From NCBI GenBank assembly GCA_900316355.1, contig ONCQ01000005.1, positions 82,221 through 146,220 of the forward strand: 64,000 nt of DNA, read 5' to 3'. The notes under the pieces were generated by a model that was not told where the DNA came from, searched no databases, and saw only the letters and a list, made by a program, of their open reading frames with translations. Shown in pieces: positions 1 to 64,000 of this stretch. The position numbers were made by a program, and so were the translations under genes. Source of the stretch: an uncultured Prevotellaceae bacterium (lineage in GTDB: Bacteria; Bacteroidota; Bacteroidia; Bacteroidales; Bacteroidaceae). How positions within the stretch are numbered: position 1 is the stretch's first letter; each line of letters begins with the position of its first letter.

Positions 1-937
1 GGCCCTGCGGCGCCAGCAGCGTGTCCACGTCTGTGCTGTCCTCCACGGCCATGCTGTCCACGGGATTCAGCCTGTCGCGCCACTCCTGAGACTTGTGGAA
101 TCGGATGAGAGAGAGGCGGTTGAGGATATAAGTGACGCTGCGCTGCGGATCGCGCTCTATGGGCAAATAGAGGTGTCCTGTCACGCTCTTTGCCACCCAT
201 CCCTCCGCGTCATCGATGCGCAGCTCATTATTCGAGCGCGAAGTGCATTGGAGCGTGCGAGCGCGCACCGAGTCATTGGTGTAGGTGATGACCAGGTCTA
301 TGTAGAGCGATGTGAGGATGTCGCGTGAGAAGGCCTGCGGCATGAAACGGAAGAGGACATCATCGCCTGCCAGCCATGTGCTGTCACACGTGATGATCCA
401 CGTCTGCAGATGCTCGTCGCCATGGTTGTGCACGGCGATAACTTGGCGGCCTACCCACACGTTGGCAGTGTCGCCTTCAGCAGTGTAGCGCGCATACTGG
501 TCGGTCTCGGCGGTGGCGGCGCCAAGTGCCTCGGCATCCCGCTCAAGGCGTTCTGTGACGCGTTTGTAGATGCGCTCAAGGCGTTCGATATCGCTGCAGT
601 AGAAGACCATCGAAGAGTCGAAGTCAGCGCGTGTGATGTGGTGCTTGCGAAACACCGCCTCCTCCATCTCATAGCGGCGTTCATCATAGGAGCGTCCTTC
701 CTCGTAGGTCGAGGTCTCTGCCATACTCTGTGCTACATGATAGTCGTACAGCACGCGCTCCATCTTGCCCTCCGACATCACGCCGCTGGGGAGGCTGGGC
801 TTGCAGGAGGAGAGGAAAAGGAGGAGAAGGAGGAGACCCACCCCCCTGCCCCTCCAGTGGAGAAGGAGACCCACCCCCCTGCCCCTCCCTTGTAGGGAGG
901 GGAGTAAGATGTGTCTGAGAAATGAGTGTAACTCCAT
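1..937 (-). CDS. DUF4296-type lipoprotein, 3' end cut by window edge
   Basis: About 312 codons are open from an ATG at 937 leftward to the window edge, so the C-terminus is missing. The protein starts with a lipoprotein signal: a leucine core ending LLFLSSC puts the lipid-carrying Cys at residue 46, which predicts a membrane-anchored envelope protein. Then comes a charged helical domain (SEGKMERVLYDYHVAQSMAE) of the type placed after lspA in many Bacteroidales, annotated DUF4296; function unknown. Residues 12-35 are encoded by two tandem partial copies of the palindromic repeat at 835-906, giving GRGRGVGLLL then WRGRGVGLLL, so much of the signal peptide is repeat-derived. It sits downstream of ileS, dksA-like and lspA on the same strand. 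The family call rests on position and overall look; the open frame and lipobox are read directly. Confidence 0.75.
   Translation of the reverse strand, partial: MELHSFLRHILLPSLQGRGRGVGLLLHWRGRGVGLLLLLLFLSSCKPSLPSGVMSEGKMERVLYDYHVAQSMAETSTYEEGRSYDERRYEMEEAVFRKHHITRADFDSSMVFYCSDIERLERIYKRVTERLERDAEALGAATAETDQYARYTAEGDTANVWVGRQVIAVHNHGDEHLQTWIITCDSTWLAGDDVLFRFMPQAFSRDILTSLYIDLVITYTNDSVRARTLQCTSRSNNELRIDDAEGWVAKSVTGHLYLPIERDPQRSVTYILNRLSLIRFHKSQEWRDRLNPVDSMAVEDSTDVDTLLAPQG
835..906. repeat. Palindromic GC-rich repeat, one partial and one full copy in tandem
   Basis: Two successive GACCCACCCCCCTGCCCCTC units; the second continues into the palindrome CTCCCTTGTAGGGAGG. It lies inside the signal-peptide region of the DUF4296-type lipoprotein and keeps the frame open. 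Confidence 0.85.
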
Positions 938-1012
938 CCTAATTTTTTGGGGCGACCTCGTTATACCGTTATTACGCTATTACGACAATTATTTAGCCGC
1001 CTTTTCAATTTT

Positions 1013-1651
1013 TCAACTTTCGACTTTCAGCTCATTGCTCAGCGTGCGGCGATAGAACAGCAGCAGGGCGATGACGCCACAGGAGATGCAGGCGTCGGCG
1101 ACGTTGAAGATGTAGGAGAAGAAGAGGTAGTGCTGACCGCCGATGAAGGGCATCCATGCGGGCCAGTCCCACTCGAAGAGGGGGAACGAGAACATATCCA
1201 CGACGCGACCGTAGAACCATGTGCTGTAGCCCGTGCCGAAGGGCACGAACTGCGCCACCTGCGGCCATGCGGGGTCGTTGAAGATGAGGCCGTAGAAGAG
1301 GCAGTCGATGATGTTGCCTGCCGCGCCGGTCATGATGAAGGCCATGCAGATGAGGTAGCCCCACCCTACTCCCTTGCGTATGAGTCGCATGATGTAGTAG
1401 GCGAGGAAGAGCGTGGCCAGGATGCGGAAGCCCGTGAGGAAGAGTTTGTCGAAGAACTCCATGCCGAAGGCCATGCCGTTGTTCTCGATGAAGGTGATGT
1501 AGAACCAGTCGGTGATGCGGCGGCTCTCATGCAGTGCCATGTGCGTCTTCACCCATATCTTCACGGCCTGGTCGATGGCCATGAAACCCAAGAAGATGGC
1601 AGCCACCGCGGCGGCCTGCCATCGCTTTACGTGTGATGTCAACGTTGTCAA
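1013..1651 (-). CDS. lspA: Signal peptidase II (prolipoprotein signal peptidase)
   Basis: Cleaves lipid-modified prolipoproteins in the inner membrane just before the diacylglyceryl-Cys. Both catalytic Asp blocks are visible: AGNIIDC (Asp116) and FNVADA (Asp186). Four hydrophobic segments fit the family. The stretch between the two Asp blocks (about 121-175) is longer than in the E. coli enzyme, as in other Bacteroidetes LspA as I recall them. At 212 aa it is slightly long for the family. No ATG lies near; the reading begins at a TTG at 1651, with another TTG three codons in, so the exact start is uncertain. It begins 14 nt after the dksA-like stop and precedes a lipoprotein gene, suggesting one transcript running ileS, dksA-like, lspA, lipoprotein. 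Confidence 0.95.
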   Translation of the reverse strand: MTTLTSHVKRWQAAAVAAIFLGFMAIDQAVKIWVKTHMALHESRRITDWFYITFIENNGMAFGMEFFDKLFLTGFRILATLFLAYYIMRLIRKGVGWGYLICMAFIMTGAAGNIIDCLFYGLIFNDPAWPQVAQFVPFGTGYSTWFYGRVVDMFSFPLFEWDWPAWMPFIGGQHYLFFSYIFNVADACISCGVIALLLFYRRTLSNELKVES

Positions 1652-1664
1652 GGTCTGAAGCGGA

Positions 1665-2051
1665 TCAGTGAGCGCGTTTCTTGTCGTTCTTCACCTCGAT
1701 GCTGAGTGTGGCATGGGGAACGGCACGCAGGCGCTCCTTGGGGATGAGCTTGCCCGTCTCGCGGCAGATGCCGTAGGTCTTGTTGTCGATGCGCACGAGC
1801 GCTGCCTTCAGTCCCTGGATGAATTTCTGCTGGCGCAAGGCCATGGCCATGAGCTGTTCCTTGGTCTGTGTCTCGCTGCCCTCCTCCAGTGCGTGGTAGG
1901 TGGGCGCAGTGTCGTCAGCCTCGTTGCTGTCGCGGTTCATGATGCGGTCCATGGTTTTCTCATAGTCGCTTTGTGCCACAGCCAGTTTCTCGTTGATCAG
2001 GACGCGGAACTCCTCGAGTTCTTCGTCGGTGTAGCGTGTTTTTTCAGCCAT
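1665..2051 (-). CDS. TraR/DksA family transcriptional regulator
   Basis: A 128-aa protein with the DksA layout: an N-terminal coiled-coil hairpin (about residues 8-85) and a C-terminal globular end with GICRETGKLIPKERL. Family members bind in the RNA polymerase secondary channel and adjust initiation, usually with ppGpp in DksA. Only one Cys of the classical four-Cys zinc knuckle is left, the usual Bacteroidetes form, so zinc binding is doubtful. It lies 41 nt after ileS and 14 nt before lspA, so it is probably co-transcribed with both. The family is clear; the specific role here is inferred. Confidence 0.88.
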   Translation of the reverse strand: MAEKTRYTDEELEEFRVLINEKLAVAQSDYEKTMDRIMNRDSNEADDTAPTYHALEEGSETQTKEQLMAMALRQQKFIQGLKAALVRIDNKTYGICRETGKLIPKERLRAVPHATLSIEVKNDKKRAH

Positions 2052-2092
2052 AGTAGTGCTATGTTGTCGTTAAGATTAGTTTTTCTATAAGA

Positions 2093-5000
2093 TTAGATTT
2101 TCTCGATACGTGCGTTGAGTTGGAAGTCCTCGAAGTCGAGCACAGCGGCGTCGGCGACAGTGTCGACGAGCGTGATGCCGTCGGCCAGCACCTGCGCGGT
2201 GATGTAGCTGCCGAAGGCCTCCACGGCGCGGTCTGTCTGCGCGTTGTGTTCGAGGGTGATGTGTATGCGGTCGGTGATTTCGAAGCCGCTCTCCTTGCGC
2301 AGGTTCTGTATGCGTTTCACCAGCTCGCGGGCGTTGCCCTCGTTGCGCAGCTCGTCGGTGACGGTGATGTCGAGGGCCACGGTGAGTACGCCGTCGTTGG
2401 CCACGGTCCATCCGGGGATGTCCTCGCTGAAGATCTCCACGTCCTCGAGCTCCACGGTGATGGCGTCGCCGGTGGGCAGTGTCAGCGGCAGCTGTCCTGT
2501 CTCGAGCACGGCAATCTGTTCCTGCGTGAGGGCAGTGACGGCGGCGTTGACATCCTTCATCAGCTTGCCGAACTTCTTACCCATCGTGCGGAAATTGCAC
2601 TTCACCTTCTTCGTCAACAGCCCGGCGCCCTCCACGAACTCGAGCTCCTTGACGTTGACCTCGTCGAGGATGAGCTGCTTCACGGCTTCGATGCGCTGCT
2701 GCAGCTCGCGGTCGATGGCGGGAATGGCGATGCGTGCCAGGGGCTGGCGCACGATGATCTGCTCCTTCTTGCGCAGCGAGAGCACCATGGAGGTGATTTC
2801 CTGTGCCAGTGCCATGCGCGACTCCTGTTCCTTGTCGATGAGGGCATCATCGGCCACGGGGAAGGAGGCGAGGTGAACGCTGGAGAGACCCTCTCCCCGC
2901 TCCCCCGTGAGGGGGAGAGCCTCGCTATCGCTCGAAAGCTGCGCGCCAGCCTTCGCCCCTCCCTTACGGGAGGGGTTGGGGGTGGGTCCATGCAAATCCC
3001 TGTAGAGCTGGTCGGCATAGAAGGGGGCGATGGGGGCCATCAGGCGCGCCACGGTCTCCAGACAGGTGTAGAGTGTCTGGTAGGCACTGAGCTTGTCGAT
3101 GCTCATCTCGCCGCCCCAGAAGCGCTTGCGGGAGAGGCGCACGAACCAGTTGGAGACGTTGTCGATGACGAATGCCTGGATGAGGCGTCCGGCGCGCGTG
3201 GGCTCGTAGGCCTCGTAGCTCTGCTCCACCTCGCGGATGAGGGTGTTCAGCGACGAGAGAATCCAGCGGTCCATTTCCGAGCGCTGGCTCATGGGCACTT
3301 CGGGCTCCTCGAAGTGCCAGCCGTCCACGTTGGCATACATCGCCAGGAAGCTGTACGTCTGGTAGAGCTTGCCGAAGAAGGAGCGGGAGACCTCTTGAAC
3401 TCCTGCTTCATCGTATTTGAGGTTATCCCATGGCTGTGAGTTGGTTATCATATACCAGCGTACAGCGTCGGAACCGAATTTCTCAATGTTGTCGAAGGGG
3501 TTGATGGCGTTGCCGAGGCGCTTGGACATCTTCAGTCCGTTCTTGTCCAGCACGAGGCCGTTGCTGATGACAGCCTTGTAGGCGACGCTATCGAAGACCA
3601 TCGTGGCGATGGCGTGGAGCGTGAAGAACCATCCGCGCGTCTGATCCACGCCCTCGGCGATGAAGTCAGCGGGATAGACGATGCGCTTGTCCAGTGCCTC
3701 CTTGTTCTCGAAGGGATAGTGAATCTGAGCGTAGGGCATCGCACCGCTGTCGAACCACACGTCGATGAGGTCCAGCTCGCGCTGCAGTGGCTTGCCGCTC
3801 TCGCCCACGAGGACGATGTCATCCACATAGGGGCGGTGGAGGTCGATGCGGTCGTAGTTCTCCTGCGACATATCGCCGGGCACGAAGCCCTTGTCCTTGA
3901 GCGGGTTCGAGGCCATCACGCCTGCGCGCACGCTCTTCTCTATCTCGTTGTAGAGTTCCTCGATGCTGCCGATGCAGATCTCCTCGCGCGTCTCGCGGTT
4001 GCGCCAGATGGGCAGCGGTGTGCCCCAGTAGCGGCTGCGGCTAAGGTTCCAGTCGTTGAGGTTCTCCAGCCATTTGCCGAAGCGTCCGGAGCCCGTGGAT
4101 TCAGGCTTCCACAGGATGCTCTTGTTCAGCTCCATCATGCGCTCCTTGGCGGCTGTCGAGCGGATGAACCAGCTGTCCAGCGGGTAGTAGAGCACAGGCT
4201 TGTCGGTGCGCCAGCAGTGGGGGTAGTTGTGCACATGCTTCTCAATCTTGAAGGCGGTGCCCTCCTGCTTCATCTCCATGCAGAGGACGATGTTCAGGTC
4301 CTCGGTCTTGGCCAGCGCTTTCTCGTCGAGGCCGGCATACTGCGGGTCGTAGGCGTTCTTGACGAAGTCGCCGGCGTGGTGCCAGTAGCTGTCGTTGACG
4401 CAGGTCGCGACGAAGGCCTCGTCCATGTCGGCTTTCACGAAGTACTTACCCGTGAAGTCCACCATGGGTCGTGTGTCGCCGGCTTTGTCGATGACGAAGA
4501 GCGAGGGGATGCCGGCATCCTTGGCCACCTTGGCATCGTCGGCACCGAACGTGGGCGCGATGTGCACGATGCCCGTACCGTCCTCCGTGGTCACGTAGTC
4601 GCCGGGGATGACGCGGAACGCCTCGGCGCTCTTGTCCACGGCCTTGCCGCCCTCCAGCGCACAGGGCTTCACCCAGGGGAAGAGCTGCTCATAGTGGAGG
4701 CCCACAAGGGTAGCCCCTTCCCAACCTTCCCCAAGGGGCAGGTGTTCTTCGTCCTCTGGGAAATAAGCATTCTTGCGTGATTCAGCTACAATATAGATGG
4801 CTTCTTCTTTGCTATAGGGGTTCTGTCCCTTGACAGCGACATATTTGATTTTCGGGCCTACGCACAAAGCGGTATTCGAAGGCAGTGTCCAAGGCGTGGT
4901 CGTCCAGGCTAAAATATAAACCGGCAATCCCATATCAAACACCTTTACAAGGCTCTCAGGGAATCCCTCCCCCTTGGGGGAGCCGGAGGGGGCCATTACA

Positions 5001-5644
5001 CGGAACTGCGCCGTGACCGTCGTGTCCTTCACATCGCGGTAGCAGCCGGGCTGGTTCAGCTCGTGGCTGGAGAGGCCGGTGCCGGCGGCGGGGCTGTAGG
5101 GCTGGATGGTGTAGCCCTTATAGAGCAGTCCCTTCTCATAGAGCTGTTTCAGGAGCCACCACAGCGACTCGATATACTTGTTGTCGTAGGTGATGTACGG
5201 ATGTTCCATATCGACCCAGTAGCCCATGCGGCGGCTGAGGTCCTCCCATTCGCTGGTGAACATCATCACGTTCTCGCGGCACTTGCGGTTGTAGTCGTCG
5301 ATGGAGATCGTCTTACCGATGTCCTCCTTCGTGATGCCGAGTTCCTTCTCCACGCCCAGCTCCACGGGCAGTCCGTGGGTGTCCCATCCCGCCTTGCGGT
5401 GGACCTGGAAGCCCTTCATGGTCTTGAAGCGGCAGAAGGTGTCCTTGATGGAGCGCGCCAGCACGTGGTGGATGCCGGGGTGGCCGTTCGCCGAGGGAGG
5501 GCCCTCGAAGAAGACGAACGAGGGGCAGCCCTCGCGCTCGTCGATGCTGCGGTGGAACAAGTCCTCCTGGTCCCACTGCTTCAATATCTCATGGTTCACC
5601 TCCGTGAGGTTGAACTTCGAATATTCAGGGAATTTCTTTGCCAT
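2093..5644 (-). CDS. ileS: Isoleucyl-tRNA synthetase with repeat-derived inserts
   Basis: Class I aminoacyl-tRNA synthetase charging tRNA-Ile. The HIGH-type signature reads HPGIH (residues 55-59) and KMSKR lies near residue 703 in GLKMSKRLGNAINP; the editing domain (TTTPWTLPSNTALC) and anticodon-binding domain follow. At 1183 aa it is longer than usual, and three palindromic repeats sit in frame: near residues 217-226 (GSPKGEG), 301-311 (LPLGEGWEG) and 886-919, a composite about 34-aa insert beginning PTPNPSRKGG between LYRDLHG and VHLASFP. All look placed in surface loops, which is inference. A good promoter lies upstream (TTTG 19 bp before TACTTTTG, 5685-5715). First gene of the operon with the dksA-like gene and lspA. 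Confidence 0.97.
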   Translation of the reverse strand: MAKKFPEYSKFNLTEVNHEILKQWDQEDLFHRSIDEREGCPSFVFFEGPPSANGHPGIHHVLARSIKDTFCRFKTMKGFQVHRKAGWDTHGLPVELGVEKELGITKEDIGKTISIDDYNRKCRENVMMFTSEWEDLSRRMGYWVDMEHPYITYDNKYIESLWWLLKQLYEKGLLYKGYTIQPYSPAAGTGLSSHELNQPGCYRDVKDTTVTAQFRVMAPSGSPKGEGFPESLVKVFDMGLPVYILAWTTTPWTLPSNTALCVGPKIKYVAVKGQNPYSKEEAIYIVAESRKNAYFPEDEEHLPLGEGWEGATLVGLHYEQLFPWVKPCALEGGKAVDKSAEAFRVIPGDYVTTEDGTGIVHIAPTFGADDAKVAKDAGIPSLFVIDKAGDTRPMVDFTGKYFVKADMDEAFVATCVNDSYWHHAGDFVKNAYDPQYAGLDEKALAKTEDLNIVLCMEMKQEGTAFKIEKHVHNYPHCWRTDKPVLYYPLDSWFIRSTAAKERMMELNKSILWKPESTGSGRFGKWLENLNDWNLSRSRYWGTPLPIWRNRETREEICIGSIEELYNEIEKSVRAGVMASNPLKDKGFVPGDMSQENYDRIDLHRPYVDDIVLVGESGKPLQRELDLIDVWFDSGAMPYAQIHYPFENKEALDKRIVYPADFIAEGVDQTRGWFFTLHAIATMVFDSVAYKAVISNGLVLDKNGLKMSKRLGNAINPFDNIEKFGSDAVRWYMITNSQPWDNLKYDEAGVQEVSRSFFGKLYQTYSFLAMYANVDGWHFEEPEVPMSQRSEMDRWILSSLNTLIREVEQSYEAYEPTRAGRLIQAFVIDNVSNWFVRLSRKRFWGGEMSIDKLSAYQTLYTCLETVARLMAPIAPFYADQLYRDLHGPTPNPSRKGGAKAGAQLSSDSEALPLTGERGEGLSSVHLASFPVADDALIDKEQESRMALAQEITSMVLSLRKKEQIIVRQPLARIAIPAIDRELQQRIEAVKQLILDEVNVKELEFVEGAGLLTKKVKCNFRTMGKKFGKLMKDVNAAVTALTQEQIAVLETGQLPLTLPTGDAITVELEDVEIFSEDIPGWTVANDGVLTVALDITVTDELRNEGNARELVKRIQNLRKESGFEITDRIHITLEHNAQTDRAVEAFGSYITAQVLADGITLVDTVADAAVLDFEDFQLNARIEKI
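2887..2989. repeat. Composite palindromic repeat inside ileS
   Basis: Palindrome CTCCCCCGTGAGGGGGAG at 2892-2918 joins, through the linker CTCGCTATCGCTCG and GCGCGCCAGCC, to a second palindrome CCCCTCCCTTACGGGAGGGG (2956-2975) with a TTGGGGGTGGGTCC tail. The same palindrome-linker-palindrome order recurs at 58190-58268 and, more loosely, 60334-60499. Confidence 0.85.
4712..4740. repeat. Short palindromic repeat copy in ileS
   Basis: GCCCCTTCCCAACCTTCCCC followed by AAGGGGCA, the variant with a CCCAACC arm seen also at 31001-31031. Encodes LPLGEGWEG in IleS. Confidence 0.6.
4965..4994. repeat. Short palindromic repeat copy in ileS
   Basis: CCCTCCCCCTTGGGGGAG followed by CCGGAGGGGGCC. Encodes GSPKGEG in the IleS editing-domain region. 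Confidence 0.6.
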
Positions 5645-5684
5645 ATTTCTTGTTTTCTATTGAGTCTTACCTTAAAAAACGGCG

Positions 5685-5715
5685 CAAAAGTAGCAAATAA
5701 ATAATGAACAGCAAA
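5685..5715 (-). promoter_or_regulatory. ileS promoter
   Basis: On the minus strand, TTTG (5712-5715), 19 bp, then TACTTTTG (5685-5692), matching the Bacteroidetes -33/-7 pattern, about 41 nt before the ileS ATG. Confidence 0.8.
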
Positions 5716-6089
5716 ATAATTTATTACTTTTCCTCCCCTCCACCCCATAAATCCCCTGTCGTCCATCTTCCATCTTCCCTCAGCCATCCTACATCAGCCC
5801 TCATCCATCTTACATCATAACCCTTAATGCTTTTTCTCATAACCCTTAAGCCTTTCGCCCGAAACCCTTAGGGGTTATGACTCGAAGGTCATGGTCTTCT
5901 CGTCGTTCCATCGCGACCGAACAATGAATGCACCACGGTCTTCCTACTGGACCACCATGGCGGGACACTCAACGCACGCGGCTTTGATGATTTCTCGTGC
6001 TGTGCGGACTATTTTTGTTAAGAAATATTTAATTTGAGGGGAGGAGGAGAAGAAAATAGAGCGTTAGAGAAAAAAATAGTGCGCAAAAC
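5716..6089. other. Intergenic region with one long hairpin
   Basis: No gene recognised. It holds two CATAACCCTTAA units and an inverted repeat, CATAACCCTTAA (5838-5849) against TTAGGGGTTATG (5868-5879), with one mismatch in 12 bp. This may be a terminator or a small repeat. Short open frames on the plus strand (5890-6030) look like decayed coding sequence but match nothing I know. Confidence 0.4.
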
Positions 6090-6121
6090 AGTTTGAATTT
6101 AAACTATTATGCGTACATTTG
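6090..6121 (+). promoter_or_regulatory. hipBA promoter and likely HipB operator
   Basis: TTTG (6092-6095), 18 bp, TACATTTG (6114-6121). The -33 box is covered by a near-perfect 16-bp palindrome, AGTTTGAATTTAAACT (6090-6105); a related half-site AGTTTAAT lies just before the hipB start. Autoregulation by HipB at this palindrome is inferred. Confidence 0.65.
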
Positions 6122-6149
6122 CGGCGTAAAAGTTTAATAATGGACTATT

Positions 6150-6497
6150 ATGGACAACATCTATATGCTTGCTGATGTGACCATCCAGAGTCGGATTGGC
6201 GCGCGATTGAGGCAGGCGAGGTTGAAACAGAACGTCACGCAACAGAGCCTTGCGGAGGCTGCGGGCGTGTCGTTGTCATCACTCAAGAAGATTGAGAAAG
6301 GCGAGATAGGTTCTTTTGACTCGCTGCTGCGGCTGCTGCGCACGCTGGGCTTGCTGGACATCCTGCAGCCGCTGGTGGATGAGGAACAGCTGAGCCCTAA
6401 TGAATACTACGAGTTGGTACACGCCGCCCGTGCGAAGTCACGCAAGCGTGCCGCAGGTAAGATTCAACCATCAAACAAGGAGGAATCAACATGGTAG
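6150..6497 (+). CDS. hipB: HipB-type antitoxin (XRE helix-turn-helix)
   Basis: A 115-aa DNA-binding protein with an XRE helix-turn-helix: RLRQARLKQNVTQQSLAEAA, then GVSLSSLKKIEKGE. Antitoxins of this family bind the kinase HipA and repress their own operon. The stop overlaps the hipA start by 7 nt, the usual coupling in hipBA. A second in-frame Met (MLADV) six codons in could be the real start. The palindrome over the promoter fits autorepression. The antitoxin role rests on pairing with the hipA gene. Confidence 0.9.
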   Translation: MDNIYMLADVTIQSRIGARLRQARLKQNVTQQSLAEAAGVSLSSLKKIEKGEIGSFDSLLRLLRTLGLLDILQPLVDEEQLSPNEYYELVHAARAKSRKRAAGKIQPSNKEESTW

Positions 6498-7771
6498 ATG
6501 TAGCCAGAGTGAGTATGTTTGGGATGCCCGTCGGCACGTTCCGATGGGATGCCCAGTATGGCGTTGCCAGATTTGAATACGACGGCAGTTTCGTGGGTCG
6601 CGGCTTGGAACCCTCGCCTCTGATGATGCCTGTGCGCGAAGGACGTATCTATGCTTTTGCGGACTTGGATCGTGGGACTTTCAAAGGGTTGCCGGGCATG
6701 CTGGCTGATTCGCTCCCCGACACCTACGGCCGGGCGCTGTTCGATAAATGGCTGGCACTGACGGGCCGCACGAGCAGTAACCCCATCGAGACCTTGTGTT
6801 TCCTGGGCAACCGATGTATGGGTGCCTTGGAGTTCGAGCCGGCGATAGACAGCGCATACGACCCCAATGCGAAGTTCGAAATCGACTCACTCGTGCAAGT
6901 CGCCAGTGATGCACTGGCGGAGAAGTCGTCCTTTGACGTGAACCTCAACGACGACAGGAAGGCGGCCATCGCTGAGATCCTGCGACTGGGCACCTCGGCA
7001 GGAGGGCAGCGCGCCAAGGCTATCATTGCCTATAACAAAGAAACGGGCGAGGTACGATCCGGGCAGGTGGAGGCACCTGTAGGGTTCGACTACTACCTCA
7101 TCAAGCTGGACGGGGTGTCGGCCACAGCGGGTTTCAGGGAAACGGGTAACTATGGTCGTCTGGAGTATTCGTTCTATCAGTTGGCGAAAGCCTGTGGCAT
7201 AGACATGACGGCGTGTTCGCTGATAGAGGAAAATGGCCGTGCTCATTTCCTCACCAAGCGCTTCGACCGCAAGGAGGACAAGAAGGTACATATGCAGACG
7301 CTCTGCGGTATTGCCCATTACGACTATCGCCTGCATCGCGCCTACGCTTACGAACAGGCTTTCAATGTGATGCGAGCGCTGCGTCTGCCCTATTCAGCAG
7401 CCCAAGAGATGTTCCGCCGGATGGTGTTTAATGTGGTGGTTCGCAACCAAGACGACCACACCAAGAACATCTCCTTCCTCATGGAAGCGGACGGCCGGTG
7501 GCAGCTCTCGCCGGCTTACGATATGGGATATGCCTATAACCCTCAGGGCGGTTGGACAGCCACGCACCAGATGTCCATTAATGGGAAGTTCGATGACATC
7601 ACGCGTCAGGATCTGCTCGCCTTTGCCAGTCAGAACAATATCAAGGAAGCCACATCCATCATCGATGAGATTTGCGAAGCAGCATCTCATTGGACCAAGT
7701 TCGCAGAGGAGTGCGGTGTGCCGCAGGAGATGCAGAACCGCATCGTTCCGAATCTATTGCTTAGCCTGTAG
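6491..7771 (+). CDS. hipA: HipA-type serine/threonine kinase toxin
   Basis: A 426-aa protein with the N-terminal HipA subdomain (GLPGMLADSLPDTYG, about 75-90), a nucleotide-loop region GTSAGGQRAKA near 166, the catalytic loop RNQDDHTKN near 318-326 and the metal-binding YDMGY near 343. E. coli HipA phosphorylates glutamyl-tRNA synthetase and so causes growth arrest; the target here is unknown. All expected catalytic residues are present and the length is typical, so it looks active. Encoded just after hipB with overlapping ends and followed by a strong hairpin (7857-7896). Confidence 0.93.
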   Translation: MVDVARVSMFGMPVGTFRWDAQYGVARFEYDGSFVGRGLEPSPLMMPVREGRIYAFADLDRGTFKGLPGMLADSLPDTYGRALFDKWLALTGRTSSNPIETLCFLGNRCMGALEFEPAIDSAYDPNAKFEIDSLVQVASDALAEKSSFDVNLNDDRKAAIAEILRLGTSAGGQRAKAIIAYNKETGEVRSGQVEAPVGFDYYLIKLDGVSATAGFRETGNYGRLEYSFYQLAKACGIDMTACSLIEENGRAHFLTKRFDRKEDKKVHMQTLCGIAHYDYRLHRAYAYEQAFNVMRALRLPYSAAQEMFRRMVFNVVVRNQDDHTKNISFLMEADGRWQLSPAYDMGYAYNPQGGWTATHQMSINGKFDDITRQDLLAFASQNNIKEATSIIDEICEAASHWTKFAEECGVPQEMQNRIVPNLLLSL

Positions 7772-7856
7772 CCACTCTGTGCTTGCGTAACCCTCATAGG
7801 GCTTTCCGCAAAAATAAATCTGCTCCCCACAAAAAGACACTACTACTCCCTCGCCT

Positions 7857-7896
7857 TACCCTCTATAGTCCCTACGCGCAGACACTATAGAGGGTA
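7857..7896 (+). terminator. Hairpin after hipA
   Basis: TACCCTCTATAGT (7857-7869) and its exact complement ACTATAGAGGGTA (7884-7896) form a 13-bp stem with a 14-nt loop. There is no strong T-run, so it may be an RNA-end hairpin more than a classical terminator. Confidence 0.55.
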
Positions 7897-8023
7897 CGCT
7901 TAGGAACTATAGAGTATAACGCAGTGCGGTGCGAAGGCGTTTGCAGTGCGGTGCGTTGGCCGTTGCACCGCAGTCCTTGACCAGCCATGAAGCGCCATAG
8001 ACACATAGGCACCATCGCACCAC

Positions 8024-8275
8024 AATTGGATACAGAATACAGAATACAGTTTTTTAGGCGCCACCTTTCTTGTACTGAAAAAGTTGACTCCCTGCTGCGC
8101 ACAGCGCACAGTTTTCTCAGGAGCAATGAAAAAGGGGACCGTGAATTTTTACTATTATATATATTATATAATTTTATTATATAATATATATAATAGTAAT
8201 TTCTATTTACCTATTTTCAGGTTGTCTTTATACCCCTGCCCCTAAAAAACTGTATTCTGTATTCTGTATCCAATT
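8024..8275. mobile_element. MITE-like element, copy A (252 bp)
   Basis: Ends are perfect inverted repeats of 35 bp (AATTGGATACAG, two more ACAGAAT-type units, then GTTTTTTAGG) at 8024-8058 and 8241-8275. The centre holds an AT palindrome with 23-bp perfect arms (8149-8171, 8177-8199) and a TTTTA loop. No gene inside. Copy B at 60659-60858 shares the ends and the plan but not the internal sequence. No clear target duplication is visible. Confidence 0.8.
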
Positions 8276-8352
8276 AAACTGTAATCTGTAACCTAAGCCA
8301 TTGAAGGCCTATCGCTTCCATCTTCCTTCATCCACCTTGACCTCGCCGGCAA

Positions 8353-9294
8353 TCAAATCTCGTCTTTCTCCTCGTACAGGCAGAGGGCATTGTAGTGCTC
8401 ACGGCTCACTTCTTTGGCCAGCCATTGGGGCGAAAGGACCTGGGCATGGTCGCCTAAGCTGACGAGATGACGGATGAAATCGGGTGTCGGCCGCACAAAG
8501 AGCTCGAAGTCCGTGTAGTCTCCGCCACAGGCAATCTCCTGCTGGCTGTGGTGCAGCGGCAGGTCAGCCAGATAGAACTGCTCGTAGTCGTAAGCCCTGA
8601 TGACAACCCTCTCTGGTTGGGTGTCGTCATTGACCAGCACACCATAGCACTCGCTGAAGTACGCCTCGGCGTCGAAGTCCGGATCTATCTTGAATTTGAT
8701 GTCCGTCAGCGACATTTCCAGGATGCGGTCGAAGGCGAACATCCCGAAGTAATCGATGTCCTCTCCCTCCTCCATCTTTCGATAGAAATGCCCCAGCACA
8801 TACCATCGCTGGCGGAACATCTTCAGGCAGTACGGCTCGAAGTTCAGGTCGCGAGGCTCCTCATCGCCATACTTGCGGTACTTGATGGCTATACGGACGC
8901 TACGTTTCATCGCCTCTATCTCCATAGGCAGATAGTCGCCCTCGTAGGGCACCGACTCCAGCAGTATCCGCTTCTGCAGCGACAAGCTCTCGCTGACGAC
9001 GCTGTTCACCGACAGCGTGGACAGCATCCATTTCTGCACGCTGTCCTCACGCAGCACGTTCGCGTTGGCGATATAGTATTTGAAGCCATCCTGACGGTCG
9101 CAGTCGATGATGATTCCGAAGATGTCCTCGATGGCGTCCTTGTGTCGGTTGAAGGTCGCCCGTGCCAGCTCAACGCCCTCGCTGAGCTCCGTCTCCAGCC
9201 AGCGCTCGTTGATCTCCGCAAACGTAATCCTCTTGGCCTTGCGAATCGTATTCACCAGCCATATATACTCCCTGAACTTAGCAGATGTCTTCAT
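8353..9294 (-). CDS. WYL-domain transcriptional regulator
   Basis: A 313-aa protein with an N-terminal winged-helix-like part (EYIWLVNTIRKAKRITFAEI and RATFNRHKDAIEDIFGI), a WYL-type domain carrying QRWYVLGHFYR near residue 155, and the C-terminal WCX-like extension ending RHLVSLGDHAQVLSPQWLAKE. WYL proteins often regulate defence and DNA-repair operons in response to nucleic-acid or nucleotide ligands. It starts 6 nt after the radical SAM gene, so it is the last gene of the operon from 11278. I infer that it controls that operon, possibly through the repeated dyad at 11287-11309 and 11921-11943. Confidence 0.85.
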   Translation of the reverse strand: MKTSAKFREYIWLVNTIRKAKRITFAEINERWLETELSEGVELARATFNRHKDAIEDIFGIIIDCDRQDGFKYYIANANVLREDSVQKWMLSTLSVNSVVSESLSLQKRILLESVPYEGDYLPMEIEAMKRSVRIAIKYRKYGDEEPRDLNFEPYCLKMFRQRWYVLGHFYRKMEEGEDIDYFGMFAFDRILEMSLTDIKFKIDPDFDAEAYFSECYGVLVNDDTQPERVVIRAYDYEQFYLADLPLHHSQQEIACGGDYTDFELFVRPTPDFIRHLVSLGDHAQVLSPQWLAKEVSREHYNALCLYEEKDEI

Positions 9295-9300
9295 AGTTAT

Positions 9301-10050
9301 TCATGTTTGATTATCGCATGTTGTCCATTTTACCCTGTCTAACGCATCCACCAACCCTTGATAGTCGAGTGATGCCAAGGCTTCCTTATTCGGCGCGAAG
9401 CTACAGGAGTTCACCTTCTTGTCCCAGGACACAGAGCAGAAGTTTGTGGGACGCTGGCATTTCAGCAGACATGAAGGACTTTGAAAAAGCTTCCCGTCTG
9501 CCACCGATGCCAGTTGTTTCGGCGAAGGCGTATTGGAGAAGCGCTGTGGAACAAGAATGATCTGGTCGCTCCTGAGGAAGCTCATCATCCGTTGATAAAC
9601 GCTCCTTGCAGCTTCTACTTTATCAGCCCCCACCAGCAGGTTGACGCCAGGCTTAATATTCAGCTTTTCTATAGCTTGCAGCTGTCTTTCCACTCTTGCC
9701 ACTTCCGCCTCATTGTCTGGCCGATGGATGGTGAGGTGAATCTTGTCTGGCTTATGCTTACCCAATTGTACCCATGTTAACGTGTCTTCCAGCGGTAATC
9801 CATTGGAGGTAATCGACAGATAGCACAACGGATACAGCGCCTCTATCACCTCGAAGATGCCCTCATACTCAAACGGCTCTCCGCCGCCCAACGACACAGC
9901 CTTCACTCCATGCATAATGCAGTCGGAGGCGAAATCTATCACCTCCTGCGGCTTCCACATCGTATTGCCCTCTCGTGTGCTATGGTTATAGCAGAACGAG
10001 CATTGCTTGGAGCAATAGTTCGACAGGTCTAAGGACAGTAACTCTATCAT
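9301..10050 (-). CDS. Radical SAM protein with partial twitch-like C-terminus
   Basis: Counted from the ATG at 10050, the CxxxCxxC cluster is Cys13, Cys17 and Cys20 (CSKQCSFC), and the SAM-binding GGGEP is at 55-59. The C-terminal CSVSWDKKVNSC resembles the Cys pair of twitch/SPASM domains, which hold a second iron-sulphur cluster. An upstream ATG at 10077 gives 258 aa, but the ATG at 10050 makes a classical ATGA overlap with the preceding stop, so I prefer it. The substrate is not evident. Neighbours are an unknown 309-aa protein and tandem tRNA-like RNAs upstream and a WYL regulator downstream; action on the RNA or on the 309-aa protein is speculation. Confidence 0.88.
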   Translation of the reverse strand: MIELLSLDLSNYCSKQCSFCYNHSTREGNTMWKPQEVIDFASDCIMHGVKAVSLGGGEPFEYEGIFEVIEALYPLCYLSITSNGLPLEDTLTWVQLGKHKPDKIHLTIHRPDNEAEVARVERQLQAIEKLNIKPGVNLLVGADKVEAARSVYQRMMSFLRSDQIILVPQRFSNTPSPKQLASVADGKLFQSPSCLLKCQRPTNFCSVSWDKKVNSCSFAPNKEALASLDYQGLVDALDRVKWTTCDNQT

Positions 10051-10976
10051 TTCCTTAAATCTCGATGTTTGTCCCATTCATATTCTTCAGCCTTCCCCTC
10101 TGCAATCAATTTATCCATTGATTCCTTGTTAATGATTGCTCTGGTCTTTTCATTATAATACATCAGGCTGTCATCCGAAGTAGCAAGTTCACTCCATATT
10201 TGACCATCATAGACGTATTCCATCGTGCATTGAATATCTACAGGGAGGAACTCTGCAAGTTGTATTTTCTCCCTGTCTTTGAACTTAACCGGTAGGCTTG
10301 TTATCTTATCCTGTATTTCCTTAGGCAGCTGCTCCTTTCTAAATGGGTGAGCAGGATTGGATATGCGAACAGCAGGCTCATAATTGGGATTATAGTCCTG
10401 ATAATAGATAAATATTGGGAATCTATTATTCTCTGCTTCCTGAATCATTCTACCTTGTTCATCCTCCCGATAATTAGAATAATGCGGTGCTCTTTGTTTG
10501 GAGATAATCACATGATTCTCTTCAAGTAACTCTACGCCTTTCCTGTTAAAGGCAAGGTTTATGTAAAACAAGCCATCCTTTCTTGACAGGCAAACAGGAT
10601 CATATAAATTGTCTAAATCACAAGCCTTTTTAAATATATCTAGCTTTGACATATCTATCCGTACAACCACATTGTACCAATGTCGATTGTACCAATCACC
10701 ATGTTCCCACTCTTTCCACTTATCAGGATCTTTAATTGGTCCCAACAAGCTATTAATCTGCTCTAAGTCCAACCTTAAATCTTTAAAGGCATCTTCCCCT
10801 TTTTGTGAGAACAAATCCCAGAAAACATCATCCACATTCCATTCTTCATGGCAGCCCTCTGTTGGCACAGGACCATTGTCGTCAATATCGAATATGCCGA
10901 CATTGCCGTCTTCATCTACGCAGTACCACGCCGTTGACATGGAATGCGTCGCTGGGTATTCTTTATCTGTCATCAT
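10047..10976 (-). CDS. Unknown 309-aa protein, radical SAM partner
   Basis: Not recognised. The N-terminus STAWYCVDEDGNVGIFDI looks like a small beta-rich domain; the rest is mixed and charged (KWKEWEHGDWYNRHWYNVVV) with no signal peptide or membrane helix, so it is probably cytoplasmic. The stop overlaps the radical SAM start by 4 nt (ATGA), so the two are translationally coupled. The DNA is clearly more AT-rich than ileS, the bat genes or the ribosomal genes, which suggests horizontal transfer. Upstream lie two tRNA-like RNAs and the promoter at 11271-11310. Two Met codons start the frame; either may be used. Confidence 0.75.
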   Translation of the reverse strand: MMTDKEYPATHSMSTAWYCVDEDGNVGIFDIDDNGPVPTEGCHEEWNVDDVFWDLFSQKGEDAFKDLRLDLEQINSLLGPIKDPDKWKEWEHGDWYNRHWYNVVVRIDMSKLDIFKKACDLDNLYDPVCLSRKDGLFYINLAFNRKGVELLEENHVIISKQRAPHYSNYREDEQGRMIQEAENNRFPIFIYYQDYNPNYEPAVRISNPAHPFRKEQLPKEIQDKITSLPVKFKDREKIQLAEFLPVDIQCTMEYVYDGQIWSELATSDDSLMYYNEKTRAIINKESMDKLIAEGKAEEYEWDKHRDLRK

Positions 10977-11028
10977 AGGCTTCTATATCAAAAGGCTTTC
11001 ATTCCGCCCATTAGTTTTTTATTTAAAA

Positions 11029-11112
11029 GGCTGGCAAGCGGTAGGACTCGAACCTGCTCTCTTGCGGTTAGGCAATCCACCGTGTCCAACATCGTGGTTC
11101 TACTTGCCAGTC
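11029..11112 (-). ncRNA. tRNA-like RNA 2 (84 nt)
   Basis: Read leftward, the ends GACTGGCAAG and CTTGCCAGCC pair over 10 positions with one mismatch. Near the 3' side is a canonical T-loop, GTTCGAGTC, with an imperfect stem. The core shares CAAGTAGAACC near the 5' end and CCGCTTG near the 3' end with RNA 1. It does not fold into a normal D arm or anticodon arm by eye. It is followed by CCTTTTAAA, as is RNA 1. Probably transcribed with the 309-aa gene, 53 nt downstream. Confidence 0.6.
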
Positions 11113-11126
11113 TCATTTCTTTAAAA

Positions 11127-11214
11127 GGATGATACAAGCGGCAGATTCGAACTGCTACCCATACCTTTCGGCAGCCGCATTTACCATACATCAGCGGTTC
11201 TACTTGCATCATCC
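11127..11214 (-). ncRNA. tRNA-like RNA 1 (88 nt)
   Basis: Read leftward, GGATGATGCAAG pairs with CTTGTATCATCC over 12 positions (one G-U). Inside is a T-loop GTTCGAATC closed by GCAG/CTGC, a small hairpin TGCCGAAAGGTA with a GNRA loop, and CCGC/GCGG about 15 nt apart like a D arm. Shares its core with RNA 2, 14 nt downstream. The long end helix and missing anticodon arm argue against an ordinary tRNA. The promoter lies at 11271-11310. Confidence 0.6.
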
Positions 11215-11270
11215 AAACTTGTCAAAAGTGCAGCTTGAAGTCATCGCACCTTTTTTGATCTTTGACGCTG

Positions 11271-11323
11271 CAAAAGTAGCGGTATATTGTCTCAAATCGT
11301 GGGACATGTTTGAAAAAAGTTCA
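11271..11323 (-). promoter_or_regulatory. Promoter/operator, copy 1, for the tRNA-like/radical SAM operon
   Basis: Minus-strand -7 box TACTTTTG (11271-11278). Upstream is a block nearly identical to 11906-11958, with the imperfect dyad ATTGTC...GGGACA at 11287-11309 and a TTTG only 14 bp from the -7 box. The short spacing suggests use of an activator in place of a normal -33 box. Confidence 0.65.
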
Positions 11324-11332
11324 TTGATGACT

Positions 11333-11857
11333 TCATTTCAAATCCGTTGCCAGGACATCGCCGAGGGCGAAGTAGTAGAAGAGAGGGACTTCGTCGGAAT
11401 GGGACTGCTCCAACTCTGCTAACAGCTCGTCGAACTCATGGCAGTCGTAGGTTTGTTGCAGGTACTCCACATTCTGGCGCGTCACGCCTATCAGCTGATT
11501 CTCCTTGCACTCCACATCCAGGAACCAGGACTTGTTATAGTCGTGGAAGTGAATCTTCCGCACAGGGCGCGTGGAGCACATGAACTCATCCATCGCTTCC
11601 ACGTCCATTCCCGGCTCATCGCGATGCTCCGTCATCCACGCATCCACCTTCTTGTCTATCAGGCGGCTGTGGTAATGCTGCGACCCTTGGCGCACCTCAA
11701 CCCTCTTCTCTCCGCGGAGAATCTCCTCGGCGAACTCGCGCCGCATGATCAGGTCCAACACCTGAACGGGCTCGCACTTAGGTGCATTGTACTTCTTCAT
11801 GAACTCATCCATAGCAGCAAAGTACTGCTCGTCGGTCATTTCTGCAAACATACTCAT
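11333..11857 (-). CDS. ASCH-domain protein
   Basis: A 174-aa protein whose [20 protein letters not shown] region with VEVR matches the ASCH signature GxKxxExR (Gly49 to Arg56). ASCH domains have a PUA-like fold and bind RNA; some members are ribonucleases or amidohydrolases. The C-terminal part, [12 protein letters not shown], completes the barrel. The gene stands alone between the GIY-YIG nuclease gene and the tRNA-like RNAs, but its promoter region is a near copy of theirs (11906-11958 against 11271-11323), so the two units are probably co-regulated. Action on the tRNA-like RNAs would be a natural guess but is not shown. Start is MSMFAE or the Met two codons later. Confidence 0.8.
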
Positions 11858-11905
11858 GGCTTAAAAAAATTAGTTGTTAAACGTCGTTTGTGATTATTCA
11901 CGCCG

Positions 11906-11958
11906 CGAAGGTAGCAGTACATTGTCTCAAATCGTGGGACAATGTTGAAAAAAGTGAC
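11906..11958 (-). promoter_or_regulatory. Promoter/operator, copy 2, for the ASCH gene
   Basis: Minus-strand -7 box TACCTTCG (11906-11913), then the dyad ATTGTC...GGGACAAT (11921-11943) and the TTGAAAAAAGT tract. Nearly the same sequence and spacing as 11271-11323. Confidence 0.65.
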
Positions 11959-11971
11959 TTGTTTGCAGATT

Positions 11972-13237
11972 TCATACATTTTCTTCACTAATCCCCAGTC
12001 TTATCGCTGTGGTCTTCTTGACGTCATATTCGAGGACGCGACCCAGATGGTACATGATAAAATCTGGTTGCTCAAACTCCGTTTTCTTGACTTCCACCAG
12101 CATCACATCTCTATCCTTTGAATAACCGCAATAGAGTCTTAATACATTCGGCTGTCTGATATAACGCTTACCTGTGGCTTTATCGAGTCTCGTCAGCTTA
12201 TTGATGGTGGTAGCTCTTAGTGTCCGCGACTCAATATCTTGTTCGCCATGATAGATGAAGTCGAAATGAGGTTGCTTCACGGTTAGCGTTAATACCTCCA
12301 ATCCTTGAATATCGGTTTTCTTCGTCCTTACACGCTCATTCTTGTCGAACACGATTTCCTCCAATGCCTCAAGTTCAACATTATATCGATAGTTGACAAT
12401 GCTCCCATCCACGAATCGGGCTATCGCCTGACGGATAATCGGCAGTGGTACCACGAACCATTCCTCGGGTACGGCATCGCCTACTTTCACATGAAAGCGG
12501 GCAACAGCGAAGAACAGGTGCAACAGATATTCCAGTTTCTGGACATTGATGTTATATACCTTATAAGTATTGATAACCTCCACATCGGCCATCAGATAGG
12601 TGCTCTCGTTCTTCGCATTGCTGATACGCTGTTCAACGGGTGTAGTCGTAAAGCCAATCTTATAGAGGTTCTCGACTGATGCAATGCGCTCATCCTCTGA
12701 CTTAGAACGAAGAATATATATCCATCCCTGAGCTTCATCATTTTCTGTCACCTGTTCTCCACTAAGACTGGCCAACTCATTCCCGTCATTCAACGCCGTC
12801 ACGATATAACCGTTCTTAGTGATGTTCTTTCCGATGGTACGGAACAGGATGTTCGATTCTGTGCCGTCCTCATAGATCACGCGTGAACGACCGTCCTTTC
12901 TGACTCGGTCTTTAATCTGACGGTTATCTACATCGAGTTGATCAACATAGCCCATCACGCCGTCAGCGATGAAGAAGACCTTTTCTTGCAGATTGTCTTC
13001 CTTGAAACCTATCAATCGGCGTCTGCCTTCCTTCAGGTCCTTATGCACCTGAACGAACAACGCTGCATAGTCCTCGAAGTTCTCGCAGGGCTTGCGCTTG
13101 CCTATTTCCTCTGCCTTTTGTTTCTTGATCTTACCTTGTTTAATGGCTTCTGGTAAGTGGAACAGTTCCTTCTCCGTGTCGTTAAGCGTGAAGATAGGAT
13201 CGTTCAATATGTCGTCTAATTCCTTGTTATTCATCAT
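11972..13237 (-). CDS. GIY-YIG (T5orf172/Mug113-type) nuclease of the restriction-like operon
   Basis: A 421-aa protein. The nuclease core has GWIYIL (171-176), LYKIGFT (191-197), VEQRIS with the likely catalytic Arg204, and QKLEYLLHLFF with the likely metal-binding Glu236; this is the T5orf172-like branch of GIY-YIG. The N-terminal 160 residues begin ELDDILNDPIF, a motif echoed in the preceding 95-aa protein (LVEIFNDPLF). It overlaps that gene by 11 nt and is the last gene of the methylase-helicase operon. As the methyltransferase shows no convincing nuclease motif, this is the likely DNA-cutting subunit, an inference from context. Confidence 0.85.
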   Translation of the reverse strand: MMNNKELDDILNDPIFTLNDTEKELFHLPEAIKQGKIKKQKAEEIGKRKPCENFEDYAALFVQVHKDLKEGRRRLIGFKEDNLQEKVFFIADGVMGYVDQLDVDNRQIKDRVRKDGRSRVIYEDGTESNILFRTIGKNITKNGYIVTALNDGNELASLSGEQVTENDEAQGWIYILRSKSEDERIASVENLYKIGFTTTPVEQRISNAKNESTYLMADVEVINTYKVYNINVQKLEYLLHLFFAVARFHVKVGDAVPEEWFVVPLPIIRQAIARFVDGSIVNYRYNVELEALEEIVFDKNERVRTKKTDIQGLEVLTLTVKQPHFDFIYHGEQDIESRTLRATTINKLTRLDKATGKRYIRQPNVLRLYCGYSKDRDVMLVEVKKTEFEQPDFIMYHLGRVLEYDVKKTTAIRLGISEENV

Positions 13238-13514
13238 ATACGGTGTCTAAAAGTTTATATTCGTCTTCAGCTCTCAGCATCTCCCTGCGGGCATCGTCTT
13301 CGATGATTCCCTGCAGCCGTTTGGCCAGCAGCCATTCATCGCGATGTTCCTTTTTCAATCGTGGTGCTCGCTGGGAATGCGCCTTGCTCCATTCCACGAT
13401 GGCGCGAAATCCTTCTCGCACCACATCCTCTGGAGTCTGCTTGGGAGCCTTTGGATGCACATTGGCAAACAAAGGGTCATTGAATATCTCCACTAAATCT
13501 TCTGGCCATTCCAT
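13227..13514 (-). CDS. Small 95-aa subunit of the restriction-like operon
   Basis: Not recognised by family. Charged and mostly helical, with the NDPLF motif near the N-terminus that recurs as NDPIF at the start of the next protein. It sits 3 nt after the helicase stop and overlaps the nuclease gene by 11 nt, so it is almost certainly translated with them. It may be an adaptor between helicase and nuclease, or a split-off part of the nuclease N-terminus. No metal-binding or catalytic motif is visible. Confidence 0.7.
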   Translation of the reverse strand: MEWPEDLVEIFNDPLFANVHPKAPKQTPEDVVREGFRAIVEWSKAHSQRAPRLKKEHRDEWLLAKRLQGIIEDDARREMLRAEDEYKLLDTVYDE

Positions 13515-13517
13515 ACG

Positions 13518-15533
13518 CTATGCTTTTTTCGAATCATCAGGAAAGTCAAGTCCCATATCTCGTCGAATCTTGTAGTTCATAAGAATGCGGATGGCTTCTG
13601 CCATACGACGCTCATTCGGATCGGGCGATTGCAGCGATGGATGGTCGCCGTGCTCCTTACGCCATTCCTGGAATATCGTCAGATAGATTCTTTTCGCCTC
13701 ATCAATGTCCATATTGATTTTCTTGTCGGCAATCGCATCCTGAATGACTTTCAGCACAGGAGCATCTATCTCGTTGGACATAATCTCATAAGCGCGCTGG
13801 AACGGATTGATGGTCTTGATCAGATTGATATCCAGATGGTCCAGATTGATGAAGGTGTTTGCAAGCTGTACCAGTCGGTTACCTTCCGAAGCCTCTTCTT
13901 CATCCTCAGTCTCTGCAGGCTCAGGGTCTATCGTTCTAAGAACAAAGTCTAGGCTGAGACGCTGGCTGATGGCTTCGATGTCTTCTGGCGGTAACTGCGG
14001 GAATCGTTCTTCCACAATCTTGGGTAGCAGCACTTCATGTATGTATTCTGGCGCTTCGCCCTCAATCGCTGCTTCTATGCGAGGATCCTGCAGCACGCAG
14101 GCTTTCAGTTCGTCCAACTGTTCATCGATAATCTGTCGGGCCTCTTCGCTCTTGAAGGGTTGCAGGCCTTCCACCACAATCTGACGGCTTGGGTCTATCT
14201 GAGGATCCTCTTCCTCGTCAGCCGATACCTTGAAGTTCCATTTCGGTGCCATCACCTGCTCCATCAGCAGCGAAGCGGTGATAGCCTTCAACATATCGTT
14301 CACAGCGACCGTCACATCATCCTGTGTCTCGTCTGGAGCGGCTATCAGATTCGTGAACTGCGCGTGTTCCTTACCTTCGCTGTCGCGTGTGCAGCGACCT
14401 ATAATCTGCACGATCTCTGTCAGCGAACCACGAACGCCTATCGTCAGACAATGCTCACACCATTCCCAGTCGAAGCCTTCCTTGGCCATACCCATTGCAA
14501 TGATAATGTCAACATCCGAGGGTTTCGTCATTCGTTGCAGGTATCCTTGCACATGATTACGATGATCTGGGTCATCATTCACCAAATCAGCAACCTTCAG
14601 CAGTTTACCCTCTTTCGTTTTGACGGTAATGATATTGGTGCTATAATCCTCATCAATAATGCTGCCTATCAAGTCAATGATCTGTTTCACCTGCTCGTAC
14701 TTGTCATATACGCCTGCGGCTTTGGCTCCTGTAACAGGAATATGAATCAATGTCTTCTGGCGAGTATCTAACACTTTATCCAGTGCCGACAGATAGTGAC
14801 CCTTGTAGAAATGGTATCCTAAGCCCAACGATTTCAAGTATTTGTAACCATTCAACTGGTCATAGTAGTTGAACTGTACGGGCGTGAAGCGTGCTTCGTC
14901 CTCTTGTCGAAGCACAGGCACACCGTCGCCTCGGAAGAAAGACCCCGTCATCGCCAGTATGTGGGCGTTTGTCTTGTTCATCAGTCTGCGAACCACCTCG
15001 CCCAATCCGTTGTTGGCATCGGCAGAGGTGTGATGGAACTCATCGATGCCAAAGAAGAAGTCATTCAGCTCTTCGTCCTTCAGCTCCTTCAGCGCGAAGC
15101 GCAAAGTGGCGTGCGTACATACCAGCGTCTTGGCTTTGGTGTAAGGCGCTACGAATTCCTTGAAGCGCTTTACCTTCTCCTGCTCGTTTTCCGTATCACA
15201 GAGGTTGAAGTACTGCGACACGCTCCAGTCTTCGAAGAATCCAAACTTCTTCAGGCTGGTGTCCTTGAACGAGCGGCCAATGCTCTTTTCAGGAACTGCC
15301 ACTATCACTTTCTTGATGCCTTGATGCGCCAGCTTGTCTAAGGCCACAAACATCATTGCACGTGACTTACCCGAAGCGGGAGGAGCCTTCACCAACAGGT
15401 ACTTCTCGTTCCTTTTCTCATACACGCGGGCTTGCATCTCGCGCATTCCCAGTTCATTCGTGTTAGTCGATTTGCCAGTCTGCTGATAGCTGATTACAGT
15501 CTGGTCACTACGGTAGTTTTCTCTTAGTTCCAT
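13518..15533 (-). CDS. SF2 (DEAD/DEAH-like) helicase/translocase
   Basis: A 671-aa protein with a Walker A variant APPASGKS (50-57), motif II IDEFHH (163-168), motif III-like LAMTGSF and motif VI IIGRCTRDSEG in the second RecA domain. This is the ResIII-like arrangement found in restriction and other defence systems, where ATP drives DNA movement. The C-terminal 200 residues are acidic and helical and match no domain I know. It starts 14 nt after the methyltransferase gene and ends 3 nt before the 95-aa gene, so all four genes form one operon. Confidence 0.88.
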   Translation of the reverse strand: MELRENYRSDQTVISYQQTGKSTNTNELGMREMQARVYEKRNEKYLLVKAPPASGKSRAMMFVALDKLAHQGIKKVIVAVPEKSIGRSFKDTSLKKFGFFEDWSVSQYFNLCDTENEQEKVKRFKEFVAPYTKAKTLVCTHATLRFALKELKDEELNDFFFGIDEFHHTSADANNGLGEVVRRLMNKTNAHILAMTGSFFRGDGVPVLRQEDEARFTPVQFNYYDQLNGYKYLKSLGLGYHFYKGHYLSALDKVLDTRQKTLIHIPVTGAKAAGVYDKYEQVKQIIDLIGSIIDEDYSTNIITVKTKEGKLLKVADLVNDDPDHRNHVQGYLQRMTKPSDVDIIIAMGMAKEGFDWEWCEHCLTIGVRGSLTEIVQIIGRCTRDSEGKEHAQFTNLIAAPDETQDDVTVAVNDMLKAITASLLMEQVMAPKWNFKVSADEEEDPQIDPSRQIVVEGLQPFKSEEARQIIDEQLDELKACVLQDPRIEAAIEGEAPEYIHEVLLPKIVEERFPQLPPEDIEAISQRLSLDFVLRTIDPEPAETEDEEEASEGNRLVQLANTFINLDHLDINLIKTINPFQRAYEIMSNEIDAPVLKVIQDAIADKKINMDIDEAKRIYLTIFQEWRKEHGDHPSLQSPDPNERRMAEAIRILMNYKIRRDMGLDFPDDSKKA

Positions 15534-15547
15534 CCTATTTAGTTTAA

Positions 15548-18286
15548 TTAGTTCTTATTCTTATTCATTTTATCGTACAGCTTCAACAACCATTCCAACC
15601 GTTCGTTCTCGTCAGCAAATGGTCGCTCGCGATAGCAGCTATCTACGATGAGATCTAAGCGATGATGCGCTTCGCGCAAGTCCGCTGGCATCGTCTCAGG
15701 GTCATAGAGTTCAGCCAGTGTCTTTCCGATATGTGCCTCACGAGCGCCAAGCACCTCCCAGGCTGCATCTTCTACCTCCTGCTTCTTTGCCTCTGTCAGT
15801 TTAGGGAAGGGGAATGGATTATAACAGAGACCAGCTGAATAGCGGTAGTCCGTTTTTAATCTTCCTCCAATTGCTCTTACCCAAGCCATGTGCATTGCAG
15901 AGGTTAGAATACCAAAGAGCCATCTGTCTTTTGTTCCTATAACCATACAACTGTTTGCAATGATATTACCATTTTCCTTAAAATCCATGGGGATATAGGC
16001 TCTTCGTTCAGATGATACGCATGGTACAACAATCACTGGTGTGCCCATTGGTTGTGTTATCTGTGCAAACAGATGAGGTATTGTTGCCAATTGAGGACGT
16101 GATGATTTCAAGCGTACCTCACGCAAACGATTTATACGGTCCTGTATAGGAGGAATATTGATGTACTCCTTTTCGTCTTCTTCGTATAGCCAAATGCACC
16201 AGCGGGTATCCCTGTTAATAAAGTCATCAGAACCTATTAACGGTTTGATATACTTCTCTGTTTCTGGATACTCTTCCAAAAGCTTTTGTTTCTCGTAGTC
16301 ATCCAATATTAGACAGCCGCCATCTGCTGGCATGTTGCCGAAATTCATTTGTGGCATATTAGACAATGAGGTGTTGGCAGAAGCTACTATTACATTACTG
16401 CCTTCTGTTAAATAGGGGTTGATACTACTAACGATTCTTGCCTTATCACCATCAAACAAGAGTTTGTTTTCTTTGTCAATCTCTCTTATACCAACTATAA
16501 TGCAAATGACACCTGCGTTATATTTTGCATTATTGGTCCATTTGAAAGAATGATGAGCAAAGAAGATTTCCTGATTATTCTTGAGAATGCGAGGCCATAA
16601 TAGGCTAACTTGTAATCCCTGGCAAATAGAATTCGTGCTTACAAAAGCAAATTTTGCTAGCGTACCTTTTATATATTGTGAGCCAAGCATAAACCAACAG
16701 GATATGTAGTCAAGACTTCCAAAGTTATCGTGGAAAACTAATTCCATGTCATACTTTTGTTCTTCATTCTGCCTCCTACTTCCCAAATACGGCGGATTGC
16801 CCATTACATAAACTTCCTCATCAGTCTTGTGCGGACATACCTTATTCCAATCTTCGCGACAGGCATTCCCGCAATGGAAATTGTGGTTCTGCTTCAAGGG
16901 GAGCGCTTTGATGTTAACGCCAAAGTCGCGAGTGAAGAGGCTGTTCATCTGATGCTCTGCCAACCACAAGGAAAGCACGGCTGTCTCGCAGGCAAAATCA
17001 TTAATCTCTAAACCATAGAACTGACCAATACTAATGATGCTGCCATCTACAAACTGCATCATCACATCGGGCATCATTCGTTGCACGAGCTTCAAAATCT
17101 TCATCTCCAACAAACGCAGTTCCTTATAGCTGATGATTAAGAAGTTGCCGCTGCCGCAGGCGGGGTCGAAGAACTTCATGCGACTCATGCGCTGCAGCAA
17201 ACGGTTGCAATTGCGAATGATGCTTTTGCAATTGGCATAGTATCGCTCGCGCCCCTCCTGCGATTGGTCGAAGATGCTGTCCTGCTCTTTCTGTTTGCGC
17301 TCCAAGGTGCGGTATTCTTCATAGAGCTCATCCAGGAACAGCGGGTTGATGACCTTCTTGATGTTCGAGACACTGGTGTAGTGCATACCCAGACCGCTGC
17401 GCAGTTCAGGACTGACGACAGCCTGAATCATAGAGCCGAAGATGTCAGGATTGATATTGGCCCAGTTCAGGTTGCCACATTCCAAGATAAGTTTGCGAAT
17501 GCGAACATTCATCTTCGGAATCTGAATGACCTTGGAGAACAAGCCTCCATTCACGTAGGGGAACTGAGCCCAACGACTATTCACACCGATGCGGACATTC
17601 ATGTCCATTGTGCGGAATGCCCCGTCGAAGAACTCCTGCAGGTCCGAACCGTCTGGCCGTGTGGTGTTATTGATGGCATTGGTGAACAGGTCCTTCTCAA
17701 AGATGCCAGTGTCCTCGGCAAAGTAACAGAAGAGCAGACGCGACATGAAGATATTCAAGTCGTGTGTGTCATCGGTGATGCTGATGCGATTGTGGCGACG
17801 TATCTCATCATGGATCTGAGCCATCTTGTAGGCGGCCTTTACATCGGCATCGTTCTCCTCGATATTGCGAATCTTGCGCACACCCCACATGGGCGAGAAG
17901 AACTCATAATCCGTGTAGAGGTTGTCCAGATGGTTCTCGTAGGTCTCTTCCACTGCGGGGTCGAAGGCCTTGATGATTTCGCCATCCGACACAGCAAGAA
18001 TAGCGGGACGGTTCTTCACGACCCACTTGTCGCGCTTCATCGCCTCCAACTCTTCGTTCATTCGTGTTGTCCTGACCTGCCGATAAGCCAGAATATTCTT
18101 GATGAGCAGACCGTTGAACGAAGCCACCGTGCCTTTGCCTTCTCTATACCGCTGCAGGATAGTAGGCGAAGCCCCGATAGCACCCATCAGCATAAAGGGA
18201 ATTTCCTCTATGGGAAAGTGTCCCTTGAATGCCTCCAAACCCAGACCTATCTGCACATAGGTCTTGGCCGTCTTGATAGCAGCCAT
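15548..18286 (-). CDS. MmeI-like DNA adenine methyltransferase
   Basis: A 912-aa class I SAM-dependent methyltransferase. The SAM-binding motif FDPACGSGNF is at 373-382 and the catalytic NPPY at 497-500, a pair typical of N6-adenine methylation. The layout (N-terminal domain, helical spacer, methylase, target-recognition region, C-terminal helical cap) and length match MmeI-type type IIL enzymes. The nuclease site of such enzymes (D...ExK in the first 100 residues) is not convincingly present, so cutting may be done by the GIY-YIG partner. It is the first gene of the operon, behind a structured RNA leader (18301-18593), with a hairpin 14 nt before the ATG. The AT-rich middle (15900-16800) covers the target-recognition region, often exchanged between lineages. 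Confidence 0.9.
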   Translation of the reverse strand: MAAIKTAKTYVQIGLGLEAFKGHFPIEEIPFMLMGAIGASPTILQRYREGKGTVASFNGLLIKNILAYRQVRTTRMNEELEAMKRDKWVVKNRPAILAVSDGEIIKAFDPAVEETYENHLDNLYTDYEFFSPMWGVRKIRNIEENDADVKAAYKMAQIHDEIRRHNRISITDDTHDLNIFMSRLLFCYFAEDTGIFEKDLFTNAINNTTRPDGSDLQEFFDGAFRTMDMNVRIGVNSRWAQFPYVNGGLFSKVIQIPKMNVRIRKLILECGNLNWANINPDIFGSMIQAVVSPELRSGLGMHYTSVSNIKKVINPLFLDELYEEYRTLERKQKEQDSIFDQSQEGRERYYANCKSIIRNCNRLLQRMSRMKFFDPACGSGNFLIISYKELRLLEMKILKLVQRMMPDVMMQFVDGSIISIGQFYGLEINDFACETAVLSLWLAEHQMNSLFTRDFGVNIKALPLKQNHNFHCGNACREDWNKVCPHKTDEEVYVMGNPPYLGSRRQNEEQKYDMELVFHDNFGSLDYISCWFMLGSQYIKGTLAKFAFVSTNSICQGLQVSLLWPRILKNNQEIFFAHHSFKWTNNAKYNAGVICIIVGIREIDKENKLLFDGDKARIVSSINPYLTEGSNVIVASANTSLSNMPQMNFGNMPADGGCLILDDYEKQKLLEEYPETEKYIKPLIGSDDFINRDTRWCIWLYEEDEKEYINIPPIQDRINRLREVRLKSSRPQLATIPHLFAQITQPMGTPVIVVPCVSSERRAYIPMDFKENGNIIANSCMVIGTKDRWLFGILTSAMHMAWVRAIGGRLKTDYRYSAGLCYNPFPFPKLTEAKKQEVEDAAWEVLGAREAHIGKTLAELYDPETMPADLREAHHRLDLIVDSCYRERPFADENERLEWLLKLYDKMNKNKN

Positions 18287-18300
18287 GAGATAAATGATTT

Positions 18301-18593
18301 ATGCACCACAATTATTGGTGCATAAAACGAGGCCTAAACAACAAGACACAGAAAAAGCGTGAACGCTCATCTGTGTCTTAGGTTGTTCCAGGACCCGTTT
18401 CACCAGAAGAGTCGAGTCCACGCCTAAACGCAGACATCAACTCGTCATTCTTTGGTGAAACTATCTTAATAAGCTTGGAACATTTAAGACACACCGAATA
18501 ACTGCTAATGCTGTTATGATTTTCCAATAAGATTGATTAGGCCCCTTCGCTAAGGTTGAATCGGCTTCGAAAAGCCTTCTTCGTGGCCCTTTC
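18301..18593 (-). ncRNA. Structured leader RNA, copy 1, before the methyltransferase operon
   Basis: Begins just after a TATCTTTG promoter box (18599-18606). The first part (18525-18606 including the promoter) matches 54399-54480 at 76 of 82 positions and contains a GGCTT/AAGCC hairpin with a UUCG loop. Further on come a long stem with GGCGTGGACTC (18413-18431), alternative helices using 18370-18389, and an 8-bp hairpin ATGCACCA/TGGTGCAT (18301-18323) close to the start codon. It looks like a regulated leader or a free RNA. I cannot match it to a named family. Confidence 0.65.
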
Positions 18594-18598
18594 GGCGA

Positions 18599-18606
18599 CA
18601 AAGATA
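18599..18606 (-). promoter_or_regulatory. Promoter -7 box for leader RNA copy 1
   Basis: Minus-strand TATCTTTG, identical to the box before copy 2 (54399-54406). The upstream sequence is AT-rich with GTGAAAAGTG-type repeats. Confidence 0.6.
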
Positions 18607-18705
18607 CACAATAAAGTGAAAAGTGAAAAATGAAAGAGTGAAAAATGAAGGAAAAAGTGAAAAAAGAGAAGAAACCGCGAGAAAAGTTAGCTGCAAGAAT
18701 GAAAA

Positions 18706-18729
18706 AGCGGATGAAATTCATCATCCGCT
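18706..18729 (-). terminator. Intrinsic terminator after the KilA-N remnant
   Basis: A 9-bp stem AGCGGATGA/TCATCCGCT with a 6-nt loop, followed on the minus strand by TTTTTC. Confidence 0.8.
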
Positions 18730-18738
18730 GGGAAAGTT

Positions 18739-19098
18739 TTACTTCAAAAGGTTTCTGGCACTATTGTCTTCCAGTACCTGCATCTGCTGAATGGCTATCT
18801 GGTTGAGTTTCACGAGACGTTCGCCCTGAGAAATACCATCGTTGATGAGCACAGCATTGATATTCTCCATGTTCGAGAGGCAGATAAGTTCGTTGACCGT
18901 CGCATAGTCGCGAATGTTCACCGGCACCATTTTTAGTAATGATGCCTATAGCCGAGGTCAATTCCACCACCGCGTAGGGCTCATTGTAAAGGCGTTGCTG
19001 CCTGCCTCAGCCAAAAGGGGGGCGAATTCGACCCCTTTAAAGTTGGGGTTGTTCAGTTTCTCCCAAAGGCCCAAATACTTCAACGTATTCTTCTAGAA
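18739..19098 (-). pseudogene. Decayed KilA-N domain gene
   Basis: Three frames together read as parts of a KilA-N protein: YLGLWEKLNNPNFKGVEF ... NAFTMSPTRW, then (after a one-base shift near 18972) VELTSAIGIITKNG, then (after loss of the central part) NIRDYATVNELICLSNMENI up to RNLLK. A TAG also interrupts the upstream frame. KilA-N proteins are DNA-binding proteins common in phages and in Bacteroides genomes, where the NIRDYA...IAIQQM tail is typical. A terminator follows at 18706-18729. No function is expected. Confidence 0.8.
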
Positions 19099-19123
19099 CT
19101 TGTGGGGGAACGAAAAAATGGAG

Positions 19124-19828
19124 TTAGAAGAGGGGGATGAGGAGGATGAGGAGGAGGGTGAGGAGGAAGGTGAGGAGGAGGTTGCGGGCGTCGGAGGGTT
19201 CTATGCCGTCGGGGTTGGATTTGTAGCCGAGGAGCGTGGGGGCGACAGGCCACTCAGGGCGCAGGGGTTCCACCCAACGGCGTGCGGCAAGGAGCATCAG
19301 GCCATACATGGTGAGGCCTGTGAGGATGCCGAAGAGGGCGCCGACGAGGATGTCACCCGGGTAGTGAAGGCCCAAATAGATGCGGGAGTAGCTGCTGAGG
19401 CAGGCCCAGAGGATGAGGGTCAGCGTGGCCAGGTGACGGCGCAGGTAGAGGGCTACGAAGGTGCAGACGGCGAAGGTGTTGGCGGCATGGCTGGAGATGA
19501 AGCCATAGAGCCCCCCTCGCCTATCGTTGACGAGATCCACGAGCCCCTCCAGCGCAGGTTCATGGCTGGGACGGAAGCGATGGAAAAAGGGCTTGCAGAA
19601 GCCGCTGGAGAAGCGGTCGGCGATGAGGATGACGAGTGCCAGGCAGACGACGAAGAGCAACACCTCGCGCCACGGACGGTTCTTCAGGAGGATGAACAAC
19701 AGCACCAGCAGCAGGGGGATCCACGTGCCTGTCTTGGTCACCATCAGGAAGATGTTGTCCACGTAGGTGCTCTCGCTGCCGTTCAGGGCCAGCAGCAGGC
19801 GCTGGTCAAAAGAAATTACCTCTTCCAT
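19124..19828 (-). CDS. PAP2-family membrane phosphatase
   Basis: A 234-aa membrane protein of the PAP2/undecaprenyl- or phosphatidylglycerol-phosphate phosphatase type. The three active-site blocks are visible: KPFFHRFRP (K-x6-RP), FISSHAANTF (a PSGH variant) and SRIYLGLHYPGD (SR...H...D). It has about six hydrophobic segments and a polar C-terminal tail ending in another hydrophobic stretch. The start is the ATG at 19828, which shares one base with the batE stop (TGATG); a longer in-frame start exists but lies within batE. Likely substrate is a lipid phosphate in the inner membrane; which one cannot be told. Confidence 0.9.
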   Translation of the reverse strand: MEEVISFDQRLLLALNGSESTYVDNIFLMVTKTGTWIPLLLVLLFILLKNRPWREVLLFVVCLALVILIADRFSSGFCKPFFHRFRPSHEPALEGLVDLVNDRRGGLYGFISSHAANTFAVCTFVALYLRRHLATLTLILWACLSSYSRIYLGLHYPGDILVGALFGILTGLTMYGLMLLAARRWVEPLRPEWPVAPTLLGYKSNPDGIEPSDARNLLLTFLLTLLLILLIPLF

Positions 19829-20589
19829 CAGATGACCTCCAGTTCGCGGCGGGGCAGCCAGCCCTGCTTGCCGTCGGTCATGTGCACCTCCACCCACTCT
19901 TTCATCGAGTCATCGACAATCTCCACATGGGTGCCTTCGTGGAGGATGAAGAGGTCGGTGCCGGAGGCACTGGGCGTGCTCTTGACGACGGCCGAGGGAG
20001 CCATGATGACGGCGCCTGTGCGATGCTCTATCTGGTGGCGCTGGCGCACGGCAGCGACATTGGCGAAGATGCAGACGAGGAAGGCGAGGATGGCCACCGT
20101 GAAGCCTGTTTTCTTGGCCCACAGCAGGGGCGCAAAGAAATAGACGGCCAGGGCCAGCAGCGCCAGCATGAACATCGCCACGGCCAGCACAGCCCACCCC
20201 TGGATGCTCATGGAGAGCACCAGCTGGCGGTAGAGCGAGACGAAGAACATCTCCGAGGCGGGCACTACCTTGTCCACAGTCTTGGCGCGCGCCATCTCGA
20301 GATTGAAGCGGATGTCGTCGTCGGAGGGGTCGAGCAGGCGGGCGCGCTCGTAGTAGAGGATGGCGCGAGCGAGGGAGTCCTGGCGGAAGTAGCAGTTGCC
20401 GAGGTTGAAATAGAGCTGTGCGCTCTCGCCCATGGAATCTACGAGCTGGCGATAGATGACAGCGGCCTCGGCGTAGTGCTCGTGGGTGTAGGCGGAGTCG
20501 GCAAGGGCGGAAGACTCTCCCCCCGCCCTCCCTATCAGGGAGGGAGCGGTTAGTATTAGCGCTAAAAGTAGTTTATGTATTATTCTCAT
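19828..20589 (-). CDS. batE: BatE-like TPR and SH3 protein
   Basis: A 253-aa envelope protein: signal peptide, two TPR-like motifs (AEAAVIYRQLVDSMG and SAQLYFNLGNCYFRQDSLAR, ILYYERARLLDPSDD), two membrane helices (about 125-180) and a C-terminal bacterial SH3 domain (GAVIMAPSAVVKSTPS ... GKQGWLPRRELEVI). This is the layout of BatE of the aerotolerance operon, though it lies about 6.7 kb from batD with a lipoprotein and a giant secreted protein between. A palindromic repeat (20513-20546) encodes PSLIGRAGGE at the end of the signal peptide. Confidence 0.82.
   Translation of the reverse strand: MRIIHKLLLALILTAPSLIGRAGGESSALADSAYTHEHYAEAAVIYRQLVDSMGESAQLYFNLGNCYFRQDSLARAILYYERARLLDPSDDDIRFNLEMARAKTVDKVVPASEMFFVSLYRQLVLSMSIQGWAVLAVAMFMLALLALAVYFFAPLLWAKKTGFTVAILAFLVCIFANVAAVRQRHQIEHRTGAVIMAPSAVVKSTPSASGTDLFILHEGTHVEIVDDSMKEWVEVHMTDGKQGWLPRRELEVI
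20513..20546. repeat. Palindromic repeat in the batE signal peptide
   Basis: GACTCTCCCCCCGCC then CTCCCTATCAGGGAG, encoding PSLIGRAGGE in frame. Confidence 0.8.
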
Positions 20590-20628
20590 TGTATATGAAT
20601 TTTAAGTTTCGCATTTGGACTTTTTTCA

Positions 20629-20652
20629 GGAGTTAAGAAGTTAAGGAGTTAT
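20629..20652. repeat. Short GTTAAGGA-type tandem repeat
   Basis: AGGAGTTAAGAAGTTAAGG, the same short unit as at 27241-27290; between batE and the upstream lipoprotein gene. Confidence 0.5.
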
Positions 20653-20677
20653 CGCTTCGCTCGCCCTTCGGTTTCTA

Positions 20678-21304
20678 TCACTCGTCGTAACCGCTGTAGC
20701 GTTTTGCTCCGGCGGGGGCGTTCGGCTCACCAATGCCGATGACCTCATAGCCGTTACCATTGGTGTTGAAGTTTTTCAGCATCACCTCGATGGCTGCCGC
20801 CTGCTCGGCATTGGCCTTGACGAGCGTGCCGGAATAGCCGGCATTGGTCATCGTCAACTTTTCGGGAGCGCAGGTCAGTTGGGTGCTGGCGACATCGGTC
20901 GTTTGGCTGCCATAGCTGCCGCCGTCAGCGCGCGTCAGTGCTTTGGTCTCGCCCGTGGCGGGATTGGCTATCTGTACGCGACCGTTAGGGAGCAGTTGCC
21001 ATGCGAAGCCGGCATCTTCGGGACCGCCATAGACGGCCACGGGCTCGTCGCTGCTGTCGTCGAACACGCCCAAGTAGATGCAGCCAGTGTGGTCGGCATC
21101 GGCCTTCACGGCCAGCAAAGCGCGCGTGAAGGGCTGGCCAGTCTCAGTGACGTCGGCATATTCAAACTCATCCCACCACAGACCGACAAGGTCCTGCTCC
21201 GAGAGCTTCGCGGTGTTGGAGGGGGTGGCCTCATCCTTCGAGCAGCCCGTCATGCAAAGCAGGAGTGCTGCGGCTGCGAGTATTGAAAATAATTGTGCTT
21301 TCAT
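20678..21304 (-). CDS. Putative lipoprotein, 208 aa
   Basis: Starts with a lipoprotein signal, MKAQLFSILAAAALLLC followed by MTGCS (lipobox Cys21). The body contains LVGLWWDEFEYADVTETG and LPNGRVQIANP, the look of a calycin-like or lipocalin-type lipoprotein domain common in Prevotella, but I cannot name a family. It lies 11 nt after the 1908-aa secreted protein gene, so the two probably form one transcript and may act together at the cell surface. Confidence 0.75.
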   Translation of the reverse strand: MKAQLFSILAAAALLLCMTGCSKDEATPSNTAKLSEQDLVGLWWDEFEYADVTETGQPFTRALLAVKADADHTGCIYLGVFDDSSDEPVAVYGGPEDAGFAWQLLPNGRVQIANPATGETKALTRADGGSYGSQTTDVASTQLTCAPEKLTMTNAGYSGTLVKANAEQAAAIEVMLKNFNTNGNGYEVIGIGEPNAPAGAKRYSGYDE

Positions 21305-21315
21305 ATACTTTTTGA

Positions 21316-24300
21316 TTACTTAATCGCGACCTTTACACCATTATATATATACACACCTGCGCGCGAGGGCTTGCCGTCAAGTTTGCGACCGTCTATGGTG
21401 TACCATGGCCCCTCTCCGACTCTCCCCGTGGGGGCGAGAGTTTCGATTCCGGTAGTCTCCCCGTCGAAGATGATGATCCTCTTGGCGTAGGCCGCGCCTG
21501 ACTTACCTTCCACGCGCATGATCCAGCGGAAGGCGCCGACGCTGACCGTGCCGTTGTTGCCGAGGCTTAGTTCGCCGTTGATGTTCATGTAGTAGAACGG
21601 GTCTTGGGCGGTGGCCGTCGTCGGCTCGTAGGTGCCGTAGAGGGTGTAGGTGTCCTCCATCGTCTGCATGGTGGCCAGCATGCCCGTGTTCTTCGCCTTC
21701 AGCACGGCGTTCGTGGTGGTGAACGCGTAGTCGGTCACGGCCTCTTTGGGCTTATAGACATACGGCATATTGGCGTGCAGCACGTCGCCGGCCTGCATCG
21801 GTTTCACGAACATCCATATAGCATCGGTCGCCTCCTGACTGGCGTCGGGCGAATTGGCGACCATGTTTATCTTGTAGAACGTGAACTTCTGCGTGTCGGC
21901 AGCCGTGATGGTGTAGTCGAACGGCAGGAACCATGCCTGATACTTGCCCACGCGCTCCTCGCCCAATGTCTTCAGGTAGGTGGCGGACAGGGTTTCTGTA
22001 TCTTCTGTCTTTGTGTAGGTGTCGCCATCCCTGAGTGTGACGTCAATCTTGTAGGAGCCGGTCACCTGGAACGTAATACTCATGGAACCGCCGTAACTGC
22101 CCATGCCGGTGATGACGAGCGTTTTTTCGCCCTTTGTGTCGATGACGATGGGTAGCGATGTGACCGCTGTGCCGTTCAGTGCTGCCGTGTAGTCGTCAGA
22201 CAGGTGGAGTTCTCTGCTGCCGTTGGGAGCTGTCACGATGGGGGTGATGCTGATGTTTCCTGACGATAAATCGTAGGACGCGTCTATGCCGGTGACGGTG
22301 CAGACGTTCTGATGATATGCCGAAATGCCGTTAATGGTTACTGCCTTCTCACGGATTTCATTGGCAGAGATATTATAGAGCCTCGTGGCACCTCCCTTGC
22401 TGCTGGCATTTCTGGGCGAACCTATTTGCGGTGTCACGTAGTAACAGTCGGTGACAGTGCCGCTGCCGGCCAGCAAGCCCATTGGGTGCATGGAGGTGAT
22501 GCTGGTGTAGGTTCCCTTCTCTAAGCAGTTCACGAGCACTGGCGCAGCGCTGTCGCTCCAGCCCCAGATGCCTCCGATGTTGCTGCGGCTGCCACCGTTG
22601 CCAACGACTGTGCCGGCAAAGACACAGCTGCTGATGGTGGTGCTTGAGGTCAGGCCGTGACCGATGATGCCGCCGGCATAGTCCTTGCCGATATTGAGCG
22701 TGGCGATGACGGTGCAGCCCTCAATGCGGTTGGTGCCGGCAGCAAAGCCCACGAGACCTGACGTGTGGCTCTGGTTAGAGCTGATGGTACCCGCCACAGT
22801 GAGGTTCTTGATGGTGGCGCCGTTGATGTAGCAAAAGAGGGCGGTGCCCGGATTATCATTGTCGCTAATCGTGGCGGTGATGGTGTGCTCGTCACCGTCG
22901 AAGGTGCCGCTGAAGGCGTTCTGCTGCGTGCCGCCCGAAACGATGCCCATCTTATGCGTGACGCTGATGTCATCGGTCAGTTTCAAGAACTTGCCACTGT
23001 AGCTGTTGCCACCACTGACATCTACACAGAGGGCGAACCATTCGTCAGCATTGCGGATCAGGTAGGGCTCTTCCTCCGTGCCTGCGCCGCTGAAGGTCGG
23101 CATGTTGAAGGGTAGAATCTTCTTTCCGCCGATGTTGCTGGCCGTGGCCATGATTGCCGTACCCTCAATGACGAACTTCTTGCCCTCAGCGAAGGTGATG
23201 CTCTCAAGCGTGCTGCCACCATTATTCTTCAAACCATTGTTATAGACGAAGTCGCTGGGGGAGCTCCAGCCGAGCGTCAGCGTGCCGCTGTTGTAATAGT
23301 GGTTACCCGTCTCTTCTGAATATTCAAAGCCGGGACCAATGCCGGGAGCTTGATTGCCCGTTGCTGTTACCTGACCGCCGTTGATGGTGATCGCGCCGCA
23401 GACACCATAATTGCCGTTTTCTCCATCTGAACCTCCGCCGATGCCGGCGGCTACTTCGCCGCCTGTAGCGTTGACGACACCGCCGTTGATGGTGATGACA
23501 CCGCCGTTGCTGTTATTCGAGTCGCCACCGATACCAGCTGCACGGCGTCCACCCTTGACATTGATGACACCGCCGTTGATGGTCAGTGTACCCACGCTGT
23601 AAGCACCGATGCCTGCCTTCCAATAGTCACTGTTGTCAATCGTCAGCGCTCCAGGGCCTTCGATGGTCAGGTCGGCATTGTTGCTGCTGCTCAGTTCGAT
23701 GCCTTTGGGCGCTGTGAGCGTGGTGCCTTCGCCAAGGATGAGAATCACTTTGCCCTTGACGGTGATACGCGATGCGATGGTAACATCCTCATTCACTTTA
23801 TACGTCAGGTTCTCTTCCAGCACCGTCGTTTCGCTGGTGACGGGTAGCAAGTCTAACACCGTGAAAGTGAATGACCATGCACCTGTGCAGGTGCCCTGTC
23901 CTGTAAGGGTCACCGTGTACTCGCCTTTCTCCATAACAGGATTGGGGTTGATGGCATAGGTGTAGTCGGTACCTTCTGTGAGCGTTGCGCCATAAGGAGC
24001 CGAAACGGCGGGTATGATGACGCTGATCTCCTCACCTGTATATCTATAATATTTTCGTGGCGTAGTCACAGTGCAGGGTAAATAGTAACTGTTGCCATCG
24101 ACCAACGTCTGCTGCTTCGAGATGATACCATCAGGAGCTGCGGCATAGGCCTGCGTGCCCTGTGCGTCGCCCATTGCCACGGTATAGTAACACCCTGTGC
24201 CTGCGCCACCGCCACGTATGAAGGTGGCTCCGTCATTGATGGACGTCTCACCTTCCCCTGCGGCAATCGCGGGATTGGGAGCAAAGATAGAATTGGTGAT

Positions 24301-27042
24301 GACAACTCTCTGACTGTTTTGCCAACCGACGAAACCTGCACACGACGTGGTACCGTTGGTGGTGAAGAAGCGTCCGTCGAAAACGCAGTCCGCAATGTTC
24401 ACCGCGCTGGTCGTGGTGAATCCGTACATCTGTATGGGTTGTGGCATAGCGACGAGGCCTCCGTGTGTGCCGTCACCCTCCTTGCTACTATGGATGACGA
24501 TGCCGACGCGGCAGTTGGTAATATTTATCGTGCCGTTACACCATCCGACAATTCCTGCGGCATACTTCTGTGAGGTGTAGATGTCGCCCGCTACCTTGAG
24601 ATTCTTGAAGGTAGCATTGTTTGCAAAGCGGAACGGAGCGCAGTATTCTCCGTTGAACGGGCTCTCGGGCGAGCCTTTGGTGAAGGTCAGCGTGTAGTGG
24701 TCCCTGTTGCCATCGAAAGTTCCTGAGAATTTGTTTACACTTGTGCCCACCATCGTCGAGACACTGATGTCGGCACCCAGTTTGAGGTATTTGCCGCTAT
24801 AGTTGATGCCTTGGTTAACATTCTCAGCAAACAAGTCCCACACTTCGGTGGAGGTAATCAGGATGGGGTCTGCTGCGGAATCGCCGGAACCGGTGCTGCC
24901 GGTTGTGACAGACTCTATGGTAACAGCGTATGATTGAGTCTGACTGACATCAATCGTGAAGGAATACTGTCCCATTGCGGTTCCTGCTTCTACGCCATTG
25001 ATCTTTACACTGGTGACTTTCCGCCCTAAGTCTTTGTAGGACAAATTGAAATTCACAGTGCCTTTATTTGCATAATAATAAGCATTGTCGTAGAAAGCGG
25101 CTGAGGACGTGTTGATGTCACAATTCACACCTGACGGGACGTCAAAAGTGACGGGACAGCCCTGTACGTGATAATAATCTTCTTGTGCCGTGGCACCATT
25201 GTAAATAATATTGTTGAAATAGCAATTGCTGAATATGGCGTATCTTTGTATGTTACCGAACATCGCATAGGAAGTACGCCCTTGTGGAACCCAGTCATAC
25301 TCTTCATGCCCGGTATTTTCCGTGACGGAACCATTGAGGAAAAGACAATTCTTGAGATGCAGTTCGCTGTAGTTAGAGATAACTCCCACTTGCTCGTAAT
25401 CGCCTTCCGCGCTACCGATGAAGCCGCTGGTGAAATTGGCTCCCTGGACAGTAGCGCCGTCAAGGATAACGTTTTCGAACCAAAGTTCTCCATGCACACG
25501 ACCCGCAACGCCACCGGTATAGTCATGGCCGGTCACATTGGCGTTCTTCACAACGAAGTTCCTGATATAATTGCTGCCTGGGTAGTCATCATCCACATCG
25601 CGAATCAATCCTTCCACATGACCGAAGAGTCCGTTGAAATCTCCAGAGGGGTTATTGACCGTCAGGTTGCTGATGATGTGGTTGTTACCGTTGAAATTAC
25701 CTTTGAACGGATGGTTTTTGGTGCCGATGGGCGTCCAGTTCTGCCCGCTCAAATCCAGGTCACGTGTCAGGCTGAAGTGTTTGCCCAAATAGTCCGTCTC
25801 GCCAGAGTTCACCTTGCTGGCAATCTGGGCGAGCTGGGATGCATCGTCAATGATGTAGGGGTCGCCCTGGCTGCCTGCGCCATGTATAGGCAGTAACGCC
25901 ACGCTTTCATTGCCCGCTGCGCCGCCGCTGCCGCCGTCATGCCAAGCGTTGCCTTTCTCCCAACCAGCGTCATCCGTATAGTCGCTGGCAGAAGATCTGA
26001 GCTTATATTGGTAATCCGCATAACAAGGATTGGTCAGCTCAATAGAAGTGCCCTCGGGAGCCGATGTGCTATCACCGTTGGTACCGCCTTTACCGCCTTT
26101 CGCTCCTGCATGATAGTAGCCATTTGCTGTTCCAGAGTAGAGCACCCAGGCAACGTTACCAGCGGCACCGCCGCCACCGCCGCCACCGCCGGGGCCGCCA
26201 GTGCCGATGGCAGAGGCAGCGCCGCCGAAGCCTCCGGCACCGCCGCCGCCGCCACCAGACGCCAAATAAACATTTGAGCTCGGGTGTTCGGCTGCGGTTT
26301 TACCGTGACTACCACCAGTACCGTTTGAGCCCGCTGAGCCACCAGTGGCAACCAGCGTGACAGAGGACAGAATCTCATAGAACGATCCCATATTGTCAGC
26401 GGTACCACCGGTACTGCCGGCACTTCCATCCACGCCATATTGTGTTTTTTCATCTCCAGAAGAGCCCGTGCGTTGACCGCCGCCGCCACCGCTGCCGCCA
26501 GTACCGCCGCGCGTGCCGATGCCTGCACCGGCACCGCCGCCGCCATGGCCTCCGTTACCACCTGAGCCGCCAAGGATCGTTTTGTCACCATCAAGAAATG
26601 CATCATTCCCGTTGCCGCCATTGCCGCCGTTGGCAGCATTGCCGCCCATGGCATTCACCGTGCCACCGCCGAAGAGGTAGAGGGTGTTGCCCGCTGCCAA
26701 CTCGATGCCGGCACCTGCGCCCGTCTGTCCGTTGGCATTGGCACCGATGCAGGTGAGGGTCACGCCCTGAGGCACGTAGAGATACACCGTGCCCTGGATG
26801 GTCAGGCCGCTACCGCCAGCATTGCTGTTGGTGAAACGGAGGTCGCCACCGGCGTAACAGTACGTCGTGCTACCTGCACTGCCCAGCGTCTGCCCCGTCG
26901 TGGAGCCCACATTAATGGCCGTCCATTTGTCCGAGGTGGTCCCCGTCTTTTGATAGACCTCCTCCCAACTGGTTTGCGCCCACGTTCCCTGCGCGATCGC
27001 GCAGAGCAGGGAAAGCATTAATACAATCTTGTGTCTCATCAT
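21316..27042 (-). CDS. 1908-aa secreted multi-domain surface protein (glycine-rich, GLUG-like modules)
   Basis: Signal peptide (MRHKIVLMLSLLCAIAQG...), then a glycine-rich region (about 140-330, runs such as GGGGAGAGIG), then three related modules each opening with a DPYII- or EPYLI-like strand and containing SGKYLKLGADISVS- or FSGTFDG-type GLUG sequence, a region of INGG-type beta-helix repeats (TINGGVINVKGG), and a C-terminal tail GPWYTIDGRKLDG ... GVYIYNGVKVAIK. The tail resembles type IX-secretion C-terminal domains and recurs at the end of the S41 peptidase. A palindromic repeat (21407-21440) encodes APTGRVGEGP just before the tail. Likely an adhesin or glycan-interacting protein; function unproven. 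Confidence 0.82.
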   Translation of the reverse strand: MMRHKIVLMLSLLCAIAQGTWAQTSWEEVYQKTGTTSDKWTAINVGSTTGQTLGSAGSTTYCYAGGDLRFTNSNAGGSGLTIQGTVYLYVPQGVTLTCIGANANGQTGAGAGIELAAGNTLYLFGGGTVNAMGGNAANGGNGGNGNDAFLDGDKTILGGSGGNGGHGGGGAGAGIGTRGGTGGSGGGGGQRTGSSGDEKTQYGVDGSAGSTGGTADNMGSFYEILSSVTLVATGGSAGSNGTGGSHGKTAAEHPSSNVYLASGGGGGGAGGFGGAASAIGTGGPGGGGGGGGAAGNVAWVLYSGTANGYYHAGAKGGKGGTNGDSTSAPEGTSIELTNPCYADYQYKLRSSASDYTDDAGWEKGNAWHDGGSGGAAGNESVALLPIHGAGSQGDPYIIDDASQLAQIASKVNSGETDYLGKHFSLTRDLDLSGQNWTPIGTKNHPFKGNFNGNNHIISNLTVNNPSGDFNGLFGHVEGLIRDVDDDYPGSNYIRNFVVKNANVTGHDYTGGVAGRVHGELWFENVILDGATVQGANFTSGFIGSAEGDYEQVGVISNYSELHLKNCLFLNGSVTENTGHEEYDWVPQGRTSYAMFGNIQRYAIFSNCYFNNIIYNGATAQEDYYHVQGCPVTFDVPSGVNCDINTSSAAFYDNAYYYANKGTVNFNLSYKDLGRKVTSVKINGVEAGTAMGQYSFTIDVSQTQSYAVTIESVTTGSTGSGDSAADPILITSTEVWDLFAENVNQGINYSGKYLKLGADISVSTMVGTSVNKFSGTFDGNRDHYTLTFTKGSPESPFNGEYCAPFRFANNATFKNLKVAGDIYTSQKYAAGIVGWCNGTINITNCRVGIVIHSSKEGDGTHGGLVAMPQPIQMYGFTTTSAVNIADCVFDGRFFTTNGTTSCAGFVGWQNSQRVVITNSIFAPNPAIAAGEGETSINDGATFIRGGGAGTGCYYTVAMGDAQGTQAYAAAPDGIISKQQTLVDGNSYYLPCTVTTPRKYYRYTGEEISVIIPAVSAPYGATLTEGTDYTYAINPNPVMEKGEYTVTLTGQGTCTGAWSFTFTVLDLLPVTSETTVLEENLTYKVNEDVTIASRITVKGKVILILGEGTTLTAPKGIELSSSNNADLTIEGPGALTIDNSDYWKAGIGAYSVGTLTINGGVINVKGGRRAAGIGGDSNNSNGGVITINGGVVNATGGEVAAGIGGGSDGENGNYGVCGAITINGGQVTATGNQAPGIGPGFEYSEETGNHYYNSGTLTLGWSSPSDFVYNNGLKNNGGSTLESITFAEGKKFVIEGTAIMATASNIGGKKILPFNMPTFSGAGTEEEPYLIRNADEWFALCVDVSGGNSYSGKFLKLTDDISVTHKMGIVSGGTQQNAFSGTFDGDEHTITATISDNDNPGTALFCYINGATIKNLTVAGTISSNQSHTSGLVGFAAGTNRIEGCTVIATLNIGKDYAGGIIGHGLTSSTTISSCVFAGTVVGNGGSRSNIGGIWGWSDSAAPVLVNCLEKGTYTSITSMHPMGLLAGSGTVTDCYYVTPQIGSPRNASSKGGATRLYNISANEIREKAVTINGISAYHQNVCTVTGIDASYDLSSGNISITPIVTAPNGSRELHLSDDYTAALNGTAVTSLPIVIDTKGEKTLVITGMGSYGGSMSITFQVTGSYKIDVTLRDGDTYTKTEDTETLSATYLKTLGEERVGKYQAWFLPFDYTITAADTQKFTFYKINMVANSPDASQEATDAIWMFVKPMQAGDVLHANMPYVYKPKEAVTDYAFTTTNAVLKAKNTGMLATMQTMEDTYTLYGTYEPTTATAQDPFYYMNINGELSLGNNGTVSVGAFRWIMRVEGKSGAAYAKRIIIFDGETTGIETLAPTGRVGEGPWYTIDGRKLDGKPSRAGVYIYNGVKVAIK
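21407..21440. repeat. Palindromic repeat before the C-terminal tail of the 1908-aa protein
   Basis: GGCCCCTCTCC then GACTCTCCCCGTGGGGGCGA; encodes APTGRVGEGP in frame. Confidence 0.7.
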
Positions 27043-27083
27043 GTTATCGTGTTATTTGTTATTTTTTCCTTTTGTTTCGTTGT

Positions 27084-27114
27084 AGCCAGTGTGGGAGTCG
27101 AACCCACACTGGCT
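27084..27114 (-). ncRNA. tRNA acceptor/T-arm minihelix-like hairpin
   Basis: Minus strand: AGCCAGT then GTGGG, loop TTCGACT, CCCAC then ACTGGCT, followed by A. This equals a 7-bp acceptor stem stacked on a 5-bp T stem with a canonical T-loop, with no D or anticodon arm. It may be a tRNA remnant, a former attachment site or a chance hairpin; it lies 42 nt before the 1908-aa gene. Confidence 0.4.
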
Positions 27115-27123
27115 TGTGCGCTA

Positions 27124-27240
27124 TTACAGTTTCACAGCGTCGGGGATGGTAAACAGCAGTCCACTGATGGCATCGTAGTACTTCAGCGTCACCAGCTCGC
27201 CTGCCTTGCGGGCATGAAGTCTCGAAGCTGGACATTCGTC
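27124..27240 (-). pseudogene. C-terminal coding remnant
   Basis: One frame reads LHARKAGELVTLKYYDAISG then LLFTIPDAVKL and a TAA at 27124-27126, with no start or signal upstream. It looks like the end of a lost gene; the family is not recognised. Confidence 0.4.
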
Positions 27241-27290
27241 TTAACTCCTTAACTTCTTTAACTCCTTAATTCCTTTAACTCCTTATTTCC
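27241..27290. repeat. Short tandem repeat after batD
   Basis: About four AAGGAGTTAA-like units (AACTCCTTAACTTC on the plus strand) directly after the batD stop. Confidence 0.6.
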
Positions 27291-29145
27291 TCTTGAGTTC
27301 CCCCTCCATCTTATTGATGACCTCCTCGGCAGAGGCGTAGATCTTGTCCATGGTGGCGGCAGGGTCGCCGGGGGCGAAGCGGGCGAACTCGCAGTCGTCG
27401 AGGGTGGTGAGGAACTGTGTGATGAGCGTCTCGGAGATGTTGCGGTCGGTGAGCTTGTCGCGGACGTTGTCCTTGGAGAGCTCGCTGACGGGGATGTTCA
27501 GCTTGTCGCTGACGTAGCCCCAGAGGGCTTTCATGGTCTCCTCGTAGAAGGCGGTGGCATCGTTCTGCTGCATCAGCTTGCGGGCCACCTTCAGGCGCTT
27601 CGTGGCGGCCTTGCTGGCCTTGCGGCCTCGGCGGCCTACGAGGTCGGCATTGGCAACCATATAGCGGCGGAAGGCCACGGCGAGGACGATGAACGCGAGC
27701 AGCGAGCCGATGTAGTAGGCCCAGTAGCGGCGCGAGCCGAAGAAGGCGCTGTCGCCCGTCTGATAGGTGGGCGTGCCGGTCTTGATGAAGCGGATGTCGC
27801 TGTTGAGCATCTCGATTTCCTCCTTCGACAGGTTGCTGCCGCTGGAAGCGCTGCCGCCCTTGCCCTTGGCAACATCGATGGTGTAGCCCTCGGAGGTCAG
27901 CGTCTTATAGGCGCGGGCATCGGGGTCGAAATAGCAGAACTCCACGGGCGGGAGCTCATACTTGCCCTGGTGGCGCGGCACGGCGATATAGTCGAAGAGC
28001 ACCTCTCCCGTGGAACCGTTAGGGCCGATTTTTGTCTTCTCCTCGGTCTTGGGGTCGTAGCGCTCGAAATCCTTGGGCCATGCCACCTCGGGGGCGTTCA
28101 TGAGCTTCATGTTGCCCGTGCCGCTGACACGCAGGCGCAGCGTGGTGGCATCGTTGGACTTGAGTGCCTGAGGCGTGAGCGACGAGGAGAGGGAGAACTT
28201 ACCCACAGCGCCCGAGAAATTCGAGGGCTTAGGCGTCGGCAGGGCATCTACGTGCAGCGTCACAGCCGGCGCCATCACCGTCTTCTTCACCTCCTGCATC
28301 ATCGAGCCGCCGCCGAAGAAGATGTCGAAGGGGTCGGCAGAGCGGTTCTGCTGGATGACGGTGGCCTCGTACTTGATTTCAGGAATCTTCAGCTCGCCCG
28401 TCTGCTGCGGGAAGACGACATACTGGCTCCATACGACGGTGCCGTAGTTCTTGCCGTTGTAGTGCTCCATCTTCAGCTCCGGCTGCTTCTGGCGGTTGAT
28501 TTCCTGCACATGGAAGCCATCCAGCTCAGGCATCTTACCCATGAGTTCGCTGACGTTGACCAGCGTGTAGAGCTTATAGGTCAGCAGCACGGCCTCCTGC
28601 TCGAAGACGCGCTTCTTGGAGGCTGTCACGGCGATGAAGAGGTCCTTGCTGCCAATGCGGTCGCCCACGCTCTGCGTGCGCATGCGGTCGGCCTGCTGCG
28701 AGTGAGCCTGCCCGCCTTGTCCTGCGCCACCTTGCCCCGAGCCGCCGGAACCGGCAGAGCCGCCGGGCAGCACGGTGATCTGCGGCGAAGCGGACTTCAC
28801 GGTCTTGCCGCCGCTGGTGACGGTGGCGGCAGGCACACGGAACGTGCCGGCCTTGTCGGTGGTGACGGTGTAGGTGAAGGTCACAGAGCTGCTGCTCGTG
28901 GCCTTGCCGTTGATGATGGAGTAGCTCGACGACTGGCTGCGGCTGGGGCCATACAGCTCCACGAGGCCCTCGAAGGCGTCGATGCGGAAATCATCCACAT
29001 CGGAGGTGTTCACGATGTAGGCGATGCGGAAGCGGTCGCCCTGTATCACCTCGGAGGGAGCCTGGACGCGGATGGTGACCTGCGCCATCAGTGAACTCAT
29101 AATCATCAATAATGAAAAGAGAATAACAAATCTGTTCTTTTTCAT
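27283..29145 (-). CDS. batD: BatD protein of the aerotolerance operon
   Basis: A 620-aa protein: signal peptide ending near LMAQ, three immunoglobulin-like beta domains as in BatD (VTIRVQAPSEVIQGDRFRIA; DLFIAVTASKKRVFEQEAVL; TLHVDALPTPKP...), a glycine-rich linker (GGSAGSGGSGQGGAGQGG), one membrane helix near 480 (AYYIGSLLAFIVLAVAFRRY) and a cytoplasmic helical tail. Bat proteins are linked to oxygen tolerance in Bacteroides; their molecular job is not settled. It follows the batB-batC fusion by 152 nt and is the last gene of the moxR-bat operon. Confidence 0.9.
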   Translation of the reverse strand: MKKNRFVILFSLLMIMSSLMAQVTIRVQAPSEVIQGDRFRIAYIVNTSDVDDFRIDAFEGLVELYGPSRSQSSSYSIINGKATSSSSVTFTYTVTTDKAGTFRVPAATVTSGGKTVKSASPQITVLPGGSAGSGGSGQGGAGQGGQAHSQQADRMRTQSVGDRIGSKDLFIAVTASKKRVFEQEAVLLTYKLYTLVNVSELMGKMPELDGFHVQEINRQKQPELKMEHYNGKNYGTVVWSQYVVFPQQTGELKIPEIKYEATVIQQNRSADPFDIFFGGGSMMQEVKKTVMAPAVTLHVDALPTPKPSNFSGAVGKFSLSSSLTPQALKSNDATTLRLRVSGTGNMKLMNAPEVAWPKDFERYDPKTEEKTKIGPNGSTGEVLFDYIAVPRHQGKYELPPVEFCYFDPDARAYKTLTSEGYTIDVAKGKGGSASSGSNLSKEEIEMLNSDIRFIKTGTPTYQTGDSAFFGSRRYWAYYIGSLLAFIVLAVAFRRYMVANADLVGRRGRKASKAATKRLKVARKLMQQNDATAFYEETMKALWGYVSDKLNIPVSELSKDNVRDKLTDRNISETLITQFLTTLDDCEFARFAPGDPAATMDKIYASAEEVINKMEGELKRK

Positions 29146-29297
29146 CTTTTATATCTATCTTTTCTCAATTTATCTTTTAGCGTGAACCATTTTTTTACAG
29201 CGTTCCGCTGTTGTCCGCCCTCCGCAGAGGAGTTCTGCTCCGGCCAGTCGCGCCGAAATGACATTCAGTCATTTCTAAAACATTCGTTTTGCGCTCC

Positions 29298-30989
29298 TTA
29301 CCACTGCTTCTCCAGCTGCCGGCGCTGCGGTTGCTGCTGTGCTTTCTGCACTTTGTCCTGCGTCTGCTTCTCCTCCTGCTGGGCAGCCTTCAGCAGCTGC
29401 TCGGCATTCTCGCGGGACATCTTAGGCTGCTGCTGTTGCTGTTGCTGCTGGTCCTCCTTCTGTTCCTGCTGTTGCTGTTGTTGCTGCTGTTGTTGCTGTT
29501 GCTGCTGTTGCTGGTCTTGATTCTGCTCCTGCTGTTGGTTCTGCAGCTGCAGGCGGCAGAGGGCCAGATTGTAGCGCGTCTCATCGTCGGCAGGATTCTT
29601 GCGCAGCGCGTTCTTGTAGCACTCGATGGCCTCGGCGAACTGCTTCTGACTCTGCAGGATGACGCCCATATTGTGGTAGGCCTGCGCCAGCCGCTTGGGG
29701 TCGCGCTGCATGCGTACAGCCGTCTCGAAGCTCTTCATCGCCTCCTTGGGCTGCCCCTGCACGAGCAGGGCATTGCCGAGGTTGTAGTGGGCCACAGGGT
29801 TGGTGTTGTCCTTCTCCAGCGCCTTCTGGTAATCGACCTGCGCCTTGGCAAAGAGGCTGTCGCGATAGAAGCGGTTGCCGTGGCGCACGAAGTAGCGGTC
29901 GTTCTGCTGCTGGGCCACTGCGGGCACAGCCATGAGCAGCAGGGCTATCGCCACGGCCGCGCGCGACGTGGCCTTGAAGAGCGTGAAGCGGCTGAGCACA
30001 TGGTTCTTGCGTTCCAGGAAGAGCACTTCAAGGAGGAGCAGCACGAGGGCTGCCCACGCGAAGTCGCGGAAATGCTCGTCGAACTCGCTGTAGAGCACGC
30101 TCTCCATCTCGGCCTTGCCCAGCTTATCGACATATTTCTGCAGCGCCGACTGCGCCGAAGAGCTGTTATCGACATAGATGTAAGCGCCCTCTCCGGCACT
30201 GGCTATCTCGCGGCACATGTCCTCGTTGAGCTTCGAGATGACGGTGTTGCCGGCATTGTCGGTGATGTAGCGGTTGCTGCCGGGGATGGGGATGGGAGCG
30301 CCCTCGGGAGAGCCTACGCCAAGGACATAGACGTGCATCCCTTTCTTGGCGGCAGCCTGTGCCGCGGCCACTGCCCCACCCTCGTTGTCCTCACCGTCGG
30401 TGATGACGAAGATGGCACGACCCACTCCCTCCTGCTGCGTGAAGCTGTGCGTGGCCAGCTCAATGGCGCGGGCGATGTCGGTGCCCTGCACGGAAATCAT
30501 GGCGGGCGAGATGTTGTCGAGGAACATCTTGGCAGAGACGTAGTCGCTGGTGATGGGCAGCTGCGTGTAGGCATCGCCGGCATAGACAATGAGGCCTACT
30601 TTGTCATCAACCATGTTATCTACGAGGTTGCTGATGAGCATCTTGGACTTCGACAGACGGCTGGGCGTGACATCCTCGGCCATCATGGAGTTACTGACGT
30701 CCAAGGCGATGATGGCTTCGATGCCGCGGCGCGTGCGCGTGTCGATGCGAGTGCCGTACTGCGGACGTGCCAGGCACAACACCAGCATGGCCAGCGCCGC
30801 ATTCAGGAGCCAGAACTTCAGCTCGCGACGCCAGCGCGAGACATCGGGCATCAGCGCCTTCAGCAGCGACGGGTCGCCATACTGCTTCACACGGCGGCGG
30901 CGCAGCAGCTCTGTGCCGTAGTGGAGCAAGGCCAGCAGCGGGATGACTGCCAGCAGATAGAGATATAAAGGATTAGCGAATCTGAACAT
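29298..30989 (-). CDS. batB: BatB-BatC fusion: von Willebrand A domain plus TPR and poly-Gln tail
   Basis: One 563-aa frame. The N-terminal half is BatB: two membrane helices, a VWA domain with the MIDAS motif DVSNSM, and a closing helix. The second half is BatC: a signal-like helix (AVAIALLLMAVPAVAQ), four or five TPRs (NPVAHYNLGNALLVQGQPKE; AQAYHNMGVILQSQ; CYKNALRKNPADDETRYNLA) and a tail of long Gln runs encoded by a CAG/CAA microsatellite (about 29430-29540). In many Bacteroides batB and batC are separate genes, so this looks like a fusion. VWA and TPR parts suggest a periplasmic protein-binding complex with BatA. The start is the ATG at 30989; an upstream frame extension would begin inside the palindromic repeat at 31001-31031. 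Confidence 0.9.
   Translation of the reverse strand: MFRFANPLYLYLLAVIPLLALLHYGTELLRRRRVKQYGDPSLLKALMPDVSRWRRELKFWLLNAALAMLVLCLARPQYGTRIDTRTRRGIEAIIALDVSNSMMAEDVTPSRLSKSKMLISNLVDNMVDDKVGLIVYAGDAYTQLPITSDYVSAKMFLDNISPAMISVQGTDIARAIELATHSFTQQEGVGRAIFVITDGEDNEGGAVAAAQAAAKKGMHVYVLGVGSPEGAPIPIPGSNRYITDNAGNTVISKLNEDMCREIASAGEGAYIYVDNSSSAQSALQKYVDKLGKAEMESVLYSEFDEHFRDFAWAALVLLLLEVLFLERKNHVLSRFTLFKATSRAAVAIALLLMAVPAVAQQQNDRYFVRHGNRFYRDSLFAKAQVDYQKALEKDNTNPVAHYNLGNALLVQGQPKEAMKSFETAVRMQRDPKRLAQAYHNMGVILQSQKQFAEAIECYKNALRKNPADDETRYNLALCRLQLQNQQQEQNQDQQQQQQQQQQQQQQQQEQKEDQQQQQQQQPKMSRENAEQLLKAAQQEEKQTQDKVQKAQQQPQRRQLEKQW
29430..29540. repeat. CAG/CAA microsatellite in the BatC part
   Basis: Runs of CTG and TTG on the plus strand encode glutamine tracts, two blocks separated by EQKED. 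Such a tract may change length by slippage. Confidence 0.85.
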
Positions 30990-31000
30990 AAGACTATAAA

Positions 31001-31102
31001 GGCCCCCTCCCAACCTCCCCGAGGGGGAGGAGACGTTTTGCTATTGTAGGATCATTTCTTACTATCTTTAGCCCCTCCCCTCGGGGAGGCAGGGAGGGGG
31101 CC
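31001..31102. repeat. Pair of inverted palindromic repeats between batA and batB
   Basis: GGCCCCCTCCCAACCTCCCC + GAGGGGGAGG (31001-31031) and GCCCCTCCCCTCGGGGAGGC + AGGGAGGGGGCC (31071-31102) are inverted relative to each other and could form one large hairpin around a 39-nt spacer. Confidence 0.85.
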
Positions 31103-31106
31103 TCAT

Positions 31107-32105
31107 TTACGGAATTTTCTTTAATATGGTTTCGCGCAGCAGCAGCTCCAGCAGCAGGAAGAGGCCGGCGAAGAGGGCGAAGGGCGCAAAGGCCTCGTAG
31201 CGCTTGCTGTACTCCTTCACATTCATCTTCGTCTTCTCCAGCTTGTCAATCTCCTGATAGACCTCGCGCAGCTTGTTGTTGTTCGTCGCACGATAGAACT
31301 CGCCGTTCGTGGTGCCGGCGATGGACGCCAGCGTCTTGGAGTCGATCTCCACGGGGATGTTGATGTATTCGATGCGCCCGCCGACAGGATAGGGATAGCG
31401 CGCGGTGCCATTGGTGCCCACGCCGATGGTATAGACGCGGATGCCGAAGCTCTTGGCAATCTCGGCGGCGGTCAGCGGCGAGATGTCGCCGGCGTTGTTG
31501 GAGCCGTCGGTCAGCAGGATGATGACCTTGCTCTTCGCCTTGGAATCCTTCAAGCGCGAGATGGCATTGGCGAGACCCATGCCGATGGCGGTGCCGTCGC
31601 TCATCAAACCGCGCTGCACCATGTCGCAGCTGACGCTGTTGAAGAGGTTCAGCAGCACAGCGTGATCCGTGGTCATGGGACACTGCGTGAACGACTCGCC
31701 GGAGAAGATGGTGAGGCCGATGTTGTCGTTGGGGCGACCGGCGATGAACTCCGACGCCACCTTCTTGGCTGCCTCGATGCGGTTGGGGCGCAGGTCCTCG
31801 GCAAGCATCGAAGTGGAAATGTCCATGCACAGCATGATGTCGATGCCCTCAATCGTGCGGTCGCTCCAGGAGTTGCTCGTCTGAGGGCGGCACAGCACCA
31901 GGACTATCATCACGAAGGACAGGCAGCGCAACAGGAAAGGGGCATGAATGAGCAGATGCTTGTAGGTGTGAGGAGCATGGCGGAAGGCACCTGTCGAAGA
32001 CACCTGCAGCGAAGGCTCACTCTCATGGCTCCGCAGGATATACCATAATATATAAGGTATCAACAGCAGGAGCAGCAACAAAAGATATGGATGTGCAAAT
32101 TGCAT
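31107..32105 (-). CDS. batA: BatA von Willebrand A domain membrane protein
   Basis: A 332-aa inner-membrane protein: N-terminal helix (YLLLLLLLLIPYILWYIL), second helix near 60-75, a VWA domain with an intact MIDAS (DISTSM, SDGTAIG, LTDGSNN) and a C-terminal helix (FALFAGLFLLLELLL). Metal-dependent adhesion sites of this kind hold protein partners; BatA and BatB are thought to form a complex. It starts 5 nt after the DUF4381-like gene and is separated from batB by the paired repeats at 31001-31102, which might modulate expression of the downstream genes. Confidence 0.92.
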   Translation of the reverse strand: MQFAHPYLLLLLLLLIPYILWYILRSHESEPSLQVSSTGAFRHAPHTYKHLLIHAPFLLRCLSFVMIVLVLCRPQTSNSWSDRTIEGIDIMLCMDISTSMLAEDLRPNRIEAAKKVASEFIAGRPNDNIGLTIFSGESFTQCPMTTDHAVLLNLFNSVSCDMVQRGLMSDGTAIGMGLANAISRLKDSKAKSKVIILLTDGSNNAGDISPLTAAEIAKSFGIRVYTIGVGTNGTARYPYPVGGRIEYINIPVEIDSKTLASIAGTTNGEFYRATNNNKLREVYQEIDKLEKTKMNVKEYSKRYEAFAPFALFAGLFLLLELLLRETILKKIP

Positions 32106-32110
32106 AGGAA

Positions 32111-33238
32111 CTATCTGATAAGGTCAATAACAAGATACAGCGCATAGACAGCCAGCACACAGGCCACAACAGCACTCACGCCCATGATAATCTTCATCGT
32201 CAGCGAGCGTGCCTTGATCTGCTTCACCTCCTCGGGGATGATGACTTCCTCCTCCGGCTGGTTGGGATCGACTTCCTGCTTCGTCTGGTTGATGAAGTCA
32301 ATGGCACTGACCAGATTGGCGTCATTCTCGCCCGTGAGCGTCTTCCACTTGGCGAACTTCACGAGGTCGGCGGTCTGGAACAGCTGGCGCAGCTCGTTGA
32401 GGGCTGTCTCATCCTGCTCCTGCAAGAGGCGCTCGATGATTTCCGCCGAGGTCATCTCCATCGCATTGAAGCCAAAGCGCTCATGGATGTAGTTGCGCAG
32501 CGTGTCGGTGAGCTGTGTGTAGTACTCCTTGCTGTCATCCTCCGTCCAGTGGCGCTCGCCCTTGATGCGCTCAATCTCATTCATCGCCACCTGATGGGCG
32601 GGCAACTTGCGCTTGCGGCGGATGATGCGTATCAGCGGCTTGTTCTCATGCCAGCGGCTGTAGAGCCACAGCAGCGCCAGCGCCAACAGCTGATGGAAGA
32701 ACAGCAACCACAACACAGGCTTCCAGTCATCCCATGAGAAGGGATTATTCTGAATAGGCTTGTTGGGAAAGTACTGAGTGTAGTCCACCGTGAGCGTGTC
32801 GATGGGAACTGTTAGCACTTTCAGTGCCAGCTCCTTAGACTTGTACGGCTTACCATCTACTTCAACAGTGAAAGGCGGCAGGAGCACAAGGGTGGAGTCC
32901 CATGCCGTGAGCGTGTAGCGCTGCTGCACCTGCATCCTTTTGCCATCATCGAGGTAGGTGGTGTCTGTGCCCAACAGCTCAACAACCTCCACCTCGGGGG
33001 CCAGCGGTTGCTGCGGGCGCAGGTCGGGCATCTTCAGCTTCTGCTTCGAGCCGCAGGTGACATCCAGCGTCAGTTCGCGCTGCTCGCCGATGAGCAACAC
33101 CAGCGTGTCGATGCGCGCCTCGAAGACTACCTGAGAGAAAGCGGAGAGAGGGAGAAAAAGCAGAAGACCCACACCCCTGCCCCTCCCTGCGAGGGAGGGG
33201 AGTAAATACTTCTGCAGTAGATGTTTCAATCGCTTCAT
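32111..33238 (-). CDS. DUF4381-like membrane protein of the bat operon
   Basis: A 375-aa protein: signal peptide, an extracytoplasmic beta domain (VVFEARIDTLVLLIGEQREL), a membrane helix near 185 (VLWLLFFHQLLALALLWLYS), a cytoplasmic helical domain (HQVAMNEIERIKGERHWTED) and a C-terminal helix (IIMGVSAVVACVLAVYALYL). The position between DUF58 and batA is typical for this family, whose function is unknown. A palindromic repeat (33166-33204) encodes LLPSLAGRGRGVGLLL in the signal peptide, in the same frame as in the DUF4296-type lipoprotein. Confidence 0.85.
   Translation of the reverse strand: MKRLKHLLQKYLLPSLAGRGRGVGLLLFLPLSAFSQVVFEARIDTLVLLIGEQRELTLDVTCGSKQKLKMPDLRPQQPLAPEVEVVELLGTDTTYLDDGKRMQVQQRYTLTAWDSTLVLLPPFTVEVDGKPYKSKELALKVLTVPIDTLTVDYTQYFPNKPIQNNPFSWDDWKPVLWLLFFHQLLALALLWLYSRWHENKPLIRIIRRKRKLPAHQVAMNEIERIKGERHWTEDDSKEYYTQLTDTLRNYIHERFGFNAMEMTSAEIIERLLQEQDETALNELRQLFQTADLVKFAKWKTLTGENDANLVSAIDFINQTKQEVDPNQPEEEVIIPEEVKQIKARSLTMKIIMGVSAVVACVLAVYALYLVIDLIR
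33166..33204. repeat. Palindromic repeat in a bat-operon signal peptide
   Basis: GACCCACACCCCTGCCCCTC then CCTGCGAGGGAGGGGAGTAA; encodes LLPSLAGRGRGVGLLL. Confidence 0.85.
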
Positions 33239-33299
33239 TTATTTCTGAAGAAAAATCTATGATCTAATTATTTTGAATGGAACTACACCCGCCGTAGGC

Positions 33300-33340
33300 T
33301 TCCCCCTCGCCCCTTGGAGAGGGGGCTAGGGGGTGAGTTT
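33300..33340. repeat. Palindromic repeat between DUF58 and DUF4381-like genes
   Basis: TTCCCCCTCGCCCCTTGGAG then AGGGGGCTAGGGGGTGAGTT; intergenic copy in the other sequence variant. Confidence 0.75.
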
Positions 33341-33362
33341 TGGGTTGGGAGTGAGTCTTCAT

Positions 33363-34232
33363 TTATGTTCTCTGTGCGAACAGGCTCCTCAGCGCCACGA
33401 CATAGTCCTGGTCGGTGCGCACACTCACGTGATCCACGCCAGAGCGACTGAAGATGTCCGTGAGACGGTTCTGACTCTCGCGCCACCATGCCGCCTGCGC
33501 ATTGCGCACACGCTTGCTGGACGTGTCAACCCACTCCAAGTGCCCTGTCTCAGCATCCTTCACGCGCATCAGACCCACATTCGGTAGCTCGGCGATACGA
33601 CGGTCATAGACCTGAATCGCCACCACGTCATGCTTGCGGTTGGCAATGGTGAGGGACTGACGGAAGTCACGCTCGTCGATGAAATCGCTGAGCAGGAAGC
33701 ATGTGCAACGACGCTTGATGACCTGCGTCAGATACTCCACAGCCTGCTGGATATCAGTGCGCTGGCTGTCGGGATGGAAGTCCAGCAGCTCGCGGATGAT
33801 ATACAGGATGTGCTTGCGACCTTTCTTAGGCGGGATGAACTTCTCAATGCGGTCGGAGAAGAAGATGACGCCTATCTTGTCGTTGTTCTGGATAGCACTG
33901 AAGGCCAGCGTGGCAGCTATCTCGGTCTGCATCTCGCGCTTCGTCTGCACAGAAGTGCCGAAATCAAGACTGCCGCTGACATCCACCAAGAGCATCACCG
34001 TGAGCTCGCGCTCCTCCTCGAAAACCTTGATATAAGGCTTGTTGAAGCGCGCGGTCACGTTCCACTCGATATCGCGGATGTCGTCGCCATACTGGTACTC
34101 GCGAACCTCACTGAACGCCATACCACGCCCCTTGAAGGCTGAGTGGTACTCGCCGGCGAAGATGTTGTTCGAGAGCCCGCGCGTCTTGATCTCTATCTGA
34201 CGGACACGCTTTAATATCTCAGAAGTTTCCAA
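33363..34232 (-). CDS. DUF58 protein of the moxR-bat operon
   Basis: A 289-aa protein with the DUF58 hallmark (FAGEYHSAFKGRGMAFSEVR, YQYGDDIRDIEWNVTAR) followed by a VWA-like domain with DVSGSLDFG. DUF58 proteins pair with MoxR-type ATPases, which are thought to load or remodel VWA partners. Encoded 32 nt after moxR. No signal peptide or membrane helix is seen, so it should act in the cytoplasm. Confidence 0.92.
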   Translation of the reverse strand: METSEILKRVRQIEIKTRGLSNNIFAGEYHSAFKGRGMAFSEVREYQYGDDIRDIEWNVTARFNKPYIKVFEEERELTVMLLVDVSGSLDFGTSVQTKREMQTEIAATLAFSAIQNNDKIGVIFFSDRIEKFIPPKKGRKHILYIIRELLDFHPDSQRTDIQQAVEYLTQVIKRRCTCFLLSDFIDERDFRQSLTIANRKHDVVAIQVYDRRIAELPNVGLMRVKDAETGHLEWVDTSSKRVRNAQAAWWRESQNRLTDIFSRSGVDHVSVRTDQDYVVALRSLFAQRT

Positions 34233-34264
34233 TTGTCAAATTGTTAAATCGTCAAATTGTCCAA

Positions 34265-35260
<996 letters not shown>

Positions 35261-35292
35261 AATCTGTTTTAATATTTCTAATATCTTGGAAA

Positions 35293-35300
35293 CAAAGTTA
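35293..35300 (-). promoter_or_regulatory. Possible moxR promoter -7 box
   Basis: Minus-strand TAACTTTG fits TAnnTTTG; no clear -33 TTTG at normal spacing. Confidence 0.4.
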
Positions 35301-35313
35301 TTATAAAGGATTA

Positions 35314-36606
35314 TTATTCTGTAACAGTCTGTCCGGCGGATGGCTGAGCAGCGGGAGCTTGTGCTGCGGGAGCTTGTGAAGCGGGAGCATTCACAGCAGC
35401 CGCCTTCTTGCTGGCAGCCTTCTTGGCTTCAGCCACTTCCTGAGGAGTCATGCCACTCTCCTTATGACGGAGTTCGGGAATCTTCAGCTCCTTGTTCAAG
35501 GGAACGATGTCAGGATTGTCTATCTCGTTCATCGTGCAGATATACTTGAAGAGATCCTTGTCCTTATAGTACTTGAGCGCCATGTTCAAGAGCGTCTTGC
35601 CAGGCGACATGGTTTCCATGCCCAGCTCGCCTACAATCCAGTACTCGCCGCCATCCATCTGAGGATAGTTGCGCGTAGCAGCAGGCACCTTGCTCTCTTC
35701 CTCGGCAGCTTTCTTAGCTGCAGCTTCCTTAGCGGCTGCTTCCTTGGCGGCTGCTTCCTTAGCGACTGCCTCGGCCTGCTCGTCAACCTTGGGCTCTGCC
35801 TTCTTCCACTCGAACTTCCATTCAGGAAGCGCCACGGGATGCCAGTAATAGCCTAAGCAATAGCCAAATATAGTAAAGAGACACGCCAACAGGATGCCCC
35901 ACAGACAATGGCAGCGGCAGCAGCTGTGCGACTTCTCGCAAGCCTCAGTCCCTGCTGCAGCAGTCTCGGGAGCAGCTTCCTTCGTAGCCTCATCCTTGGG
36001 AGTCTCCACTTTCTGCTCTGTTTCAGCAGGAACTGAAGCCTTCACGGGAGCCACCTTGACAGGCTCTGCTACGGGCGTAGGCTCTGCAACGGGTGTAGGT
36101 TCTGCTGCAGGGGTGGGTTCTGCTGCGGGTGTGGGTTCTGCTGCGGGTGTGGGCTTGGGCTCTGCAGCAGGTGCAGGCTTCTGCTCCACCACAGGCTCTG
36201 CCGCTGGTGCCGGTTCACTCGCAACGGATGAATCCTCTGTGGGGAAATCCCAGATTCTTTCCAACTGCGTGATGTCTGTCCCATCGTTCACCATCACCGT
36301 CTCGAAGGCGACAAAGGGCTTGTTGACAGCATCGCGCAACGTAGCATCGGGAGTGAAGCTCACTTTGGTGTGAGAAGCGATCTCAAAACGCTCTCCCGTG
36401 CTCACATTCACGCTCTCACGCGCATCGATATCTACAACTTTAAATGTTCCGAAGCCTTTAATCTTCACTAAGTTATCATGTACAAGTCCTTCTTCGATAA
36501 CCTCAAAGAAAGAACGTACGAAATCCTCACTATAACGACGAGGAAGGCTGCCACGACGAGCCAGGGCGCTGGCTAAATCAGCAGGGGTCAATCTCTGGTC
36601 GTTCAT
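35314..36606 (-). CDS. Membrane-anchored HU-like protein with proline-rich linker and LysM-like end
   Basis: A 430-aa protein. Residues 1-100 are an HU/IHF-type DNA-binding fold (LASALARRG, VKIKGFGTFKVVDIDARESV). Then comes a proline-rich region with repeated AAEPTP units (about 130-190), a Cys/His cluster before a membrane helix (SHSCCRCHCLWGILLACLFT near 230), Ala/Lys-rich helices (KEAAAKEAAAKEAAAKKAA) and a C-terminal domain (YWIVGELGMETMSPGKTLLN...YICTMNEIDNPDIVPL) that resembles LysM. DNA-binding and a possible peptidoglycan-binding end on either side of a membrane helix would tether DNA to the envelope, but this is inference. It overlaps the upstream HU gene by 4 nt. Confidence 0.8.
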   Translation of the reverse strand: MNDQRLTPADLASALARRGSLPRRYSEDFVRSFFEVIEEGLVHDNLVKIKGFGTFKVVDIDARESVNVSTGERFEIASHTKVSFTPDATLRDAVNKPFVAFETVMVNDGTDITQLERIWDFPTEDSSVASEPAPAAEPVVEQKPAPAAEPKPTPAAEPTPAAEPTPAAEPTPVAEPTPVAEPVKVAPVKASVPAETEQKVETPKDEATKEAAPETAAAGTEACEKSHSCCRCHCLWGILLACLFTIFGYCLGYYWHPVALPEWKFEWKKAEPKVDEQAEAVAKEAAAKEAAAKEAAAKKAAEEESKVPAATRNYPQMDGGEYWIVGELGMETMSPGKTLLNMALKYYKDKDLFKYICTMNEIDNPDIVPLNKELKIPELRHKESGMTPQEVAEAKKAASKKAAAVNAPASQAPAAQAPAAQPSAGQTVTE

Positions 36607-36890
36607 GACTCACCTCCTTTCTGCGTACGCTCCTTTAGCGCAGGATACGACTTAAAGTTCAGCACCAATTTTGGCGGCACAAGCATGCGTTGGCCGCTGG
36701 AGGGGTTAACCACTACACGCTCAAGCTTTTTCTTCACCTCGAACTGCCCGAAATTCTGAACGGTCAGCGTGCTGCCATTCTCAAATTGCGACGTGAGCTC
36801 GGCAACCAACAGGTTGACCAGTTTCTGCGTGTCGCGCTGCAAGAGACTCTCTTTCTGCGAGAGCGCAGCAATAAATTCCTTGTTATTCAT
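36603..36890 (-). CDS. HU-family DNA-binding protein
   Basis: A 95-aa HU/IHF-like protein (MNNKEFIAALSQKESLLQRD; NFGQFEVKKKLERVVVNPSS) with the DNA-binding arm VVNPSSGQRMLVPPKLV. The start is the ATG at 36890, inside the end of rimO (8-nt overlap); a longer frame exists but only covers rimO sequence. The stop overlaps the next HU-like gene (ATGA). Two HU-type genes in tandem behind rimO suggest the products form a heterodimer, as HU proteins are dimers; this is inferred. Confidence 0.88.
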   Translation of the reverse strand: MNNKEFIAALSQKESLLQRDTQKLVNLLVAELTSQFENGSTLTVQNFGQFEVKKKLERVVVNPSSGQRMLVPPKLVLNFKSYPALKERTQKGGES

Positions 36891-38268
36891 GTGAGATATA
36901 TGTAATTGATTCTGTTTGTTCTGCATAAAGGTCAAAATCATCGGCCGCCGTGATGCGGACATCATAGAAAGCGCCGATTTCCAAGGACTTATCATTCACA
37001 GGAATGAGTACCTCAGGATCTACTTCTGGCGAATCAAACTGTGTGCGGCCGACATAATAGTCGCCTTCGATGCGGTCGATGATGACACGCTGCACAGTGC
37101 CCACCTTCGCCTCCTGAATCTCGCCGGAGATGCGCTGCTGCAGGCGCATGAGCTTGGAGAGGCGCGTCTGCTTGACATCCTCAGGAATATCGTCAGCGTA
37201 GTGCTCTGCGCTATAGGTCCCTTCTTCCTCGCTGTAGGCAAAGGCGCCCATCCGCTCAAAGCGAGCCCAGCGCACGAACTCCAACAGCTCATCGAAAGCC
37301 TCATCTGTTTCACCGGGATGGCCCACCATCAAGGTCGTACGCAGATGAATACCAGGCACTTCGCGACGAATACGTTCCACAAAGGAATAGGTCTCTTCCT
37401 TGGTGATATGGCGGCGCATGGCCTCGAGCACGGGCGTGCTGATGTGCTGCAGCGCAATGTCTAAGTAGCGACAGATATTGGGATGACGATTGATGACAGG
37501 CAGCAGTTCCCAAGGGAAATCCGTAGGATAGGCGTAGTGCAGACGAATCCACTCAACGCCCTCAATGTCAGCCATCTGGTCAATAAGTTCAGCGATGGCA
37601 CGACGATGATAGAGGTCGAGGCCGTAGAACGTGAGTTCCTGAGCGATGACATTAAACTCCTTGACGCCCAGTGCCACCAATTGCCGCACTTCCTCCAGAA
37701 TCTCTTCCATCGGACGGCTGACATGAGCGCCCGTGATAATCGGGATGGCGCAATAGGAGCAGTGGCGGTTGCAACCCTCAGAAATCTTGATGTAGGCGTA
37801 ATGCGAAGGGGTGGTGATGATGCGGCTGGGCTTCAAGCAATCGTCCCAAGCCTTACCAAGGTCTTCAAGGAGGCGGGGCCAGTCGAACTTTCCATACCAG
37901 CCATCCACCTCGGGAATCTCCGCCTGGAGTTCCGCAAGATAGCGCTGCGAGAGGCATCCCATCACAAAGAGCTTTTTCAGTGTGCCCTCTGCCTTGCGCT
38001 GGCCCTGTTCCAGAATGACATTGATGCTCTCCTCCTTGGCATCACCTATGAAGCCACAGGTGTTGACGACACAGATGTCGCCTGCAGGTACCTCGGGATC
38101 ATGGGCTACGGTGTAACCTGCCTGGCGCAGCTGTGCCATCAGGCGCTCACTGTCCACGAGGTTCTTGGAGCAGCCAAGGGAGATGATGTCTAGAGACCCA
38201 CCCCCCTGCCCCTCCCTTGTAGGGAGAGGAGTAGTATGTATTTGAGAACGAGTGCTCTTTTGCATCAT
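36883..38268 (-). CDS. rimO: Ribosomal protein S12 methylthiotransferase with repeat-derived N-terminus
   Basis: Adds a methylthio group to an Asp of ribosomal protein S12. The N-terminal cluster domain begins SLGCSKNLVDSERL (Cys33), the radical SAM motif is EGCNRHCSYCAIP, and a TRAM domain closes the protein (TVQRVIIDRIEGDYYVGRTQ). Residues 10-25 (HTTPLPTREGQGGGS) come from the palindromic repeat at 38195-38233 and have no counterpart in the usual start, which goes straight to the DII(S/T)LGCSKN strand. The start is one of two adjacent ATGs at 38268. First gene of a run with two HU genes. Confidence 0.95.
   Translation of the reverse strand: MMQKSTRSQIHTTPLPTREGQGGGSLDIISLGCSKNLVDSERLMAQLRQAGYTVAHDPEVPAGDICVVNTCGFIGDAKEESINVILEQGQRKAEGTLKKLFVMGCLSQRYLAELQAEIPEVDGWYGKFDWPRLLEDLGKAWDDCLKPSRIITTPSHYAYIKISEGCNRHCSYCAIPIITGAHVSRPMEEILEEVRQLVALGVKEFNVIAQELTFYGLDLYHRRAIAELIDQMADIEGVEWIRLHYAYPTDFPWELLPVINRHPNICRYLDIALQHISTPVLEAMRRHITKEETYSFVERIRREVPGIHLRTTLMVGHPGETDEAFDELLEFVRWARFERMGAFAYSEEEGTYSAEHYADDIPEDVKQTRLSKLMRLQQRISGEIQEAKVGTVQRVIIDRIEGDYYVGRTQFDSPEVDPEVLIPVNDKSLEIGAFYDVRITAADDFDLYAEQTESITYISHE
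38195..38233. repeat. Palindromic repeat in the rimO N-terminus
   Basis: GACCCACCCCCCTGCCCCTC then CCTTGTAGGGAGAGGAGTAG, encoding TPLPTREGQGGGS on the minus strand. Confidence 0.88.
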
Positions 38269-38329
38269 ATTAAGTGTGATAATATAATCTATTACTGATT
38301 TCGTTTGCCTTCTATTTCTGAAGGTAATT

Positions 38330-38381
38330 ACTCCCCTCCTTACAAGGGAGGGGTTGGGGGTGGGTCCGCTGGGGTGGGTCC
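38330..38381. repeat. Palindromic repeat abutting the ftsY stop codon
   Basis: ACTCCCCTCCTTACAAGGGA then GGGGTTGGGGGTGGGTCC and a duplicated GGGGTGGGTCC tail; the last base touches the ftsY stop (38382-38384). Inverted relative to the copy in rimO. Confidence 0.85.
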
Positions 38382-39344
38382 TTACTCTCCAAACAGAGAG
38401 TTCACAAACTCTTTTCTGTTGAATGGCTGCAGGTCTTCCATACCCTCGCCGAGACCGATATAGCGGACGGGAATCTTGAACTGGTCGGAGATACCGAGCA
38501 CTACCCCACCCTTTGCCGTGCCGTCGAGCTTGGTGATGGCCATCGAGGTGACATCGGTGGCAGCGGTGAACTGCTTAGCCTGCTCGAAGGCGTTCTGGCC
38601 GGTGGAGCCGTCGAGCACGAGCATCACATCGTGCGGCGCATCGGGCACCACCTTCTGCATCACACGCTTAATCTTCGAGAGCTCGTCCATCAGACCTTTC
38701 TTGTTGTGCAGACGACCAGCGGTGTCAATCAGCACGACATCGATATCATTGGCAACTGCGCTTGACAGCGTGTCGAAGGCTACGCTGGCAGGATCACTGC
38801 CCATCTGCTGCTTCACCACGGGGACACCGACGCGCTCGCCCCAGATGGCTATCTGCTCCACGGCAGCAGCACGGAACGTGTCAGCAGCGCCCAACATCAC
38901 CTTCAGGCCTGCCTGCTTAAACTGCCAGGCGAGCTTTCCGATGGTCGTAGTTTTGCCAACGCCATTCACGCCGACAACCATCACCACATAGGGCTTCTTG
39001 CCCTCGGGTATCTGGTAGCCTTCGGTGTCGGTGGTGTTGTTTTCTGTCAGCAGAGCAGCAATCTCATCGCGAAGGATGCCGTTGAGTTCGCTGGTGCTGA
39101 CATACTTATCGCGTGCCACACGCTCTTCAATGCGTTTGATGATGTTCAGCGTTGTATCGACGCCCACATCAGAGGTCACGAGGACTTCCTCAAGGTCATC
39201 GAGCACATCGTCATCCACCTTGCTTTTGCCGGCCACGGCGCGCGTCAGTTTGCCGAAGAAACTCTCCTTGGTCTTCTCGAGACCCTTGTCGAGTGTTTCC
39301 TTCTGTTGTTCCTTATTCTTGGAGAAAAAATTGAAAAATCCCAT
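38382..39344 (-). CDS. ftsY: Signal recognition particle receptor FtsY
   Basis: A GTPase that docks SRP-ribosome complexes at the membrane. A 320-aa NG-domain protein: G1 GVNGVGKTTTIGKLAWQF, DAVLIDTAGR-type G3 (VVLIDTAGRLHNKKGL), TKLDGTAKGG as G4, and the RYIGLGEGMEDLQPF closing motif. The acidic A domain is nearly absent, as in other Bacteroidetes. Promoter box TATCTTTG at 39366-39373. Confidence 0.96.
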   Translation of the reverse strand: MGFFNFFSKNKEQQKETLDKGLEKTKESFFGKLTRAVAGKSKVDDDVLDDLEEVLVTSDVGVDTTLNIIKRIEERVARDKYVSTSELNGILRDEIAALLTENNTTDTEGYQIPEGKKPYVVMVVGVNGVGKTTTIGKLAWQFKQAGLKVMLGAADTFRAAAVEQIAIWGERVGVPVVKQQMGSDPASVAFDTLSSAVANDIDVVLIDTAGRLHNKKGLMDELSKIKRVMQKVVPDAPHDVMLVLDGSTGQNAFEQAKQFTAATDVTSMAITKLDGTAKGGVVLGISDQFKIPVRYIGLGEGMEDLQPFNRKEFVNSLFGE

Positions 39345-39365
39345 GGTGTATTGCGTTTACGGGTG

Positions 39366-39373
39366 CAAAGATA
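39366..39373 (-). promoter_or_regulatory. ftsY promoter -7 box
   Basis: Minus-strand TATCTTTG (CAAAGATA on plus), 22 nt before the ATG. Confidence 0.65.
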
Positions 39374-39440
39374 CAACTTTGTTCCTAAAGGAACAAGTCT
39401 TTCAGAAAGATTAAGATTATTAAACACCATTAAAACAACA

Positions 39441-39469
39441 AGAGGGAAGCCCTAAACGGGCATCCCTCT
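39441..39469 (-). terminator. Terminator after rplT
   Basis: AGAGGGA-GCCC/GGGC-TCCCTCT hairpin, followed on the minus strand by TGTTGTTTT. Confidence 0.8.
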
Positions 39470-39493
39470 GTGTGGTCAGTTAGGATGAAACAC

Positions 39494-39838
39494 TTACTTG
39501 ACCTTGGCAACGATTGCCTGGAAAGCCTCGAAGTGGTTCATAGCCAGGTCGGCGAGCACCTTACGGTTGATCTCGACGCCTGCCTTGTGTAGAGCACCCA
39601 TCAGCTGGCTGTAGCTCATGCCCTCCATGCGGGCAGCAGCGTTGATACGCTGAATCCAGAGAGCACGGAAGCTGCGCTTCTTGTTCTTACGGTCGCGATA
39701 AGCATAGGTCAGACCCTTCTCCCAAGTGTTCTTGGCAACGGTCCAGACGTTCTTGCGGGCACCATAGTAGCCGCGGGTAAGCTTCAGGATTCTCTTTCTC
39801 TTAGCACGTGAAGCAACGTGATTAACTGATCTTGGCAT
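39494..39838 (-). CDS. rplT: Ribosomal protein L20
   Basis: A 114-aa basic protein matching L20 throughout ([56 protein letters not shown]-type segment). A 50S assembly protein binding 23S rRNA, and in other bacteria an autogenous repressor of its operon. Last gene of infC-rpmI-rplT, with a hairpin in the gap after rpmI (39855-39920). Confidence 0.97.
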
Positions 39839-39854
39839 AATTTTGTTTGTTTTT

Positions 39855-39920
39855 GAACGATGGCGCCAGCTTTAGTTTGAAGTTTAATGGTTAAAGTTGG
39901 ACTTATGGAGCCAATCGTTC
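39855..39920 (-). promoter_or_regulatory. Long-range hairpin between rpmI and rplT
   Basis: GAACGATGGC (39855-39864) pairs with GCCAATCGTTC (39910-39920) with one bulged base. In a 142-nt gap before rplT, it may be an L20 binding site for autoregulation; inferred from position only. Confidence 0.45.
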
Positions 39921-39981
39921 GGTTTGACTTTGGGTGATTTCCTTTCAGAAATACTTGTTTAACTCTCTATCCTAATGTAGA

Positions 39982-40179
39982 TTAGCGAAGAAGGAGGAGT
40001 TCGCGAACTTGCTTGCGATTGGCCGTCACGACCAGGTCGCTGTGCTGCAGGTTGCGCTTCTGCTTCTTGGTTTTCTTCGTCAGGATGTGGCTGTGATAAG
40101 CGTGGTGACGCTTAATCTTACCCGTTCCGGTGAGCGTGAAACGCTTCTTAGCGCCGGAATTAGTCTTCACTTTTGGCAT
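39982..40179 (-). CDS. rpmI: Ribosomal protein L35
   Basis: A 65-aa basic protein with [20 protein letters not shown] and [20 protein letters not shown], the L35 signature. Part of the 50S subunit. It lies between infC and rplT, the conserved order. Confidence 0.97.
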
Positions 40180-40291
40180 TTTTTGTTTTGTTTAAATTGT
40201 TATTATTAACGGCGTGGCAACGCATATACCGGGCGCAGCGCACTACCTTTTTCTCGTTACTGTTCCTCACGGCTCTCCGTGAGGTTTATCA

Positions 40292-40975
40292 TCAGTCGTC
40301 CCAGTTCTCGCCTTCCACCTTCGGTCCCGTGTATTCCTTGGGTGCCTTCTGCTGCGGCTTCTTGCGTACGGGTTCCTCAACTATCGGACGTTCTTCCTCG
40401 TCCTCGAAGTCCTCATCCTCCAGCGGGCCTTCCACAGCCGGCTTCTTGGGTGTCACCTTCTTGGGGGCGATGAACATAATCATGCGCTTACCCTCCAGAA
40501 CAGGCATAGACTCCACTTTGCCGTACTCCTCCAAGTCTTGTGCGAAGCGGAGAAGCAACACCTCGCCCTGTTCCTTGAACAGGATGCTGCGGCCACGGAA
40601 GAAGACATAAGCCTTCACCTTGTCGCCGTCAGCGAGGAAGCCCATAGCGTGCTTGAGCTTGAAATTGTAGTCGTGGTCATCCGTCTGCGGTCCGAAGCGG
40701 ATCTCCTTCACGTCAATCTTCACCTGCTTGGCCTTCATCTCCTTCTGACGTTTCTTCTGCTGATAGATGAACTTGGAATAGTCAATGAGTCGGCATACGG
40801 GAGGATCGGCATTAGGCGAAATCTCCACGAGATCAACGCCTTTCTGCTCTGCGATATGCAGGGCATCACGGGTGCTCAACACCTGAGATTCGATGTCATC
40901 GCCGACAATACGCACTTCACGAGCACGGATTTGCTCGTTCACGCGATACTGGCTTTTGAGGTTGTCTTTCTTCAT
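40292..40975 (-). CDS. infC: Translation initiation factor IF-3 with acidic tail
   Basis: Binds the 30S subunit and checks start-codon pairing. The N-domain ([18 protein letters not shown]), linker and C-domain ([33 protein letters not shown]) are all present. At 227 aa it is longer than the 180-aa E. coli protein owing to an acidic, disordered-looking C-terminal extension ([20 protein letters not shown]). It starts with a normal ATG, so the AUU-type autoregulation of E. coli is not expected. 54 nt after thrS, suggesting a thrS-infC-rpmI-rplT operon. Confidence 0.97.
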
Positions 40976-41029
40976 TCAAGTCGCCTTTGCAGCGAAATAT
41001 TTAAGTTGATGTGATTTGCGGGCGCAAAA

Positions 41030-42973
41030 TTAGTACTTTTCTGTCATACTGCGCACTTCATCGTTGATTTTCTTTGCAAAATCCTCGATTTTCATGCTTC
41101 CCTGATCGCCCTGACCCTGTCGGCGTACGCTGACAGTGCCCTCAGCCTCTTCTTTTTCACCCACGATGAGCAGATAGGGGATATGTTTCATTTCGTTGTC
41201 GCGTATTTTACGACCAATCTTCTCGGCGCGGTCGTCGAGAACGGTGCGCACATCGCTCTGTTCCAGCACTTCCTGGACATGCTGTGCGTAGTCGTTGTAC
41301 TTCTCCGAGATGGGCAGGATAGCCACCTGGTCGGGCGTGAGCCACAAGGGGAAATGGCCGGCGGTGTGCTCGATGAGCACAGCCACGAAGCGCTCCATGC
41401 TGCCGAAGGGCGCACGGTGAATCATCACCGGACGGTGCTTCAGATTGTCCTCGCCGGTATATTCCAGCTGGAAGCGTTCGGGCAGGTTGTAATCGACCTG
41501 AATGGTTCCCAGCTGCCAACGGCGACCCAGTGCATCCTTGACCATGAAGTCGAGCTTGGGTCCATAGAAAGCAGCTTCGCCGAGTTCGGTACGGGTCTTC
41601 AGTCCCTTCTCCTCGCAAGCCTCAATGATGGCTCTCTCAGCTGCTTCCCACACCTCGTCGGAACCGATGTATTTCTCTTTGTTATTAGGATCACGCAGGG
41701 AGATCTGAGCCTCGAAATTATTGAAGTCGAGAGCGCCGAAGATAATCTGGATAATCTCCATCACGCGGATGAATTCCTCCTTTACCTGATCCGGACGGCA
41801 GTAGAGGTGTGCATCGTCTTGAGTAAAGGAACGCACGCGCGTGAGGCCGTGGAGCTCGCCACTCTGCTCATAACGATAGACGGTGCCGAACTCAGCCAGG
41901 CGCAAGGGAAGGTCCTTATAGCTGCGAGGCTTCGAAGCGAAGATCTCGCAGTGGTGAGGGCAGTTCATGGGCTTCAGCAAGTATTCCTCGCCCTCTTCGG
42001 GAGTGTGGATGGGCTGGAAGCTATCCTTGCCGTAGTGATCCCAATGTCCGGAGGTGACATAGAGGTTCTTACCGCCGATATGCGGGGTGATGACCTGCTG
42101 GTAGCCGTAGCGCTTCTGAATCTTCTTCAGCATATCCTCCAGGCGCAGGCGCAGTGCCGTGCCCTTCGGGAGCCAGATGGGAAGACCCTTACCCACACGG
42201 TCGGAGAACATGAACAGCTCCATCTCCTTGCCGATCTTGCGGTGGTCGCGCTTTTTAGCTTCCTCCATGAGGGTGATATACTCATCGAGCAGCTTCTTCT
42301 TGGGGAAGGTGATGCCGTAGATACGTGTCATCTGCGGACGTTTCTCGTCGCCGCGCCAGTAGGCGGAACTCACAGCCGTAATCTTCACAGCCTTGATAGG
42401 TGCTGTATTCACGAGGTGGGGACCACGACAGAGGTCTGTGAAGGCGCCCTGCGTGTAAGTGGTGATGTGACCGTCCTCGAGGTCAGCAATGAGCTCGTTC
42501 TTGTATGTCTGTCCCTTGTCGCCGAAGAACTTCAGCGCATCGGCCTTGGCTATATCCTTACGCACCAGCGCTTCCTTGCGCTGCACGAGCTCCATCATCT
42601 TCTTCTCGATAGCCTCGAAGTCAGCTTCGCGGATGACAGTGCCCTCGGGCGGCATCACATCGTAGTAGAAGCCGCGCTCAATGGCAGGACCTATACCGAA
42701 CTGCGTGCCAGGGTACAACTCTTGCAGCGCTTCGGCCATCAGGTGAGCACTGGTATGCCAGAAGGCATGTTTGCCCTCTTCGTCGTCCCATTTGTACAGC
42801 ACCAGCTCTGCATCCTCGGTGATAGGGCGGTTCAACTCCACGGTCTCACCGTTCACGCCGCAGGCCAACACGTCTGCCGCCAGCCGAGGTGAGATGCTCT
42901 CTGCAATTTCATAGCCCGTCACACCGGCCTCACGTTCGAGCACCGAGCCATCGGGAAGAGTAATTTTAATCAT
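41030..42973 (-). CDS. thrS: Threonyl-tRNA synthetase
   Basis: A 647-aa class II enzyme charging tRNA-Thr. N-terminal TGS domain ([20 protein letters not shown]), editing domain with [11 protein letters not shown], catalytic core with the zinc-binding Cys of [10 protein letters not shown] and later His residues ([13 protein letters not shown]), and a C-terminal anticodon-binding domain ([20 protein letters not shown]). All expected domains are present. A TAAATTTG promoter box lies at 43015-43022. Confidence 0.97.
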
Positions 42974-43014
42974 GTGCGTATATGCGTTTTCTATATAATT
43001 TCACAATTCGGGCG

Positions 43015-43022
43015 CAAATTTA
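43015..43022 (-). promoter_or_regulatory. thrS promoter -7 box
   Basis: Minus-strand TAAATTTG (CAAATTTA on plus), 41 nt before the ATG. Confidence 0.55.
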
Positions 43023-43128
43023 CGACATTATTTTCAAACAGCCGCAAGAAATCCACCACTTTTTCTTCTTTACATCTTCTTTTCTCCGATATTGCACCTT
43101 TTTCATGCCATCGTGCCACTACTTTTTA

Positions 43129-43136
43129 TACATTTG
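43129..43136 (+). promoter_or_regulatory. Promoter -7 box of the acyl-CoA synthetase gene
   Basis: TACATTTG, 34 nt before the ATG at 43171. Confidence 0.6.
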
Positions 43137-43170
43137 CACCACTTAATCATCATTCCGCACACACAGCACA

Positions 43171-45267
43171 ATGATTAACCAGCAACTCCTACAGCCCGAG
43201 AGCATCGTCGTCATCGGCGGCTCCAACAATGTACATAAACCCGGCGGCGCCGTCGTACGCAATATCCTTGGCGGCAACTATTCCGGCACGCTACGCATCG
43301 TCAATCCCAAGGAGGATGAGGTGCAGGGCGTGCGCGCCTTCCACGATGTCAGCGAGCTGCCGCCCACCGACCTTGCCATCCTCGTAGTCGCCGCCCGCTA
43401 CTGCCCCGACTATGTCGATTTTCTGGCCCGCGAGAAACAGGTGCGCGCCTTCATCATCATCTCCGCCGGCTTCAGCGAGGAGACGACAGAGGGCGCCAGG
43501 CTGGAGCAGCGCATCCTCGACACCTGCCAGCAGTACGGCTGTGCGCTCATCGGCCCCAACTGCATCGGACTGCTCACGCGCTGGCATCACTCCGTGTTCA
43601 CAAAACCCATTCCTCGCCTCACAGCAGAGGGCGTAGATTTCATCAGTGGCTCTGGCGCCACCGCTGTATATGTACTTGAAAGCGCAGTATCTAAAGGCCT
43701 GCCTTTTAACTCTGTATGGTCAGTAGGAAACGGACATCAGATAGGCATCGAGGATGTATTGGAGTACATGGACGAGCACTTCGATGCCTCGCGCGACTCC
43801 CTCATCAAGCTGCTTTATATTGAGAATATCGCCAATCCTGACAAGATGCTCTACCACGCCACCTCGCTCATCCGTAAGGGCTGCCGCATCGCAGCCATCA
43901 AGGCTGGCAGCAGCGAGAGCGGCAGCCGTGCCGCCAGCAGCCATACAGGGGCCATCGCCAGCAGCGACTCTGCCGTCGAGGCACTCTTCCGCAAGGCGGG
44001 CATCGTGCGCTGCTTCTCGCGTGAGGAACTGACCACTGTCGGCTGCATCTTCCAGGCCGTCAAGGACAGTAACTTCTTCCATCGCGCCACACCCCTGAAC
44101 ATCGCCATCGTCACCCACGCCGGAGGTCCTGGCGTGATGCTCACCGATGCTCTGTCCAAGGGGGGCATGAATGTACCTCCCATCGAAGGTTCCCAAGCCG
44201 ACGAACTGAAAGCGCAGCTGCTTCCCGGTTCCTCCGTGGCCAACCCCATCGATATTCTTGCCACCGGCACACCGCAGCATCTGGCCGCAGCCATTGATTT
44301 CTGCGAGCATAAGCTTCCCGACATTGATGCCATCATGGTTATCTTCGGCACCCCCGGTCTGGTGCAGCTCTACGAGACCTACGACGTGCTCCACGCCAAG
44401 ATACAGGAATGCCGCAAGCCCATCTTCCCCATCCTCCCGAGCGTGAACACCGCAGGTCCCGAGGTGCATGAGTTTCTGAAGAAAGGACACGTCAACTTCG
44501 CCGACGAGGTGACGCTGGCCACAGCGCTGACACAAGTGATGAAGACCCCAGCACCCGCCGATCAGAACGTTGTCATCATGGGTGTTGATGTGCCCCGCAT
44601 CCGCCGTATCATTGACAGCCTTGAGGGAAGTGGTTCCTTCCTCCCTCCCACCCTCGTCCACGACCTGCTCTCGGCCGCCGGCATCCCCACCGTTCCGGAG
44701 TTCGTGAGCGCTGACAGAGAGGCGTTGCTCGCCTTTGCTGACAACGTCGGCTACCCCGTGGTGGCCAAGGTGGTAGGTCCTGTGCACAAGAGCGACATTG
44801 GCGGCGTGGCCCTTAACATCCGCAGCCGCGAAGTCCTCACCGCCGAGTTCGACCGCATGATGCAGCTGGAGGGAGTCACCGCTGTCATGGTGCAGAAGAT
44901 GCTCAAAGGCACGGAACTCTTCATCGGCGCCAAGTATGAGCAGCGCTTCGGGCATGTCGTTCTCTGCGGCCTCGGCGGCATCTTTGTCGAGGTCCTTCGC
45001 GACGTCTCCAGCGGCCTCGCGCCCCTTTCCTACGAGGAAGCCGAGAGTATGATACACAGCCTGCGCGCCTACAAAATCCTCAAGGGCACGCGCGGCCAGC
45101 AGGGCATTAACCAACGTAAGTTCGCTGACATCCTCGTCCGCCTCTCCACCCTTCTCCGCTTCGCCACCGAAATCAAGGAGATGGACATCAACCCGCTCCT
45201 CGCCGACGGCGACGACATCATTGCTGTCGATGCCCGCATCCTGGTGGTAAGAGAGAAATCTGAATAA
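43171..45267 (+). CDS. ADP-forming acetate/acyl-CoA synthetase, alpha-beta fusion
   Basis: A 698-aa protein joining the CoA-binding and ligase parts (residues 1-450: VVIGGSNNVHKPGGAVVRNI; active-site His in SSHTGAIASSD) with a C-terminal ATP-grasp part (LLSAAGIPTVPEFVSADREA; GYPVVAKVVGPVHKSDIGGV). It makes ATP from acyl-CoA, ADP and phosphate during fermentation of acetate or other acids; the acid is not told by sequence. One ORF carries both subunits, as in many bacteria. Followed 29 nt later by a C69 peptidase gene; the link is not obvious. Confidence 0.93.
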   Translation: MINQQLLQPESIVVIGGSNNVHKPGGAVVRNILGGNYSGTLRIVNPKEDEVQGVRAFHDVSELPPTDLAILVVAARYCPDYVDFLAREKQVRAFIIISAGFSEETTEGARLEQRILDTCQQYGCALIGPNCIGLLTRWHHSVFTKPIPRLTAEGVDFISGSGATAVYVLESAVSKGLPFNSVWSVGNGHQIGIEDVLEYMDEHFDASRDSLIKLLYIENIANPDKMLYHATSLIRKGCRIAAIKAGSSESGSRAASSHTGAIASSDSAVEALFRKAGIVRCFSREELTTVGCIFQAVKDSNFFHRATPLNIAIVTHAGGPGVMLTDALSKGGMNVPPIEGSQADELKAQLLPGSSVANPIDILATGTPQHLAAAIDFCEHKLPDIDAIMVIFGTPGLVQLYETYDVLHAKIQECRKPIFPILPSVNTAGPEVHEFLKKGHVNFADEVTLATALTQVMKTPAPADQNVVIMGVDVPRIRRIIDSLEGSGSFLPPTLVHDLLSAAGIPTVPEFVSADREALLAFADNVGYPVVAKVVGPVHKSDIGGVALNIRSREVLTAEFDRMMQLEGVTAVMVQKMLKGTELFIGAKYEQRFGHVVLCGLGGIFVEVLRDVSSGLAPLSYEEAESMIHSLRAYKILKGTRGQQGINQRKFADILVRLSTLLRFATEIKEMDINPLLADGDDIIAVDARILVVREKSE

Positions 45268-45295
45268 CACTAAAAAAAGAAACTACAAACATACA

Positions 45296-46924
45296 ATGAA
45301 ACGAATTGGAATGATTATCGCCGCCTGCACCTTGATAATGAGAGGAATGGCGTGCACGAATCTGATTGTTGGTAAGGGAGCTTCGGCCGATGGCTCTGTG
45401 ATGGTGACCTACAACGCCGACGACTACGGCTCCTACGGCTACCTGCATTTCTACCCCGCCGGACATCATGCCGCAGGCGAGATGCGGGCGCTGTACCACT
45501 ACGAGACGAACAACTATCTGGGCGAGATTCCCGAGGCGCCCTACACCTACGGCGTCGTGGGGCAGATGAACGACCAGCAGCTGACCATCATGGAAACGAC
45601 ATTCGGCGGCCGCGAGGAGCTGGTGGATAGCACCGGTTTGTTGGACTACGGTTCGCTGATGTACCTGACGCTGCAGCGTGCCAAGACAGCGCGCGAGGCC
45701 ATCGATGTGTGGGTCTCTCTGGCTGACACCTACGGCTACGAGAGCGAGGGCGAGAGCATCACCTTTGCCGACCCCAACGAGGTATGGGTGATGGATATGA
45801 TAGGCCGCGGCCCTGGCGTAAAGGGCATCCTGTGGGTGGCACGCCGTCTGCCCGACGACTGCATCACAGGCCACGCCAACCAGGCACGCATCACCACCTT
45901 CCCGCTGAAAGACAAGGCGAACTGCCTCTACGCCAAGGATGTGATTAAGTTTGCACGCGCCAAAGGCTGGTTCACAGGCAAGGATGCAGACTTCTCGTTT
46001 CGCGAGGCCTATGCGCCCAACGACTTCGGCGGTCGCCGCATCTGCGATGCCCGCGTGTGGAGTTTCTTCAACCGCTGCTGCAAGGGAATGGAGCGTTACA
46101 TCCCTTATATCCAAGGCCTTGAAGAGGGCACCGAGGAGCTGCCGTGGTGCGTGAAGCCCGACCAGCCCGTGACGCTGAATGCCCTGAAACAAGCCATGCG
46201 CGACCACTACGAGGGCACGCCGCTGGCGATGACCGACGACCTCGGCGCAGGTCCCTATGAGATGCCCTACCGCCCCACTCCACTCTACTTCGAGGTGGAC
46301 AGCGTGAAATACTACAACGAACGTCCCATCTCCACGCAGCAGACGGCAGTCACATACATCTCGCAGATGCGCTCATGGCTTCCCAACCATATCGGCGGTG
46401 TGCTGTGGGTGGGCCTTGACGATGCCAACATGGTGGCCTACACCCCGCTTTACTGCTGCGCCACACAGCTGCCGGAGTGCTACACGGAGGGGGTAGCCAA
46501 TGCCTTCACATTCACGCCTCGTAGCGCCTACTGGTTGTGCAACGCCGTGTCGAATTTCATCTATCCGCGCTACTGCCAGCTCTTCCCGGAGCTGCAGGCC
46601 GTGCGCGACGAACTGGATCGCGACTTCGAGGGACTGCTCGACAAGACGGACAAGGAGGCTCAGGCGATGACGACCGACGAGGCCGTCAAGCATCTCACGG
46701 CTTACGGTTGTCGTGCGGCCGGCGCGATGATGGACCGCTGGCACGGACTCTTCGAGCGGCTGATTGTCAAGTACAACGACATGGTTGTGAAGCCCGAAGA
46801 GGACGGACAGTACAAGCACACAGCGGGCGGCGAGCATGTGCCCGTCATCCGTCCGGGCTATCCCGAACGCTACAGACGCGCGATTGTCAAGGCAACGGGC
46901 AATCGCTACAAGCTGTCAAAATAA
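45296..46924 (+). CDS. C69-family dipeptidase
   Basis: A 542-aa Ntn-hydrolase-type peptidase. Family C69 uses an N-terminal Cys exposed by removal of a leader; here the Cys is residue 20 in MACTNLIVGKGAS, right after a signal-like stretch (RIGMIIAACTLIMRG). Asn/Gly-rich blocks follow (GSVMVTYNADDYGSYGYLHF; YTYGVVGQMNDQQLTIMETT). The leader suggests export. Likely cleaves dipeptides in the periplasm. The stop is 4 nt from the converging folC stop, so expression units meet here without a visible terminator. Confidence 0.92.
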   Translation: MKRIGMIIAACTLIMRGMACTNLIVGKGASADGSVMVTYNADDYGSYGYLHFYPAGHHAAGEMRALYHYETNNYLGEIPEAPYTYGVVGQMNDQQLTIMETTFGGREELVDSTGLLDYGSLMYLTLQRAKTAREAIDVWVSLADTYGYESEGESITFADPNEVWVMDMIGRGPGVKGILWVARRLPDDCITGHANQARITTFPLKDKANCLYAKDVIKFARAKGWFTGKDADFSFREAYAPNDFGGRRICDARVWSFFNRCCKGMERYIPYIQGLEEGTEELPWCVKPDQPVTLNALKQAMRDHYEGTPLAMTDDLGAGPYEMPYRPTPLYFEVDSVKYYNERPISTQQTAVTYISQMRSWLPNHIGGVLWVGLDDANMVAYTPLYCCATQLPECYTEGVANAFTFTPRSAYWLCNAVSNFIYPRYCQLFPELQAVRDELDRDFEGLLDKTDKEAQAMTTDEAVKHLTAYGCRAAGAMMDRWHGLFERLIVKYNDMVVKPEEDGQYKHTAGGEHVPVIRPGYPERYRRAIVKATGNRYKLSK

Positions 46925-46927
46925 TCC

Positions 46928-48190
46928 TTAAACACTCATGCTGAAATAGTCGGCGACCAGATAACACGAGCCGCTGACAAGTACGAAGTCGTCGGGGCTG
47001 GCATTCTTCAAAGCCGCCTCGACGGCTTCTTTGATGGTAGGCGCGCAAACGCGCACGCGCAAGCCGTGGCTGCGGGCAGCCTCTGTCAGCACTTCTGCCG
47101 GGAGGGCGCGCTTCGTGGAGGGTTGTGTGATATAGAACACAGCACGGTCGCGCACGCGCTCATACAGCGTCACAGCCTGCTCGAAATCCTTGTCATCCAC
47201 CATCCCGAAGATGACGCGCAGCACCGGTGCCTGCTGGCGGCTCAGCTGCTCCACGACGTAAGCGATGCCGGCGGCATTATGCCCCACATCGCAGTACATC
47301 GCAGGACGCTCGCCCACCTGCTGCCAACGGCCACGCAGGCCCGTCAGCTCGCACACGTGTGTCAGGCCCTCGCAGACGGCTCCCTCGGTGAGCAGATGAG
47401 CATAAAATGGTTGCTTATGCAGTGCATCCACTGCACATTGCACCGTGCGCAGATTGGCGCGCTGGCAGTCGCCCTTCAGCTCACATTCCACCATCGGAAA
47501 CGCCTCCTCGTCGGCAAAGCGCAGACACGCGGCGCCCACGCTTTCTGCCGTGTGCGCAAACACCTCCCGCACATCCGCATGACCATTCGTCTCGCCCACC
47601 ACCACCGGCACTCCAGCCTTCATGATGCCAGCCTTCTCAGCGGCTATCTCGAGCAGCGTGTTGCCGAGGAACTGCTGGTGGTCGAAGGAGATATTGGTGA
47701 TGATGCTGAGGTCGGGGGTGATGATGTTGGTGCAGTCGAGGCGACCTCCGAGTCCTACCTCCACGACCGCCACATCCACCTCCTGTTCAGCGAAATAGAG
47801 GAAGGCCAGCGCTGTGGTCAGCTCGAAGAAGGAGGGATAGAGCGGCTCGAAGAAGGCGCGCTCCTGCTCCACGAAATCGATCACGCGCTGCTCGGGAATC
47901 ATCTCCCCGTTCACGCGGATGCGCTCGCGGAAGTCCACCAGATGCGGCGAGGTGTAGAGCCCCACCTTCAGCCCTGCCGACTGCAGGATAGCGGCCAGCG
48001 ACGACGACACGGAGCCCTTGCCATTGGTGCCCGCCACATGAATCGTGCGATAACGCCTATGCGGATGCCCGAAGTGCTCGTCCAGCGCGCGTGTGGTTGA
48101 GAGCCCCTCCTTATACGCTCCAGCCCCAATGCTCGAAAACATCGGGGCTGCATTATACAAATATTCTATCGTCTCAGCGTAAGAAGCCAT
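46928..48190 (-). CDS. folC: Folylpolyglutamate synthase / dihydrofolate synthase
   Basis: A 420-aa Mur-ligase-type enzyme adding Glu to folates and, in many bacteria, joining dihydropteroate and Glu. The ATP loop reads VAGTNGKGSVSSSLA, the DIVEVGLGGRLDCTNI-type motif is VAVVEVGLGGRLDCTN, and SFDHQQFLGNTLLEIAAEKA follows. The C-terminal domain with DVGHNAAG is present. Located 54 nt after dnaJ, with a palindromic repeat between. Confidence 0.95.
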   Translation of the reverse strand: MASYAETIEYLYNAAPMFSSIGAGAYKEGLSTTRALDEHFGHPHRRYRTIHVAGTNGKGSVSSSLAAILQSAGLKVGLYTSPHLVDFRERIRVNGEMIPEQRVIDFVEQERAFFEPLYPSFFELTTALAFLYFAEQEVDVAVVEVGLGGRLDCTNIITPDLSIITNISFDHQQFLGNTLLEIAAEKAGIMKAGVPVVVGETNGHADVREVFAHTAESVGAACLRFADEEAFPMVECELKGDCQRANLRTVQCAVDALHKQPFYAHLLTEGAVCEGLTHVCELTGLRGRWQQVGERPAMYCDVGHNAAGIAYVVEQLSRQQAPVLRVIFGMVDDKDFEQAVTLYERVRDRAVFYITQPSTKRALPAEVLTEAARSHGLRVRVCAPTIKEAVEAALKNASPDDFVLVSGSCYLVADYFSMSV

Positions 48191-48204
48191 AAATCTGCAC
48201 TATC

Positions 48205-48246
48205 TACTCCCCTCCCTGCCTAGGGAGGGGCCGGGGGTGAGTCTTC
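48205..48246. repeat. Palindromic repeat between folC and dnaJ
   Basis: TACTCCCCTCCCTGCCTAGG then GAGGGGCCGGGGGTGAGTCT; reaches into the dnaJ stop codon (48245-48247). Confidence 0.85.
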
Positions 48247-49447
48247 ACTCAAACATCTGCTTGAAGCGATTGAAGAACTTCGACTTCGCGCTTTGGTTGG
48301 GGCGGAAGTTATCGCTCTGTCGCATGCGCTCCAGCGCCTCCTTCTCCTCGCGCGACAGCGTCTCGGGGATATACACGGAGATGTTCACAATCTCGTCGCC
48401 CGTGCCGTAGCCGTAGCCCTGGAGTGCCGGCAGACCCTTTCCGCGCAGGCGTAGCACCTTACCGGGCTGTGTGCCGGGGTCGATCTTCAGCTTCACCTTG
48501 CCGCTGAGCGTGGGCACTTCCACCTCTCCGCCGAGGGCTGCCGTGGGCATGTCGATGAGCAGGTTATAGATGATGTCTTTGTCCTGACGCACGAAGTCCT
48601 TGTCGGGTTCCACCTCCACGAAGACCTGAATGTCACCGGGTATGCCGCCGTGGATGGCAGCGTCACCCTTGCCGGGCACGTTGACGACCACGCCGTCAGC
48701 CACGCCTGCCGGGATGTGCACCTCGATGACCTCGTCACCTGTCTGCACGCCCGTGCCTCCGCACTGGTGGCACTTGTTCTTGATGATGGTGCCTTCGCCG
48801 CCGCAGTCGGGGCACACGCTCTGCGTCTGCATCATGCCGAACATGGAGCGCTGCTGGCGCAGGACATAGCCCGAGCCGTGACATGTGGAACATGTCTGCT
48901 TGTCGCCCGAACCATTCTCGGCACCGCTGCCGTGGCAGTGTGAGCAGGTCACCTTCTTGCGCACCTTGAACTTCTTGGTCACGCCCGTGGCGCACTCCTT
49001 CAGCGTCAGGCGCACCTTCAGCCGCAGGTCTCCGCCACGATGTTGTTGGGCACGATGTCCGCCGCCACCGAAGCCGCCGCCGAACGGGTTGAAGCCGCCG
49101 AAGCCGCCACCGCCACCACCGAAGAGGTCGCCGAAGATGTCGCCGAACTGCGAGAAGATGTCGTCCATCGACATGTTCTGGTAGCCGCCGCCTGCCGCGC
49201 CGCCCACGCCGGCGAAGCCGAACTGGTCATAGCGCTGGCGCTTCTGCGGGTCGTGCAGCACATCATAGGCCTCAGCCGCTTCCTTGAACTTGGCTTCAGC
49301 CTCCTTCTTCTCGGCGTCCGACTTATTGCCCTGACGGTCAGGGTGGTATTTGATGGCCATCTTCTTGTATGCCGCCTTGATTTCCTGCTCCGTAGCAGTC
49401 TTGGCGACACCAAGGACCTCATAGTAGTCTCTTTTCTGTTCTGCCAT
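48245..49447 (-). CDS. dnaJ: Chaperone DnaJ
   Basis: A 400-aa type I J-protein: J domain with HPD ([12 protein letters not shown]), a Gly/Phe-rich linker ([20 protein letters not shown]), four CxxCxGxG zinc repeats ([32 protein letters not shown]) and the C-terminal substrate-binding domains. Works with DnaK and GrpE in protein folding. 15 nt downstream of grpE on the same strand. Its stop codon region touches a palindromic repeat. Confidence 0.97.
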
Positions 49448-49462
49448 GTTTTCCTCCTTTCT

Positions 49463-50050
49463 TTACATTCCTACTGCCACTTTGGCATGACGAATGACAT
49501 GATCGTTCAGTGTGTAGCCCTTCTCGACGCAGTCGATGACGCGGCCTTTCTGCTCGTCGGGCACGCCCGGCACCTGTGCGATGGCCTCATGGAGGTCCAC
49601 ATCGAAGTCTTTGCCTTCGGTCTCGATGGGCTTCACGCCCAGTCCTGCCAGCGCCTTCAGGAACTTTTGATAGATGAGCTCCACGCCCTCAGCGACGGCC
49701 GCCACATCCTCGGCCTTCTGCATGGAAGGCAGCGCACGCTCCAGGTCGTCAACGATAGGCAGCAGCGCCGTGACGGCCGACTTAGAGCCATTCAGTATCA
49801 GCTCTGCCTTCTCCTTGATCGTACGTTTACGGTAGTTCTCGAACTCCGCCTGCTTGTACAGCGCCTGCGTCTTCAGCGCCTCTATCTCGGCGCGTGCCTC
49901 TGCCAGCAGCTGTTCAGGCGTCTTCTCCTCCTCGGTCTCAGCAGCGTCTGCTGCGCCCTCTGCCTTCTCCGTATCCTCTGTATTCTCGCACTCCTCGGCG
50001 CGCTCTTCGGCGTCCAGGATTTCTTCTTTGTCTTTCAGTTCTTCTGCCAT
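49463..50050 (-). CDS. grpE: Nucleotide exchange factor GrpE
   Basis: A 195-aa GrpE: acidic N-terminal tail (DKEEILDAEERAEECENTED), long dimerising helix (EQLLAEARAEIEALKTQALY), four-helix part and the beta domain with YTLNDHVIRHAKVAVG (usual YxLxDRVLRPAxVxV form). Releases ADP from DnaK. Paired with dnaJ. Confidence 0.96.
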   Translation of the reverse strand: MAEELKDKEEILDAEERAEECENTEDTEKAEGAADAAETEEEKTPEQLLAEARAEIEALKTQALYKQAEFENYRKRTIKEKAELILNGSKSAVTALLPIVDDLERALPSMQKAEDVAAVAEGVELIYQKFLKALAGLGVKPIETEGKDFDVDLHEAIAQVPGVPDEQKGRVIDCVEKGYTLNDHVIRHAKVAVGM

Positions 50051-50106
50051 AATTTCAGCTATTTATTGTCTGACATAAGAACAGCAAAGAACGTGCCAAA
50101 AGGCGT

Positions 50107-50988
50107 TTATTCCCATATCAGTTTGGCTTGCACCACCACTTCGCCCGCAGGCTTATCGGCGCTGCCCACATGTTTGCGAATCTCTATGAGGTCCTCATCG
50201 CGCGCCGTCGCGGCGTCATCTACCGATGTACTCCCCTCATTATTAGCGGCTAACCTCTCATGCTTGATCTGCAGCACATCGCCCAGATAGCTCTCGACCT
50301 TGTAGCCTATGTCGAAGCGGCGGATGCGGTGCTGTTCAAACTGCTCACGGGGGAAGATGTCGAGGATGTGCTCGATATATTTGATGCTGTTGATGTGCCC
50401 GTTGATGTCCACGTCGGAATAGTGAGTGGCGACATCGCTCGTGGTGCCCTCTCCGGCAAAGCGTACGCGGGCTGCGAACTTGTCTATCGGGCACGGCTTC
50501 TCCTCGGCAGGGATGACATAGTTGAGGATGTCGCCGCCCTTGAGTGCCAGGAGGTTCGAGGGCTGGCGCGTCTCCACATCTATCATCGCCCAGATGCTGC
50601 GGGCGTAGCCATAGATGCGGCCGTCATCGGCATTGCGGATGAGGAAGTTACGCTCGGTGAAGAGCTTCATGACGCTCTCCACCCATGTCTCCACCTCCAC
50701 ATGCTCATACTGTGCCGGCATCTCCGACAACTCTATGCTCATGCGCGACAGCACCCATGTGTAGTGCCGTTCGTTCAGCTGGTCAATGCCCCATCCTCTG
50801 TCATGCGAGTGCCTGCCTGCGGCGTTCAACAGGTGGTTGCCCAGTACGCCAAGGAACAGGTGACCCGTAAAATCCACGTGGAAGGGTTCAACGGTAAAGA
50901 GATATGTGGAGACTCTCGAAGACCCTCCCCCCTGCTCCTCCCTTGTAGGGAGGGGAGTAGAATGTATTTGAGTATTGGTATTATTCAT
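50107..50988 (-). CDS. Acyl-ACP thioesterase with repeat-derived N-terminus
   Basis: A 293-aa double hot-dog protein (FHVDFTGHLFLGVLGNHLLN; SIELSEMPAQYEHVEVETWV; HYSDVDINGHINSIKYIEHI with the catalytic Asn-His-type block) that releases fatty acids from acyl carrier protein. Residues 8-23 (IHSTPLPTREEQGGGS) are encoded by the palindromic repeat at 50921-50960. The ATG at 50988 overlaps the end of a 34-aa ORF (ATGAATAA), so translation may be coupled. Located between grpE and ilvN. Confidence 0.9.
   Translation of the reverse strand: MNNTNTQIHSTPLPTREEQGGGSSRVSTYLFTVEPFHVDFTGHLFLGVLGNHLLNAAGRHSHDRGWGIDQLNERHYTWVLSRMSIELSEMPAQYEHVEVETWVESVMKLFTERNFLIRNADDGRIYGYARSIWAMIDVETRQPSNLLALKGGDILNYVIPAEEKPCPIDKFAARVRFAGEGTTSDVATHYSDVDINGHINSIKYIEHILDIFPREQFEQHRIRRFDIGYKVESYLGDVLQIKHERLAANNEGSTSVDDAATARDEDLIEIRKHVGSADKPAGEVVVQAKLIWE
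50921..50960. repeat. Palindromic repeat in the thioesterase N-terminus
   Basis: GACCCTCCCCCCTGCTCCTC then CCTTGTAGGGAGGGGAGTAG, encoding TPLPTREEQGGGS. Confidence 0.88.
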
Positions 50989-51085
50989 TAAAATAGTCTT
51001 CTATCCGATTCTCACGGGCATAGTCACGTAACATCGCATAACGGTCGGGAGCCGAAGTCTTATATGAAGCCGAAAAATTTCTCAT
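50981..51085 (-). CDS. 34-aa small protein coupled to the thioesterase gene
   Basis: ATG at 51085 to TAA at 50981; reads MRNFSASYKTSAPDRYAMLR then DYARENRIEDYFNE. The stop overlaps the thioesterase start codon region (AATGAATAA). The amino-acid use looks like a soluble, charged, partly helical peptide with no signal. Lying between two repeat-bearing genes, it may be a real small gene, a leader peptide or the end of a decayed gene. Not recognised. Confidence 0.45.
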   Translation of the reverse strand: MRNFSASYKTSAPDRYAMLRDYARENRIEDYFNE

Positions 51086-51099
51086 CCTTTAGAGGTAAT

Positions 51100-51138
51100 T
51101 ACTCCCCTCCCTACAAGGGAGGGGCAGGGGGGAGGGTC
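51100..51138. repeat. Palindromic repeat forming the ilvN C-terminus and stop
   Basis: TACTCCCCTCCCTACAAGGG then AGGGGCAGGGGGGAGGGTC. On the minus strand it encodes TLPPAPPL followed by its own TAG, used as the ilvN stop at 51111. Confidence 0.88.
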
Positions 51139-51734
51139 TTCTCCTTCTCCCTCTCCTCCAAATACTCATCCAGCTCCTCACGTGTGCCTCTGGTGATACA
51201 GATGCGGCCGGAGCGGGCGAACTGACGAACGACATCGAGGCTGTTGAGGGCATTGAAGAGGGAGAGGATGTCCTCTGTCGTGCCCGTCTTCTCGACTGCC
51301 ATGTAGGTGGGGTTCACCTCCACGATGCGGGCGCCGTGGTGACGCACGATGCGGCACACCTCGGGGTTCTCCATCGCGGCGGGCGTCGAGATCTTCAGCA
51401 GCGACGTCTCCTGCAGGAATATCTCGTCGTCGGTGTAGTAGCGCGCCTGCAGCACATCGATGCGCTTCTCGATTTGCGCCTTCAGCACCTTCGCCATCTC
51501 CTCGGTGCAGTAGCACGTGATGGTGTATTTATGCACGCCAGGCGTGGAGCTGGCGCATACATTCAGGCTCTCGATGTTCACCTGTCGGCGCGTGAAGACG
51601 GCCGTCACCTGGTTCAGGATACCGGCGAGGTTCTCAGAGAAGACGAGGATGGTGTATAGGGCAGACCCTCCCCCCTGCCCCTCCCTTGTAGGGAGGGGAG
51701 TAGAATGTGCTTGACTACTTGGTATCTTATTCAT
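51111..51734 (-). CDS. ilvN: Acetolactate synthase small subunit with repeat at both ends
   Basis: A 207-aa regulatory subunit binding valine through its ACT domain (YTILVFSENLAGILNQVTAV) and activating IlvB in branched-chain amino-acid synthesis. The C-terminal domain (MAVEKTGTTEDILSLFNALN; IVEVNPTYMAVEK) is complete. Both ends are repeat-derived: residues 10-24 (HSTPLPTREGQGGGS) at 51664-51703, and the last residues TLPPAPPL with the stop codon at 51100-51138. Downstream of ilvB by 105 nt. Confidence 0.94.
   Translation of the reverse strand: MNKIPSSQAHSTPLPTREGQGGGSALYTILVFSENLAGILNQVTAVFTRRQVNIESLNVCASSTPGVHKYTITCYCTEEMAKVLKAQIEKRIDVLQARYYTDDEIFLQETSLLKISTPAAMENPEVCRIVRHHGARIVEVNPTYMAVEKTGTTEDILSLFNALNSLDVVRQFARSGRICITRGTREELDEYLEEREKEKTLPPAPPL
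51664..51703. repeat. Palindromic repeat in the ilvN N-terminus
   Basis: GACCCTCCCCCCTGCCCCTC then CCTTGTAGGGAGGGGAGTAG, encoding TPLPTREGQGGGS. Confidence 0.88.
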
Positions 51735-51788
51735 AGATATGCATTTTTCTTCAAATGAAAACTCTTTTTTCCTTTCTTGGCAGGTAAT

Positions 51789-51830
51789 TACTCCCCTCCC
51801 TACAAGGGAGGGGCGGGGGGGGGAGGGTCC
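51789..51830. repeat. Palindromic repeat between ilvB and ilvN
   Basis: TACTCCCCTCCCTACAAGGG then AGGGGCGGGGGGGGGAGGGT; lies 9 nt after the ilvB stop, opposite in direction to the copy at 51664. Confidence 0.88.
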
Positions 51831-51839
51831 GTGGAGGGT

Positions 51840-53543
51840 CTACTTCAGCTGCATCTCCTCCACGCTCTTGCCCGGAGGAGTCATGGGCAGCACGTCGTCG
51901 TCCTCCTTGATGCCACATTCCAGAATATAGGGCCCTGCGGTGGCCAGCATCTTCGCCACGGCGGCGGCCAGGTCCTTGCGGTCGGTGACGGCCTCGTAGG
52001 GGATGCCGTAGCCCTTGGCTATCAGCTCGTAGCAGGGGTTCATCATGCGTGTGAACGACTTGCGGCGGTTCCAGAACATATCTTGCCACTGGCGCACATT
52101 GCCCAGGTAGTTGTTGTTCATGAGAATCATCTTCACGGGAGCCTGCTGTTCCATAATCGTGCCGAGCTCCTCGATGCACATCTGGAAGCCGCCGTCGCCC
52201 ATGAAGCAGCACACGGTGCGGTCGGGAGCGCCGAAGGTGGCACCGATGGCGGCGGGCATGCCGTAGCCCATGGTGCCCAGACCGCCGCTGGTGCAGAGGC
52301 TGCGGCGCTTGGGATATTTGAAGTAGCGGGTGGCAAAGAGCTGGTTCTGACCCACGTCCGTCACCAGCACCGCGTCGCCCTTGGTGGCCTCTGCCACTGC
52401 GTTCACCACCTCGCCCATCAGCAGCGGGCCCTCAGTGGGATGGATGGCGGGCTCGATGACCCTCGTGCGCTCTTTCTCATCGAGCGCTTTGAAGGAGGCG
52501 CGCCACGCGCTGTGGTCGCCCTTATGGATGAGGGCGGTGAGGGCCGGCAGCGACTCCTTGCAGTCGCCCACGACAGGCACCGTGACCTTCACGTTCTTGT
52601 TCATCTCGCTCTTGTCGATGTCCAGGTGGATCACCTTCGCCTGCTTGGCGTAGGTCTTCAGGCTGCCCGTGACGCGGTCGCTGAAGCGCATACCGATGGC
52701 GATGAGCACGTCGCACTCCTGCTCCTTCAGGTTCACGGCGTAGTTGCCGTGCATGCCCAACATACCCACGTTCAGCGGGTGGTCGCTGGGTAGCGCGCAC
52801 AGACCCAACATCGTGCGGCCTGCGGGGATGTCGGCTTTCTCCAGGAAGGCGATGAGCTCGTCCTGTGCATTGCCGAGCTCCACGCCCTGCCCCACCAGCG
52901 CCAGCGGCCTCTCCGCCTGGTTGATCAGGTCGGCAGCCTCCTGCACATGGTTCATCTTCAGCTTGGGGTAAGGCACATAGGAGCGCACGAAATCCACCTT
53001 CTCCGCCTTGAACGCCACGAGCTCCGTCTGCGCGTTCTTCGTGAAATCCAGCACCACGGGGCCGGGGCGCCCGCTGCGGGCGATGAAGAACGCACGGCTC
53101 ACGGCCCATGCGATGTCCTCGGCATGACGTATCTGATAGCTCCATTTCGAGATCGGCTGCGCCACGCCCACGAGGTCCACCTCCTGGAACGCATCCGTGC
53201 CCAGTGCCGTGATGGGCACCTGTCCCGCGATGACCACGATGGGTGTGGAGTCGATCATCGCGTCGGCCACGCCCGTGAGCGTGTTCGTGGCACCAGGGCC
53301 GCTGGTGACGATAGCCACGCCCACCTCGCCGCTGACGCGTGCGAAGCCCTCGGCGGCGTGTGTGGCACCCTGTTCGTGGCGCACGAGGATATGGTCGAAC
53401 GCCTTCTTCTCGCCTCGCGTGTAGTCATAGAGGGCATCATAGACGGGCATGATGCTGCCGCCCGGGTAGCCGAAGATGGTCTTCACCCCTTCCCCCTTCA
53501 GCGCCAGCATCAGCGCCTCACTGCCTGTAATTTTCTGTTCCAT
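51840..53543 (-). CDS. ilvB: Acetolactate synthase large subunit
   Basis: A 567-aa thiamine diphosphate enzyme making acetolactate from pyruvate, or acetohydroxybutyrate, in valine, leucine and isoleucine synthesis. ThDP-related residues: the activating Glu in HEQGATHAAEGFAR, GDGGFQMC ... NNNYLGNVRQWQ as the GDG(X)nN metal site. FAD-like middle domain present. Paired with ilvN downstream. No leader peptide or attenuator was seen, but only 27 nt separate it from the higA gene upstream. Confidence 0.96.
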   Translation of the reverse strand: MEQKITGSEALMLALKGEGVKTIFGYPGGSIMPVYDALYDYTRGEKKAFDHILVRHEQGATHAAEGFARVSGEVGVAIVTSGPGATNTLTGVADAMIDSTPIVVIAGQVPITALGTDAFQEVDLVGVAQPISKWSYQIRHAEDIAWAVSRAFFIARSGRPGPVVLDFTKNAQTELVAFKAEKVDFVRSYVPYPKLKMNHVQEAADLINQAERPLALVGQGVELGNAQDELIAFLEKADIPAGRTMLGLCALPSDHPLNVGMLGMHGNYAVNLKEQECDVLIAIGMRFSDRVTGSLKTYAKQAKVIHLDIDKSEMNKNVKVTVPVVGDCKESLPALTALIHKGDHSAWRASFKALDEKERTRVIEPAIHPTEGPLLMGEVVNAVAEATKGDAVLVTDVGQNQLFATRYFKYPKRRSLCTSGGLGTMGYGMPAAIGATFGAPDRTVCCFMGDGGFQMCIEELGTIMEQQAPVKMILMNNNYLGNVRQWQDMFWNRRKSFTRMMNPCYELIAKGYGIPYEAVTDRKDLAAAVAKMLATAGPYILECGIKEDDDVLPMTPPGKSVEEMQLK

Positions 53544-53570
53544 GCGCTTTTCGCTAACAAATGTGGGAAA

Positions 53571-53882
53571 TTAGAATAATGCCGCTACTTTCCTGATATC
53601 CTTCAGCATGCCCGTCAGGACAGAATCCTTGCGGGCTGTCTGCATATTGTACTTCGTCTGCAAGTACATCAGTGAGTCGGCAGGCACATCAAGAGCTGCC
53701 TCAAACATCAAGGCAGTCTTGGCCGTAAGAGGGCGATGGGCGTTAAGGATTTCGTTAACAACCGAATAAGTAAGCCCCATGCTCTCGGCCAGCTGTCGCT
53801 GACTGATGCCGCGCTCCTCTATTTCGTCCTTCAGCACTTCGCCCGGATGTGTGGCGAATGCGCCATAACCTAAATTTCCCAT
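53571..53882 (-). CDS. higA: HigA-type antitoxin (XRE)
   Basis: A 103-aa HigA-like antitoxin: ATHPGEVLKDEIEERGISQR, then QLAESMGLTYSVVNEILNAH, the usual HigA start and helix-turn-helix. It follows the toxin gene by 9 nt. Such antitoxins bind the HigB toxin and repress the shared promoter. Located just before ilvB. Confidence 0.9.
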   Translation of the reverse strand: MGNLGYGAFATHPGEVLKDEIEERGISQRQLAESMGLTYSVVNEILNAHRPLTAKTALMFEAALDVPADSLMYLQTKYNMQTARKDSVLTGMLKDIRKVAALF

Positions 53883-53891
53883 ATACGTCTT

Positions 53892-54200
53892 CTATTTATA
53901 ATGGTTCGAAAGATCCGTGATACTGCAAATGGTAATATCTCCCTCCGCTGATGTCTTGAACTCTATGCGGTATTGACTGTTCACCCGTACAGACTCTAGC
54001 CCCGCTTTGTCGCCTACAAGTTTTTCGTAGTGTAGCGAACGATAGCGGAAAAGATCTATAGGTTGATCAACCGAGTCAAGGATATTCACCACGCGCACAT
54101 ACCTCTTTACGATATCTGGCTGATAGCGATGCTGTTTATCACTCGTCACGCCGTCGTAGAACAGTTCACGCAGATAGTCCTTTTCAAACGATATTTCCAT
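53892..54200 (-). CDS. higB: HigB/RelE-family toxin
   Basis: A 102-aa RelE-superfamily protein (SFEKDYLRELFYDGVTSDKQ; SLHYEKLVGDKAGLESVRVN; QYRIEFKTSAEGDITICSIT). Members cut mRNA on the ribosome. The ATG at 54200 is preferred over a longer frame because the TTTG-N20-TACCTTTG promoter (54221-54252) would otherwise lie inside the gene. Toxin-first order is typical of higBA. Confidence 0.88.
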   Translation of the reverse strand: MEISFEKDYLRELFYDGVTSDKQHRYQPDIVKRYVRVVNILDSVDQPIDLFRYRSLHYEKLVGDKAGLESVRVNSQYRIEFKTSAEGDITICSITDLSNHYK

Positions 54201-54220
54201 ATTCAATGCAAATCTCGCGG

Positions 54221-54252
54221 CAAAGGTACTGCCTTTTTTCAATATTCGCAAA
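54221..54252 (-). promoter_or_regulatory. higBA promoter
   Basis: TTTG (54249-54252), 20 bp, TACCTTTG (54221-54228) on the minus strand. Confidence 0.75.
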
Positions 54253-54398
54253 TTTTGCGAACTTTTTCTACACGCTAGCCCTCTAATTATGTCATATCAT
54301 TCCCATCTCCCCATCGCCTTCCTATCCGTGGGAAGGCTTTTTTGTACCCCATCTCGAAAAATACAGATATTTTTGTGTGCGGATTCAAAACAAATCCC

Positions 54399-54406
54399 TA
54401 TCTTTG
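54399..54406 (+). promoter_or_regulatory. Promoter -7 box for leader RNA copy 2
   Basis: TATCTTTG with a TTTG 23 bp upstream (54372-54375), a slightly long spacing. Confidence 0.55.
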
Positions 54407-54690
54407 CCACCGAAAGGGCCACGAAGAAGGCTTTTCGAAGCCGATTCAACCTCAGAGAACGGGCCTGATCAATCTTATTGAAACAACGAAGCGTTATGCT
54501 CGACTTGCTGATAGAAACGTGAGAAACTTCTAAGGAATGCAAGGACGGTGTTAACGGTTCGCGCGTATAGCGTGGACTGATTGCAACCTCTCATTCCAAG
54601 GTAATTCTCACGACCTCTATCAGAAGAAGTGGCATCAGTGCCACGCTTCTAACTTTAAAATGCCCTTGTGGTTACTGGAGAGCACAAAAG
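54407..54690 (+). ncRNA. Structured leader RNA, copy 2, before the DUF6602 operon
   Basis: The first part (to 54480) is the near-identical partner of 18525-18606, with the GGCTT/AAGCC hairpin capped by UUCG. Then a long stem (CTGATAGA/TCTATCAG at 54508-54515 and 54616-54623, CGTGAGAA/TTCTCACG at 54518-54525 and 54605-54612) encloses GCGTATAGCGTGGACT (54563-54578), like GCGTTTAGGCGTGGACT in copy 1. A strong hairpin GAAG-TGGCA/TGCCA-CTTC (54626-54649) comes before the first gene. Confidence 0.65.
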
Positions 54691-54700
54691 AATCTTGTAT

Positions 54701-55225
54701 ATGGATATGACTGAAATTTTAAAAAATCAGAGCAAAGAAACTAGATGCTACATCATGTCTGCTATAATGATCTTTGAAGGTTTTAAAAAGATTGATGCAC
54801 TGACCGAATATTTTGGAAAATGGAATCTTGAAACTTTAGGGCTAACTAAAGAAGACATGGAGCGTTTTCCGATGCCTGATTACACTCAAGTAGTGTCCCA
54901 CCTAAAACCAATTTCTGATACCAAGGTAAGAGATTGGATAATTACAAACACTTATGCTCCAGTATTACAAAGTAAAAGAGCTGATGCACTAAAGACTTTT
55001 AGAATTTTCTGCTCTGACTTGTGTTGGGATGTTAACGAAATAAAAAAGTCAACTAAATTAACAGAAGAACTGTTAGAACTAAGCCCAATAGATGGAGGCA
55101 TAAACATTGAAGACTCAATGATCAATAGGGGCTCAAGAAATAGCAGGGGAGCCGGGAATGGTTGTCTTTTTGCTTTAGCATTGATGATTGTTAGCACTTC
55201 AATATTTGTATATGCCATATCATGA
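54701..55225 (+). CDS. Unknown 174-aa protein with C-terminal membrane helix
   Basis: Not recognised. The N-terminal 130 residues are helical and charged (ILKNQSKETRCYIMSAIMIF; KTFRIFCSDLCWDVNEIKKS), faintly TerB-like; a Gly/Arg/Asn-rich segment (RGSRNSRGAGNG) leads to a final hydrophobic helix (CLFALALMIVSTSIFVYAIS), so it is probably a tail-anchored protein. The DNA is AT-rich like the next two genes. It follows the structured RNA and overlaps the DUF6602-like gene by 4 nt (ATGA). The start is the ATG at 54701; a GTG at 54668 is in frame but lies in the RNA. Confidence 0.65.
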   Translation: MDMTEILKNQSKETRCYIMSAIMIFEGFKKIDALTEYFGKWNLETLGLTKEDMERFPMPDYTQVVSHLKPISDTKVRDWIITNTYAPVLQSKRADALKTFRIFCSDLCWDVNEIKKSTKLTEELLELSPIDGGINIEDSMINRGSRNSRGAGNGCLFALALMIVSTSIFVYAIS

Positions 55226-56025
55226 GTAAACAGATACAAAGGAACGAATTCTATAGATTGAAGGCAAAAGAACTGGCCTATTCTTTAGAGCAGGCCCATG
55301 CTTTTATTAAAGAACATAATCTTTCCCGTGGATTGATAGCTGAGTGTGTCCTTCGTGAATTCTTATGTTCAATTTTGCCAGGAACAGCAAAGGTTAGCCA
55401 AGGGTTTATTGAATGGAATGGCACACTATCCCATCAATGTGACATCATCATTTATAACAAAATTCAGTATGCTCCTCTTTTCTCTTATGGTGACATCGAA
55501 ATAGTTCCAAGCAGCGCTGTATATGCGGTTATAGAGGTTAAAACAAATATTGATGCAAAGAAATTTGGCAAACTATTGTATGATTTCGAGTTACTGAATC
55601 GATTAAGAGTCAATCAGAAATACCTGTTTATATACAACGGCTGCAAAGTCAGCACTATCAAGAACTATTTTTATGGTCCTTATGTTCCATCTTATGGAAA
55701 AATAAAAGGTGAACCTTTGTATGACCATGATAATTATGATGCCCTTCCAGATGGAATTATATCACTTTCCCCTGATTATTATATAAGCAAAGGTTATTAT
55801 CAAGATGACAATAGGGACATGAAAGGCTATATGTCATATTCAATAACAGATAATACTAATAAAAAGATAGCTTGCATTCAAAAGTTTGTAGAACAATTGA
55901 GCGAACTTATCTCCATTCCACAGGATAAAGAATGTGTACCCTTTCAATTATTAGAAGAAATAAAACAAGATGACGATTTGAAGGCACTGAATATTGAAGA
56001 AGGATTTGGCCTTGTTGAGTTATAA
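55222..56025 (+). CDS. DUF6602-like protein, putative PD-(D/E)xK nuclease
   Basis: A 267-aa protein with the DUF6602 look: LIAECVLREFLCSILPGTAK, then SHQCDIIIYN, then VYAVIEVKT. The Asp of CDIIIYN with the Glu and Lys of IEVKT makes a PD-(D/E)xK nuclease site, with the AE of RGLIAECVLREF as the first acidic helix residue. Such proteins are found in defence-like islands; a direct function is not known to me. It is coupled to the tail-anchored protein upstream. AT-rich DNA suggests recent transfer. Confidence 0.75.
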   Translation: MSKQIQRNEFYRLKAKELAYSLEQAHAFIKEHNLSRGLIAECVLREFLCSILPGTAKVSQGFIEWNGTLSHQCDIIIYNKIQYAPLFSYGDIEIVPSSAVYAVIEVKTNIDAKKFGKLLYDFELLNRLRVNQKYLFIYNGCKVSTIKNYFYGPYVPSYGKIKGEPLYDHDNYDALPDGIISLSPDYYISKGYYQDDNRDMKGYMSYSITDNTNKKIACIQKFVEQLSELISIPQDKECVPFQLLEEIKQDDDLKALNIEEGFGLVEL

Positions 56026-56062
56026 TTATGCCACTTGTTGAACACTTAATTATTAGATTACA

Positions 56063-56722
56063 ATGAAAATGATAAGATTCTTTGCATTTGTTTCTTTTTG
56101 TGCGTTATTCTGCATATCGTGTGATAACAAAAAAGAGAAGAACGAAGAATGGCTTGAAAAGACTTTGCCAGAATTCGATGCTGAATATAAAACCATTATA
56201 TTCCGAGAAGCACGCAATCATGATATTAAAGGAACCATTGATGTGTATTATAATACCCAAAAACATGATTTCGTTTTTGGCTGTCGCTTCACGTATTTTA
56301 ATTATGGCGATGATATTTGCTTATACAATGGTTATAAAAATGATTGCTTTGTACCCTTTCTGGGAGATTTGAGTTTTATTCACGCACTAGAAAGAAAGGA
56401 TAAGATTGATCTCATGAAAAAGAATCATAGTGAAAAATATGGTGACTGGGCACTGGTAAACATCACCATGGGAGAAATCTTTGCGACCAATGTTTTTATG
56501 ACACCGCTCGCCATGAAAGCATATAAAGAGGGTGACAATGATGGTTTCATTTTTGCACAATTCTTGGGTAAAGAGATGTATATGAACGTACTTTTCTATG
56601 GAGGGTCTGATGATTGCCTGGTAGTAAGTAATTATCCCCAATTCATAATACCGCGTCACGAGACAGAATTTGTTTTTGGAAGTCCTGATAATCCCGGTCA
56701 ATTTTGGCATAAAATGGAATAG
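56063..56722 (+). CDS. AT-rich putative lipoprotein, 219 aa
   Basis: Starts MKMIRFFAFVSFCALFCISC: a lipoprotein signal with Cys20. The body (EYKTIIFREARNHDIKGTID; VNITMGEIFATNVFMTPLAM) matches no family I know. 37 nt after the DUF6602-like gene on the same strand and with similar AT-rich composition, so probably part of the same transferred block, though an envelope protein with a nuclease is an odd pairing. Confidence 0.65.
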   Translation: MKMIRFFAFVSFCALFCISCDNKKEKNEEWLEKTLPEFDAEYKTIIFREARNHDIKGTIDVYYNTQKHDFVFGCRFTYFNYGDDICLYNGYKNDCFVPFLGDLSFIHALERKDKIDLMKKNHSEKYGDWALVNITMGEIFATNVFMTPLAMKAYKEGDNDGFIFAQFLGKEMYMNVLFYGGSDDCLVVSNYPQFIIPRHETEFVFGSPDNPGQFWHKME

Positions 56723-56875
56723 ACGACTAAAAATCAACTATCATTAGTTGAATAAACATGAATTCTTCCTCCATTTGGAAATAAACATCTATCTTTGTCC
56801 CCGTAACCTAAGGAATAAGGACAAGTTAAATTATGCGGTAGGGACATTCTTAGGAGCAGGCATTCCAATGTAGAC

Positions 56876-57358
56876 GTGGAGGCGCTGCGGCGTTTCAGCG
56901 ACAGCCGTTGGCCTGAAGAGATGGGTCGGACGCACGGCGTAGAGCATTGGGACCGAGTGGCCAGGTTCGGGCAGCTGCTGTATCAAGAGGGGGCTGACTT
57001 GGATGTCATCCTCGCCTTTGCCTACCTCCATGACTCAGAACGGATGAATAACGGTCGCGATATCAATCATGGCAAACGCGCATCAAGGCTGATTGACACG
57101 ATTCGTCACACGAAACTGCAGAATATGACCGATGAGCAGATTGCTAAGCTGAAGAAGGCCTGCGAGCTACACACCATAGCCCATAGGACTGGCGATCTGA
57201 CCATCGACATCTGTTTCGATGCAGACCGCATGGATTTACTTAGGGTCTGGAACAGGCCCTTGCCACACCGCATGGCCACCCATCGCGGTGCTGAACTGGT
57301 AGCAGATCCAAACTACGAGGACTTCTATAGGAAGTTCGTAAGAGAAACGAAACAATAA
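56876..57358 (+). CDS. HD-domain phosphohydrolase-like protein
   Basis: A 160-aa HD-type protein: GVEHWDRVARFGQLLYQEGA supplies the first His, AYLHDSERM the HD pair, and ELHTIAHRT plus CFDADRMDLLRV the following residues. HD proteins hydrolyse phosphate esters, often of nucleotides. No ATG is available; a GTG at 56876 is the best start, with ATT or CTT codons slightly upstream as alternatives, so the N-terminus is uncertain. Followed by a small membrane protein gene. Confidence 0.75.
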   Translation: MEALRRFSDSRWPEEMGRTHGVEHWDRVARFGQLLYQEGADLDVILAFAYLHDSERMNNGRDINHGKRASRLIDTIRHTKLQNMTDEQIAKLKKACELHTIAHRTGDLTIDICFDADRMDLLRVWNRPLPHRMATHRGAELVADPNYEDFYRKFVRETKQ

Positions 57359-57371
57359 AACAATAACAGTA

Positions 57372-57806
57372 ATGACATCAGGAACGAAATGGGGCTTAGG
57401 TTGCCTCGTAGCATGTATTCTATTAGGGGTTGGACTAGTAGGATTCATTTTCCTTACTTTTAACGAGAGAGCAGAGTTTGAATCCAACCCAGAGAAGCGG
57501 CGTGCGTTATTTGATACGCCTGATAAGATTGAAAAGCTGTCGGGCCTGCGGCTGCCAGACTTTGAGGTTCTTGAATATAAGATGGGCGAAACGATGATAA
57601 CTGGTGATGCGATAGACACGCTTGTGGTAGCGTTTCAGGATGTCACACCAGATAGCTTGTATCATCTTTTGAGCAATGCCGCAGGCTGGTACACGATGTC
57701 GGACAGCCTAACCTTCCAATATGCTAATACCGAGAAGCGCTATACCGTCGATATCCTTTTGGAAGATAGTTCCACCCATGCGGAGATACTGCACACAAGG
57801 TGGTAA
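57372..57806 (+). CDS. Small membrane-anchored hypothetical protein
   Basis: 144 aa with one N-terminal membrane helix (WGLGCLVACILLGVGLVGFI) and a soluble alpha/beta domain (LSGLRLPDFEVLEYKMGETM; FQDVTPDSLYHLLSN). Not recognised. Encoded 13 nt after the HD gene and followed by a strong terminator. Confidence 0.6.
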   Translation: MTSGTKWGLGCLVACILLGVGLVGFIFLTFNERAEFESNPEKRRALFDTPDKIEKLSGLRLPDFEVLEYKMGETMITGDAIDTLVVAFQDVTPDSLYHLLSNAAGWYTMSDSLTFQYANTEKRYTVDILLEDSSTHAEILHTRW

Positions 57807-57820
57807 ACTAATACTATAAA

Positions 57821-57864
57821 CCGATTGCCACAAGGGTTGCTGTGAGGCGCCTTGTGGCAATCGG
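57821..57864. terminator. Bidirectional terminator
   Basis: Perfect 15-bp stem CCGATTGCCACAAGG/CCTTGTGGCAATCGG with a 14-nt loop between two convergent genes. Confidence 0.85.
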
Positions 57865-57899
57865 TGTGTTAAGAGGGCTCGGTCAGGTGGTATGCGCAT

Positions 57900-58424
57900 T
57901 CAGCTGATGAAACGTAGCTTCCGGCGGTTGCGGGTTGGGCGGACGGCGAAGTGGAGCCAGATGGCGCCGCGGGCGTTGCGCTCGATGAGGAGCTCGTCAA
58001 AGTCCTCGCCGCTTTCATCGCTGATGTCCAGCAGGATGACGGCGTAGCGCAAGGCTTGCTCCATGCCGCTGACGCGAATGTCGGCGGCGCAGCCGGTGAG
58101 GTGATTGGAGGTAGCGGCACCGCCAACGGCTTTATTCACCGCCTCGGACCTATAACCGCTATTAATCACTATCGGAGCCTCCATGTATTCACTCCCCTCG
58201 CTAGCGATGCTCACATTTCTCTGCGCCAGCCTCTCCCCTCCCTGACGGGAGGGGTCGGGGGTGGGTCTATAGCGCTCGTTGTATCGGCTTCTCAACTGTT
58301 CCAGCCACCGGCACACCCGCTTCAGGTTCTCTATTTGTGCCTCATTCGGCACATTCTTCAAATTCACACTCGTCTTTGTCATCTCCGCGAGTGTGAAATG
58401 CTCTGTTAACTTTGTCATTTTCAA
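57900..58424 (-). CDS. M15-family D-Ala-D-Ala peptidase with repeat-derived insert
   Basis: A 174-aa peptidase of the M15_3 type, the wall peptidase often found with HU-like and smalltalk genes. The start LTEHFTLAEMTKTSV is typical; zinc-binding residues are seen in SNHLTGCAADI (His108, Asp115) and WLHFAVRP (second His). Residues about 54-82 (PTPDPSRQGGERLAQRN to EYMEA) are encoded by a composite palindromic repeat (58190-58268) and separate the N-terminal helix from the catalytic core, where homologues have a short loop. It likely cuts peptidoglycan peptides. An alternative Met lies two codons in. Confidence 0.88.
   Translation of the reverse strand: MKMTKLTEHFTLAEMTKTSVNLKNVPNEAQIENLKRVCRWLEQLRSRYNERYRPTPDPSRQGGERLAQRNVSIASEGSEYMEAPIVINSGYRSEAVNKAVGGAATSNHLTGCAADIRVSGMEQALRYAVILLDISDESGEDFDELLIERNARGAIWLHFAVRPTRNRRKLRFIS
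58190..58268. repeat. Composite palindromic repeat inside the M15 peptidase gene
   Basis: CACTCCCCTCGCTAGCGATG, linker ending CTGCGCCAGCC, then CTCCCCTCCCTGACGGGAGG and TCGGGGGTGGGTCT. Same order as in ileS (2887-2989). Confidence 0.85.
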
Positions 58425-58455
58425 TTTCCAATTTTAACTTTTCATTTTTAACTTT

Positions 58456-58623
58456 TCACTCCCCGCGCTCCCCTTTAGGGGGCTCGGGGGCCTTCTTACT
58501 CACATTTATTGGTGTACTCTTGGGGAACGCGATGCTGTAGGCGGTGTCGAGCCCGCGCTGGCGTGCGATCTGCGAGCGTGTGAGTTCTTGTAGGGTGAAA
58601 TAGCGTGAGGTAAAATCCTTCAT
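58456..58623 (-). pseudogene. Truncated second M15 peptidase start (55 aa)
   Basis: MKDFTSRYFTLQELTRSQIA then RQRGLDTAYSIAFPKSTPIN resembles the N-terminal helix of M15-type peptidases (FTLxEL), but the catalytic domain is missing: after VSKKAPEPPKGERGE it stops inside the repeat at 58458-58492. It may be a broken duplicate of the neighbouring peptidase. Not expected to be active. Confidence 0.6.
58458..58492. repeat. Palindromic repeat at the end of the truncated M15 copy
   Basis: CTCCCCGCGCTCCCCTTTAG then GGGGCTCGGGGGCC; encodes APEPPKGERGE and reaches the stop codon. Confidence 0.75.
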
Positions 58624-58733
58624 TGTATAGGTTGTCTTCTATGGGTTCTAAATAAATCCCCTCTCCCAGCCTGCAAGCCAGGAGAAGGGTGAAGAGGATG
58701 GTATGGATTCTAAAGCCTTCCATTCGGCTTGTG

Positions 58734-58844
58734 TTACATCACAACGCCGCTGGCGTGTGCTCCGATGGTGGTGAGCAGGGCGGTGATGATGGTGATGACA
58801 ATCTCACCGATGCGCTTCAGGGTTTTCTTGGTACTTTCTTTCAT
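58734..58844 (-). CDS. Smalltalk-type small protein, 36 aa
   Basis: Reads MKESTKKTLKRIGEIVITII then TALLTTIGAHASGVVM: a short basic start followed by one hydrophobic helix. This is the smalltalk-type peptide that lies beside cell-wall hydrolase and HU-like genes in Bacteroidales. Function unknown; a holin-like or membrane-targeting role is possible but unproven. Confidence 0.8.
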   Translation of the reverse strand: MKESTKKTLKRIGEIVITIITALLTTIGAHASGVVM

Positions 58845-59737
58845 TCTTCTTACCCTATGCAGGGATTTTGTCGAAACGTTAAACAATCAGTTTTCTTTTG
58901 AACCACGGATTATTCGGATTTCACTCTAAGCCAGAACTTAAATCAGGTTTATCTCTGAACTTAAATCAGGCTTAAATCAAGACCTAAATCTTTTTCTCTT
59001 TTTGACACGAATAGCCGTAATTACCATAATGCTTTCAACATCTATGACCACGGATGACTCGGATCTTACGGATAAAGAACTGAACTTAAATCATGCTTAA
59101 ATCAGAACTTAAATCTGCGTGGGCGGTGCAAGGGATGACGCTCAAAGGACTTGTCCTTGGAGCTTGGAGTTTTCAAGGCAGACCATCTTGAAAACTAGTT
59201 TTCAGAGTGGCAGCCTTCGAAATCTCCTACGGCACACAGTCTAAGCTGTGAGCCAATCCCATGCTCCGAGTGCGTTTGTTCCATTATGATCCATTATGGT
59301 TATTTATGTTCAATGAAAGAGATTTAAGTTAAGATTTCAGTAAGATTTATGTTCCCAATCAGATCTCACTCGGCACCTGCGTAGCGTGCCGCCTTGATAT
59401 TGACTTTGTCCATTCTTGTCACGACTCGGCAATTGGCAAAGCCTTCCTCCTTCGCACCTCAGCCAATCAAACAAGTTTGTTGGCTCTCGGTTTGGCGTCG
59501 GTTCAAGCAAGCTTGATGGCTCTCGCTGCTCCAAGAATTCGTGAGATTCGTGCAATTAACTTTGTTGACTTTTGTCACGACTCGGCAATTCAAGCAAGCT
59601 TGATTGCTCTCGCTGCTCCAAAAGTTCGTTGTTCAAGAAAAAATCCGTTTCATCCGTTCAATCCGTGGTCAAAAACATGTTTTCTGTGGTTCTTGAAAAG
59701 CGGTGAGGGCGCTTGCGCGCCACTCACCTAGCGGGGA
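58845..59737. other. 893-nt non-coding stretch with several short repeats
   Basis: No gene recognised. The stretch 58928-59112 holds repeated AACTTAAATCAGGCTTAAAT-like units. The stretch 59452-59622 holds three related units, two reading TCAAGCAAGCTTGATG/TGG then CTCTCGCTGCTCCAA. Around 59150-59260 are several small hairpins (AAGGACTTGTCCTT; GTTTTCAAGG/CTTGAAAAC). It may include an RNA or be repeat debris. Confidence 0.5.
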
Positions 59738-60209
59738 TTAAGGTTCGTCTTCCTCGTCGTCGTCGCTCCAGTCGGCGCTGGACTGACCCTTCTTCTGGGC
59801 CTTCTTGGCGGCGGCCTGTGCCTTGCGGCTGGTGACGTACTCGAACTCGAAGTCCTCGCGCTTGAAGTCGAGGCCGGCGCCGAGCTCGTAGTTCACGTTG
59901 ACCTGCTTGATGTTGGCCTCGGTGAACATCTCCATGGCGGTCTTGGGGTTGCCTTCGGCATCCACGCCGGGCAGGGTGCCCTCGCTGCTGATGCTGGGGG
60001 CGAAGCGGCCGAGCTCGCCGAGCACGACGGCGTTGCCTTCGGTGATGGCCTCCTTGATGCAGTGGCACATGTCGGTGATGACGCCTACGATGGTGCCCTT
60101 GGAGTAGATGCTGTTGTGGTTGGACATGGCGAGCGTACGCCTTCTCGGGCTCTTCAGGATGAGCGGGGTTCTTCTGCATGGACAGAGAATACTTAAGTGT
60201 GTTTTTCAT
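59738..60209 (-). pseudogene. HU-like gene interrupted by a one-base frameshift
   Basis: One frame gives MKNTLKYSLSMQKNPAHPEE then PEKAYA (start near 60209); the next frame resumes at 60127 with MSNHNSIYSKGTIVGVITDM ... EDFEFEYVTSRKAQAAAKKA. Together they match the Bacteroidales HU-like DNA-binding proteins (KYSLSLQKNP ... HNGVYSRGTVKGVISDM). A single extra base at about 60130-60140 separates the halves. The second part alone has an ATG and 129 codons and could be made as a shortened protein lacking the first helix. A sequencing error is also possible. Confidence 0.75.
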
Positions 60210-60211
60210 AG

Positions 60212-60250
60212 GACTCACCCCCGACCCCTCCCTATAAAGGAGGGGAGTAG
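60212..60250. repeat. Palindromic repeat upstream of the HU-like gene
   Basis: GACTCACCCCCGACCCCTCC then CTATAAAGGAGGGGAGTAG; 3 nt before the likely start codon. Confidence 0.85.
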
Positions 60251-60282
60251 ATACTCTACCATTGGGGGATTTAAATTTTAGG

Positions 60283-60332
60283 GTTAATAAATTGGTTAAG
60301 GTTAGGGTTAAGGTTAAAGGTTAGAGGTTAGA
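60283..60332. repeat. GGTTA-type short tandem repeats
   Basis: Run of GGTTAAGGTTAGGGTTAAGG and similar units, looking like a degenerate telomere-like microsatellite. Confidence 0.6.
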
Positions 60333-60333
60333 G

Positions 60334-60499
60334 AGCCCCTTTTCCCGCTCCCCCAAAGCTACCCTCGCCCTTTGGAGAGGGGCTGGGGGTGAGGTCGGGG
60401 AGAAGCCTCGCTTCGCTCGAATGTCGGCGCCAGACATTGTTGCGTTGCGTCCCGGGCAGGCTCCCCTCCCTAACAGGGGGAGGGGTCGGGGGTGGGGCC
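60334..60499. repeat. Composite palindromic repeat, intergenic
   Basis: Palindromes at 60334-60393 and 60461-60499 joined by a linker with GCCTCGCTTCGCTCGAA and GGCGCCAG, the same linker type as in ileS (2919-2950). Confidence 0.75.
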
Positions 60500-60658
60500 A
60501 CACCGTGGTGCATTTGCGTTTGCAGTGCACTGTACAAGGCGATGCACCGCGGTGCGTTGTTTTTCACAGTGCAAAGGTACTGCTTTTTTACGAGTCCTGC
60601 AAGAGTGAGAGGGCAAAAAGACACGCAAAAAAGCACGCCCCCCTGAAAGCCTTCACAC

Positions 60659-60858
60659 TTGGATACAGAATACAGAATACAGTTTTCTAGTGAGCTGGTA
60701 TAAATGTGGAGCCGTCAAGCGTAAGAAATTATATTATATATATTATAATTATAATATATATAATATAATTTCTTAACCATATTTTTGCCATGTAGCACCA
60801 CTCTGTATGTATGTGCCGCCTAAAAAACTGTATTCTGTATTCTGTATTCTGTATCCAA
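60659..60858. mobile_element. MITE-like element, copy B (200 bp)
   Basis: Left end TTGGATACAGAATACAGAAT then ACAGTTTTCTAG (60659-60690); right end CCTAAAAAACTG then three TATTCTG-type units ending TATCCAA (60819-60858). The centre is a perfect 52-bp AT palindrome (60723-60774). Copy A has two such end units on each side. Confidence 0.8.
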
Positions 60859-60998
60859 ACTTTCCCAGTGGCTGACGAATTTCAGTCGCTTTTTGTATTT
60901 CTGTGTGATGGACGTCGTTGAGGTTCTGACAGAAAGCAGACGGCCACAATGTCCGAGGGCTTCAAGGCCATTGTGTCTCTGTTAGAGAGGCTGTTGGC

Positions 60999-61361
60999 CT
61001 AGTCTTCGACCAGTTCCCGCGAGGATCTGCGAATGGTCTTTCGAGGCTTGAACAGCACTTCACCATCGTTCTCCACTTTATCCATGGCGAAGGGAAGGAG
61101 GTTTGTGCGCAGGACGATGCTGATGTCCGTGAGGGTGTCAAGGGTGAAGTTGCGTTCGCCCGACAGCCAACTGGAAATCTCTGATTCGCTGCGTCCCATT
61201 TGACGGGCGAACTCCTTCTGATTCATCTTACGCTCTGCCAGCGCGTCCTCGATGCGGGCGGCAACAATCATCTTGGTGCGTGTGCGCGCCTGCTGCTTCT
61301 CGTCGATATTTGCAAGCAGGGTTCCCAGAACGCCTGTTGCCTGTTTCTTCGTCACCTTCAT
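60999..61361 (-). CDS. XRE-family antitoxin
   Basis: A 120-aa protein with a C-terminal helix-turn-helix (RKMNQKEFARQMGRSESEIS; SWLSGERNFTLDTLTDISIV), the usual partner of a RelE-type toxin of the HigB/Gp49 group. The start is the ATG at 61361, 4 nt after the toxin stop; a longer frame would run inside the toxin gene. The N-terminal part (MKVTKKQATGVLGTLLANID) is basic and helical. It should bind the palindrome over the promoter (61860-61881), an inference. Confidence 0.85.
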   Translation of the reverse strand: MKVTKKQATGVLGTLLANIDEKQQARTRTKMIVAARIEDALAERKMNQKEFARQMGRSESEISSWLSGERNFTLDTLTDISIVLRTNLLPFAMDKVENDGEVLFKPRKTIRRSSRELVED

Positions 61362-61365
61362 AGTC

Positions 61366-61827
61366 TTATAGTTCTGTGATTTGACCATCGTCTTCGATTC
61401 GTAATTCTCTGTTGTTGATGCGTTTGTTGATTTCTTTGGCAATCTCGCGCATCTGCTGGGCCTTGGCATTGAGCTGAGGCTCTTCTTCGTATGCCCTGAT
61501 GTTGGCGGGCTTGTAGCCTCCTGAGCCAAAGAGGACTACCGTGTGGTTGAAATAGATGCCATAGAGGCGTAGCTGGCCCGTTCCCTTGAGTGCGACAACG
61601 CCATCGGCCAATGCTCCTTCGCCCTCTTTGAAAAAGGCCTTGCGGCAACCCGTGTAATTGGCCATCGTTTGGATGCGGTCTCTGACGAGAATCAAGTCAT
61701 CCATGTGAGCAGTGTTCTCGTTGAAGAATTGCTCGATGAGCGTCTGTTCGTCGCCTTCCATTGTGACGGAATAGACCTTCGCCATCTCGCCGGAGAGACC
61801 TTCCATTTCTGTTATTTCAAAATCCAT
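61366..61827 (-). CDS. RelE/HigB (Gp49-like) toxin
   Basis: A 153-aa RelE-superfamily toxin: LIEQFFNENTAHMDDLILVR, MANYTGCRKAFFKEGEGALA, LRLYGIYFNHTVVLFGSGGY then KP. The RLYGIYF...GSGGYKP strand pair is typical of phage-derived Gp49-like HigB toxins. Toxin-first order with the antitoxin 4 nt downstream. Likely an mRNA-cutting toxin; not shown. Confidence 0.85.
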   Translation of the reverse strand: MDFEITEMEGLSGEMAKVYSVTMEGDEQTLIEQFFNENTAHMDDLILVRDRIQTMANYTGCRKAFFKEGEGALADGVVALKGTGQLRLYGIYFNHTVVLFGSGGYKPANIRAYEEEPQLNAKAQQMREIAKEINKRINNRELRIEDDGQITEL

Positions 61828-61846
61828 GTTGACATCTTTTGCGCTG

Positions 61847-61881
61847 CAAAGGAAAGAAGAAATTCGGATATATCCAAATTT
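61847..61881 (-). promoter_or_regulatory. Toxin-antitoxin promoter with operator palindrome
   Basis: Minus strand TTTG (61875-61878), 20 bp, TTCCTTTG (61847-61854). A near-perfect 22-bp palindrome with the core GGATATATCC (61860-61881) covers the -33 box, fitting autorepression. Confidence 0.75.
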
Positions 61882-62001
61882 TTCTTTGTTTTTTATGCCT
61901 AAGCCATAAACTGAGCGCTGTTCCTTTCAGTTTATCTAGCCAAAGCGACAATTTGACAAGTTGTCACTTCCAACCTAAAATCCGCAGAAATTTTTCGAGT
62001 G

Positions 62002-64000
62002 TCAGATTTCGCCCTTGCTTGCGCCGATTCTGTCTGATTTTGGGCTTAGAAGCTCTTGACATGACTTGTATGCAGACACCTTCCCCTTACCCCGTAAGGT
62101 CGAGAGGCTACCCACCTTTATCACGACTTTCTTATGGTTGTTGACATAAACGCCACGCTGCGTTGGCCTGCCGATGAGACGGCGACCGTCGAGGGTGTAC
62201 CACGCATCGTCGGCCGTCTTTGCATCCGTGGGTAGCGAGGCAAGGGAAAGGGCGGTGTTCATGATGGTGCTGATAGCGGACACGTCGTAGAAGGCGGAGT
62301 AGTCGTAGGCGACTGGGTCGCCGGAAGCAACGGCAATGGGATAGTTGGGGGTGACACCGCTGTCAATCTCGTTCCAGTTCTTGTCGGTCAGACGTCCGCG
62401 ATAGGAAGAAATCTGGAACTGGAGGCCTTCGGGGGTGACAAAGTTCTGCACGGCACAGGCGCCGCCGCCACTCTTCTCGCCGATGATGGGGAATCCCATG
62501 TCTTTCATGAGTGAGGGGAAGAGGTTGGCGCATGAGAATGAGACGCCAGAGGTCAGCACGCCGTAGTTCAGATTGTAGTTTTTCCACACTTCCTTGTCCT
62601 GCTCGTCGAACACGCCGTCGAAGTTGCAGTCAACGTCATAGCTAACCAGCATGCGCTGCTTGGTCAGGGTGTTCTCGCTATAGTAGTGGCTCTGTCCGGC
62701 GATGAGTGCCGTCATGGCCATCACGATGTCGAGCGAGCCGCCTCCGTTGTTGGCTACGTCAATGATGAGGTTTTTCACCTCCGGGTCATCGTTGGCCTGC
62801 TTCATGGCATCGAGCACCACGCTCAGATCGCCCGGGAAGTCCGTATCGACGGCTGGCGTATTGCCCGTGCAACCGCCGGCATAATACTCCCTCCACGCAG
62901 CAAAGTTGTTCATGAACTGGGGATATATCAGATATGCCGTGTCGCCGCCCTTATAGTAATAGTCGGTTATCCCCTTGTCACTGCGGGCCTTGTCAATGGC
63001 CCTGTCCCGGGGTCTGCTGATCATGGGGATAAGGGATCTGTCGCTGATCATCTGGTACAGAGCAGGATAGGTCTTCTCAATGTATTTAGTACTTGAGAGC
63101 CACTTGATGACACCATCCTTTATTTTTAGGGCACTGAAGACCTTGAGATCGACATACATGCCAGTATGCCCTCCGTCGTCGAGCACTGCCTGCATGCCAA
63201 GCATGCCGATAACGTAATCCTTCATGTTGGTGCTCGTCAAAAGCTGCTTGATGGTGGTGCCGTTGTCAATGATGTTGTCGCTGAGGGCCTTGTTCAAGCC
63301 GTTCTCCTTGATGGCATTTTCGTAAGGCGAACGTCCGGGCATGCCGTAGAAGTGGTCGATGACGAAGCACAACTCCTTGTAGGTGAAGTCGGCCAGGTCG
63401 GCAGCGCGCGTCTGCTGCTCAAGGATGGCCATCGCCCTTTCGGGTTCGAACTTGCAGATATCGGAGTTCGCGTTTTCGGTCACCAGGACAACCTTCTCGC
63501 CGTTATAGCCGGCGATGTGGTAGTACAGGTCGCTGTACAGGTCGGCAATGGTGGCAAAGGGAAAGTACACCGCGCCGTCATCGCCACGCAGGTCGATGCC
63601 GTATTTTTGGAAGTCGAAGGTGGTGGTGACCGCTGCGGGCGTCACCTCTTGAGTGCGGTAGCGGATGAAGGGGGCGCCGTCAAGATAGACATTGTCCATG
63701 CCCTCCTTCTGTATCAGGCTCATCAGGTTGGTGAAGGCCATGTAGTCATCGGACGAGAACTGCTCGGTGGTGGTATTTACCATCGCCTTCGCATACTGGT
63801 TCTCGAGAGTATATTGACCGTCGCCGGTCTTGGTGATGGTCATCTGGCTGCCAGGAAGCATCAACGCCTGGAAGTCAGCCACGGAGATGTAGGCCACCGA
63901 CGGCAGGTCATCGTAGAAACGGAGGGTGACGGTGCCGCCGTCCTCACCACCACGGTTCACAGGCACTTGCTTGGCTGTAAACGCAGCTTCGGCAAAAGCA
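62002..64000 (-). CDS. S41-family peptidase, 5' end cut by window edge, repeat-extended C-terminus
   Basis: The frame is open to the right edge, so the N-terminus and any signal peptide are missing; about 665 codons are visible. The C-terminal-processing-peptidase core is seen in VKNLIIDVANNGGGSLDIVM, YGVLTSGVSFSCANLF (nucleophile Ser region) and GEKSGGGACAVQNFVTPEGL. The native tail DAWYTLDGRRLIGRPTQRGV ... KKVVIK resembles type IX secretion ends and that of the 1908-aa protein. After VVIK it runs on for 37 residues (VGSLSTLRGKGKV ... GASKGEI), the first part coming from a repeat at 62075-62116 that seems to have removed the original stop. Confidence 0.85.
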   Translation of the reverse strand, partial: AFAEAAFTAKQVPVNRGGEDGGTVTLRFYDDLPSVAYISVADFQALMLPGSQMTITKTGDGQYTLENQYAKAMVNTTTEQFSSDDYMAFTNLMSLIQKEGMDNVYLDGAPFIRYRTQEVTPAAVTTTFDFQKYGIDLRGDDGAVYFPFATIADLYSDLYYHIAGYNGEKVVLVTENANSDICKFEPERAMAILEQQTRAADLADFTYKELCFVIDHFYGMPGRSPYENAIKENGLNKALSDNIIDNGTTIKQLLTSTNMKDYVIGMLGMQAVLDDGGHTGMYVDLKVFSALKIKDGVIKWLSSTKYIEKTYPALYQMISDRSLIPMISRPRDRAIDKARSDKGITDYYYKGGDTAYLIYPQFMNNFAAWREYYAGGCTGNTPAVDTDFPGDLSVVLDAMKQANDDPEVKNLIIDVANNGGGSLDIVMAMTALIAGQSHYYSENTLTKQRMLVSYDVDCNFDGVFDEQDKEVWKNYNLNYGVLTSGVSFSCANLFPSLMKDMGFPIIGEKSGGGACAVQNFVTPEGLQFQISSYRGRLTDKNWNEIDSGVTPNYPIAVASGDPVAYDYSAFYDVSAISTIMNTALSLASLPTDAKTADDAWYTLDGRRLIGRPTQRGVYVNNHKKVVIKVGSLSTLRGKGKVSAYKSCQELLSPKSDRIGASKGEI
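62075..62116. repeat. Palindromic-repeat variant extending the S41 peptidase C-terminus
   Basis: GACACCTTCCCCTTACCCCG then TAAGGTCGAGAGGCTACCCA; a diverged copy lying directly after the codons of the usual VVIK end. Confidence 0.55.

Follow-up and report, generated by a model that had tools for sequence, protein, structure and literature searches.

Fragments of tRNA activate the regulator RtcR, whose operon contains genes for tRNA-like Y RNAs as well (PMC7790460), and the authors of that study suggested that the tRNA-like RNA YrlA may competitively inhibit an anticodon nuclease. An ASCH protein is described as a single-stranded RNA nuclease in PMC5615036. We analyzed a 64,000-nucleotide stretch of DNA (the window) from an uncultured Prevotellaceae bacterium, in which two homologous tRNA-like RNAs, a 309 amino acid protein, a radical SAM enzyme and a WYL regulator had been predicted to form one system. 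The features are listed in Table 1. The window holds members of a structured RNA family that has the elbow of a tRNA but no decoding arm and occurs in many rumen Prevotella.

Table 1. Features of the RNA locus and its surroundings in the window
Feature	Position	Strand	Evidence or remark
WYL regulator with WCX domain, 313 aa	8353-9294	minus	Pfam
Radical SAM protein with CxxxCxxC, possible start at 10050	9301-10077	minus	Pfam, E 9e-11
309-aa protein of no known family, 39.7% GC, candidate exchangeable effector	10047-10976	minus	ORF
R1, tRNA-like RNA, homologue of R2	11028-11113	minus	comparison
R2, tRNA-like RNA	11127-11214	minus	closing stem, D-arm, short third arm, T-arm; comparison
Leader hairpin, 5' of R2	11221-11266	minus	read from the sequence; not conserved in the alignment with L114
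TACTTTTG, -7 box of the leader promoter	11271-11278	minus	box TAnnTTTG exactly 9 nt downstream of the operator
19-bp palindromic operator TGTCTCAAATCGTGGGACA	11288-11306	none	fronts the RNA leader; probable (predicted) WYL site
ASCH-like protein, candidate RNA partner	11333-11857	minus	Pfam ASCH, 19.1 bits; PHROG 625, E 1.6e-4
Second exact operator copy	11923-11941	none	fronts the ASCH gene

The tRNA-like RNA pair and its relatives

The homology predicted for R1 and R2 was borne out. Their mean column identity is 78% (114 columns, flanks included), and when R1 was left out of a covariance model, which then consisted of R2 and two outside relatives, the model still recovered R1 at an E value of 2.7e-9. 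The fold covaries, with changes on both sides in 19 of 22 pairs and 90.8% of cells paired, a value reached by none of 500 shuffles. De novo folding of two alignments that were not fitted to the fold produced the same closing stem, D-stem and T-stem, with compensation in 9 of 16 pairs in one alignment and in 15 of 20 in the other. Folded as single sequences, R2 gave a weak result (z -0.83, equalled by 45 of 200 shuffles) and R1 a fair one (z -2.73, equalled by 2 of 200), so the case for the pair rests on comparison; two solitary copies were unremarkable in the same analysis (z -1.33 and -1.28).

Both RNAs have a long closing stem, a D-arm and a T-arm with a TTCRANY loop, and the D-stem and T-stem covary. 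The third arm varies among copies, is not uniform as a helix (58% and 49% of cells paired) and by eye has loops of 4-6 nt, as against the seven-base anticodon loop of tRNA; it is too small for decoding. ARAGORN found no tRNA genes in the window or in L114, L099, L220, L126 and L142, and this result, together with the lack of a seven-base anticodon loop, rules out an ordinary tRNA. Rfam 15 gave no matches in the window at gathering scores and none up to E=1 within 10950-11340, no matches in L126, L142 and L190, and only sub-threshold matches in L026. The family was found neither in Rfam 15 nor in the open-licence literature searched. Comparison among copies thus indicates, with a high confidence that covers the family and the cassette architecture below together, that the pair is real and that it is tRNA-like and without an anticodon; the family has apparently not been described before.

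The family is widespread in Prevotella, with many rumen members of the genus among the carriers and solitary copies at 67 loci, L149 of P. ruminicola KHT3 and L142 of P. communis E15-14 among them. Of the 69 loci that do not belong to the pair class, 56 have their own promoter. Many genomes carry the RNAs and have neither the 309-aa nor the radical SAM gene. A WYL gene lies within 3.5 kb at 4 of 4 pair-class loci versus 2 of 67 solitary loci, where pair-class loci number four only and the window and L099 are not free of selection for WYL; near the other 65 solitary RNAs there is no WYL gene of this cluster. Among 249 genomes searched for the RNA, 11 matched, which is a lower bound, as the search did not list G170, a carrier of the RNA, and an order-wide search under strict filters matched 2 of 393 genomes, one of them the window's own. 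An early short pattern matched 40 stretches in viral contigs, among which the RNA was seen by eye in L026 only, and 7 of 150 genomes, with the RNA evident only at the two sites in the window's own genome. The Saprospiraceae match L171, and likewise L128, L141 and L195, showed no match to the model, and the matches in L122 and L123 were weak (E 0.003 and 0.006). The leader RNA of L220 matches neither model and is taken as a reduced form, while L026 holds a whole row of such RNA modules. A divergent copy is present in L115, the RNA of L122 lies directly behind a tRNA-His gene, and some copies are flanked by repeats.

Regulator, operator and the exchangeable effector

The gene predicted to encode a WYL regulator 6 nt past the radical SAM stop does so, with Pfam matches to WYL (E 9e-9, 35.7 bits) and WCX (33 bits) that are both above their cut-offs. 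The operator shared by the RNA leader and the ASCH gene was likewise confirmed as two exact 19-bp copies, and a further exact copy is present in L114; across the whole genome, a search allowing at most one mismatch to the general operator pattern found two further sites, both imperfect. The distance from the operator to the -7 box, which we take to be of the Bacteroidetes type, is exactly 9 nt at 8 of 9 sites. Because of this spacing we propose the WYL protein as an activator, and the arrangement suggests that it acts at the operator in that predicted role. Convincing RNA matches were found at none of 16 loci of close WYL relatives.

The Pfam ASCH match stays below the 21.2-bit cut-off both in the window and in L094 (15.1 bits), and both proteins match PHROG 625. 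An ASCH-like gene lies immediately 5' of the RNAs in the window and in L099, and an ASCH homologue adjoins the WYL gene in L220; L114 and L026 have no ASCH gene in the stretch covered. In L099 the pair sits at the end of the predicted ASCH transcript and converges with a WYL gene; no gene follows it. The neighboring operon, correctly described beforehand as restriction-like, encodes an MmeI-like type IIG restriction enzyme, and the neighborhood is of defence type. The ASCH gene, under the identical operator, appears a likelier partner of the RNAs than the radical SAM enzyme.

The 309-aa protein matched nothing in Pfam, NCBIfam, PADLOC or PHROGs, as expected of a gene of no known family. It was found in its own genome only, one of 150 relatives, and not in the genome, viral, phage and plasmid collections, where the peptide-pattern scans used reach close relatives only. 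A single-sequence structure model of it (mean pLDDT 41) was set aside. Counted from its first ATG, the radical SAM frame shares 31 nt with the 309-aa gene, so that the ATGA coupling originally proposed for the two genes holds for the internal ATG at 10050 but not for the first one. Matches to the radical SAM protein are partial and at the level of the superfamily, the best one outside its own genome having an E value of 1.6e-9 over 90 residues. A prokaryotic viperin was rejected (NCBIfam viperin 25.6 bits versus a cut-off of 180); the PADLOC pVip model, which carries no curated cut-off, matches at E 4.7e-8.

The sister locus L114 keeps the operator, the RNA pair and the WYL gene, with an unrelated 272-aa gene between. 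The two loci are 81% identical in the leader and 94% in the WYL DNA, and their WYL proteins share 307 of 313 residues (98%), while sequence comparison found the effectors dissimilar. The 272-aa protein has no Pfam family, is encoded in 4 of 249 genomes and was not found in plasmids or viral contigs. Because L114 retains the operator, RNAs and WYL gene around an unrelated gene, we separate a cassette core, consisting of these three, from an exchangeable effector slot (high confidence, as given above). The four-part system of the original prediction did not stand as a unit: conserved synteny of a 309-aa family with radical SAM genes could not be found, there being no second 309-aa copy in the 150 relatives or the collections, and a dedicated system of 309-aa protein, radical SAM enzyme and RNAs was rejected on that ground. 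The prediction had also considered that these genes might be spread without the RNAs, whereas the converse was seen.

Proposed mechanism and alternatives

We tentatively favor a cassette of defence type that is switched by WYL and whose effector can be exchanged; its RNAs would be tRNA mimics acting in trans on an RNA-targeting protein. Stress or infection would generate a ligand of the WYL protein. Acting at the operator, this protein would then switch on the ASCH gene along with the effector genes and the RNAs. The RNAs may mimic tRNA and bind an RNA-targeting protein, for instance ASCH or a tRNA nuclease induced on infection, which would thereby be restrained or baited. The 309-aa and radical SAM proteins would be the effector of this copy, with no dedicated partnership to the RNAs. 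Action in trans is proposed because of the separate promoters of most RNAs outside the pair class and because of the L099 pair with no gene behind it. The cassette is probably anti-phage, and the mechanism as a whole is held with moderate to low confidence. It is interesting to speculate, though we consider it doubtful, that anticodon-less tRNA mimics form a Prevotella immune module, serving as bait for phage or host enzymes that cut tRNA or other RNA and read out through WYL and released ASCH or nuclease partners, with an effector slot that is refilled.

The RNAs might instead be structured 5' elements acting in cis, whose closing stems and U-runs terminate, attenuate or stabilize the effector mRNA. 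The pair does lie between promoter and effector in the window and in L114, CCTTTT follows each closing stem, and the row of modules in L026 would fit as well. This explanation is nevertheless unlikely, given that the family stands alone with its own promoter at most of the 67 solitary loci, that no gene follows the L099 pair, that a terminator scan found no minus-strand site here, and that the leader is kept while the effector changes.

Less likely again is an RNA-protein toxin-antitoxin arrangement, in which solitary RNAs neutralize a protein of about 150 amino acids encoded convergently with them, and pair-class RNAs neutralize the ASCH protein or the effector. The gene for this protein is convergent with 29 of the 67 solitary RNAs, and all five places encoding it among 139 genomes adjoin the RNA, although three of the five are partial. 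Its structure was modeled confidently (pLDDT 89.9); the model is similar to an uncharacterized protein from phage (E 4.4e-7) and bears a weak resemblance to domains of phage proteins that carry the name nuclease (E 2e-3 and 3.7e-3). The protein is possibly a phage-type nuclease, but it matched no solved structure and no meaningful Pfam family. The remaining 38 solitary RNAs show no such gene (7 of the 67 have less than 600 nt of downstream sequence), the protein was not found in the window, and an RNA antitoxin usually sits in front of its toxin gene rather than convergent with it.

It seems improbable that the RNAs, or fragments of them made by a tRNA nuclease, are themselves the WYL ligand, as tRNA fragments are for RtcR. 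The WYL gene at every pair-class locus and the RtcR operon with its Y RNAs (PMC7790460, available text) would suit such a sensor, but the RtcR study (PMC7790460) did not detect fragments of YrlA, and close WYL relatives exist without the RNAs.

Decayed tRNA genes or functionless mobile-element debris, which the tRNA-His neighbor in L122 and the flanking repeats might bring to mind, are very unlikely in view of the compensatory changes in three stems and the conserved promoters. Some radical SAM enzymes modify RNA, and this one shares a predicted transcript with the RNAs, but the idea that it modifies them with the 309-aa protein as partner is just as hard to sustain: many genomes have the RNAs and lack these genes, the sister locus has another gene, and the best family matches of the enzyme, to MoaA and peptide maturases, fall far short of the cut-offs.

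Comparison with known systems

RNAs of this kind would serve in nature as inhibitors, as bait or as sensors for enzymes that act on tRNA; for YrlA such a role, the inhibition of a tRNA nuclease, has been proposed (PMC7790460). The family has two tight linkages, to the WYL cassette and to the convergent protein of about 150 residues, and because of them the role of the RNAs is open to direct testing. The rsr-yrlBA-rtcBA operon resembles the locus in combining a non-decoding tRNA-like RNA with a stress operon and a ligand-sensing regulator (PMC7790460, available text), but the window has WYL instead of RtcR, an exchangeable effector and no Rfam match. Identity with YrlA/Ro60 was rejected, as Ro60/TROVE was found in none of 10 genomes or records (genomes 75-92% complete, and one virus fragment), with one control genome positive. 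Type III toxin-antitoxin systems of the ToxIN kind likewise have structured RNA repeats that precede a protein gene, whereas here the effector varies while the RNA is kept and the RNA also occurs alone; no known type III toxin was found behind the RNA repeats, and the 309-aa and 272-aa proteins have no Pfam family. WYL-regulated defence genes (PMC4012209) share with the locus the WYL and WCX domains, common operators and restriction-type neighbors, but here structured tRNA-like RNAs lie in the regulated leader. ZmASCH (PMC5615036) and the stand-alone ASCH protein associated with type I restriction (PMC7641849) are similar in having an ASCH-like gene beside restriction genes, which here, in contrast, is coupled to a tRNA-like RNA pair and a predicted WYL operator.

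An RNA family absent from Rfam

The two homologous tRNA-like RNAs R2 and R1 were recognized by neither ARAGORN nor Rfam in the window. A pattern scan of viral contigs returned 40 stretches, one of which (L026) held a clear homologue, and a scan of WYL loci gave two further RNAs (L094/L099). An RNA model trained on R2 together with the RNA of L026 and the first of the two in L099 recovered R1 (E 2.7e-9) and the second L099 RNA (E 5.6e-11), both absent from the training set. Matches were found in 11 of 249 related genomes at E<=0.01, a lower bound, and an order-level search found the RNA in two of 393 genomes at E<=0.001, its own genome among them. An exact DNA pattern identified 71 stretches in genome_contigs, 60 named as Prevotella, Prevotellaceae or Xylanibacter, 10 as Bacteroidales or Bacteroidaceae and one as Saprospiraceae. 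The model, run on 64 of these, gave 61 matches at E<=0.1; L128, L141 and L171 did not match, and the remaining seven were taken to be L114 and L116-L121, already examined and every one matching. We found no paper on this family among the open-licence papers searched. At L122 (7377-7552) a tRNA-His gene has immediately behind it a weak member of the family whose third arm is very short, possibly a route by which such RNAs arise.

Covariation was assessed on 76 model-fitted matches, 65 of them distinct. In this alignment 90.8% of cells were paired versus 81.9% in shuffles, and both-side changes occurred at 19 of 22 pairs versus 9.8 in shuffles, a level that none of 500 shuffles reached, and slid versions paired 31-54% of cells. 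Pairing reached 91.5% of cells in the closing stem, 98.4% in the D-stem and 99.6% in the T-stem. The third arm is not one conserved helix, since only 58.1 and 49.1% of its cells were paired; by eye it frequently shows a tetraloop or triloop in place of a seven-base anticodon loop. RNAalifold, using alignments not fitted to the fold, again produced the closing stem, D-stem and T-stem, with 16 pairs (9 compensated) from five RNAs and 20 pairs (15 compensated) from 14 RNAs. For the first L099 RNA, energy minimisation yields a cloverleaf with four stems (z -3.15, 0 of 200 shuffles), and the second has a folding z of -5.21; folding energy was unremarkable in two solitary RNAs (z -1.33 and -1.28) and likewise in R2.

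Effector exchange behind a shared operator

Features of the window locus
Feature	Coordinates	Strand	Remark
Palindrome (operator), 19 bp	11288-11306		ahead of RNAs and minus-strand genes
TACTTTTG box	11271-11278	minus	
R2 RNA	11127-11214	minus	
R1 RNA	11028-11113	minus	homologue of R2
309-aa ORF	10047-10976	minus	
Radical SAM ORF	9301-10077	minus	
WYL gene	8353-9294	minus	
ASCH-like gene	11333-11857		second exact palindrome copy in front

The window and L114 have in common the operator, the leader (81% over 10991-11215) and the WYL gene (94% at the DNA level; 307 of 313 residues), and do not share the gene between leader and WYL, the effector. In the window the 309-aa gene has 39.7% GC versus 53.8% for the window, and its product had no family match in four libraries. 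The 272-aa gene in this position in L114 has a 64-65% relative in L220/G177 with the same operator type in front, and weak relatives in L234 and L235 with different genes in front. WYL relatives are widespread, with hits at E<=1e-30 in 76 of the 139 genomes of the genus. In 16 loci carrying the nearest relatives, the best RNA candidate scored 13.9 bits (E 0.21) and none was convincing; hence the regulator does not depend on the RNAs.

At eight of nine operator sites (20 loci) a -7 box of the TAnnTTTG type lies exactly 9 nt downstream, and the ninth is a symmetric site read in reverse. Solitary promoters carry TAnnTTTG with TTG 19-21 nt upstream in 56 of 69 loci (L115 and L122 included), the box being absent in 13. 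The operator occupies the position of this TTG at -33, which suggests that the WYL protein may be an activator there, with the caveat that these loci share descent. By eye, a different palindrome (TGTTCGC...GAACA) stands ahead of both the RNA row and the WYL gene of L026, and thus regulator and operator seem to change in concert.

Several other elements were seen at these loci. A long palindrome of A/T only (window 8150-8198) lies in the gap separating the WYL gene from the operon upstream, and a small HTH ORF with a 426-aa ORF (6150-7771) resembles a HipBA-type pair. Window 5812-5977 and 7784-7914 have 81-93% identity to L114 4338-4523 and 4718-4847, just downstream of the L114 WYL gene; these stretches may be boundaries of a mobile unit, or repeats belonging to one. 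Two hairpins with the common core GCCCCGTTTG.TAACGGCAAGC (the first one base shorter) lie upstream of the L114 RNA pair (6920-7010, minus strand). In L218, L219 and L220 the same operator type precedes ~508-aa genes that by eye resemble a 527-aa gene of L114; this L114 gene matches HSDR_N_2 below the threshold (16.8 versus 25 bits).

Pair-class and solitary loci

The pair class consists of the window, L114, L099 and L026, the last with one RNA copy within a row of other structured modules. This row (10540-11080, minus strand) has a repeated element, TTAGACAAACA..ATATCGC, and one module that matches tRNA-Sec below the threshold (20 bits versus a gathering score of 47). A WYL gene was within 3.5 kb at four of four pair-class loci versus two of 67 solitary loci (pair class, L115 and L122 left out). 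Since the window was the starting point and L099 was picked up in a search for WYL loci, only L114 and L026 are unbiased, and with these alone linkage is 2/2 versus 2/67 (Fisher's test ~0.003, hand arithmetic).

An ASCH-like gene is immediately upstream of the RNAs in the window and L099, the two proteins having 18% identity over the aligned part (E 0.026) and both matching PHROG 625. A two-piece homologue adjoins WYL in L220, and none was present in the available stretches of L114 and L026. Single-stranded RNA nuclease activity of one ASCH protein is described in PMC5615036, and PMC7641849 reports stand-alone ASCH genes alongside type I restriction systems. A type I system also adjoins L099; in the window a T5orf172 gene, a helicase and an MmeI-like type IIG enzyme lie past the ASCH-like gene.

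A single family of ~150-aa proteins is convergent with 29 of the 67 solitary RNAs (for example L164:6200-6652), its stop usually <=50 nt from the RNA end. Among 139 genus genomes it occurs in four, at five places (three partial), and the RNA adjoins it at all five. Its confident structure model (pLDDT 89.9) had no match among solved structures at E<=0.001; in a viral library it matched an uncharacterised phage protein (E 4.4e-7), with weaker matches to domains of phage proteins named nuclease.

Possible mode of action

The RNA family, its fold and distribution, the exchange of effectors and the shared operator are established here. An infection or stress ligand would activate the WYL protein, an activation predicted in PMC4012209, and the RNAs may work in trans, mimicking tRNAs towards a protein that targets RNA. 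In L099 the pair begins a few bases past the ASCH stop and a convergent WYL gene faces it, leaving these RNAs without a gene to control in cis. Identity with YrlA was rejected: unlike YrlA, the R1/R2-family RNAs come without a TROVE protein (0 of 10 searched) and without an Rfam match. The closest published idea, from PMC7790460, is that the tRNA-like domain of YrlA may inhibit an anticodon nuclease.
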